From a virus, in the IMG/VR virus record IMGVR_UViG_3300036832_000220, positions 1 to 28,375 of that record: a stretch of DNA of 28,375 nucleotides. One strand, 5' to 3'. Shown piece by piece: positions 1 to 28,375 of the stretch (within the stretch, counting starts at the first letter, position 1; every line of letters starts with the position of its first letter). The notes under the pieces were generated by a model. It had not been told where the DNA came from. It saw nothing but the letters and a program-made list of their open reading frames with translations, and made no database searches. The position numbers were made by a program, and so were the translations under genes.

Positions 1-117
1 CACACGACGGACAGCGTCGATCCGCACGCCGAGGGCGACGAATACACCGTCTCGGATCCGGCGTTGTTCGAGACGTTGATCGCGATCGGCTTTGTGCATT
101 ACGAACCGGCCCCGTGA
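1..117 (+). CDS. Unknown protein, C-terminal 38 residues only (5' end outside window)
   Basis: An open frame runs in from the window edge and stops with TGA at 115-117, overlapping the GTG start of the portal gene by GTGA. The visible tail is acidic then hydrophobic, ending in FVHYEPAP. I do not recognise the family. Its place directly before the portal gene suggests a packaging or head gene, but the end does not look like the C-terminus of a large terminase that I can identify. Only the reading frame and the coupling to the portal gene are supported. Confidence 0.6.
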   Translation, partial: HTTDSVDPHAEGDEYTVSDPALFETLIAIGFVHYEPAP

Positions 118-1505
118 ACGTTTTCGGCTTTAACATCACGCGCGGGGGCGTCCGCTCGACGCAATCGCCGCCGACGACGGGCGTCGGCGGTGGCTGGTGG
201 CCCGTCGTGCGCGAGTCATTCTCGGGCGCGTGGCAACAAAACGTCGACGTCACCCTCGATAGCGTGCTCGCGTACTTCGCCGTCTACGCGTGCATCTCCC
301 TGATTGCGTCGGATATCGGAAAACTGACGCTGCGCCTGGTCGCAAAAGACGCCGACGGCATTTGGAACGAGATCGACAACCCCGCGTTTTCGCCCGTGCT
401 CCGCAAGCCGAATCGCTACCAGACGATCAATAAGTTTATCGAGCAATGGATCATCTCCAAGATGATCAACGGGAACGCGTACGTGTTAAAGGAACGCGAC
501 GCCCGCGGGATCGTCGTCGCGCTCTACGTGCTCAATCCCATGCTCGTCATGCCGCTCGTCGCGCCCGACGGATCGGTCTATTACAACCTCGGATCCGATT
601 ACCTCTCGGACGTGCCGTTCGGCGCGCCCGCCGTGCCGTCGAGCGAAATTATCCACGACACGATGGTGACGCTCTTTCACCCACTCGTCGGCGTCACGCC
701 GATCTACGCGTGCGGCCTGGCGGCGACGCAAGGGTTGCAGATCCAAACGACGTCCACGAAGTTTTTCGGCGCGGGCAGTCGGCCGGGTGGCATTCTCACG
801 GCCCCCGGCGCAATCTCGGACGACACGGCGGCGCGCCTCAAAGCGAATTGGGATACGAATTTCACCGGCGACAACGTCGGCCGCGTCGCCGTCGTCGGCG
901 ACGGGTTGCACTACGAATCGATGATGATCAAGGCCGACGACGCGCAATTGATCGAGCAACTCAAATGGACGGCCGAAAACGTGTGCTCGTGCTACCACGT
1001 GCCACCGTACATGATCAATGTCGGGCCGACGCCGCCGTACGCCAACGTCGAGCCCGTATTTCAGCAGTACTACGCGCAATGTTTGCAATCACTGCTCACC
1101 AACCTCGAGAAGTCGCTCGACGCCGGCCTCGGGTTGCTCGACAAGATCAACGGCACGCAGTACGGCACCGAGTTCGATGTCGACGATCTCATCTGGATGG
1201 ATACGGCGACGCGCACCAAGGCCGCGGGCGATGCGATTTCAACCGGGGGCATGGCCCCCGACGAGGCGCGCAAAAAGTACTTCGGGCTCGGCCCCGTCCC
1301 CGGCGGCGCGACGCCGTACATGCAACAGCAAATGTTTTCGCTCGCCGCCCTGGCCGAGCGCGATGCGAATCAACCCTTTGCAAAACCGGCCACCCCGCCG
1401 CCCGCGCCGCCCGCCGACACCACGCCGCCGCCGCCTGAGGATCAGACCAACACGCTCGACGCGCTCGGCGCCTTGTTGGCGGCCGAATTGGAGCGCGTGG
1501 CGTGA
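114..1505 (+). CDS. Phage portal protein (HK97-type)
   Basis: The product is 463 residues, a normal length for HK97-type portals. Portals form the dodecameric ring at one capsid vertex through which DNA is packaged and ejected. The segment around residues 55-75 (YFAVYACISLIASDIGKL) is the conserved N-terminal helix of this family. It is followed by the expected long alpha/beta region and a disordered Pro/Ala-rich tail (residues about 415-445). The start is GTG at 114, inside the TGA stop of the gene before. The end overlaps the next GTG start by 4 bp, so translation is probably coupled. Unlike classical HK97 order, no protease or capsid gene follows; connector and tail genes come instead. The family call is firm from the motif and context. 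Confidence 0.92.
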   Translation: MNVFGFNITRGGVRSTQSPPTTGVGGGWWPVVRESFSGAWQQNVDVTLDSVLAYFAVYACISLIASDIGKLTLRLVAKDADGIWNEIDNPAFSPVLRKPNRYQTINKFIEQWIISKMINGNAYVLKERDARGIVVALYVLNPMLVMPLVAPDGSVYYNLGSDYLSDVPFGAPAVPSSEIIHDTMVTLFHPLVGVTPIYACGLAATQGLQIQTTSTKFFGAGSRPGGILTAPGAISDDTAARLKANWDTNFTGDNVGRVAVVGDGLHYESMMIKADDAQLIEQLKWTAENVCSCYHVPPYMINVGPTPPYANVEPVFQQYYAQCLQSLLTNLEKSLDAGLGLLDKINGTQYGTEFDVDDLIWMDTATRTKAAGDAISTGGMAPDEARKKYFGLGPVPGGATPYMQQQMFSLAALAERDANQPFAKPATPPPAPPADTTPPPPEDQTNTLDALGALLAAELERVA

Positions 1506-2014
1506 CTGGCGACGAGATGCGCGGGCTCGTCCTGGCGATTGCGCCGACGGTGCGCGACTACGTGGCCCGGAAGGCCGCCGAAACCGCCGCGCCGCTGCTC
1601 GAGCGGATCGCCGGCCTCGAGGCGCGCCCGGCGCCGCGGGATGGGCGCGACGGCCGCGACGGGGCCGCCGGCGTCGACGGCGCGCCGGGCGCGGCGGGCC
1701 TCGACGGCCTCGGGTTCGGCGATCTCGAACTGTTGCACGACGGCGAACGGCGGATCACCGTGCGCGCCGTCCAGGGCGACCGGGTGAAAGATCTCGGCGT
1801 CGTCGTGTTCCCCTGTGAGATCTATCGCGACGTGTGGGCCGCGACCAAGACGTACGAGCGCGGCGACTGTGTCACGTACAGCGGATCGGAGTGGCACGCC
1901 AACACGACGACGACGGCGAAACCGGGCGACGGATCGGCCGCGTGGACGTTGAAAGTCAAACGCGGGCGCGACGGCAAGGACGCGACGACGAGCGCGATCG
2001 GAGCGCGCCACTGA
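1502..2014 (+). CDS. Collagen-like protein with a possible CBM5/12-like carbohydrate-binding module
   Basis: The product is 170 residues with a GTG start coupled to the portal stop. An N-terminal helical stretch (about 1-40) leads into Gly-X-Y collagen-like repeats around residues 50-75 (GRDGRDGAAGVDGAPGAAG). A compact Trp/Tyr-rich segment follows at about 110-145, with W, then YERGD, then VTYSG and W, ending in AAWTL. That spacing resembles chitin-binding type 3 (CBM5/12) modules, and a second short GRDGKD tract closes the protein. Collagen tracts in phages usually trimerise surface fibres. Position between portal and connector suggests a head or neck decoration protein. The collagen repeats are seen directly; the carbohydrate-binding assignment is inference from residue spacing. 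Confidence 0.7.
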   Translation: MTGDEMRGLVLAIAPTVRDYVARKAAETAAPLLERIAGLEARPAPRDGRDGRDGAAGVDGAPGAAGLDGLGFGDLELLHDGERRITVRAVQGDRVKDLGVVVFPCEIYRDVWAATKTYERGDCVTYSGSEWHANTTTTAKPGDGSAAWTLKVKRGRDGKDATTSAIGARH

Positions 2015-2365
2015 ATGGCCACGCTCGTCACGCTCCCGCAAGTGAAGGATCATTTATTGATCCCGATCGTCGCCAACGATCCCGGCGATCCCGATCTCCA
2101 ACTCAAGCTCGACGCCGCGGAAGCGGCGATCCTCGACTACGTCGGCGCGACGGTCTATTGGCGGCCAATCGTGGCGACGTGGCTCGATGGGAGCGTGACG
2201 CCCCCCGGGTTTGTCCTGGCCGCGATTCTCTTGCAGTGCGGCGAGCTCTGGCGATTCCGCGGGGATGATCTCGCCGTCGCCGGCCCGATGCGGACGCCCG
2301 GCCAAGATTTTTCGGATGTCGTCGTGAACCTGTTGCGACGCGTCCATGATCCGGTGGTGGTATGA
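2015..2365 (+). CDS. Head-tail connector protein (gp6-like)
   Basis: The product is 116 residues, starting at ATG immediately after the preceding TGA. The N-terminus (MATLVTLPQVKDHLLI), the central LDAAEAAILDYVG helix and the later helix with QCGELWRFRG are typical of the HK97 gp6 / DNA-packaging connector family. These proteins form the ring that docks under the portal and holds the DNA in. The next gene, head closure, overlaps by 4 bp, giving the usual gp6-then-closure order. Length and order fit the family. Confidence 0.85.
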   Translation: MATLVTLPQVKDHLLIPIVANDPGDPDLQLKLDAAEAAILDYVGATVYWRPIVATWLDGSVTPPGFVLAAILLQCGELWRFRGDDLAVAGPMRTPGQDFSDVVVNLLRRVHDPVVV

Positions 2366-2742
2366 GCCCGGCGCTCTCCCAAAACGCGCGGCTCGCGTTG
2401 CCCACCCCCGCGGGCCGCCGGATCCACTGGATCACGTTACAGAACCCCGCGCCGCTCGTGCCCGACGGCGACGGCGGATTTACCGGGGGCGGCCTGGCGG
2501 ATTGCGATCCGGCCGGCGTGCGCGGCGAGATCCGCGAGCCGAAAGGCCGCGACGAGGAATACATCGCGTCGGGGACGGTGGTCCCGATCGCGACGCGCAT
2601 GGTGACGATCCCCTATCACCCGCAAGTCACCACGAAAACCGTGCTCACGTGCAACGGGCGCACGTTCAACGTCACCGGGATCGACAATCTCGACCAGCGC
2701 AATATCGAATTGCGGTTGTATTGCGTGGAAGTGATCGCATGA
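2362..2742 (+). CDS. Head closure / head-tail joining protein
   Basis: The product is 126 residues. Its layout is the small beta-barrel of the phage head-tail joining family (SPP1 gp16 / HK97 gp7 type): ITLQNPAPLVPDGDGGFTGG, then GVRGEIREPKGRDEEY, then MVTIPYHPQVTTKTVLTCNGRTFNVTGI is a run of strands in the order seen in these adaptors. These proteins plug the connector after packaging and receive the tail. ATG at 2362 overlaps the preceding stop (ATGA), and its own TGA overlaps the next ATG at 2739. The call is well supported by pattern and context. Confidence 0.85.
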   Translation: MSPALSQNARLALPTPAGRRIHWITLQNPAPLVPDGDGGFTGGGLADCDPAGVRGEIREPKGRDEEYIASGTVVPIATRMVTIPYHPQVTTKTVLTCNGRTFNVTGIDNLDQRNIELRLYCVEVIA

Positions 2743-3164
2743 ACCGCCTGTACTTTGAGGGGCTCGATCTCGACGAGTGGGCCGGGTGGCCGGATACCCT
2801 CATGCACGACGCCGAAGCGATCGTCACCGAGTACGTGGAAGGGGCCCAAGCCGCGATCGCCGCGGCGTACCCGTCCGAGGCCGCGGCGTTGGCCGCGCGC
2901 GTCACGCATACGATCGCGGTGGACGGCTATCAGATTGCGGCCACGGTCCGCAACCCGCACCCGCTCGCGTGGATTTACGATCACGGGACGATGACGCGTC
3001 ACACCGAGGCCGGCGTCGATCGCGGCGCCGAGGGGCCCAAACATATTTTTGTGCCGATCGCGTACGAGTGGGCCCGGGAACAATACCTGGCGTTGTCGGC
3101 GATGCTCCAGGGATTCGGGTTTATCGTCACGGGCGAGATCGACGACGGGGATCGCATTGAGTAA
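2739..3164 (+). CDS. HK97 gp10-like tail/neck protein
   Basis: The product is 141 residues. The start is the ATG inside the TGA of the head-closure gene. Two helical stretches (about 17-65), then TIAVDGYQIAATVRNPHPLAWIYDHGT, match the general form of HK97 gp10-like proteins. In that family a central beta-sheet carries a Tyr-x-x-His-Gly-like segment (here YDHGT) and acts at the head-tail interface or in tail completion. Its slot between head closure and tail terminator is exactly where gp10-like genes sit. The stop overlaps the TTG start of the next gene by 8 bp. Confidence 0.8.
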   Translation: MNRLYFEGLDLDEWAGWPDTLMHDAEAIVTEYVEGAQAAIAAAYPSEAAALAARVTHTIAVDGYQIAATVRNPHPLAWIYDHGTMTRHTEAGVDRGAEGPKHIFVPIAYEWAREQYLALSAMLQGFGFIVTGEIDDGDRIE

Positions 3165-4248
3165 CTCGGCCTACGCGGATCGCGTGCGTGCCGACGGCGC
3201 GATCGCGTACTGGCGCCTCAATGAGCCGATGGGGACGCACGCGCGCGACAGCATTGGATACAACGACGGGACGATCAGCGGCGGCGTGACACTGAATCAG
3301 CCGGGGACGCTCGCGGGCGACTCCGCGATGGCGTTTGATGGGACGAGCGGGTACGTCACGGTGCCAGCGTTTACGATCCCAGCCGCTTGCACGATCGAAG
3401 CGTGGATCAAGAGTACGTTTCAGGGAGCCTATCAACCGTTCTTCAGTAATGCGAGCGGCGGGGGTGACATTTTCGTAGGGACTAATACAGGGTTGATGGT
3501 GGTCTACAACAGCAGTGGCGGCGCGCAGGGTTCGCATCCGGTCTGTGATGGGACGTGGCATCACTTAGTGTGGACGACGAACGGAGCCCTCTCTAATTTC
3601 TATATCGACGGCGTTGTGCATGACATAACTAACTTTGTCCAACCCAATGTCGCTGAGACTAGCTCGGGGTGGCTTGGGGCGCGCGTGTCCACGAGTACTT
3701 TTTGGACGGGCACTATCGATGAAGTCGCGATCTATCCCACGGCGCTGACTCCCGCGCAGATTCTCGCGCACTATCAACTCGCCACGGCGATCCCGGCGCC
3801 GCCGGCCTCGAGCGCGATCGATCGGGCCGTGATCGGGTACCTAGCCGGCGATACGACGCTCGCGGGGCTCATGCCGGGCGGCGTGTGGTACCAAGTGGCG
3901 CCGCCGAGCTCGCAACAATTCGTGATCGTGTCGCTCGTCGAGAGCGTCGAGCGGATCATGTTTGGCGGCCGCGCCTGGGAATCGGCGCTCTATCTCGCGA
4001 AGGCCGTCGAGTTTTCGTCGCCGACGGTGCACCACGCCAACGCGCGCGAGGCCGGCGATCGAATCGATGCGTTGCTCGATCCGCAACCGCCGGCGCCGCC
4101 GGCGCCGCTGACGATCACCGGGTACGGGGTGATGCTCCTGCAACGCGAGGGGCGGCGCGTCTACGATCGCGAGCCCATGGCGAACGACGCGACATTGATG
4201 TGGACACATTGTGGCGCGATGTATCGCGTCTGGGCCGAGGCGCAGTAA
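3157..4248 (+). CDS. LamG-like lectin domain fused to a tail terminator (DUF3168/gpU-like)
   Basis: The product is 363 residues from a TTG start at 3157, supported by GGGGA five bases upstream; a 5' extension from another ATG would run through the gp10-like gene. Residues about 8-205 form a concanavalin A-like LamG domain: IAYWRLNEP, then AMAFDGTSGYVTVP, TIEAWIK, DGTWHHLVWT, FYIDG and TGTIDEVAIYPTALTPAQ. After a PAPPASS linker, residues about 218-363 look like a tail-completion/terminator protein (AGDTTLAGLMPGGVWYQVAPP, then FVIVSLVES, then the last strand before the C-terminus). A stand-alone terminator is about 130-150 residues, so the lectin is an N-terminal addition. The LamG DNA is less GC-rich, uses CAG, CTG and TAAT-containing words avoided elsewhere, and has few GATC sites, suggesting recent acquisition. 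Confidence 0.82.
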   Translation: MSNSAYADRVRADGAIAYWRLNEPMGTHARDSIGYNDGTISGGVTLNQPGTLAGDSAMAFDGTSGYVTVPAFTIPAACTIEAWIKSTFQGAYQPFFSNASGGGDIFVGTNTGLMVVYNSSGGAQGSHPVCDGTWHHLVWTTNGALSNFYIDGVVHDITNFVQPNVAETSSGWLGARVSTSTFWTGTIDEVAIYPTALTPAQILAHYQLATAIPAPPASSAIDRAVIGYLAGDTTLAGLMPGGVWYQVAPPSSQQFVIVSLVESVERIMFGGRAWESALYLAKAVEFSSPTVHHANAREAGDRIDALLDPQPPAPPAPLTITGYGVMLLQREGRRVYDREPMANDATLMWTHCGAMYRVWAEAQ

Positions 4249-4267
4249 CCGAGGGAAGGGGATCACA

Positions 4268-4678
4268 ATGGCGGCAACCGATCGGCACCATGGCAAAAGC
4301 GGCGTCGTCGAAATGGATATCACGGGGGGATCGACGTTGGTCCCGGTCGTGTCGCTCGATTACTGGGATCTCGACATGACGACGCAAAAGGTCAAAGTCA
4401 CGGCCTTTGAAGATCCCAACGAGGTGTACGTAATCGGCCGGCCAGATCTCAAGGGGACGTACAAGGGCTGGTACGATTCCGTGGGCGGCATGGTGATTTT
4501 TGACGCGATTCAAAGCCCGACAGCGGTCGCGCTCAAACTCTTACCCGTGTCGACCGATACCACGAAAGCCTTTGCCGGTAAGGGGTGGATGGACGGCAAG
4601 ATCACGGTCGACTCGAATGGCGCCGTTGCCGTGAATGGGACGTTTGTCGCCGCGGGCCCGTGGACGTTGCCGACGTAA
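4268..4678 (+). CDS. Major tail (tube) protein
   Basis: The product is 136 residues. The ATG at 4268 is preceded by a strong Shine-Dalgarno sequence (GAGGGAAGGGG) with suitable spacing. This is one of the few genes here not coupled by overlap, as expected for an abundant structural protein. The product is beta-rich, with VVEMDITGGSTLVPVVSLDYWDLDM at the start, a KGTYKGWYDS segment and a strand-rich C-terminus, resembling lambda gpV / HK97 tail-tube subunits. It lies between the tail terminator and the assembly chaperones, the standard tube position. No Ig-like C-terminal domain is attached. Confidence 0.8.
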   Translation: MAATDRHHGKSGVVEMDITGGSTLVPVVSLDYWDLDMTTQKVKVTAFEDPNEVYVIGRPDLKGTYKGWYDSVGGMVIFDAIQSPTAVALKLLPVSTDTTKAFAGKGWMDGKITVDSNGAVAVNGTFVAAGPWTLPT

Positions 4679-4680
4679 AA

Positions 4681-4980
4681 GTGACCGCCGTCCCGTTTCC
4701 GCCCGTGATCGAAGGGATCGTGGCTGAGATCCGATGGACGTACTACACGGCCGCGGCGATCAACGGCTACCGGCTCACCTGGGAACGGGCCGCGCGCCGG
4801 TGGTCGCTCGCGGCGACGGTGGTCCTGGCCGACGCGTTCAAGATCGCGCAACGGCCGCTGGTGTTCGTCGCGCTCGTGCGCGGCGCCGAGTGGCAATTCG
4901 ATATTCTCTCGTTTGAGTTACCCGGGCTTCACGGGCCCATGACGGCCCGGCTCGGGCTCCCGAGGACACACCGCAAATGA
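4681..4980 (+). CDS. Small uncharacterised tail-region protein
   Basis: The product is 99 residues with a GTG start two bases after the tail-tube stop; a good ribosome binding site is not visible. The sequence has regular strand/helix alternation (IVAEIRWTYYTAAAINGYRLTWERAARRWSLAATVVLADAF). Its TGA overlaps the ATG of the chaperone gene. I do not recognise the family. It lies between tube protein and assembly chaperone, so a tail assembly role is likely by position only. Confidence 0.65.
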   Translation: MTAVPFPPVIEGIVAEIRWTYYTAAAINGYRLTWERAARRWSLAATVVLADAFKIAQRPLVFVALVRGAEWQFDILSFELPGLHGPMTARLGLPRTHRK

Positions 4981-5501
4981 ACGTCGCCCCCTTCACCGAC
5001 GACGCGCGGTTGCCGCCTGGCTGGCGCTTCGTCCAAGGCGAGACGCGCCGGCTCGAGCTCGCCGAGGGCGATTGGATCCTCGTGAAACAACGCCTCAACG
5101 CCGGCGAACGCAACAAACACTACGAGCGCCAGTACACGATCACGGGCGAGGGGACACTCGCGCCCAATGTCGCCATGCGCGCCGGCCTCTCGATGATCCT
5201 CGCGTATCTCGTCGAGTGGAATCTCACCGATGCGACGAGCCGGATCGTCCCCTTGCGCGGATTGCCGGGTGAGGATGTGATCCCGATCATGACGGCGGCG
5301 CTCGAGAACCTCGATCCCGAGAGTTACGACGAAGTGCTCCAGGCGATCAAACGCCACGAGCTCGACATGATCGCCGCGCGTGAGGCGGAAAAAAAAACCC
5401 GCATTGGCGCGCGCGGATCGTCCGCGATCTCGCCATTGCCCGACGCTTCCACTGGACGTACCCCGACGTCGCCGCACTCGATAGCGACGTCTACACCGTG
5501 A
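4977..5501 (+). CDS. Tail assembly chaperone, G product (unshifted)
   Basis: The product is 174 residues. Its first 140 residues, up to the lysines at the A-run, form the chaperone body, with helices around 70-85 (RAGLSMILAYLVEWNLTD) and 100-135 (AALENLDPESYDEVLQAIKRHELDMIAAREAE). This fits lambda gpG-like proteins, which bind the tape measure during tail assembly. The last 34 residues after the slippery run are low-complexity Ser/Thr/Pro sequence and look non-conserved, as expected for the unshifted end. Placement directly before the tape measure gene is diagnostic. Confidence 0.8.
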   Translation: MNVAPFTDDARLPPGWRFVQGETRRLELAEGDWILVKQRLNAGERNKHYERQYTITGEGTLAPNVAMRAGLSMILAYLVEWNLTDATSRIVPLRGLPGEDVIPIMTAALENLDPESYDEVLQAIKRHELDMIAAREAEKKTRIGARGSSAISPLPDASTGRTPTSPHSIATSTP

Positions 5502-5533
5502 TCCTCGAGGACATGGTCCGCGAGCTCGAGTAA
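4977..5533 (+). CDS. Tail assembly chaperone, G-T fusion by -1 frameshift
   Basis: Reading shifts back one base in the nine-A run at 5389-5397. After the codons at 5391-5396 the new frame reads AAC CCG CAT and continues for 45 residues to TAA at 5531-5533, seven bases from the tape measure ATG. The extension contains RIVRDLAIARRFHWTYPDV, then YTVILEDMVRELE, which has the look of a conserved T domain, unlike the unshifted tail. The fusion would be 185 residues. A G/GT pair made by -1 frameshifting just before the tape measure gene is conserved across siphoviruses. A homopolymer sequencing error is the main alternative. Confidence 0.72.
5389..5434 (+). promoter_or_regulatory. Programmed -1 frameshift signal (slippery A-run plus stem-loop)
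   Basis: In the G frame the run reads GAA AAA AAA ACC, so A_AAA_AAA at 5390-5396 is a proper X_XXY_YYZ slippery heptamer. Eight bases after the run, GGCG at 5406-5409 can pair with CGCC at 5431-5434. Inside that, CGCGGA at 5412-5417 pairs with TCCGCG at 5421-5426 around a TCG loop. A hairpin at this distance is the usual stimulatory element. Shift efficiency cannot be judged from sequence. Confidence 0.7.
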
Positions 5534-5539
5534 AACTGT

Positions 5540-6979
5540 ATGGCGGTCACGGGCAAATTCGACGCCGATTTTAGCGATTTTAAAAGCGAAGTCGACGAGT
5601 CGACGGCGAGACTCAAAGCGATGGAAGTCGAGGCCGACGCCGTGGGCGCCGCCGTCGACAAGGCGCTCACGCCGAAAGGCGGCGCCTCGAGCGCGCTCGA
5701 CGCGCTCACGGGCGCGCTCGGCAACGTGGGCACGGCCGCGGCCGCGACGACGACGACGCTCGGCCAGCTCGCGATGGAAAATAACGCCATCGCGGCGAGC
5801 AGCACGATCGTGGTCACGGCCGCGGAGATCGAAGCGGCCGGCATTAACAGCCTAGCCAAGGAAATCGAGGCCGTGACCGGCGAATTGTTTACCGCGGGGG
5901 GCGCCGCGAGCGCGCTTGGCGCGGCGTTTATCGGGTGGAAGATCGGGCGCGCGGTGTCGGATTTTTTCGATCTCGATAACATCATCGGCAAGGCGACGGC
6001 CTCGTTGCTCGGGTTTGGCAATGTCGCGGCGGAAACCGCGGCCGCCAAGGCCGACACGCTTGCGAAGGCGACGGCCGAGCTCGGGTATCAGATCACCAAC
6101 GTCGACGAAGCGGTCAAAGGCCTCACCGAGAAAAACCTCGAGCGCATGAAAACGGCGCTCCAGGCGACAGCGGCCGCGGCCTCGGATAAGGCGTTCTACG
6201 ATTGGGCCAAACAAATCGAGCAACTCACCCAGGCCGGGTTGATCCCGCAACTCACGAAGGATCTCGACTCGCAAGCGTTCAGCGTGAAAGAGCTCGCGAC
6301 GCGGTACGGCGGCGAGGGGCTCACCGGCGCGATTCAGGAGTACGCGCGCGAGCTCACCAAACAACGCGCCGCGGAAAAAGAGGCCGACGCGAGCCACGCC
6401 GATTTTCTGAAAGAAGTACAGGGGATCCTCAAGGCGCAAGACGACGAGAAAAACAAGCAAGAGGCGATCGACGCGAAAGTCCGCGAGCTCGAGCGGAATC
6501 ACCTCGTCGACATGGGCGCGGGGATCCTGGGATTGAGTCGGCTCGAGCAAGAGAGCTCGCAAAAAGATTTCGAGGCGACGGCCAAACAGATCACGGCGCA
6601 CGAGAAACTCGTCGCGACACTGAAAGAGGAAGTAGCCGCGGCAACGGCGCTCAATACGGCGCGCACGCTCGGCCCGACGACACCCGACGCCGCGGGGGAC
6701 GCCGCGAGCCGGCGCGATGCCGCGCTCTCGCGGATCTCGGCGCAACAGGCCAAGGCGCCCGAGGTCGATCTCTCGTCGCTCATCGTCGACGCCTGGCTCA
6801 AATTCGATGAGCAAGTCGGCGCGCGCGCGCCGTTGCCCGGCGCCGCCGGCACGGGTCCGACGGTCAATATGAACGTCAGCGGCGTCTTTGATATGTCGAC
6901 GGTCCGGCAAATGACGGACGCGATCTCGGCGGAACTCATGCGGCGCACGGGCGCCGATCGGTATCTCCCGGCGCGGTAA
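5540..6979 (+). CDS. Tape measure protein
   Basis: The product is 479 residues and follows the G/GT chaperones. The N-terminus (FDADFSDFKSEVDESTARL) is the typical coiled-coil start of tape measure proteins. Ala-rich helices fill much of the protein, a hydrophobic, possibly membrane-active segment lies around 115-150 (GGAASALGAAFIGWKIGRAVSDFF), and charged coiled coil runs from about 255 to 375. The C-terminus has GPTVNMNVSGVFD, a strand often found in tail-length proteins. At roughly 1.5 angstrom per residue, the general rule for this family, the tail would be about 70 nm, short for a siphovirus. No lytic transglycosylase or peptidase domain is visible. Confidence 0.9.
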   Translation: MAVTGKFDADFSDFKSEVDESTARLKAMEVEADAVGAAVDKALTPKGGASSALDALTGALGNVGTAAAATTTTLGQLAMENNAIAASSTIVVTAAEIEAAGINSLAKEIEAVTGELFTAGGAASALGAAFIGWKIGRAVSDFFDLDNIIGKATASLLGFGNVAAETAAAKADTLAKATAELGYQITNVDEAVKGLTEKNLERMKTALQATAAAASDKAFYDWAKQIEQLTQAGLIPQLTKDLDSQAFSVKELATRYGGEGLTGAIQEYARELTKQRAAEKEADASHADFLKEVQGILKAQDDEKNKQEAIDAKVRELERNHLVDMGAGILGLSRLEQESSQKDFEATAKQITAHEKLVATLKEEVAAATALNTARTLGPTTPDAAGDAASRRDAALSRISAQQAKAPEVDLSSLIVDAWLKFDEQVGARAPLPGAAGTGPTVNMNVSGVFDMSTVRQMTDAISAELMRRTGADRYLPAR

Positions 6980-7001
6980 CTTCAGAGGAAAGGGATCGAC
7001 C

Positions 7002-7442
7002 ATGGGCGCCGCACAAGCGACGGATTACCTCGAGAATCTATTCATTGATCACATGTTCCGGACGCGCACCTGGGCGAAACCGGCGGCGCTCTGGATGGCG
7101 CTCTTTACGGCCGCCCCCACCGACGCGGGGGGCGGGACGGAAGTCGCGGGCGGCGCGTACGCGCGCGTGAACCTGCCCCCGCTCGATACGAATTGGAACG
7201 CGACGCAAGGCGGGACGTCGGGCAACAGTAGCGGATCGGCCGGCGCGACGGGCAACGCGATCGCGATCGTGTTTCCGGCGCCGTCGGCCAATTGGGGCAC
7301 CGTGACGCACTTCGCGATCATGGACGCGGCGACGGGCGGCAACATGTTGGTCTGGGACGTGCTCACGGTTCCGCGCACGATTATCAGCGGGGATCCGGCG
7401 CCGTCGTTTGCGATCGGCGCGCTCGCCGTCACGATCGGATAA
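7002..7442 (+). CDS. Phage tail fibre-like small protein
   Basis: The product is 146 residues, ATG at 7002, with a strong ribosome binding site (GAGGAAAGGGATCG). The pattern TDYLENLFIDHMFR, then ALWMALFTAAPTDAGGGTEVAGGAYARV, then THFAIMDAATGGNMLVWDVL, belongs to a widespread phage family usually annotated as tail fibre protein and encoded among late tail genes. Its biochemical role is not established. The independent strong start suggests good expression. Confidence 0.8.
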   Translation: MGAAQATDYLENLFIDHMFRTRTWAKPAALWMALFTAAPTDAGGGTEVAGGAYARVNLPPLDTNWNATQGGTSGNSSGSAGATGNAIAIVFPAPSANWGTVTHFAIMDAATGGNMLVWDVLTVPRTIISGDPAPSFAIGALAVTIG

Positions 7443-7448
7443 CGCGCC

Positions 7449-8516
7449 ATGACGCAAGTTCTCAAGCATCTCAAAAACTCCACGATCGCCGACGGGCCCG
7501 ATCCCAATCAGATCAACCCGTCGGATTGGAACGCGGCCCACGTATTTTCGGCCGGCGCCCTGGGCGGCCTCTTGATGCGGGACACGGGCGACGCGACGTA
7601 CGGCGCGTCGTGGCTCGCGAGCGTCGCGGCCGGGAGCGTGTTGATCTCCAACGGCGTCGGCGCCGCGCCGACATGGGCCGCGTCGCTCACGCTGGGCGCC
7701 AATCTCACCATCGGCGGGGCGTTGATCGCCAACGGCGCGGTGCAACATCAAATCAACTTCAGTAGTAGCGCGATTCTTGGACTGCAAATCCGCAACACGC
7801 TGGCGGGCCCTGCGGCCGGGGCGTACTTCCAACTCGGGAACGATAACAACCCGGCGTTGTTGAACGTCGTCTCATATGCGTCGACGTATACCGGTGCGGT
7901 TGGGATCGGGGATCGCGCGGGCGGGACGCTGTTTTATCACAGTGGCGTCGGCGGCCTGGTGCTGCACGCGGCGAGCGGGGCGCTTGAATTTTGGACGAAC
8001 TCCGCAAAACGCTGGACGGTGGATAACGCCGGCGCCTTGTTCGCGGGTGTGGTAGCGGCGGGCAATTCGCATACCTGGTTGCAGCAAAACGGCGGCGCGA
8101 TTCAGATCGGCAACGCGGGAACCGCGAATGTGTTTTGTCTGAATTTTATGAATGCCAACGGCGGCGTTGGGAGCGTGGCGACGAGCGGATCGGCGACGGC
8201 CTTTAACACGGCGTCGGACGCGCGCCTCAAAACCGATCGCGGCCTCGCGCGCGATACCGCGGTACTGGAACGCACGGCGATCCATGACTACGCGTGGATT
8301 GCGGACGGCACCCCTGCGCGTGGCGTGTTCGCGCAAGACGCGCACGCGATTAAACCGGACGCCAATATACCCGGGACGGATGAGCGCGACGAGCACGGCC
8401 GACTCGTGCGCCCGTGGTCAACCGATTACTCCAAGTACGTGCCGGATCTCATTGTCGGGTGGCAACAGCATCACGCGCGGCTCGCGGCGCTCGAGCGCGT
8501 GATCGCGCGGGGGTGA
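7449..8516 (+). CDS. Tail fibre with C-terminal intramolecular chaperone (peptidase S74) domain
   Basis: The product is 355 residues. The N-terminal part (NSTIADGPDPNQINPSDWNAAHVF) is a common attachment segment of short phage fibres. The middle (about 40-245) is Gly/Ala-rich beta structure like a triple-stranded fibre. The C-terminal S74 domain starts at TASDARLKTD, with the catalytic Ser-Lys pair five apart (S256 and K261). It ends in a helical coiled coil (VPDLIVGWQQHHARLAALERV). In endosialidase-type fibres this domain folds the trimer and then cuts itself off before the Ser. It should therefore make a mature fibre of about 255 residues. This is likely a receptor-contact protein. The stop is 5 bp before the next GTG. 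Confidence 0.88.
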   Translation: MTQVLKHLKNSTIADGPDPNQINPSDWNAAHVFSAGALGGLLMRDTGDATYGASWLASVAAGSVLISNGVGAAPTWAASLTLGANLTIGGALIANGAVQHQINFSSSAILGLQIRNTLAGPAAGAYFQLGNDNNPALLNVVSYASTYTGAVGIGDRAGGTLFYHSGVGGLVLHAASGALEFWTNSAKRWTVDNAGALFAGVVAAGNSHTWLQQNGGAIQIGNAGTANVFCLNFMNANGGVGSVATSGSATAFNTASDARLKTDRGLARDTAVLERTAIHDYAWIADGTPARGVFAQDAHAIKPDANIPGTDERDEHGRLVRPWSTDYSKYVPDLIVGWQQHHARLAALERVIARG

Positions 8517-8520
8517 TCGG

Positions 8521-8877
8521 GTGGCGTTTGCGCGCGTCTTGACATTTGACAGCAACCGCCGCGGCCAGTCGCGGTTTGCGATCCTCTACGCCGCGGTGTT
8601 GCTGGGCGCGCCCAAGGGCGCCCGCGGGCTCGAGACGATCCGGCGCGAGGCGCGCATTCTCGACGCGCTCGACGCGATTAGCGACGCCGACGCCGCGGCG
8701 CCCGGGCCCGTGCCGGCGCGGCAGGTGCACCCCGGCGCGCGTCTCGTGCTCACGCAACCCGAGCTCGAGCTCGTCGGCCGATACCTCGAGGCCGTCGAGT
8801 GGGCGCCGGTCGCGTCGCGCGACGTGATCGACGCGGCCGATTGGGTGAGCGCGGCCGCGACGCACGAGGATCCCTAA
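8521..8877 (+). CDS. Uncharacterised late-region protein
   Basis: The product is 118 residues, with a GTG start at 8521 and a stop directly abutting the ATG of the large tail-tip gene. The sequence is mostly helical (FAILYAAVLLGAPKGARGLETIRREARILDALDAI), followed by a linker and a VLTQPELELVGRYLEAVEW helix. I do not recognise it. Sitting between a fibre gene and the tail-tip gene, it may be a chaperone or accessory factor for tail-tip assembly, by position only. Confidence 0.7.
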   Translation: MAFARVLTFDSNRRGQSRFAILYAAVLLGAPKGARGLETIRREARILDALDAISDADAAAPGPVPARQVHPGARLVLTQPELELVGRYLEAVEWAPVASRDVIDAADWVSAAATHEDP

Positions 8878-11800
8878 ATGGGCGGCGCGTTTTACGCGCG
8901 CGCGTTTTACGGCGTCGGGTTTTTCGTCGGCGTCTTGCTCAACTCGTCGGCAATCGCCGTCGGCGCGTCGGGGACGCTGAGCACGCCACAACCGCTCGAG
9001 GCCACCCCCGCGATCGCGGTGAGCACGACGGCGAGCGTCCGCGCGCCGGCCGTGTTGACGACGGTTCCGGCCCTGGCGATCGGGGTAGCCGCGGATCTGC
9101 AAACCTTCAGCGGGATCGCGGCGGCCGTCGGGATCGCGCTCAGTGTCACGCCGCCCCGGCTCATTTTCGGCGATCAATCCCTCAGTAGCGGCGCGGGCGC
9201 CTTCTACGGCGTCGCGTTCTATTACCCGGCGTTTGGCAACGGGCAACCGTACGCGGGGATCCTCGTCGCGAGTGCCGTCACGCTCACGGCGCCGATCGTG
9301 TTGCGCGACAGCGTGGGGATCGCGATCAGTGCCCGCGGCCAAATCAGCCTCAAGCCGATCCTGGGGGGCACGAGCGGGATCGCGATCGGCGTCGCCCCGC
9401 TCACGCTCACCGTCACCGGGATCTCGGGCACGACGCCCGTGCTCGTGATCGGCGGCGTCCCCTGGACCGCGCGCGTCGGCTCGGCCGTCGTGCGCGATAT
9501 CGTCAACGAACAAGTCAACACGTTCGAATGTGTGATCGACGATCCCGCGGGCGCGCCCGTGCCGGGGAACGATTTGCGGCTCGGCCTCGGCTCGCTCTTG
9601 CCCGATCGATTGATTTTCGGCGGCGTCGTGCAAAGCGTCGACTCGACGTTTACCCTGACGACGGATCACCCCTCATGGATCGTGCGCGCGAGCGATTACG
9701 GCGTCTTGCTCAATCGCCGGCTCGTGTGGGGCACCTATACCAACGTGTCGGCGACGAGCGTCGCGTACGATCTGCTCATTCGGTTCTCGGGCGGGTTTGG
9801 CGGCGTGCATGTCGCCGTCGGGTTGCCGCCGATCACGCTCACGCTCGACGGCGTGAACCTGAGCGCGGCGCTCACCGAGATCGCGAATTTGATCGGCGGC
9901 TACTGGTACGTCGATTACAGCAAAGACGTGCACCTTTTCGTCACCGAAACCGATCCGGCCACCGATCCGCACCCGCTCGACGGGACGCCGCCGGCGCCGC
10001 TCGGCGATCCGATCCTCACCATGCGATCGGATAACAGCCAACGCCGCACGCGGATCCTCGTCGTCGGCGTGAGTGTGGGATTGCTCGCGCCCGTGCGCGC
10101 CACCGATACGCAGATCCCGATCGAGACGGCCGAACCCTTCGCGGGCGTCGGCGCGCTCGCGCAATTCGGGAGTGACGGCGCGCGGATCGCGTATGCGAGC
10201 ACGGCGGCCGGCGATGCGAGCGGCGTGCTCGTCGGCAACGTGGCGGCGCCCGGCACGGCGCCCGCGGCCGCGCTCGCGAGCGGCGTCGCCGGCGCGCTCG
10301 TCGGGTGGTATCAATGGGCCGTCGCCTTCGGGACGGCGGACGGCGAGACGCCGATCGGGCCGCGTACGGCGTCGCTCTTTGCGCCGGCCTTCGCGTCGCC
10401 AGGCGCAACGCCGGGGATCGGGCCCGAGGGGCCCGTCGGGCCGCTCGTCGGCGCGTATCTCTGGGCGGTCACGTACGTGTCGACGCTCGGCGAGACGCTC
10501 AACGGGCCCGGCGCCTTCCGCAACGCGATCGGGCTCACGGCCGGCGCCGCGAATTTGATCGTGGGCCCGGCGGCGATCTCGCGGTTGTCGCCGGGCGCGT
10601 ACACGTGGGTAGTGACGTACCTGACGGCGTACGGCGAAACCTTGCCCGGGCAAGGGGTGTCGGCGACGCTCGGCGACGTCGCGATCCCGGCCGGGCCGAG
10701 CGCCATTGGCACGGCCGCCGGCGCCGGGCCGATCCCGATCGGCGTCACCACGGTTTACCGCTGTACGTTCGTCACGCAAGACGGGGAAACCGCCGGCGGG
10801 TTTGGGACGGGGTACACGCCGCCGGCGTTTGCGGGCCCGGCGCTCACCTATCAAAGCATGGTCGCGCATGGCGGCCTGTACGGCGGCCCGTACGCGTACG
10901 CCGTGTCGATCGTCACGGCCGCCGGCGAGTCGGCCTTGACGGGATCGTTCAACGCGGGCTCGGGATTTTTCACGGCCGCGCCGCAAACGGCGCCGACATG
11001 GACGGGATCCCAGGATACCCAAGGCCGGATCCAACCCGGGTTTACGTACTCCTGGGCCGCGAGTTTCTTTAGCGACGCGTACGGCGAAACGGGGCTCAGT
11101 TACTCGTACCAACTGAGCGTCGGCGGCGCGTCGGTGATCCGGTTGCTGATGAATGTCCCCGGGTTGCAAGGGGGCGCCGACGGGATCCGGATTTACCGCG
11201 CGCAAGCCAACGGCCCGTTTACGCTCAACGCCGAATTTCGCCGCGCCAACTACCCGACGCAATATTGGGACTACCTGTCCCAAGGCGAGCAAGGCGGCGC
11301 GTACCCCGTGCAATCGCTCAAGGCCGGCGTGCAAGCCGTGCTCACGCTCGGCGCGTCGCCCGAGGCCGGCGTCGTCGCGCGGCGGATCTATCGCACCAAG
11401 TCGGGCGGCGCCGACTGGTATCTCGTCGGCGAAGTGCAATCCAATACGCCCGTCACCTTTACGGATGTCGTGTTTGATCAAAACCTCACGACACGCAACC
11501 CCGTCACCGGCCTGGCCGGCCGCGCGGCGGCGCTCTCCGGGATCCCGATCGGGCCCGTCGGGACGATCGGCCGGCGGATCTATCGCCAACGCGCGAGCGC
11601 GTACTATCTCGTCGGCGAGCTCAAAGACAATTCGAGTACCACATGGATCGACGTCGCGGCCGATAGTGCGTTGTCCGTCGTGTGCCCGGGGATCAACACG
11701 GCCGGCGCGCTCTATGCGAGTGGCGGCCAACCCCTCGTCGCGATTCCGACGGGCCCGGCCGGCGTCACCGGCCGGCGCGTCTATCGGACGCCGGCCAACG

Positions 11801-13164
11801 GCACTACGCCGCGCCTCGTCGCCGAGATCCCCAATAACACGGCGACGACGGTGCTCGACAACGTGCCCGACGCGGCGCTCGGCGCGGCCAACGTGCCGGC
11901 CGTGAGTACCGCGGGCGGCGAGCAAGTGCGGCTCACGTCGATCCCGACGGGGCCACCGGGGACGCTCGCGCGCCGGGTGTACCGCACGATCGCCGGGGGC
12001 GGCGATCTGCGCCTCGTGCAACAGATCAACGACAATACGACGACGAGCATCGTCGACGCCGTGGCCGATCGCGATCTCGGCGCGCCGTCGCCCCTGCAAG
12101 CGACGGCCGGCGCGTCGGCCGTGACGCTCTCGAATATTCCGATCGGGCCCGGCGACGTGACGCGGCGATTGCTCTACCGCACGGCGGCCGGCGCGACGAA
12201 TTTACAGTACGTCGCGACGCTGAGCGATAACACGACGACGACGTACACCGACGCGCGCGCCGATACCGGGCTCGGCAAGGCGCCCGAGCCCACGTCGACG
12301 ATCGGCGCGCTCGCCGGCTCAACGTCGCTCGCGCTCTCGAGCGTGGCCGGGTTTCCGCCGGCGGGATGGGTGGACGTCGACGGGCAAATCATCCGGTACA
12401 CCGGGATCACCGGCTCGACGCTCACCGGGATCCCCGCGCTCGTCGGCGCCACGATCACGCGCGCGGCCGCCGTCGCCACGATCACGGTCAATGCCCACGG
12501 GTGGACGACGGGCGATACGGTGATCGTCGTCGGCGCCGCGCAACCAGAATACAACGGCGCGCACGTCGTCACCGTGATCGACGGCAACACGGCGACGTAC
12601 GCCGTGAGCGGGACGCCGATCACGCCGGCGACGCCGGCCACGGGCGCCACCACGATCACGGCCGGCGTGAGCGGCGCGATCACCCGGGCGATCGCCGGCG
12701 GCGCCGCGGCGACAACCGTCCCGCTGCTCGTCGGCGTGAGCGGCCTCACCACGCCGCGCCAGGCGAGCGATACCGTCGCGCTCTTAGTGATCCGCGATGA
12801 TCTCGCCGCGCAAGCCAATCTCGCCGCGGCCGAGGGCGGCGACGGGATCCACGAAAACGCCGTCCGCGATGACACGCTCACCACGATCGCGGCGTGCGTC
12901 GCGCGGGGCGACGCCGAGCTCAAATTGTGGGCCTGGCCGCAAGTCGAGATCACGTATGCGACGCACGATCCGCTCACGCGCTCGGGCCGTACGATCGTGG
13001 TCAACTTGCCCGATCTCCACATGGTCGCGACGCTGAAGATCCTCGACGTGACGCTCGACGAGATCGGCGTCGCCGATCGCCTCTATCCCCGGTGTACGGT
13101 GCGCGCGGCCTCGGCCAAATTCTCGCTCGAGGATCTGTTGCGTCATGCCGTGTTGGACGTGTAG
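8878..13164 (+). CDS. Giant repeat-rich tail tip / baseplate hub-like protein
   Basis: The product is 1428 residues. Residues 1-180 contain repeated short units (IAVGASGTL, IAVSTTASV, IAIGVAPLTL) and two copies of a GAFYxxxFY motif near residues 3 and 107. Residues about 190-410 look like a hub domain: RDIVNEQVNTFECVIDDP, then RLIFGGVVQSVD, then ALTEIANLIGGYWYVDY. Residues 478-741 hold six YxWxVxxxTxxGETxxG-type modules, and 822-1141 hold five tandem RRxYRT-containing repeats. The last 130 residues (GDAELKLWAWPQVEITYATHD, then GRTIVVNLPDL, then YPRCTVRAAS) resemble the other half of a hub domain, so the repeats seem inserted within it. The product should form the tail tip and its receptor-binding projections. 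The hub assignment is inference; the repeats are seen directly. Confidence 0.8.
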   Translation: MGGAFYARAFYGVGFFVGVLLNSSAIAVGASGTLSTPQPLEATPAIAVSTTASVRAPAVLTTVPALAIGVAADLQTFSGIAAAVGIALSVTPPRLIFGDQSLSSGAGAFYGVAFYYPAFGNGQPYAGILVASAVTLTAPIVLRDSVGIAISARGQISLKPILGGTSGIAIGVAPLTLTVTGISGTTPVLVIGGVPWTARVGSAVVRDIVNEQVNTFECVIDDPAGAPVPGNDLRLGLGSLLPDRLIFGGVVQSVDSTFTLTTDHPSWIVRASDYGVLLNRRLVWGTYTNVSATSVAYDLLIRFSGGFGGVHVAVGLPPITLTLDGVNLSAALTEIANLIGGYWYVDYSKDVHLFVTETDPATDPHPLDGTPPAPLGDPILTMRSDNSQRRTRILVVGVSVGLLAPVRATDTQIPIETAEPFAGVGALAQFGSDGARIAYASTAAGDASGVLVGNVAAPGTAPAAALASGVAGALVGWYQWAVAFGTADGETPIGPRTASLFAPAFASPGATPGIGPEGPVGPLVGAYLWAVTYVSTLGETLNGPGAFRNAIGLTAGAANLIVGPAAISRLSPGAYTWVVTYLTAYGETLPGQGVSATLGDVAIPAGPSAIGTAAGAGPIPIGVTTVYRCTFVTQDGETAGGFGTGYTPPAFAGPALTYQSMVAHGGLYGGPYAYAVSIVTAAGESALTGSFNAGSGFFTAAPQTAPTWTGSQDTQGRIQPGFTYSWAASFFSDAYGETGLSYSYQLSVGGASVIRLLMNVPGLQGGADGIRIYRAQANGPFTLNAEFRRANYPTQYWDYLSQGEQGGAYPVQSLKAGVQAVLTLGASPEAGVVARRIYRTKSGGADWYLVGEVQSNTPVTFTDVVFDQNLTTRNPVTGLAGRAAALSGIPIGPVGTIGRRIYRQRASAYYLVGELKDNSSTTWIDVAADSALSVVCPGINTAGALYASGGQPLVAIPTGPAGVTGRRVYRTPANGTTPRLVAEIPNNTATTVLDNVPDAALGAANVPAVSTAGGEQVRLTSIPTGPPGTLARRVYRTIAGGGDLRLVQQINDNTTTSIVDAVADRDLGAPSPLQATAGASAVTLSNIPIGPGDVTRRLLYRTAAGATNLQYVATLSDNTTTTYTDARADTGLGKAPEPTSTIGALAGSTSLALSSVAGFPPAGWVDVDGQIIRYTGITGSTLTGIPALVGATITRAAAVATITVNAHGWTTGDTVIVVGAAQPEYNGAHVVTVIDGNTATYAVSGTPITPATPATGATTITAGVSGAITRAIAGGAAATTVPLLVGVSGLTTPRQASDTVALLVIRDDLAAQANLAAAEGGDGIHENAVRDDTLTTIAACVARGDAELKLWAWPQVEITYATHDPLTRSGRTIVVNLPDLHMVATLKILDVTLDEIGVADRLYPRCTVRAASAKFSLEDLLRHAVLDV
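10309..11100 (+). repeat. Six diverged protein repeats with a GET signature, inside the tail-tip gene
   Basis: Residues 478-741 of the tail-tip protein carry six units built around an aromatic strand followed by GET or GES. Examples are YQWAVAFGTADGETPIG, YLWAVTYVSTLGETLNG, YTWVVTYLTAYGETLPG and YAYAVSIVTAAGESALTG. Spacing ranges from about 35 to 70 residues because the linkers vary. The pattern suggests fibronectin-III-like or similar beta-sandwich modules built up by duplication. Confidence 0.8.
11341..12300 (+). repeat. Five tandem ~65-residue protein repeats in the tail-tip gene
   Basis: Units begin near residues 822, 886, 953, 1019 and 1084. The shared pattern is IPxGPxG, then RRxYRT, a gap, then an LVxxIxDNTTT strand and a final D-x-x-x-D with LG. 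Units 3, 4 and 5 are the most alike; unit 1 is the most diverged. Between copies the DNA differs at many positions, so this is an old or selectively diversified array rather than a fresh duplication. Confidence 0.85.
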
Positions 13165-13369
13165 CGGCGTCGCGCTCGCGCTCGGGCTCGGCCTGGCCGG
13201 GTGTGCGCGGCCGCTCGTGTTGCGCGGGGTGCCGGCGGCGTGCGGCGACGGGTTGCCGGCGCGCGTGCTCGTCGGCGTCACCTGTCCGCGCGGGGTGTGC
13301 GGGTGGACGTGCGCGCCCGATCGGTGGCGCCTCGAGCTCGAGGCCAACAAGCGGCCGGCGGATCGGTGA
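13145..13369 (+). CDS. Small cysteine-rich lipoprotein
   Basis: The product is 74 residues, ATG at 13145, overlapping the end of the tail-tip gene by 20 bp. A short N-terminus is followed by a hydrophobic stretch and a lipobox (LALGLGLAGC), so signal peptidase II should leave a lipidated Cys20. The mature part has five more Cys (ACGDG, TCPRGVCGWTC), possibly forming disulfides in the periplasm or outside the membrane. Candidates are a superinfection-exclusion lipoprotein or a spanin-like outer-membrane subunit. It is not Pro-rich like classic Rz1 and no Rz partner is seen, so the role stays open. Confidence 0.65.
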   Translation: MPCWTCSGVALALGLGLAGCARPLVLRGVPAACGDGLPARVLVGVTCPRGVCGWTCAPDRWRLELEANKRPADR

Positions 13370-13385
13370 ACCTGGCGCCGGTTAG

Positions 13386-13404
13386 CACGGGACGATCACC
13401 CGTG
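13386..13404. terminator. Possible terminator hairpin between convergent genes
   Basis: CACGGG at 13386-13391 pairs perfectly with CCCGTG at 13399-13404 around a 7-nt loop. It lies in the 75-bp gap between the rightward late genes and the leftward HNH gene, where a two-way terminator would be expected. No T-tract follows on either strand, so an intrinsic terminator is not proven. Confidence 0.35.
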
Positions 13405-13444
13405 GCCGGGATGGTAGCGGGCGCGCCGATCCGTCGCCGGTTTC

Positions 13445-13705
13445 TCACGCCGCGAGCGGGAGCGTCAATTGCGCCTCGATCGCCTCGTCGAATGTCCCGT
13501 GTAACCGGCGATGACACTTAGCGCAAAGCAACACGAGATCGGCGGGATCCTCGTGCCCGAGTCGTGCGTACGTGCGGTGGTGTACTTCGGTCCCGCGCCG
13601 GTGACACGTCGCGCATTCACCATTGCGATCCGCTCTCGCGCGCGCGTGAGTTTCCTTTACGTGTCGTTTCCACTCGGGCGTTTCTAAGTACATCTGGTAG
13701 GTCAT
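13445..13705 (-). CDS. HNH endonuclease (McrA-like, small phage type)
   Basis: The product is 86 residues from the ATG at 13705 (MTYQMYLETPEWKRH), the usual start of this family; an in-frame ATG at 13741 adds 12 residues but would overlap the upstream gene. It has one zinc knuckle (CATC), the catalytic HH of the beta-beta-alpha-metal fold (EVHHRTYARLGHE), then NxxH-equivalent elements in LVLLCAKCHRRLH. Such proteins nick or cut DNA and act in packaging or as mobile nucleases. It forms a minus-strand pair with the unknown gene before it, with an 8-bp gap, and runs against the late genes. An endonuclease outside the packaging cluster suggests an accessory or homing role. Confidence 0.82.
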   Translation of the reverse strand: MTYQMYLETPEWKRHVKETHARARADRNGECATCHRRGTEVHHRTYARLGHEDPADLVLLCAKCHRRLHGTFDEAIEAQLTLPLAA

Positions 13706-13713
13706 TTGTTTGC

Positions 13714-14325
13714 TCACTTTCTCTCTGAGAAATGCCACCAAATCCCGCGATTGTCGCGACGTCCTGTCAACAGCGGTTTGAGATCATTCGCGATCGCGCG
13801 GGTGCATTGAAACTCTCGGCCCGTCGGAGCCCATTGCTCGAGTACCTCTAACGCTTCGCGCAATCGGCGCTGTTTCGTGCGGATCCGTGGTGCTAACTTC
13901 GTGCGCCGGACATGCGCCAATAAAACCCAATTCTCAAAATCGGGTGGTGGTGGCAGTGGCCTAACGAGATCGTCAAATGATTCACCCTCCGCGATCCACC
14001 TGCCGGCACTGCAATACACCTTGAACCGACAACCGAATTTGACCTGTTTCAGTTGTTGTCGGAGATGCTCGAGTGTGTCACTCAAGAATTTCGCGTGCCC
14101 CTCGGCAGCCTCGCGCGGAGTCGGGCCGCCGGGGATATCGACGAGCCCCACGTCGCGGCGAAATTCCTTATGCGTACGTGGCGGCGTGAGGATCTCCGCG
14201 ATCGGAAAATCGACAGCCCAAGCGAGGCAATCGATCCGGGGTAGTACTTCGTCGCGCAATCGATTCTCAGCAACGAGCGTGACGGCGTGAACGTGTCGCC
14301 CCTCGCCGAGGCGCATTTCGATCAT
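13714..14325 (-). CDS. Unknown protein beside attP (accessory/moron candidate)
   Basis: The product is 203 residues. The start at 14325 has only a weak ribosome binding site; an ATG at 14316 is an alternative. The sequence is a mixed alpha/beta protein with a long helical part (KFLSDTLEHLRQQLKQVKFGCRF) and a basic C-terminal helix (RIRTKQRRLREALEVLEQW), ending in GIWWHFSERK. No motif I recognise. Codon use is less GC-biased than the tail genes. It sits between the late operon and attP on the opposite strand, the classical place for lysogenic-conversion genes expressed from the prophage. Function unknown. Confidence 0.7.
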   Translation of the reverse strand: MIEMRLGEGRHVHAVTLVAENRLRDEVLPRIDCLAWAVDFPIAEILTPPRTHKEFRRDVGLVDIPGGPTPREAAEGHAKFLSDTLEHLRQQLKQVKFGCRFKVYCSAGRWIAEGESFDDLVRPLPPPPDFENWVLLAHVRRTKLAPRIRTKQRRLREALEVLEQWAPTGREFQCTRAIANDLKPLLTGRRDNRGIWWHFSERK

Positions 14326-14474
14326 GTCGGGGGTAATTCTCAGACTGCGAACAATTCACTTCAACCGTGCGGGTGTTTGTGACGGTGCGAGGGAAAAGCG
14401 AAACCGATTAGTACAATGGCAGTACCGAGGCTTCCCGAGGCTTTGTACCAATGTCCTAATACACAGCCGAGCCG

Positions 14475-14729
14475 TAGCAACCTTTTAGCAACATCCTGTA
14501 CGCAAATCGAGCGGTAGCCAGAGGAATTGAGAAGCATCGCGGCGAAGAGCCGGCGACGCTATTCGAGCCGTTTTCTGAGCAAAACTGCTGATTTTCGAGG
14601 GGTTTAGGAGAAGAGCGGGCTACGGGGATCGAACCCGTGTCCGAGGCTTGGGAAGCCTACGCACTCATGCCTAACACGCCTTAACACACTAACTTACAGA
14701 CGTCTAGCAACTTCCGTAGCAACTTCCTG
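14475..14729. other. attP region with paired integrase arm-type repeats
   Basis: TAGCAAC occurs four times in the same orientation: 14475-14481 and 14486-14492 on one side of the tRNA-like core, 14705-14711 and 14717-14723 on the other. The second of each pair extends to TAGCAAC(A/T)TCCTG (14486-14498 and 14717-14729). Two direct repeats on each side of a core is the layout of tyrosine-integrase arm sites. CCGAGGCTT also occurs at 14425, 14435 and in the core at 14641. The int operon ends just to the right, as expected. The stretch 14326-14474 shows no gene. Confidence 0.78.
14614..14659 (-). other. tRNA-Gly(CCC) 3' half: attP core
   Basis: Read on the minus strand the segment gives an anticodon arm (TAGGC, loop TTCCCAA, GCCTC) with anticodon CCC. 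A 4-nt variable loop follows, then a T arm (ACGGG, loop TTCGATC, CCCGT), the 3' acceptor strand AGCCCGC and discriminator T. No 5' acceptor strand (GCGGGCT) or D arm exists upstream, so this is not a working tRNA. A tRNA fragment running from the anticodon arm to the 3' end is the standard phage att identity segment, restoring the host gene on integration. Confidence 0.85.
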
Positions 14730-14744
14730 CAAGGATTTCACGAG

Positions 14745-14769
14745 TGATAGGGCTGATAGGGCTGATAGG
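14745..14769. repeat. Short tandem repeat, 9-bp period (GCTGATAGG)
   Basis: GCTGATAGG is repeated at 14752-14760 and 14761-14769, preceded by a partial copy TGATAGG at 14745-14751. It lies 15 bp right of the last arm-type repeat and before the end of the int operon. It could be a binding site for an excision factor or other directionality protein, or simple slippage. No protein is assigned. Confidence 0.6.
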
Positions 14770-14843
14770 CGGCCGTGTACGGCGTCGGGTTGTCGGGGGT
14801 GGGGCAAAAGGGGCGGGCGGCGTCCGATCGTGCGCGTGACGCC

Positions 14844-14862
14844 GCCGGCCTGGCGCGCCGGC
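14844..14862 (-). terminator. Possible terminator hairpin of the int operon
   Basis: GCCGGC at 14844-14849 is matched by GCCGGC (self-complementary) at 14857-14862, giving a 6-bp GC stem with a 7-nt loop directly after the stop codon of the last minus-strand gene. No T-run follows, so factor-independent termination is uncertain. Confidence 0.3.
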
Positions 14863-15068
14863 TAGCCGATGTCGTCGGAGCCGGGTACCGTCGGCCGAGG
14901 CGACACGATGGGCGCGCGCCGCTCGGCGACGACGTACGCACAGAGCGCCGCGTAGACGTCGGCCTCGAGGAAAATCGTATTCGTCGTCTGGATCCCGTCC
15001 TCCGTGGTAAGCGTCACCCGCCCGTGTTCGAGATCGGCATACACCCCGTCGCCGAGATAGCGTTTCAT
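14862..15068 (-). CDS. Small conserved phage protein downstream of integrase
   Basis: The product is 68 residues. Its ATG overlaps the integrase TGA by 4 bp, so it is the last gene of the int operon. It begins MKRYLGDGVYADLEHGRVTLTTEDG, a beta-hairpin-rich start, then TNTIFLEADVYAALCAYV, which ends in a helix. Proteins of this look are common near phage integrases but have no assigned function that I know. Its place between int and attP allows a role in directionality, but that is speculation. Confidence 0.7.
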   Translation of the reverse strand: MKRYLGDGVYADLEHGRVTLTTEDGIQTTNTIFLEADVYAALCAYVVAERRAPIVSPRPTVPGSDDIG

Positions 15069-16204
15069 GCGGCCCCCTTCGCGCGGATCGCGCGGGTCTG
15101 TTTAGCCGCGGCGCGCCGTTTCGCGGCCGTGTTGGCGTCGACGGTGGCCGGCGCCTGGCGCGCGCGCGGTGTCCGTTTCGCGTCCGCGGCGTCGAGCGCC
15201 GCGATCGCCTTCAGGTTCACGGCCTCGTCGGCGCCTTGCGCGTACTGCGCCGTTGCGCGCGAGTTTTTCGCATGGCCGAGCAACCTGCCGACGGTCGCGA
15301 GATCGCCCGTCTCCGCGTATACCGTTTTGCCTTGGGTGTGCCGGCCGCCGTACAGGTGGATCGGTGTGGTGGCGCCGTCGACGCGCCGCGCGGCGCGCTT
15401 GAACGAATGACTGACGGCGCTCGGTGAAAACTTCCCGTACGCGTCGGCGGCGTCAAACGCGCGCAACGCCTTCTCGGCGCGCGCCGTGAACGGGATCCAC
15501 CGGGCGGGGACGCCGTGCCCCTTTTCGCTGGCCGGCCATTTGAGCGCGCGCAACTCCCACCGGATATCGTGCCGGCGGATCTGGTGGAGATCGACGGGCC
15601 GGATGCCGACGGTCGCGATCACGTGGGCGACGAGGCGCGCGATCGACGGCGCCGTGATCCCGGGTTTGATAAACCGTGTCGGCGGCATGGCGGCGAGAAT
15701 CGTCTCGAGCGTGTCGGCCGGGATCGAGTGATCGGCCGGGATCCAGTGTTTCGGGCACGTCGTCGCCTCGACGAGATTCGCGGCGCCCGGGCCGTCGAGC
15801 ACGTTATACAGGCGCACGAGCGCCGAGCGTCGGTGGTATACCGTGGGCGCGGCCAGGCCGGCCGCGAGCCACCCTTGGATCACGGCCTCGAGCTCGTCGC
15901 GCGTCACGCTGGCGCGGGCGCGATCGCCGTCGAGCGCCTCGAGCCACAACTCGAGATACCGCGCGATCTGGTGTTTGTATTTTTGCGCGGCGATCTCGGG
16001 TTTGGCGAGAAACGTCGCGACGTCCGCGGCGAGCGAGCCGGCGCCGGCGCGCCGCGGTTTCTTTCGCGCCGTGCGCCAGGCGCGCATGATCTCGAGCGGC
16101 GTGTCGTACGGGAATTGCTCGACGACGAGTACGCTGTCGACGCGCGTGTACGCTTGCCACCCGGCGCCGTTGCGCCGGATCCCGGTTTCTTTCCGCGCAA
16201 TCAT
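15065..16204 (-). CDS. int: Tyrosine-recombinase integrase
   Basis: The product is 379 residues from ATG 16204, which overlaps the preceding TGA; a TTG two codons earlier is less likely. An N-terminal arm-binding region and a core-binding helical domain (about 55-140, including VATFLAKPEIAAQKYKHQIARYLELWLEAL) precede the catalytic domain. Catalytic residues visible: R202 (VGIRPVDL), R288 in GGRHT (with Tyr in place of the usual first His of HxxR), H311 in LLGHAKN and nucleophile Y321 (TAQYAQ). It should recombine attP at 14614-14659 with a host tRNA-Gly gene. It is second to last in a minus-strand operon with small Cys-containing proteins upstream. No frameshift or truncation is seen. Confidence 0.95.
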   Translation of the reverse strand: MIARKETGIRRNGAGWQAYTRVDSVLVVEQFPYDTPLEIMRAWRTARKKPRRAGAGSLAADVATFLAKPEIAAQKYKHQIARYLELWLEALDGDRARASVTRDELEAVIQGWLAAGLAAPTVYHRRSALVRLYNVLDGPGAANLVEATTCPKHWIPADHSIPADTLETILAAMPPTRFIKPGITAPSIARLVAHVIATVGIRPVDLHQIRRHDIRWELRALKWPASEKGHGVPARWIPFTARAEKALRAFDAADAYGKFSPSAVSHSFKRAARRVDGATTPIHLYGGRHTQGKTVYAETGDLATVGRLLGHAKNSRATAQYAQGADEAVNLKAIAALDAADAKRTPRARQAPATVDANTAAKRRAAAKQTRAIRAKGAA

Positions 16205-16455
16205 CGGCAACGTCCCGGATAAATCGGCGCGAGGCGATCACGCCGTGGGCCGTAATCGGTTTGGTAGTGCTCGGCCAACGGCCGCGCCCCAAATCCGGTG
16301 ATCACTTCGGATCCGCAGTCGGGACACTCCCATTGATCAGCGTCCCACAACTTGTACGGCGCGCCGTCTTCGAGCAACTCCTCGACGGTAACGGAGTTTT
16401 TCTTGACGCGCATAAACCGGCCGCACCCACAAAGGACGTTAGAGCTCGTCGGCAT
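16201..16455 (-). CDS. Small zinc-ribbon-like protein upstream of integrase
   Basis: The product is 84 residues. Two Cys groups (LCGCGRF near residue 9 and CPDCG near residue 45) are spaced as in a zinc ribbon. Between them is an EELLEDGAPYKLWDADQW segment. Its stop overlaps the integrase ATG, and its start overlaps the gene before by 17 bp, so it is part of the int operon. It might bind nucleic acid or regulate excision. No specific family recognised. Confidence 0.7.
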   Translation of the reverse strand: MPTSSNVLCGCGRFMRVKKNSVTVEELLEDGAPYKLWDADQWECPDCGSEVITGFGARPLAEHYQTDYGPRRDRLAPIYPGRCR

Positions 16456-16666
16456 GTTGGGCCGCCCCCCTCGGCGGATCCGCGAGACACGCGAGCGGGA
16501 TCATGCACTCGTGACAATGTACGATGTTCGCGCCGGCGACGATCGCCGCGGCCTCGGCGCGCGCATAGATCCCGGCCTCGATGAGCCGGCGGGTATACCC
16601 GATCCGATCGGGGCCCCACCATGCTTGGTGTTCCATCGACCAGATCACGAACAACGATTCGTCCAT
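16439..16666 (-). CDS. Small conserved-looking phage protein (int operon)
   Basis: The product is 75 residues. The start (MDESLFVIWSMEHQAWWGPDRIGYTRRL) is aromatic-rich, followed by an Ala-rich helix and a CHECMIPLACL segment with three Cys and a His that could hold a metal. Proteins beginning this way with a WWxPxxxGYT motif recur in phage small-gene clusters without known function. It overlaps the downstream zinc-ribbon gene and, at its start, a possible 44-residue membrane protein. Confidence 0.65.
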   Translation of the reverse strand: MDESLFVIWSMEHQAWWGPDRIGYTRRLIEAGIYARAEAAAIVAGANIVHCHECMIPLACLADPPRGAAQHADEL

Positions 16667-16779
16667 CCTGGCCTCGCGCCGAGCTCGCGCTCGCGTTGGC
16701 GCCGTTGCTGACTCGCGAGGTACTCGCGGGCCGCAAGGCGAATGAAGAGCACGACGAAAAAAAGAGGCAACGGCAACAT
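16645..16779 (-). CDS. Possible 44-residue single-span membrane protein
   Basis: ATG at 16779 opens a frame of 44 residues ending in TGA at 16645-16647, overlapping the start of the next minus-strand gene. The N-terminus (MLPLPLFFVVLFIRLAAREYLA) is a good transmembrane segment followed by a strongly charged helix (QQRRQRERELG). The overlap style matches the rest of the operon. No clear ribosome binding site is visible and the length is marginal. If real, it is the first gene of the int operon. Confidence 0.42.
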   Translation of the reverse strand: MLPLPLFFVVLFIRLAAREYLASQQRRQRERELGARPGWTNRCS

Positions 16780-17003
16780 TAGGAACACGGTTTCAACCTT
16801 TCGGATATCTGGCAAAAGTAGCAGGGGTTTTCACGAGAGCGTTATCAACATGTTGTCTATGAATAGTTTGGTGCGCGTCCGCGCGATGCGGTTTGCACAT
16901 ATGCGTATTTCAACAATTCCTCGGCGTAAAGTTGTGCTTGATGATCCATCAGCAAAGGGCGTAGGGTAGGCGTTTCGCGGCCGAGGGACGAAAGGTTGCG
17001 TCA
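16780..17003. other. AT-richer intergenic region before the int operon
   Basis: About 220 bp with clearly lower GC than the rest. It separates the leftward int operon from a small rightward gene and probably holds the int promoter, but I find no pair of -35/-10 boxes good enough to name. GTAGGCGTTTC near 16967-16977 is repeated at 17477-17487 inside the repressor gene, a possible shared binding site. A 30-residue minus-strand frame (16949-16857) lies within. Confidence 0.4.
16857..16949 (-). CDS. Possible 30-residue micro-protein
   Basis: ATG at 16949 opens a 30-residue frame ending in TAG (16857-16859). It reads as a short amphipathic helix (MDHQAQLYAEELLKYAYV) with a basic tail. No Shine-Dalgarno sequence is seen. 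It lies upstream of and in the same direction as the int operon. Listed because the region is otherwise empty and the translation looks helical; it may well be chance. Confidence 0.22.
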   Translation of the reverse strand: MDHQAQLYAEELLKYAYVQTASRGRAPNYS

Positions 17004-17177
17004 ATGGCTACTCGTCGTACCGCTCGCGTCGACTCGCTCACGCCCGAAGAACAAGATCATCTCGCGCTCTTTCGATTGCTTCCCGCGGACGCGCGCGAAG
17101 CGTTTCACGACGCTATGATCGAAACCGCCCGGAGCCGCGGGCTGCTGGCGTCCGACCCCGCGCCATCTCCTGCATGA
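17004..17177 (+). CDS. Possible 57-residue protein converging on the repressor gene
   Basis: ATG at 17004 has an AAAGG box nine bases upstream. The product is short and helical (SLTPEEQDHLALFRLLPADAREAFHDAMIETARSRG, split here only by sense). It overlaps the 3' end of the repressor gene by 65 bp on the opposite strand. That arrangement would let its transcript act as antisense to the repressor mRNA. Codon use fits the phage. Unrecognised family; the ribosome binding site is the best support. Confidence 0.45.
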   Translation: MATRRTARVDSLTPEEQDHLALFRLLPADAREAFHDAMIETARSRGLLASDPAPSPA

Positions 17178-17496
17178 CGCGGAGGGCCGCCGGCCGCGCC
17201 TCGGCGCGCAACGCCCGATACGCCGCGATCAAGGCGGCCTCGTCGGGATCGGTCGGCACGTCGAGCATTTGCGTGAGGTTGTGGCCGAACACCTCCGCGA
17301 TCTGCTGCAACGTGTCGAGATCGGCGTCGATGTCGCCGCCGAGGTAGCGACTCATCCACGCCTGATTGCGTTTAATGCGCTCGCCGAGGGCGGTTTGCGT
17401 GATACCCGTCGAGTGAATCCAACGCCGAATTTGCGCGCGCGCCTGCTGCTGCAACGTGGGAACCATTGGCGCTAGCGTAGGCGTTTCTGAGGGCAT
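17113..17496 (-). CDS. XRE-family helix-turn-helix repressor (CI-like)
   Basis: The product is 127 residues. The DNA-binding domain spans about 17-80: GITQTALGERIKRNQAWMSRYLGG is the helix-turn-helix, with the DLDTLQQIAEVFGHNL segment after it. The C-terminal part is a short helical extension, probably for dimerisation. There is no LexA/S24-type self-cleaving domain, so induction would not go through RecA-stimulated autoproteolysis. It is divergent from the Cro-like gene, and its first codon touches the operator palindrome. A predicted -10 (TATACT) lies so close that the mRNA would start only a few bases before the ATG. An in-frame ATG at 17466 is a less likely start. Confidence 0.88.
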   Translation of the reverse strand: MPSETPTLAPMVPTLQQQARAQIRRWIHSTGITQTALGERIKRNQAWMSRYLGGDIDADLDTLQQIAEVFGHNLTQMLDVPTDPDEAALIAAYRALRAEARPAALRVMQEMARGRTPAARGSGRFRS

Positions 17497-17518
17497 TTAG
17501 GTAGGCAGTATACCTAAA
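17496..17518. promoter_or_regulatory. Operator palindrome at the repressor start
   Basis: TTTAGGTA at 17496-17503 is perfectly matched by TACCTAAA at 17511-17518 across a 7-nt spacer. The left arm includes the first base of the repressor ATG and the spacer contains most of the repressor -10. Binding here would block repressor transcription, so either autoregulation or Cro-like repression is expected. Confidence 0.75.
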
Positions 17519-17536
17519 ACGCATACCGCTTGACAG
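17507..17536 (-). promoter_or_regulatory. Predicted leftward repressor promoter (PRM-like)
   Basis: On the minus strand, CTGTCA (17536-17531) and TATACT (17512-17507) are separated by 18 bp. The -10 differs from consensus at one position. Transcription would start near 17500, about four bases before the repressor ATG, giving a leaderless or nearly leaderless mRNA. Confidence 0.6.
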
Positions 17537-17559
17537 GAGATTCGATGTAAGGGAATATT
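17530..17559 (+). promoter_or_regulatory. Predicted rightward early promoter (PR-like)
   Basis: A consensus TTGACA at 17530-17535 is followed after 18 bp by AATATT (17554-17559), a weaker -10 that lies inside a palindrome. Start would be near 17566, seven bases before the Cro-like ATG. The -35 overlaps the -35 of the leftward promoter, so the two cannot easily be occupied at once. Confidence 0.55.
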
Positions 17560-17562
17560 CCC
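17551..17562. promoter_or_regulatory. Second operator candidate, GGGAATATTCCC
   Basis: A perfect 12-bp palindrome just before the Cro-like gene, covering the proposed rightward -10. It differs in sequence from the operator at 17496-17518, so the two palindromes may bind different proteins. Confidence 0.6.
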
Positions 17563-17572
17563 GTTCTGAATT

Positions 17573-17836
17573 ATGTCCAAGGTCAAATCGCGCCGAGTCG
17601 GCCGCGGGCACCAGTTTCCCGATCTCGCGACCTATATTGAGGTTACGGGCGACACGCAAGTCAACATCGCCGCCCGGTGCGGCACCAATCAAGCGCACAT
17701 CTCCCGCATTGCGAGCGGCGCGCTCGTGCCGCGGCCGCTCCTGGCGGCCCGGCTGGCGCGGTACGCCCATATCCCGCTCGACTCGTTCACCCGGATCCAT
17801 CTCGCGCGCCTGGAGTCCCACAATGGCGATCGCTGA
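17573..17836 (+). CDS. Cro-like XRE-family regulator
   Basis: The product is 87 residues. A helix-turn-helix at about residues 28-50 (TQVNIAARCGTNQAHISRIASG) is followed by a helix that positions the next segment (LLAARLARYAHIPLDSF). Size, divergence from the repressor and being first in the rightward operon all fit a Cro role: shutting off the repressor and early transcription. No normal Shine-Dalgarno sequence precedes the ATG; the nearest purine run is about 17 bases away, consistent with a leaderless transcript. The 3' end overlaps the next gene by 14 bp. Confidence 0.83.
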   Translation: MSKVKSRRVGRGHQFPDLATYIEVTGDTQVNIAARCGTNQAHISRIASGALVPRPLLAARLARYAHIPLDSFTRIHLARLESHNGDR

Positions 17837-18062
17837 CGTGGCCCGCGCCCGCTGCTACACCGTCGCGCAATTGCTCGAGCTCTTACAGATGCCGGCGAGC
17901 ACATTTGCCAATCTCAAGCGCGCCGGGAAACTCCCGTTTCTCGACGAGCTCCAACCCCGGCTCGGGAAACATGCGCGGTACCGCGCCGAGCCCGTCGATC
18001 GCTACCTCGAGAACCAACTCGCGACGCGCCGCTCGAGTTTCCGCCTGGCGGTGACGCGGTGA
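17823..18062 (+). CDS. Excisionase/MerR-like small HTH protein
   Basis: The product is 79 residues. The core (YTVAQLLELLQMPASTFANLKRAGKLPFLDE, here described in two parts: a TVAQLLELLQ helix and an STFANLKRAGKL recognition helix) then GKHARYRAEPVDRYLEN is the winged-helix pattern of the excisionase / HTH_17 family. The wing carries Arg-Tyr-Arg. Such proteins either direct integrase toward excision or act as early regulators. The start is ATG 17823, overlapping the Cro-like stop. As an early-operon gene it is well placed to serve as Xis, but a purely regulatory role cannot be excluded. Confidence 0.72.
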   Translation: MAIADVARARCYTVAQLLELLQMPASTFANLKRAGKLPFLDELQPRLGKHARYRAEPVDRYLENQLATRRSSFRLAVTR

Positions 18063-18190
18063 TCCTCGCGGCCGTCGTCGGGCTCGTCGCCGCGATCGTG
18101 TTCGTGCTCGTGGTCCGGCGACATGACGAGCCACCCGATAGCGTGTCGGCCGCGTGGCGCGACGAACATCTCCGAGGCCGCCGTGAGTAA
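18059..18190 (+). CDS. Small single-span membrane protein
   Basis: The product is 43 residues with a GTG start overlapping the stop of the gene before (GTGA). The N-terminus (MILAAVVGLVAAIVFVLVV) is one transmembrane helix, followed by a charged cytoplasmic tail (RRHDEPPDSV...). The coupling on both sides supports translation. The role is unknown; small membrane proteins in early operons can act in superinfection exclusion. Confidence 0.6.
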   Translation: MILAAVVGLVAAIVFVLVVRRHDEPPDSVSAAWRDEHLRGRRE

Positions 18191-18392
18191 GCGCGCCGAT
18201 CGTCGCCAGGCGCAAGAGCTAGAGCACGCCGCGCAAGTCGCCATGAGCGAGGCGCGCCCGAATGAACCCGATCGGATCCTCGACGACGCGGACGCGTGCC
18301 CGGCGCGGTTTGGCCGGTGTAACTACACGATGCGCGGCCGCGACGGGATCTATCGCTGTTGGTACTGTTGCCGGCGTCGGCCGGCCAGGTAA
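18183..18392 (+). CDS. Small Cys-rich (zinc-finger-like) protein
   Basis: The product is 69 residues from the GTG at 18183, overlapping the membrane-protein gene by 8 bp. An N-terminal charged helix precedes CPARFGRCNY and a C-terminal CWYCC group. Four to five Cys with suitable spacing suggest one metal site. The downstream gene is an HNH nuclease inserted 6 bp later. Unrecognised family. Confidence 0.6.
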   Translation: MSKRADRRQAQELEHAAQVAMSEARPNEPDRILDDADACPARFGRCNYTMRGRDGIYRCWYCCRRRPAR

Positions 18393-18398
18393 CGCGCC

Positions 18399-18836
18399 AT
18401 GGTGATGGGCGCGTTTCTCTCGGCGCACGTTGGCGTCAGTGGTTGCTGGATCTGGCCTGGATCGAAAGATCGCGACGGTTACGGCCTCACAAAGCTTGAC
18501 GGGAAAACAGCCAGGGCGCCTCGCGTCGCCTACGTACTCACGTACGGGCCGATTCCTCAAGGCCTTGAGGTTCTGCATCGGTGCGATAACCCCGCCTGTT
18601 GCAATCCGTCCCATTTGTTCCTTGGGACACAAAAAAACAATTACGACGACGCCAAATCAAAAGATCGCCACTCGCGCGGCGAGCGGAACGGGTGCAGCAA
18701 ACTCAACCCGGCGCAAGTTCTCGCGATTCGCGCCGATCGGCGACGGCAGATCGACGTCGCGGCTGACTACGGGATTCGTCAGAGCACCGTTTCAGAGATC
18801 AAGCAACGCCACCGATGGAGTCACCTGTGGTCGTGA
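18399..18836 (+). CDS. HNH homing-type endonuclease with C-terminal HTH
   Basis: The product is 145 residues. The HNH core is VLHRCDNPACCNPSHLFLG, the HNH_3 pattern of phage homing endonucleases. It is preceded by the usual GCWIWPGSKDRDGYG strands and followed by KNNYDDAKSKDRHSRGE. A C-terminal helix-turn-helix (LNPAQVLAIRADRR, then VAADYGIRQSTVSEIKQ) fits the DNA-recognition module of these free-standing nucleases. DNA here is more A-rich than its neighbours. It sits between two coupled early genes, and its last 22 bp overlap the exonuclease start, so it is probably a mobile insertion in the recombination operon. Confidence 0.87.
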   Translation: MVMGAFLSAHVGVSGCWIWPGSKDRDGYGLTKLDGKTARAPRVAYVLTYGPIPQGLEVLHRCDNPACCNPSHLFLGTQKNNYDDAKSKDRHSRGERNGCSKLNPAQVLAIRADRRRQIDVAADYGIRQSTVSEIKQRHRWSHLWS

Positions 18837-19702
18837 TCGACAAACCGGGGATCTATCAGGTGTCCGCGGCGGATTACCACGCCGATTGCTGTCCCGAGCC
18901 GTCGTTGAGCGCGTCGATCGCGAAAAAATTATGCCTCGCGTCGCCGCTCCACGCCCACCACGATCACCCGCGGCTCAATCCGGCCGCCGTGCCCGACGAG
19001 GCCGATCACTTCGATCGCGGGACGGCCGCCCATGCCGTACTGCTCGAGGGGGGCGGCGATGTGGTCATGGTGGACGCGCCCGACTGGCGCACGAAGGCCG
19101 CCCAAGCGGCGCGCCAGGCCGCGCGCGAGTCCGGCAAAACCGCACTCTTAACCAAAGACGTCGCCGAGGTGATCGCCATGGTGGGGGCGTTGCGTGGGCA
19201 ACTCGATCGCCACGTCGACGGCGGCGCCGCGATGTTTACCGACGGCGAGCCCGAACAAACGATCGTGTGGATCGAGGACGGCGATCTCTGGTGTCGCGCG
19301 CGCGTGGATTTTCTCCGGACCGATCCGTTTGCGATCGACGACTACAAAACGACGAGCGCGAGCGCCAACCCCGATCAATGGGCGCGCACGATGTTTGCCG
19401 CCGGGCACGATCTCCAGGCCGCGTTTTACTTGCGCGGGTTGCGCGCGATCACCGGCGAGCGGCTCGACGATCCGGCCGCGTTTCGATTTGCCGTGCAAGA
19501 AACCTATCCGCCGTACGCGGCGAGCGTGATCGCGCTCAATCCCGACGCGATGCTACTCGCGGAAAAGAAAGTGCTGTACGCGCTCGAGGCCTGGCGCGTG
19601 GCGCGCGCGTCGGGTGATTGGGTGGGGTACCCGCGGCGCACGGCGTACGCGACGCTGCCGGCCTGGCATGAGGCGTGGTGGCTCGAGAGGGAAATGCGGT
19701 GA
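18815..19702 (+). CDS. RecE/exonuclease VIII-like PD-(D/E)XK exonuclease
   Basis: The product is 295 residues. Motifs in order: GTAAH (H73), D165 in RARVDFL, D176-Y-K178 in IDDYKTT, and QAAFYLRG (Q201 to Y205). This is the RecE / DUF3799 exonuclease layout, in which D165, D176 and K178 bind the metal. Such enzymes chew one strand of double-stranded ends to feed a single-strand annealing or recombinase partner. The ATPase two genes downstream is the likely partner. Start at ATG 18815 lies inside the HNH gene; a GTG slightly downstream is possible because conservation seems to begin near the VIDKPGIYQVSAADYH segment. Confidence 0.88.
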   Translation: MESPVVVIDKPGIYQVSAADYHADCCPEPSLSASIAKKLCLASPLHAHHDHPRLNPAAVPDEADHFDRGTAAHAVLLEGGGDVVMVDAPDWRTKAAQAARQAARESGKTALLTKDVAEVIAMVGALRGQLDRHVDGGAAMFTDGEPEQTIVWIEDGDLWCRARVDFLRTDPFAIDDYKTTSASANPDQWARTMFAAGHDLQAAFYLRGLRAITGERLDDPAAFRFAVQETYPPYAASVIALNPDAMLLAEKKVLYALEAWRVARASGDWVGYPRRTAYATLPAWHEAWWLEREMR

Positions 19703-20280
19703 TGCGCGTGAGTGATCGAGCGAAACGAACAATCGGCGGCCGGCCGCCGGGTGGATCCGCGCACGATCGGGCCTGTTTATACATTCGGGATCGTGCAAAG
19801 CAATTTATCGAAACCGTTCACCCGCTCGAGGGCGGGTACGAACTCGGCGCCGTGGAACTCGAGCGCCCATTTTGTCACGAGGATCGGATCGCGGGGTATA
19901 TAGACCTTGCTATAACGGCGTCGATCGATCCGCCAATCCCGCCCTGGTGGCGCAATGAGTGGGGTAAACCGCCAAGGACGATCCACGTATTTTTTATTGA
20001 AGTGAAGCCGATGCGTCAATCGATCGGCGAGACGTTGCGACAATTCAAACATTACCAACATTTGTACGAATTGAAACTGTCGGAACTCACGCTAAATGAC
20101 CACAGCGAACTTTTACTAGCAAACGGACCCGAGATCGCGCACTGGGTACTCGCCACGATCTACAGGCCGTCGGTGGCCGAGCTCGCGATCTATCAGGAGT
20201 CGGGGATCCTTGTGCGGACGCTCGACGCTGAACGGATCAATTCGTACACGGGCACAACTCTCGCGAAAGAGATGCGATGA
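19702..20280 (+). CDS. Second PD-(D/E)XK-like nuclease
   Basis: The product is 192 residues; ATG 19702 overlaps the exonuclease TGA and the stop overlaps the ATPase ATG. Candidate catalytic residues: E54 (VELERPF), D68 (IAGYIDLAI), E100-V-K102 (FFIEVKP), then Q114-x-x-x-Y118 (RQFKHYQ). The strand-strand-helix order fits a restriction-endonuclease-like fold. It is distinct from the RecE-like gene before it. DNA is richer in A and T (for example TATATAGACC and TTTTACTAGC) than both neighbours, suggesting it was inserted between exonuclease and ATPase. It may process ends, resolve structures or act on host or rival DNA. The fold is inferred from motif spacing. Confidence 0.68.
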   Translation: MRVSDRAKRTIGGRPPGGSAHDRACLYIRDRAKQFIETVHPLEGGYELGAVELERPFCHEDRIAGYIDLAITASIDPPIPPWWRNEWGKPPRTIHVFFIEVKPMRQSIGETLRQFKHYQHLYELKLSELTLNDHSELLLANGPEIAHWVLATIYRPSVAELAIYQESGILVRTLDAERINSYTGTTLAKEMR

Positions 20281-21260
20281 GCCCGTTTACGTTTCGGCCG
20301 GCCGTGCGCGAAAAAATCCCGCTCTTGCTCGGGCTCTCGGGCGGGACGGGGAGTGGGAAAACGTACTCCGCGATGCGCCTCGCGCACGGGATCGCCGGCG
20401 ATCGGCCGTTTGCCGTGATCGATACCGAGGCGAGCCGCGCGCAACACTACGCCGATCAATTCCGGTTTGATCACGGCGACCTGAAACCGCCATTTACGCC
20501 CGAGGCTTACGCCGACGCGATCGCCGCGGCCGACGCCGCACACTACCCGGTGATCGTCGTCGATTCCATGTCGCACGAGTGGGCCGGCGACGGCGGGATC
20601 CTCGACGCGCACGATCGCGAGCTCGATCGCATGGCCGGCGACGATTTCAAAAAACGCGACGCGTGCAATATGGCCGCGTGGATCAAACCCAAGGCCGGCC
20701 ATAAGCGCATGGTGCAACGGTTGCTCCAAATGCGCGCGCACGTGATCCTCTGTTTCCGCGCCGAGCCGAAGATCGACATGACGCGCGAGAACGGCAAGAT
20801 CGTCATTACCGAGAAAAAATCGCTCGTCGGGTTGCACGGGTGGATCCCGATCGCGGAAAAGAATTTGCCGTTTGAGCTCACGGCGTCGGTGCTCCTGATG
20901 GCCGAGCGGCCCGGCGTCCCGTTGCCGATCAAACTCCAAGAGCAACACAAGCCATTTTTTCCGCTCGACGCGGCGATCACCGAGGCCACGGGCGCGCACC
21001 TGGCCGCGTGGGCGGCCGGCGGCGCCACGCCGACGCCGGCGCCCGCGGCCGTCGTTACCGATCACGAGCTCGCGGCCGAGTGGATGTTACAGATCACCGA
21101 GGCGCGCACGCGCGACGATCTCGAGCGGATCGGGCGCGAGCTTCGGACGCGCCGCGGCCTCTCACCGGCCAGTCTGAAAACCGTGCGCGAGGCCTACACG
21201 GCCCGGCTCCGCGTACTCGGCGAGCACACCGATACCCCACGAAAGGCGGCGCAACGATGA
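20277..21260 (+). CDS. RecA/Sak4-like AAA ATPase (recombination)
   Basis: The product is 327 residues. The Walker A motif GGTGSGKTYSA covers residues 22-32 (K28) and the Walker B strand PVIVVDSMSHEW ends at D96. The first 230 residues match the phage AAA ATPases linked with Sak4/RecA-type recombinases. An Ala/Pro linker and a C-terminal helical domain (ITEARTRDDLERIGRELRTRRG) follow; that last domain looks like a common accessory module for DNA-protein contacts. Paired with the RecE-like exonuclease upstream and RusA downstream, it should promote strand annealing during replication-linked recombination. The start overlaps the preceding stop, and so does the end. Confidence 0.85.
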   Translation: MSPFTFRPAVREKIPLLLGLSGGTGSGKTYSAMRLAHGIAGDRPFAVIDTEASRAQHYADQFRFDHGDLKPPFTPEAYADAIAAADAAHYPVIVVDSMSHEWAGDGGILDAHDRELDRMAGDDFKKRDACNMAAWIKPKAGHKRMVQRLLQMRAHVILCFRAEPKIDMTRENGKIVITEKKSLVGLHGWIPIAEKNLPFELTASVLLMAERPGVPLPIKLQEQHKPFFPLDAAITEATGAHLAAWAAGGATPTPAPAAVVTDHELAAEWMLQITEARTRDDLERIGRELRTRRGLSPASLKTVREAYTARLRVLGEHTDTPRKAAQR

Positions 21261-21472
21261 GTCGACGCACCACGAAAGTAGACGACGCAATCGAGGCGAT
21301 CACGAAAGAGATCGACGCCGCCGTATTCGAGCTCGCCGTGTTGCAAGGGACGCGCGAGCGGTTGCGCGCCTTGCGCCGGCGCGAGCCACCCGACGACGAG
21401 CGCGAGCTCGAGATCGTCGCCGCGGTTGATCTCGAGCCCCTCGGGCCCAATGGACGCGAGCGCCAGGGGTAA
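21257..21472 (+). CDS. Small coiled-coil protein
   Basis: The product is 71 residues. Residues 7-45 (VDDAIEAITKEIDAAVFELAVLQGTRERLRAL) form one long amphipathic helix, followed by an acidic stretch (PPDDERELEIVA). The ATG overlaps the ATPase stop. Possible helper of the ATPase or of the replication protein just downstream, by position. Unrecognised. Confidence 0.6.
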   Translation: MSRRTTKVDDAIEAITKEIDAAVFELAVLQGTRERLRALRRREPPDDERELEIVAAVDLEPLGPNGRERQG

Positions 21473-21477
21473 CTCCC

Positions 21478-21840
21478 ATGTGGGCGCGCCTGGATGACGA
21501 ATTGATCGATCATCAAAAAATTTTCGCGGCCGGGAAACGGGTGGGCGCGAATGGGCCGGCCGTCGTGCTCGGGTTCTATGCCGTCAGTCTGATGTGGACG
21601 AATAAACATCTCACCGACGGGTACTTGCCCACGACAACGATCGAAAGTTTCCGCCACGTCGACAAGCCGCTGGCCGTCGCTGACGCGCTCGTGCATGCGG
21701 CCTTATTCGAAAAGGTGGACGGGGGTTTCAGGATTCACGATTTCGATGAGTGGAACCCCTCGGCGAAAGAGATCAAACGGAAGCGGAAAGAGGATCGCGT
21801 GCGGAAGCAACGCGAGCGCGCCTCGAGGAATGGATCGTGA
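21478..21840 (+). CDS. Replication-initiator-like protein (N-terminal winged-helix part, possibly truncated)
   Basis: The product is 120 residues. MWARLDDELIDHQKIFAAGKRVG, then GFYAVSLMWTNKHLTDGYLP, then AVADALVHAALFEKVDGGFRIHDFDEWNPS is a common phage/DnaT-like replication module, with a winged-helix region and a GFRIHDF segment. The C-terminal KRKRKEDRVRKQRERA tract is basic and, in relatives, usually continues into a longer low-complexity tail. Here it stops at TGA, and the following 150 bp look like a decayed continuation in other frames. It may therefore have lost its C-terminus by frameshift. A role at the phage origin is inferred. Confidence 0.72.
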   Translation: MWARLDDELIDHQKIFAAGKRVGANGPAVVLGFYAVSLMWTNKHLTDGYLPTTTIESFRHVDKPLAVADALVHAALFEKVDGGFRIHDFDEWNPSAKEIKRKRKEDRVRKQRERASRNGS

Positions 21841-21995
21841 CGGCACGTGTTATGCCGTCCGGCGCCTGTCCGCGACATGTCCGCGCGGATTCCTCGGCGC
21901 TCGCGCGCGCCGGCGCGCGCGTTACGCGCGCGATCGCGATCCCGTACCAAGTAAGCGGCCCGTACCAAAGATCGGGGCGTCCGCCTTGGTACTAG
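21837..21995 (+). CDS. Possible 52-residue protein or decayed tail of the replication gene
   Basis: A GTG at 21837 overlapping the previous TGA opens 52 residues ending at TAG 21993-21995. The sequence is Arg/Ala/Pro-rich with no clear fold, and another frame here reads RARRRARYARDRDPVPSKRP, the sort of tail seen in replication proteins. The DNA includes a perfect 20-bp palindrome at 21902-21921. I favour remnant coding sequence, so confidence in a working gene is low. The next 50 bp to 22045 show nothing else. Confidence 0.3.
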   Translation: MTARVMPSGACPRHVRADSSALARAGARVTRAIAIPYQVSGPYQRSGRPPWY

Positions 21996-22045
21996 CAATT
22001 AGAACGCGCCGCGCAAACGCCGCGCGGCGAAATGCTTAGGAAAAC

Positions 22046-22360
22046 ATGACGAACGCCGCCGGACACGATTGCGCGACGCACACCCGGCTCGTGGTGCGGG
22101 TGCTTCAAGACGTGCTCCGAGCCGAGCGATTCGAGTCGTACGCGGACCTGGCCGAAGCCGTCAAGCAACGGTGTGCGCGGGCCCGAATCTTCTACGACGC
22201 CGGCGTGATCTCCGAGGCGATCGCCCGCGTCGAGCTCGGCGGGGCACAGCCGGTGATCGCGTCGCGGTTGCCGCGGCGTCTCGTTGAGCGCGAGCCCGAG
22301 CCCGGAATCGGACACGCCGACGCCGCGGCGATCCTGCAACGCCTGGGGATCGAACTGTGA
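22046..22360 (+). CDS. Uncharacterised helical early protein
   Basis: The product is 104 residues. It is helical throughout (THTRLVVRVLQDVLRAE, then SYADLAEAVKQRCARARI, then DAGVISEAIARVELGG). The ATG has AGGAAAA upstream, and its own stop overlaps the ATG of the next gene. The DLAEAVKQRCAR / VISEAIARV pair resembles helix-turn-helix spacing, but I cannot name a family. Confidence 0.62.
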   Translation: MTNAAGHDCATHTRLVVRVLQDVLRAERFESYADLAEAVKQRCARARIFYDAGVISEAIARVELGGAQPVIASRLPRRLVEREPEPGIGHADAAAILQRLGIEL

Positions 22361-22659
22361 TCGCGTGGGAGCGGACGCGCGCCGCGGTGTTGTGCGGCCG
22401 GTGTAGTCGCACGCTCATCCCCGGCGATCCGATCCTCGTGTGGACGATCGCGCGCGGGACGGCGCGGCCGATCCGATGCGTGCGGTGTGAACTCTGCGAG
22501 GGGCCGGCACCGCCCGATTTACCGGCGCTCGTCGAGCGCGCGCCCGTCACGCCGGCGGCGTTCGTGCGACTCCAACCGCGCTTACCGCTCGGGACTGCGT
22601 TAGCGGATTGGCGTGCGCGCCAGGCCGGCGAGGCGCGGGAACCTGGCGAGGATGGGTGA
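22357..22659 (+). CDS. Zinc-ribbon-like small protein
   Basis: The product is 100 residues. LCGRCSRTLIPGDPILVW and IRCVRCELCEG place two Cys-x-x-Cys knuckles about 25 residues apart, the layout of a treble-clef or ribbon domain. The rest is Pro/Arg-rich. It is coupled on both sides. Such proteins are usually DNA- or protein-contact modules. No named family. Confidence 0.65.
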   Translation: MIAWERTRAAVLCGRCSRTLIPGDPILVWTIARGTARPIRCVRCELCEGPAPPDLPALVERAPVTPAAFVRLQPRLPLGTALADWRARQAGEAREPGEDG

Positions 22660-22664
22660 TAGCG

Positions 22665-24050
22665 ATGCGACACCGTGACACCGACGCGATCGGCGAGGCG
22701 CTCGATACCGTCGAATCGACGCTCGACGTGCATACCCGCGCCGTGGCGCATTTGCGCGCCGTGTATGACGCGACGCAACCCGCGCCGCCCGACGACGACG
22801 TGATCCACGTGCACGCCGGCGAGGATTTGCGATCGATCCTCGAGCACGCGCCCGACGGCGCCGTCGTCGAGTGTGAGCCCGCGACGTTTCACGGCCCGTT
22901 TATCCTCACGCGGCCGGTGACGCTGCGATCGTCGGTGGCGTGGGACGGCCGCGCGGGGCTCGACATGCCGGTGTGGTTGACGTCGGCGGCCGAGGATACC
23001 GTGAGCGTGCGCGGCCCCGACGTGCGCCTCGTGCGCGGCCTCGGGATCACCAACACAAACCCCGATTATCAACTCCTGGCGATCACGCGCGAGGCGACGC
23101 GGACGCTCGTCGATCAAGTCTCGTGTCTCGGCGATCCGCACTACGGGCAACGCCGCGGGATCCGGCCCGAGGGATCCGTCGTCGTGATCCGTCGGTGCTA
23201 TGTCGATCACGTCGGGCGCCCCGGGCTCGAGACGCAAGCCGTGTGCGGCGTCGTCGGCGGCCGCGAAATTTTGATCGACGATTCCGATCTCAGGGGCGCG
23301 GCCGAGGCCGTCATGTTTGGGGGCGGCGATACCCAGTCGAGCGATCTCACGCCGTGCAATATCCGGATCACGCGCTCGACGCTCACCAAACGCGTCGACT
23401 GGTACGGCGCCGGGTGGCAGATCAAAAACGCGTTCGAATTAAAAAACGCCCGCGGCGTCTACGTCGCCGATACCGTGATGCAATACGCCGGCATGGCCGA
23501 GGGCCAAAGCGGATTTGTGCAGGTGTTTACCCCGCGCAATCAAGACGGCGGATCCCCGTGGGCGTGCGTCGAGGACGTGATAATCGAGCGGTGCCGGTGC
23601 GAGTACGGCGGCGCGTGCGTGTCGTTCATGGGCAGCGACTACGCGCACCCGTCGGGCATGCTCCGGAATATCACGTTGCGCGACGTCTTGTTTGATCAGA
23701 TCGACCCGTGGGAGATCACGGGCGGCTCGGGCAATTGTTTCCAGATCCAACGCGCACCCGAGCACGTCACGCTCGATCGCGTCACCGTCCGCGGGCAACA
23801 TTTGAACGCGTGCTTTTACTTCGGGCCCGACATGGCGCCGCCCTGGCTCACCGTGCGCGACGTCGTGATCCCGGCCGCGTTTACCGATCCGCACGAGAAC
23901 GATCCGTATACGTGGAAAATCGACGGGGGCGGGCAAGGCGAAGCGGCCGCGCGCGCGTTCTGTACCTTCCCCGACGACGCGTCGAAAAACATCGTGATCG
24001 AGCGCGTCGGCACCCCCGACGCCGCGGGCGCGTCCGGGTACCCGGAGTAG
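22665..24050 (+). CDS. Right-handed beta-helix protein (pectate-lyase-like)
   Basis: The product is 461 residues from ATG 22665; a GTG at 22656 overlapping the previous stop is an alternative. After an N-terminal helical segment (ALDTVESTLDVHTRAVAHLRAVYDA) come many short strands in the order of a parallel beta-helix: VIHVHAGEDLRSIL, AVVECEPATFHGPFI, VRLVRGLGITNTN, VVIRRCYVDHVG, ILIDDSDLRG, NIRITRSTLT, VYVADTVMQYAG, NITLRDVLFDQI, VTLDRVTVRG. The alternating 20-25 residue coils are clear. This fold serves in polysaccharide lyases and tailspikes. No catalytic triad is evident. Its place among early genes rather than with the tail is odd. Confidence 0.8.
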   Translation: MRHRDTDAIGEALDTVESTLDVHTRAVAHLRAVYDATQPAPPDDDVIHVHAGEDLRSILEHAPDGAVVECEPATFHGPFILTRPVTLRSSVAWDGRAGLDMPVWLTSAAEDTVSVRGPDVRLVRGLGITNTNPDYQLLAITREATRTLVDQVSCLGDPHYGQRRGIRPEGSVVVIRRCYVDHVGRPGLETQAVCGVVGGREILIDDSDLRGAAEAVMFGGGDTQSSDLTPCNIRITRSTLTKRVDWYGAGWQIKNAFELKNARGVYVADTVMQYAGMAEGQSGFVQVFTPRNQDGGSPWACVEDVIIERCRCEYGGACVSFMGSDYAHPSGMLRNITLRDVLFDQIDPWEITGGSGNCFQIQRAPEHVTLDRVTVRGQHLNACFYFGPDMAPPWLTVRDVVIPAAFTDPHENDPYTWKIDGGGQGEAAARAFCTFPDDASKNIVIERVGTPDAAGASGYPE

Positions 24051-24065
24051 AGAAGGGCGGCACGT

Positions 24066-24209
24066 ATGTTTACCGTGGCTCTCGTGTTGGCGCTCGCGGC
24101 GTTTCTCGCTACGCTCGCGGCCGCGCTCAATCCCCCGCGCGCGCCGCTGTGGGTGGCCGTGTTGCTGCTCGCCGTCGCGTTGCTGTTGCAATCGTTACCG
24201 ATCCGCTGA
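24066..24209 (+). CDS. Small two-span membrane protein
   Basis: The product is 47 residues, with ATG at 24066 after GAGAAGGGCGG. Two hydrophobic stretches (VALVLALAAFLATLAAAL and WVAVLLLAVALLLQ) are separated by a PPRAP turn. It is a possible holin-like or superinfection-exclusion protein, but its early position argues against a standard holin. The strong ribosome binding site makes a real gene likely. Confidence 0.6.
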   Translation: MFTVALVLALAAFLATLAAALNPPRAPLWVAVLLLAVALLLQSLPIR

Positions 24210-24220
24210 AAGGGGGACCG

Positions 24221-24466
24221 ATGCGCCGCTATCTCTCGATTTACGCCGACTCGCGGGCGCCGGGCACGTGCCGATCGTGCGGCCGCCCGATCGAATGGGC
24301 CGAGCTCGCCTCGGGGCGCCGGATGCCATTCGATCGGATCGTCGTGCTCACCGAGCAAACGCGGCTGTTTATCGGCGCGCGCGACGTGATTAACGTCGAT
24401 ACCGAGTCGGGCCCGACGCATTTTGCCACGTGTCCCGACGCGAAGGCGTGGCGGCGCCGCGCGTGA
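24221..24466 (+). CDS. Small single-zinc-finger protein
   Basis: The product is 81 residues; ATG 24221 has a strong GAAAGGGGGA box. CRSCGRPIEWAELASGRRMPFD, then HFATCPDAKAWR, is a recurrent phage module with a split Cys/His metal site. Its function is unknown. It sits directly before rusA and overlaps it by GTGA, so both should be made together. Confidence 0.72.
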   Translation: MRRYLSIYADSRAPGTCRSCGRPIEWAELASGRRMPFDRIVVLTEQTRLFIGARDVINVDTESGPTHFATCPDAKAWRRRA

Positions 24467-24951
24467 CGCTCGCGTTTACGGTGTACGGGCTCGCGCGCAC
24501 GAAGGGCAATCACCGGGCGATCCATGTCAAGGGGATGAAGTTTCCGATCGTGACGGAGAGCAATCGCAACGTGGCGTCGTGGCAACAACTCGTCGCCGCG
24601 GCCGCGAGCCAGGCGATCGCTACGGCGCCGGCGGCCGAGCGCGGGTTGATCACCGGCGGCGTCCGCGTCACGGTCGGGTTTTATCTCCAGCGGCCGCGCA
24701 AATTCGGCAAGCGCGGCGTCTTCGTGCACCATACCGTCAAGCCGGATCTCGATCGGCTCGAGCGCGCGATCCTCGACGCGCTCACGGCGATCGCGTACCA
24801 CGACGACAAGCAAGTCACCGAGATCGTCACGGGGAAGTATTACGCCGGCGTCGACGAGCCGGCGCGCGTCAATATCCGCGTCGAGCCGGCGCCGCCCGGT
24901 CGGACGGGCGTGCACCCGATCACCATGCCGCTCTTTGAGGCCGCCGGATGA
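24463..24951 (+). CDS. rusA: RusA-family Holliday junction resolvase
   Basis: The product is 162 residues from GTG 24463, chosen because RusA proteins begin with a strand like LAFTVYGLARTKGN and because it overlaps the previous stop; an upstream GTG at 24430 is possible. The signature KPDLDRLERAILDAL (K93, D95, D97, D105) followed by HDDKQV (D114, D115) supplies the catalytic Asp set that cuts branched DNA. It should resolve Holliday junctions before packaging and during recombination with the exonuclease and ATPase. The length is slightly over the usual 120 because of an extra N-terminal loop and a C-terminal tail. Confidence 0.93.
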   Translation: MTLAFTVYGLARTKGNHRAIHVKGMKFPIVTESNRNVASWQQLVAAAASQAIATAPAAERGLITGGVRVTVGFYLQRPRKFGKRGVFVHHTVKPDLDRLERAILDALTAIAYHDDKQVTEIVTGKYYAGVDEPARVNIRVEPAPPGRTGVHPITMPLFEAAG

Positions 24952-25616
24952 TCGAGCGGTACCGCGACGGGATCGGCCTCGAGCGGTGCGCCGAGTGTTT
25001 ACGCCTGTCCGGGGATTGCGAATGCGCGGTATACGCCGGCCAGGTGTACGCCGCGAGAAAGGGCACAATGCGACTTTTTGACGTTGATCACGTGGGGTGC
25101 TACCTCGACACGATCGGCCACCGTGTCGAAAAGGATTCCGACGGCCTCGAGCGGCGCATGGTGGATCTCACGTTACGCGTGCAACCCTTCACCGTCGAGC
25201 TCGCGCAAGCCTTGCACGGCGACGTGCGCGCGTTGCTCTTTACCCTCAACGACGCCGCGCCGAAACGGATCGTCAAAGCCGCGGCCTTCGCGCTCACTGT
25301 CCCGAATCAAACAATCACCGTGCGGCCCGTGCCCGAGCTCGACGACGGCGCGCTCGTGCTCATGGACGTCGAGATCACCGGGATCCGCGCGCGGACGGAG
25401 AAAGGCGTCGACGGGTACGCGTGCGTGTTTGACGCGAGCGTTGGGCCCGTGTCGGCGCGCGAGCTCGAGGCCTTTACGGCCTGGCACACCGAGCAACGGT
25501 TTCTCACGACGCACCCGCAGCAACCGCTACTCGATTTCGCCGGCGCGCCCGAGCCCGAGCCCGCGGGGCCGCGGCCGATCCGCAATCGGCGCCAGGCGCG
25601 CGAGGCGTCGGCGTGA
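24948..25616 (+). CDS. Unknown protein with N-terminal Cys cluster; possible internal start
   Basis: The product is 222 residues. Residues 14-25 hold Cys at CAEC and CEC, a metal-site candidate. An in-frame ATG at 25068 has an excellent GAGAAAGG box and would yield 182 residues beginning MRLFDVDHVGCYLD, so one frame may give two products. The main part alternates strands and helices (RRMVDLTLRVQPFTVELAQAL, then IVKAAAFALTVPNQTITVRPV). The C-terminus, with a QPLLDF motif and Pro/Glu repeats, is suggestive of a protein-interaction tail. It follows rusA, so a DNA-recombination helper role is possible. Not recognised. Confidence 0.62.
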   Translation: MIERYRDGIGLERCAECLRLSGDCECAVYAGQVYAARKGTMRLFDVDHVGCYLDTIGHRVEKDSDGLERRMVDLTLRVQPFTVELAQALHGDVRALLFTLNDAAPKRIVKAAAFALTVPNQTITVRPVPELDDGALVLMDVEITGIRARTEKGVDGYACVFDASVGPVSARELEAFTAWHTEQRFLTTHPQQPLLDFAGAPEPEPAGPRPIRNRRQAREASA

Positions 25617-25780
25617 CACGGCGCGAAGTGATCGAGCGGTTAATTTACGAGCTCGCCGAGCCGCTCGCCGACGGCCAGGGCGATCACGTCGTGTCGATCG
25701 CCTTCGTGCTCGATCGGCGCCGCGCGTTCGTGAAGTGTTGCGACGCGGTGATCAAAGAATTGCGCGAGGCCTCGACGTGA
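25613..25780 (+). CDS. Small unknown protein
   Basis: The product is 55 residues, GTG 25613 overlapping the previous TGA. A helix-strand-helix layout (REVIERLIYELAEPLADG, then HVVSIAFVLDRRRAFVKCCDAVIKELREA) looks like a genuine compact fold. Its TGA overlaps the next GTG. Unrecognised. Confidence 0.58.
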   Translation: MTRREVIERLIYELAEPLADGQGDHVVSIAFVLDRRRAFVKCCDAVIKELREAST

Positions 25781-26004
25781 CGCGCCGCGGCCGGGCGTCG
25801 GTGCATTTGCCGGCGTACGTGCGCGACGAGGCGATCCATATTCCGAAAGGCGACACGGTGTACACGATCGATCTCGACGAGATCACCGTCGAGGCGCTCG
25901 AGCGCGGGATCTGTCCCGAGGATCTCGCGCAACGCATGCACGATTTACTACGGTGGCGACGCGAGGCGATTCGCGCAACAACGCCGCCTATTGTGAGGGG
26001 GTGA
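25777..26004 (+). CDS. Small unknown early protein
   Basis: The product is 75 residues from GTG 25777. The sequence is strand-rich first (VHLPAYVRDEAIHIPKGDTVYTIDLDEI) and then helical (VEALERGICPEDLAQRMHDLLRW). It is coupled to the upstream gene by GTGA and ends four bases before the next ATG, which has GTGAGGGGGTGA in front of it. No family recognised. Confidence 0.6.
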   Translation: MTRRGRASVHLPAYVRDEAIHIPKGDTVYTIDLDEITVEALERGICPEDLAQRMHDLLRWRREAIRATTPPIVRG

Positions 26005-26007
26005 CCG

Positions 26008-26298
26008 ATGGCCGCAGCGTACCGATTTTTGATCACCGACGAGATCCCCGTGCTCGAGGCATGCTCGTACGAGCCGTCGACGAATGCGCCAGGAAAAACG
26101 ATTTGCTACAACGAGGACGGATCCGCGCTCGTCGTCGAGCCGCAATCGGCCGGCGGCAAGATCCGCCCGACGCGGCCCGATGAAACGGCCGACTCGCTGT
26201 GGTGCCAGGCCGACGCGTGCGGCGATCTGCTCGTCTATCGGCCCGATCCGGCGAATGAGCCCGCGCATATCGTCGCCTTTCGCATGGTGACGGCGTGA
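26008..26298 (+). CDS. Unknown protein
   Basis: The product is 96 residues, ATG 26008 after a good AGGGGG box. Strands and loops dominate (YRFLITDEIPVLEACSYEP, then TICYNEDGSALVVEP, then LWCQADACGDLLVYRPD). It has four Cys, two near the C-terminal part as WCQADACG. The stop overlaps the next GTG. Function unknown. Confidence 0.6.
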   Translation: MAAAYRFLITDEIPVLEACSYEPSTNAPGKTICYNEDGSALVVEPQSAGGKIRPTRPDETADSLWCQADACGDLLVYRPDPANEPAHIVAFRMVTA

Positions 26299-27344
26299 GA
26301 GCGGGATCCGTCGTCTTGCTCGGGAGTGAGTACGGCGCGGCCTCGAGCGTCACGCCGATCGTGCGGCCGTTTCCACCGGCGCCGCCGGGCTCGTACGATC
26401 ACGTGTTGCCATGGACGCCGCCCGCGACGCGCGATTACTTGCGCGGCGATTTTTGGGCCGTGCCGTGTCCCGGGTTGCCGGCCGTGCCGGGCGGCCCGTC
26501 GGGCGGCTCGAGCGAATTTCCCGAGCGCGTCGTAACCGGCCTCGACTACAAATACGATCGATCGAAGTACTGGCCGGCCATGGTGGATCGCCACCGGGAG
26601 CGCGGGTATACCCATTGGCTGCGCTGGAGTAGCAACGCCTTGTACGACGTCGGGTACGGCGGCGATCCCTCGATCAATAAATTCGTCGACGACTGCGGAT
26701 TACTGCACGCGCTCGGGATGCCGTACGTTGTCGCGAGTCTCTGGAGCAAGGTTTACGATCCGCGCGACATGACGCCGCAACAGTATCAAGATCGCGTCGG
26801 GCCGTTGCTCGAGGCGTTGCTCGCCGCGCGCGCCGTCGACGAAGTGATCCCGGGTTTCGAGTGGGATAGCGGCAACGTTCCCGGCGACACGACGATCCAG
26901 ATTTTCAAGTGGGTGGGACAAACGGCGCACGCGCGCGGCGTCTCGTGTTGGGCGCACTTCTACCCGCACGTCGCGGCGTGGTTTGCCGACGGCGATCCGC
27001 GCGGCCGGTTTGGATTTTGGGACGATCTCGGCGCCGACGTCGACGGCCTCGACTATCAAGCCGACGCCTCGTGGGACGTGCCCGAGCTCCAAGCACGGAT
27101 CGTCGATTCGCTCTGGACGTTCGGCGAAAACGGCAACCTGCACAAATTCCGACTCTGTGAGGATCAAGCGATCAAACAATTCAGCGGGGATCCGTGGGGA
27201 TCGGGATCGCTCCACCCCGACGAGATCGACGGATGCGCGCGCGGGTACTACGCGGCGTGCACGATCGACAACGTGAAAGGGACCGACGCGCGCGTGTGGG
27301 GCTACGGTAACGGCGGGATGAATGACGACGGCGGGTGGTTGTAG
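26295..27344 (+). CDS. TIM-barrel (glycoside-hydrolase-like) protein
   Basis: The product is 349 residues from GTG 26295. A 95-residue Pro/Gly-rich N-terminus leads to a repeated strand/helix pattern typical of (beta/alpha)8 barrels: YTHWLRWSSNALY, GLLHALGMPYVVASLWS, VDEVIPGFEWDS, THARGVSCWAHFYPH-type segments (as AHARGVSCWAHFYP), DVDGLDYQADASW and LHKFRLCEDQAIKQF. The acidic residues at strand ends (PGFEWDSG, GLDYQAD) are where hydrolases keep their carboxylates. I cannot assign a GH family. Its location at the end of the early region, away from tail and lysis genes, is unusual. Fold by pattern only. Confidence 0.6.
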   Translation: MRAGSVVLLGSEYGAASSVTPIVRPFPPAPPGSYDHVLPWTPPATRDYLRGDFWAVPCPGLPAVPGGPSGGSSEFPERVVTGLDYKYDRSKYWPAMVDRHRERGYTHWLRWSSNALYDVGYGGDPSINKFVDDCGLLHALGMPYVVASLWSKVYDPRDMTPQQYQDRVGPLLEALLAARAVDEVIPGFEWDSGNVPGDTTIQIFKWVGQTAHARGVSCWAHFYPHVAAWFADGDPRGRFGFWDDLGADVDGLDYQADASWDVPELQARIVDSLWTFGENGNLHKFRLCEDQAIKQFSGDPWGSGSLHPDEIDGCARGYYAACTIDNVKGTDARVWGYGNGGMNDDGGWL

Positions 27345-27562
27345 TGCCGACGCTCGAGGGTTGGACCGAGGCCGACGTTACGATCAACGGCGCCGCGCTC
27401 TCGTTTGCTGAGGCGATGACGCTCCGGGTTGCCGTCGGAAGTTTCCGCATATGGTTAAGCGATCGCGCCGTGCGCGACGGGCTCGGTGAACCGCTCGCGA
27501 GCAATTACGACGCGCGCCTCGTCGCGATCGAAAGACTGATGATGAGATCGGATGTGCGCTGA
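27344..27562 (+). CDS. Small unknown protein
   Basis: The product is 72 residues. GTG 27344 starts inside the TAG stop of the gene before. It has a short strand region (ADVTINGAALSFAEAMTLRVAVGSF), then a helix (LWLSDRAVRDGLGE-type), then NYDARLVAIERLMM. It overlaps the next ATG by one base. The FRIWLSDRAVRD segment looks ordered; the function is unknown. Confidence 0.58.
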   Translation: MPTLEGWTEADVTINGAALSFAEAMTLRVAVGSFRIWLSDRAVRDGLGEPLASNYDARLVAIERLMMRSDVR

Positions 27563-27753
27563 TGCTAACGCCGCTCACGCGCGCCATGCTCGAGGCCGTC
27601 ACCGGCGACGGCGACGACTCAGAGCTCGTGTTGCGCGCCACGTGTCACCCGCGCGCCGGCTTGCGCGCCGCCTATGATCGCCAGGCCGGCACGCTCACGC
27701 TCATGTGCGAGGCGTGTAACCGGCTCGTCGCCGCCGTGGTGGTGCAACGGTGA
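27562..27753 (+). CDS. Small Cys/His protein
   Basis: The product is 63 residues. CHPRAGLRAAYDRQAG followed by LTLMCEACNRL gives Cys-His plus Cys-x-x-Cys, enough for one metal site on a beta-hairpin. The ATG overlaps the previous stop and the end is coupled to the next GTG. Unrecognised. Confidence 0.6.
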   Translation: MLTPLTRAMLEAVTGDGDDSELVLRATCHPRAGLRAAYDRQAGTLTLMCEACNRLVAAVVVQR

Positions 27754-27959
27754 CGCCCGACGACGAGGCGCTCATCGCGCGGCACGTGCAATGGTTCTAT
27801 CGCAACCGGATCAAGGATCCGCCCGATTCGCTGTTCGTGCTGGCTTTGGAGTTTTGCAAAACTGAAACGGCGATCCTCGAGGGGATCGACGATGCGCGCA
27901 CGCTATTTGAGGCCGCGGATCAAGCGTTCGCCCGCGGCAAGCTCAAGGTGCGGCCGTGA
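27750..27959 (+). CDS. Small helical protein
   Basis: The product is 69 residues from GTG 27750, all helical (DDEALIARHVQWFYRNRIKD, then SLFVLALEFCKTETAILEGID). It is coupled to both neighbours. Unknown function. Confidence 0.58.
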   Translation: MTPDDEALIARHVQWFYRNRIKDPPDSLFVLALEFCKTETAILEGIDDARTLFEAADQAFARGKLKVRP

Positions 27960-28162
27960 CGTTGATCGAGTCGGACACGCCGGTCCGCGTGAGCATGGGG
28001 TGCGCGTTCTGCGCCTGGCGGATCGTCATGTCGGGCCCGGCGCTCGAGGTCGCGCACTTCCTGAGAGCGCGCGCACAAGAGCACGTACGCGAGTTACACC
28101 CGGAGCAATCCCCGGCCGGGGATCTCAGCCTGACCCTCCTGGCGGAATTAGGGTTCCGGTAA
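27956..28162 (+). CDS. Small Cys2-His-type protein
   Basis: The product is 68 residues from GTG 27956. CAFCAWRIVMSG supplies two Cys, and HFLRARAQEHVRELHPE supplies three His along a helix, a C2H2-like arrangement in a short protein. The stop TAA at 28160-28162 is followed at once by the HNH gene. It would fit a DNA-contact role near packaging; that is a guess. Confidence 0.6.
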   Translation: MTLIESDTPVRVSMGCAFCAWRIVMSGPALEVAHFLRARAQEHVRELHPEQSPAGDLSLTLLAELGFR

Positions 28163-28375
28163 ATGCCACGGCAACCGATCCGCGCGTGCGGTCAGTGCGG
28201 GCGCCTGGGGTGCACGGTGCACGGCGGCCGCTCGGGCTGGAATCGGATCGACGCGCCCCCGCGGATCCGTGGCCGGCGACTCCAAGCGTTACGGAAACAA
28301 CTATTCGCCGAGTCGCCGCTCTGTGTGCTGTGTGCCGCCCTGGGCCGGGCCAGGCCGGCCACGATTCGCGATCAC
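28163..28375 (+). CDS. HNH endonuclease, N-terminal 71 residues (packaging-type; runs off the window)
   Basis: The frame starts at ATG 28163 and is open to the window end. CGQCGRLGCTVHGG is followed by RGRRLQALRKQLFAESPLCVLCAALGR and a DH just at the edge, the start of the HK97 gp74-like HNH family. These nucleases usually sit immediately before the small and large terminase genes and take part in packaging. The remaining catalytic part would lie beyond the window. This placement predicts terminase genes next. Confidence 0.85.
   Translation, partial: MPRQPIRACGQCGRLGCTVHGGRSGWNRIDAPPRIRGRRLQALRKQLFAESPLCVLCAALGRARPATIRDH

Follow-up and report, generated by a model that had tools for sequence, protein, structure and literature searches.

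The host range of siphophages is usually credited to the tail tip, and glycan-binding decorations on structural proteins, including those of the neck, are known. In the lactococcal 936 siphophages, decorations of the neck and tail with CBMs bind host cells, if weakly; these decorations (NPS, the MTP extension TpeX and evolved Dit) resemble the locus described here in placing carbohydrate-binding-type domains on neck and tail proteins, in being optional between close relatives, and in presenting different folds on one scaffold (PMC6669499). Their carriers are either NPS, a distinct collar protein, or the MTP or Dit, equipped with BppA-type, β-helix or esterase-type CBMs (PMC6669499), whereas here a LamG domain is located on the essential tail terminator itself, and relatives use the head closure protein Hc1. 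Because the domain is borne by the terminator, and the gene is without a BppU-like N-terminus according to both Pfam and the structural model, the locus does not represent a neck passage structure of the lactococcal type. Domain shuffling has likewise been described in neck passage proteins, tail fibres, and endolysins, through which related phages have recently exchanged host-binding domains (PMC10684548); however, whole non-homologous domains are swapped in those cases, while here replacement is limited to the core, the fold and its ends being retained, and terminators are not mentioned in that study. Terminator folds with additional domains appended are covered in a review of T5, where the example serves sheath interaction in contractile tails and is not a lectin (PMC11784142). 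Mycobacteriophage Douge similarly carries accessory domains on essential structural proteins, which were shown to label the host surface, but they are Ig-like rather than LamG and reside on the major capsid and tail tube proteins, not on the terminator (PMC13033339). The head spike base and fibre of RcGTA also bind capsule away from the tail tip (PMC10218006; NCBIfam NF048002), and several LamG relatives identified here are fused to spike_base, although the RcGTA spike is located on the capsid and not on the neck ring. In the open-access literature we found no LamG domain on a terminator, no repeated gain and loss of such a domain, and no core exchange inside a conserved frame, which suggests, if weakly, that these three features are new here.

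The window, that is, the whole analysed stretch of 28,375 nucleotides, is a viral contig, in which the gene order portal-Ad1-Hc1-(Ne1)-terminator-MTP is that of the Type 1 neck (PMC4362835), with Ne1 assigned by place only. The relevant features are the following.

114..1505, plus strand: portal protein (Pfam Phage_portal, E 7e-77)
2015..2365, plus strand: head-tail adaptor Ad1 (phrog_40, E 2.9e-6)
2362..2742, plus strand: head closure protein Hc1 (Pfam Phage_HCP, E 2e-8; phrog_25)
2739..3164, plus strand: Ne1-position gene, between Hc1 and the terminator (by position and synteny in relatives; without a Pfam match of its own)
3157..4248, plus strand: LamG-terminator fusion gene, 363 aa, whose TTG start overlaps the stop of the upstream gene (Pfam, two-domain AlphaFold2 model)
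3157..3330, plus strand: LamG N-terminal frame, aa 1-58 (kept among fused relatives; ordinary codon use)
3331..3708, plus strand: exchanged LamG core, the jelly-roll body (identity to the related loci L002 and L004, codon adaptation, GC)
3709..3780, plus strand: LamG C-terminal frame, DEVAIYPTALTPAQILAHYQL (86-92% aa identity among fused relatives)
3781..3807, plus strand: Pro/Ala-rich linker, ATAIPAPPA (sequence; low-confidence gap between the domains in the model; no in-frame start codon)
3808..4245, plus strand: tail terminator, Tc1, of the gp17/gpU fold (homologue family matches, AlphaFold2 model, PDB structure matches)
4268..4678, plus strand: major tail protein, MTP (phrog_10528 major tail protein, E 6e-4)
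7449..8516, plus strand: tail fibre (phrog_5668 tail fiber; weak Peptidase_S74; 7650-8330 hypervariable)

Directly after the portal gene, the gene at 1502-2014 specifies a second glycan-binding-type protein near the neck, in which a CBM_5_12 carbohydrate-binding module (E 2.6e-6) accompanies a collagen-like stretch. The L003 contig ends in 127 bases that match positions 1-127 of the window without a difference, as expected if one assembly-graph branch ends both.

The fusion gene is a single uninterrupted open frame, as established from the ORF and its translation, in which residues 1-208 constitute a Laminin_G_3 domain and residues 218-363 the tail terminator. The full-length AlphaFold2 model (pLDDT 82.9, pTM 0.61) consists of two separate domains and a linker, with a β-sandwich at residues 1-210 and low confidence in the core loops. 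The Laminin_G_3 match covers aa 61-202 (E 8.5e-23; 81.6 bits vs. the curated cut-off of 27.6), and the best PDB match of the modelled lectin half is AbnA domain 4 (5hon, E 1e-11), making a domain of an arabinanase its nearest solved relative. A ConA-like fold alone is no proof of glycan binding, as such domains may bind protein or calcium, or act structurally; carbohydrate binding by the fused LamG domain is putative, the pointer to it being the fold match to AbnA domain 4.

Since the terminator half of the window has no Pfam or PHROG match of its own, it was tested through 16 homologues, half of which (8 of 16) match PF11367 Tail_completion_gp17 (best E 2.3e-9; E 1.7e-8 for the fused L025) and one of which matches the phrog_176 tail terminator. 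The AlphaFold2 model of this half (pLDDT 87.7) shows helices, long β-hairpins, and a further helix, and its PDB matches (E 8e-5 to 1e-3) are almost only terminators and neck caps, including the monocin cap and the phiXa, R4C, T5, and lambda gpU terminators; a PDB sequence search with the terminator profile gave no match, and none of the cultured phages match this half. The preliminary description had placed a LamG lectin in front of a tail terminator at the neck, and each element of this claim holds: there is one frame, Pfam recognizes Laminin_G_3, the C-terminal half matches solved terminators, and homology puts the terminator hexamer at the end of the tail that is nearest the head. Synthesis of two separate proteins via an internal start was ruled out, as the linker contains no in-frame start codon and the first GTG lies at 3829, inside helix 1; therefore the fusion is the only expected product. 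An assembly chimera was also ruled out, because separately assembled contigs (L002, L004, and L025) show the fusion as well.

Scans through the terminator half identified 17 loci, and the fused relatives found in this way are thus not biased by LamG N-end patterns. Only L002, L004, and L025 carry the fusion, while the terminators of L003, L005-L008, L017-L024, and L026 are without LamG; none of the four fused genes, the window's included, has a disrupted reading frame. That close relatives may lack the N-terminal domain, as the preliminary description considered, is confirmed by L003, which has no LamG despite 92% terminator identity to the window, and by the other unfused loci. Moreover, the terminators of L003 and L004 are 96% identical in nucleotides and those of L024 and L025 are 83% identical in amino acids, yet the lectin is present only in L004 and L025, respectively, and the terminator tree needs three changes of the LamG label, at least two of which are forced by well-supported branches. 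Thus, the lectin has been gained or lost more than once. The terminator scan for prophage relatives in bacterial genomes found none, and LamG is absent within the fetched flanks of 24 portal relatives (Hyphomicrobiales, Burkholderiales, and others).

The lectin itself is divided into segments of contrasting conservation. The terminators of the window, L002, and L004 are 91-96% identical, and the first ~58 and last ~24 residues of LamG show 86-94% aa identity among the fused relatives (87-94% for the N-end of the window vs. L002 and L004), whereas the cores share 28-35% aa and 45-48% nt identity with many indels. Blastn alignments of the window to L002 and to contig G003 stop at 3330-3351 and resume at 3715-3718. 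With 17 window genes as the reference set, the core has a codon adaptation index (CAI) of 0.425, lower than any of the 3401 windows of equal length in the 17 other genes; the N-end scores 0.68 (0.677), the terminator 0.76, and the short C-end 0.49. Deviant codon use also marks the cores of L002 (CAI 0.45) and L004 (CAI 0.34), and three different codon-deviant cores therefore sit on 91-96% identical terminators. The preliminary description took the lectin half for a recent graft with lower GC, no GATC abundance, and codon use to be checked across the gene. The core at 3331-3708 is indeed foreign in codon use and GC, but the ends are resident, so that a single recent graft of the whole lectin half was rejected; GC is lower in this half (0.593 vs. 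0.658 in the window and 0.686 in the terminator), but the core alone (0.560) is responsible for the drop (N-end 0.672); codon adaptation is deviant in the core but normal in the N-end and terminator; and GATC is mildly low (7 seen vs. 10.6 expected; 3 vs. 6.5 in the core), so that "lacks" was an overstatement. Because the ends are conserved and the N-end has ordinary codons, while the core alone is codon-deviant and non-homologous in rate, the lectin is, as judged from sequence, a semi-resident frame with an exchanged core, combined with gain or loss of the whole domain.

The N-end evolves under purifying selection (dN 0.03-0.06 vs. dS 0.48-0.55). The cores could have diverged under relaxed constraint, but their abrupt boundaries, the indels, and the foreign codon use count against it. 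DGR-driven variation was rejected as well: no reverse transcriptase (PF00078) was detected in six contigs (G000-G004 and G009), some of which may be incomplete, making a DGR unlikely, and it is whole segments with indels that differ. No donor of the window's core was found, the nearest LamG core being 36% identical. In the 11.4 kb alignment of structural genes, divergence is deepest in two troughs, one in the LamG core and one in the distal tail fibre (7650-8330), with shorter and milder dips around 5730-6210 and 8970-9090. The same distal fibre segment is hypervariable between the window, G002, and G003, with conserved ends.

A separate LamG scan yielded 48 loci, which were found with N-end patterns, so that N-end conservation in this set is biased. 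In L039, L048, L052, L054, L055, L056, L070, and L080, Hc1 carries a C-terminally fused LamG, in most cases with an Ig-like domain between the two; in the Hc1-Ig-LamG proteins the Hc1 and Ig parts are 55-82% identical and the LamG cores 18-27%, and the lectin on Hc1 of L080 is of an altogether different type. In addition, L065 has a stand-alone LamG gene between Ad1 and Hc1, LamG is fused to RCAP_Rcc01079-type spike base proteins in L042, L050, L058, and L063, and L008 encodes a right-handed β-helix protein (1703-3859) between the terminator and the major tail protein, the N-terminal stretch of which resembles the window's tail fibre anchor. Given these LamG fusions, the stand-alone gene, and the β-helix protein, host-binding-type domains seem to be placed preferentially at the neck of these phages. 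In four of the Hc1-LamG phages (L048, L055, L056, and L080), the major tail protein directly follows a gp10/Ne1-like gene, with no terminator-like gene between the two; their terminator may be located elsewhere or be unrecognised. L033 (contig G008) encodes at 319-2454 one protein with three tandem LamG repeats, upstream of a terminase-like gene.

In known phages, the terminator is a hexamer atop the tail tube. The R4C terminator has its helices at the periphery of the β-barrel ring (PMC10276861), so that a lectin attached N-terminally through a Pro/Ala linker would protrude around the neck in six copies; with R4C as a guide, the N-terminal placement of the lectin is compatible with outward display. 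We therefore consider it probable that this siphophage terminator carries six exchangeable neck lectins that aid adsorption, and that selection has kept their core changing. By analogy with homologous hexamers, six LamG domains would point outward from the tail at its head-proximal end; given the role of the terminator, the fusion protein is presumed to be part of the virion, the contigs being uncultured. The LamG domains may bind host surface or matrix glycans, helping reversible adsorption alongside the tail fibre, and, ahead of engagement by the fibre, would raise the avidity for surface glycans. Selection favouring novel glycan specificities would keep the core changing, presumably through homologous recombination via the conserved lectin ends and neighbouring neck genes. 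Only tentatively do we extend this to a neck that is a dedicated platform for exchangeable lectins, with LamG frames whose conserved ends serve as sockets, taken up repeatedly on the terminator N-terminus, on the Hc1 C-terminus with its Ig-like spacer, or alone, cores recombined at their ends, and a second host-range determinant independent of the fibre.

The LamG domain might instead be a structural decoration that steadies the neck or fills the head-tail gap without any host ligand, given that no ligand has been proven for many of the Ig-like and jelly-roll decorations of phages and some larger terminators bear extra structural domains, e.g., for sheath contact (PMC11784142). We regard this as unlikely, since a brace fits poorly with a lectin that is optional at 96% nucleotide identity of the terminator (L003 vs. 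L004) and with core replacement, and since the only comparably variable region of the structural module is the tail fibre. There is likewise a small chance that the lectin binds the environment rather than the host, be it particles, matrix polysaccharide, or eukaryotic surfaces, and holds virions near hosts, environmental anchoring being a role proposed for Ig-like decorations on capsids. The AbnA match agrees with it, as LamG_3 domains of enzymes bind plant or matrix polysaccharides, and so does the CBM_5_12 domain encoded just after the portal; however, fast core exchange resembles the tracking of a variable target, which a stable polymer would not need. A neutral mosaic insertion, shuffled by recombination owing to the abundance of LamG sequences in these phages (48 loci in one scan, with frequent gain and loss), is highly improbable in view of the purifying selection on the N-end, the intact frames of all four fused genes, and the repeated joining of LamG to two different neck proteins.

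Thus, next to the favoured reading of neck lectins that aid adsorption, the locus presents a neck ring protein carrying a lectin whose variation keeps pace with that of the tail fibre. The natural pairs with and without the lectin, together with several cores on a near-identical terminator, constitute a testable system for the part of neck decorations in adsorption, and they are a warning for host-prediction tools that are limited to tail fibres.
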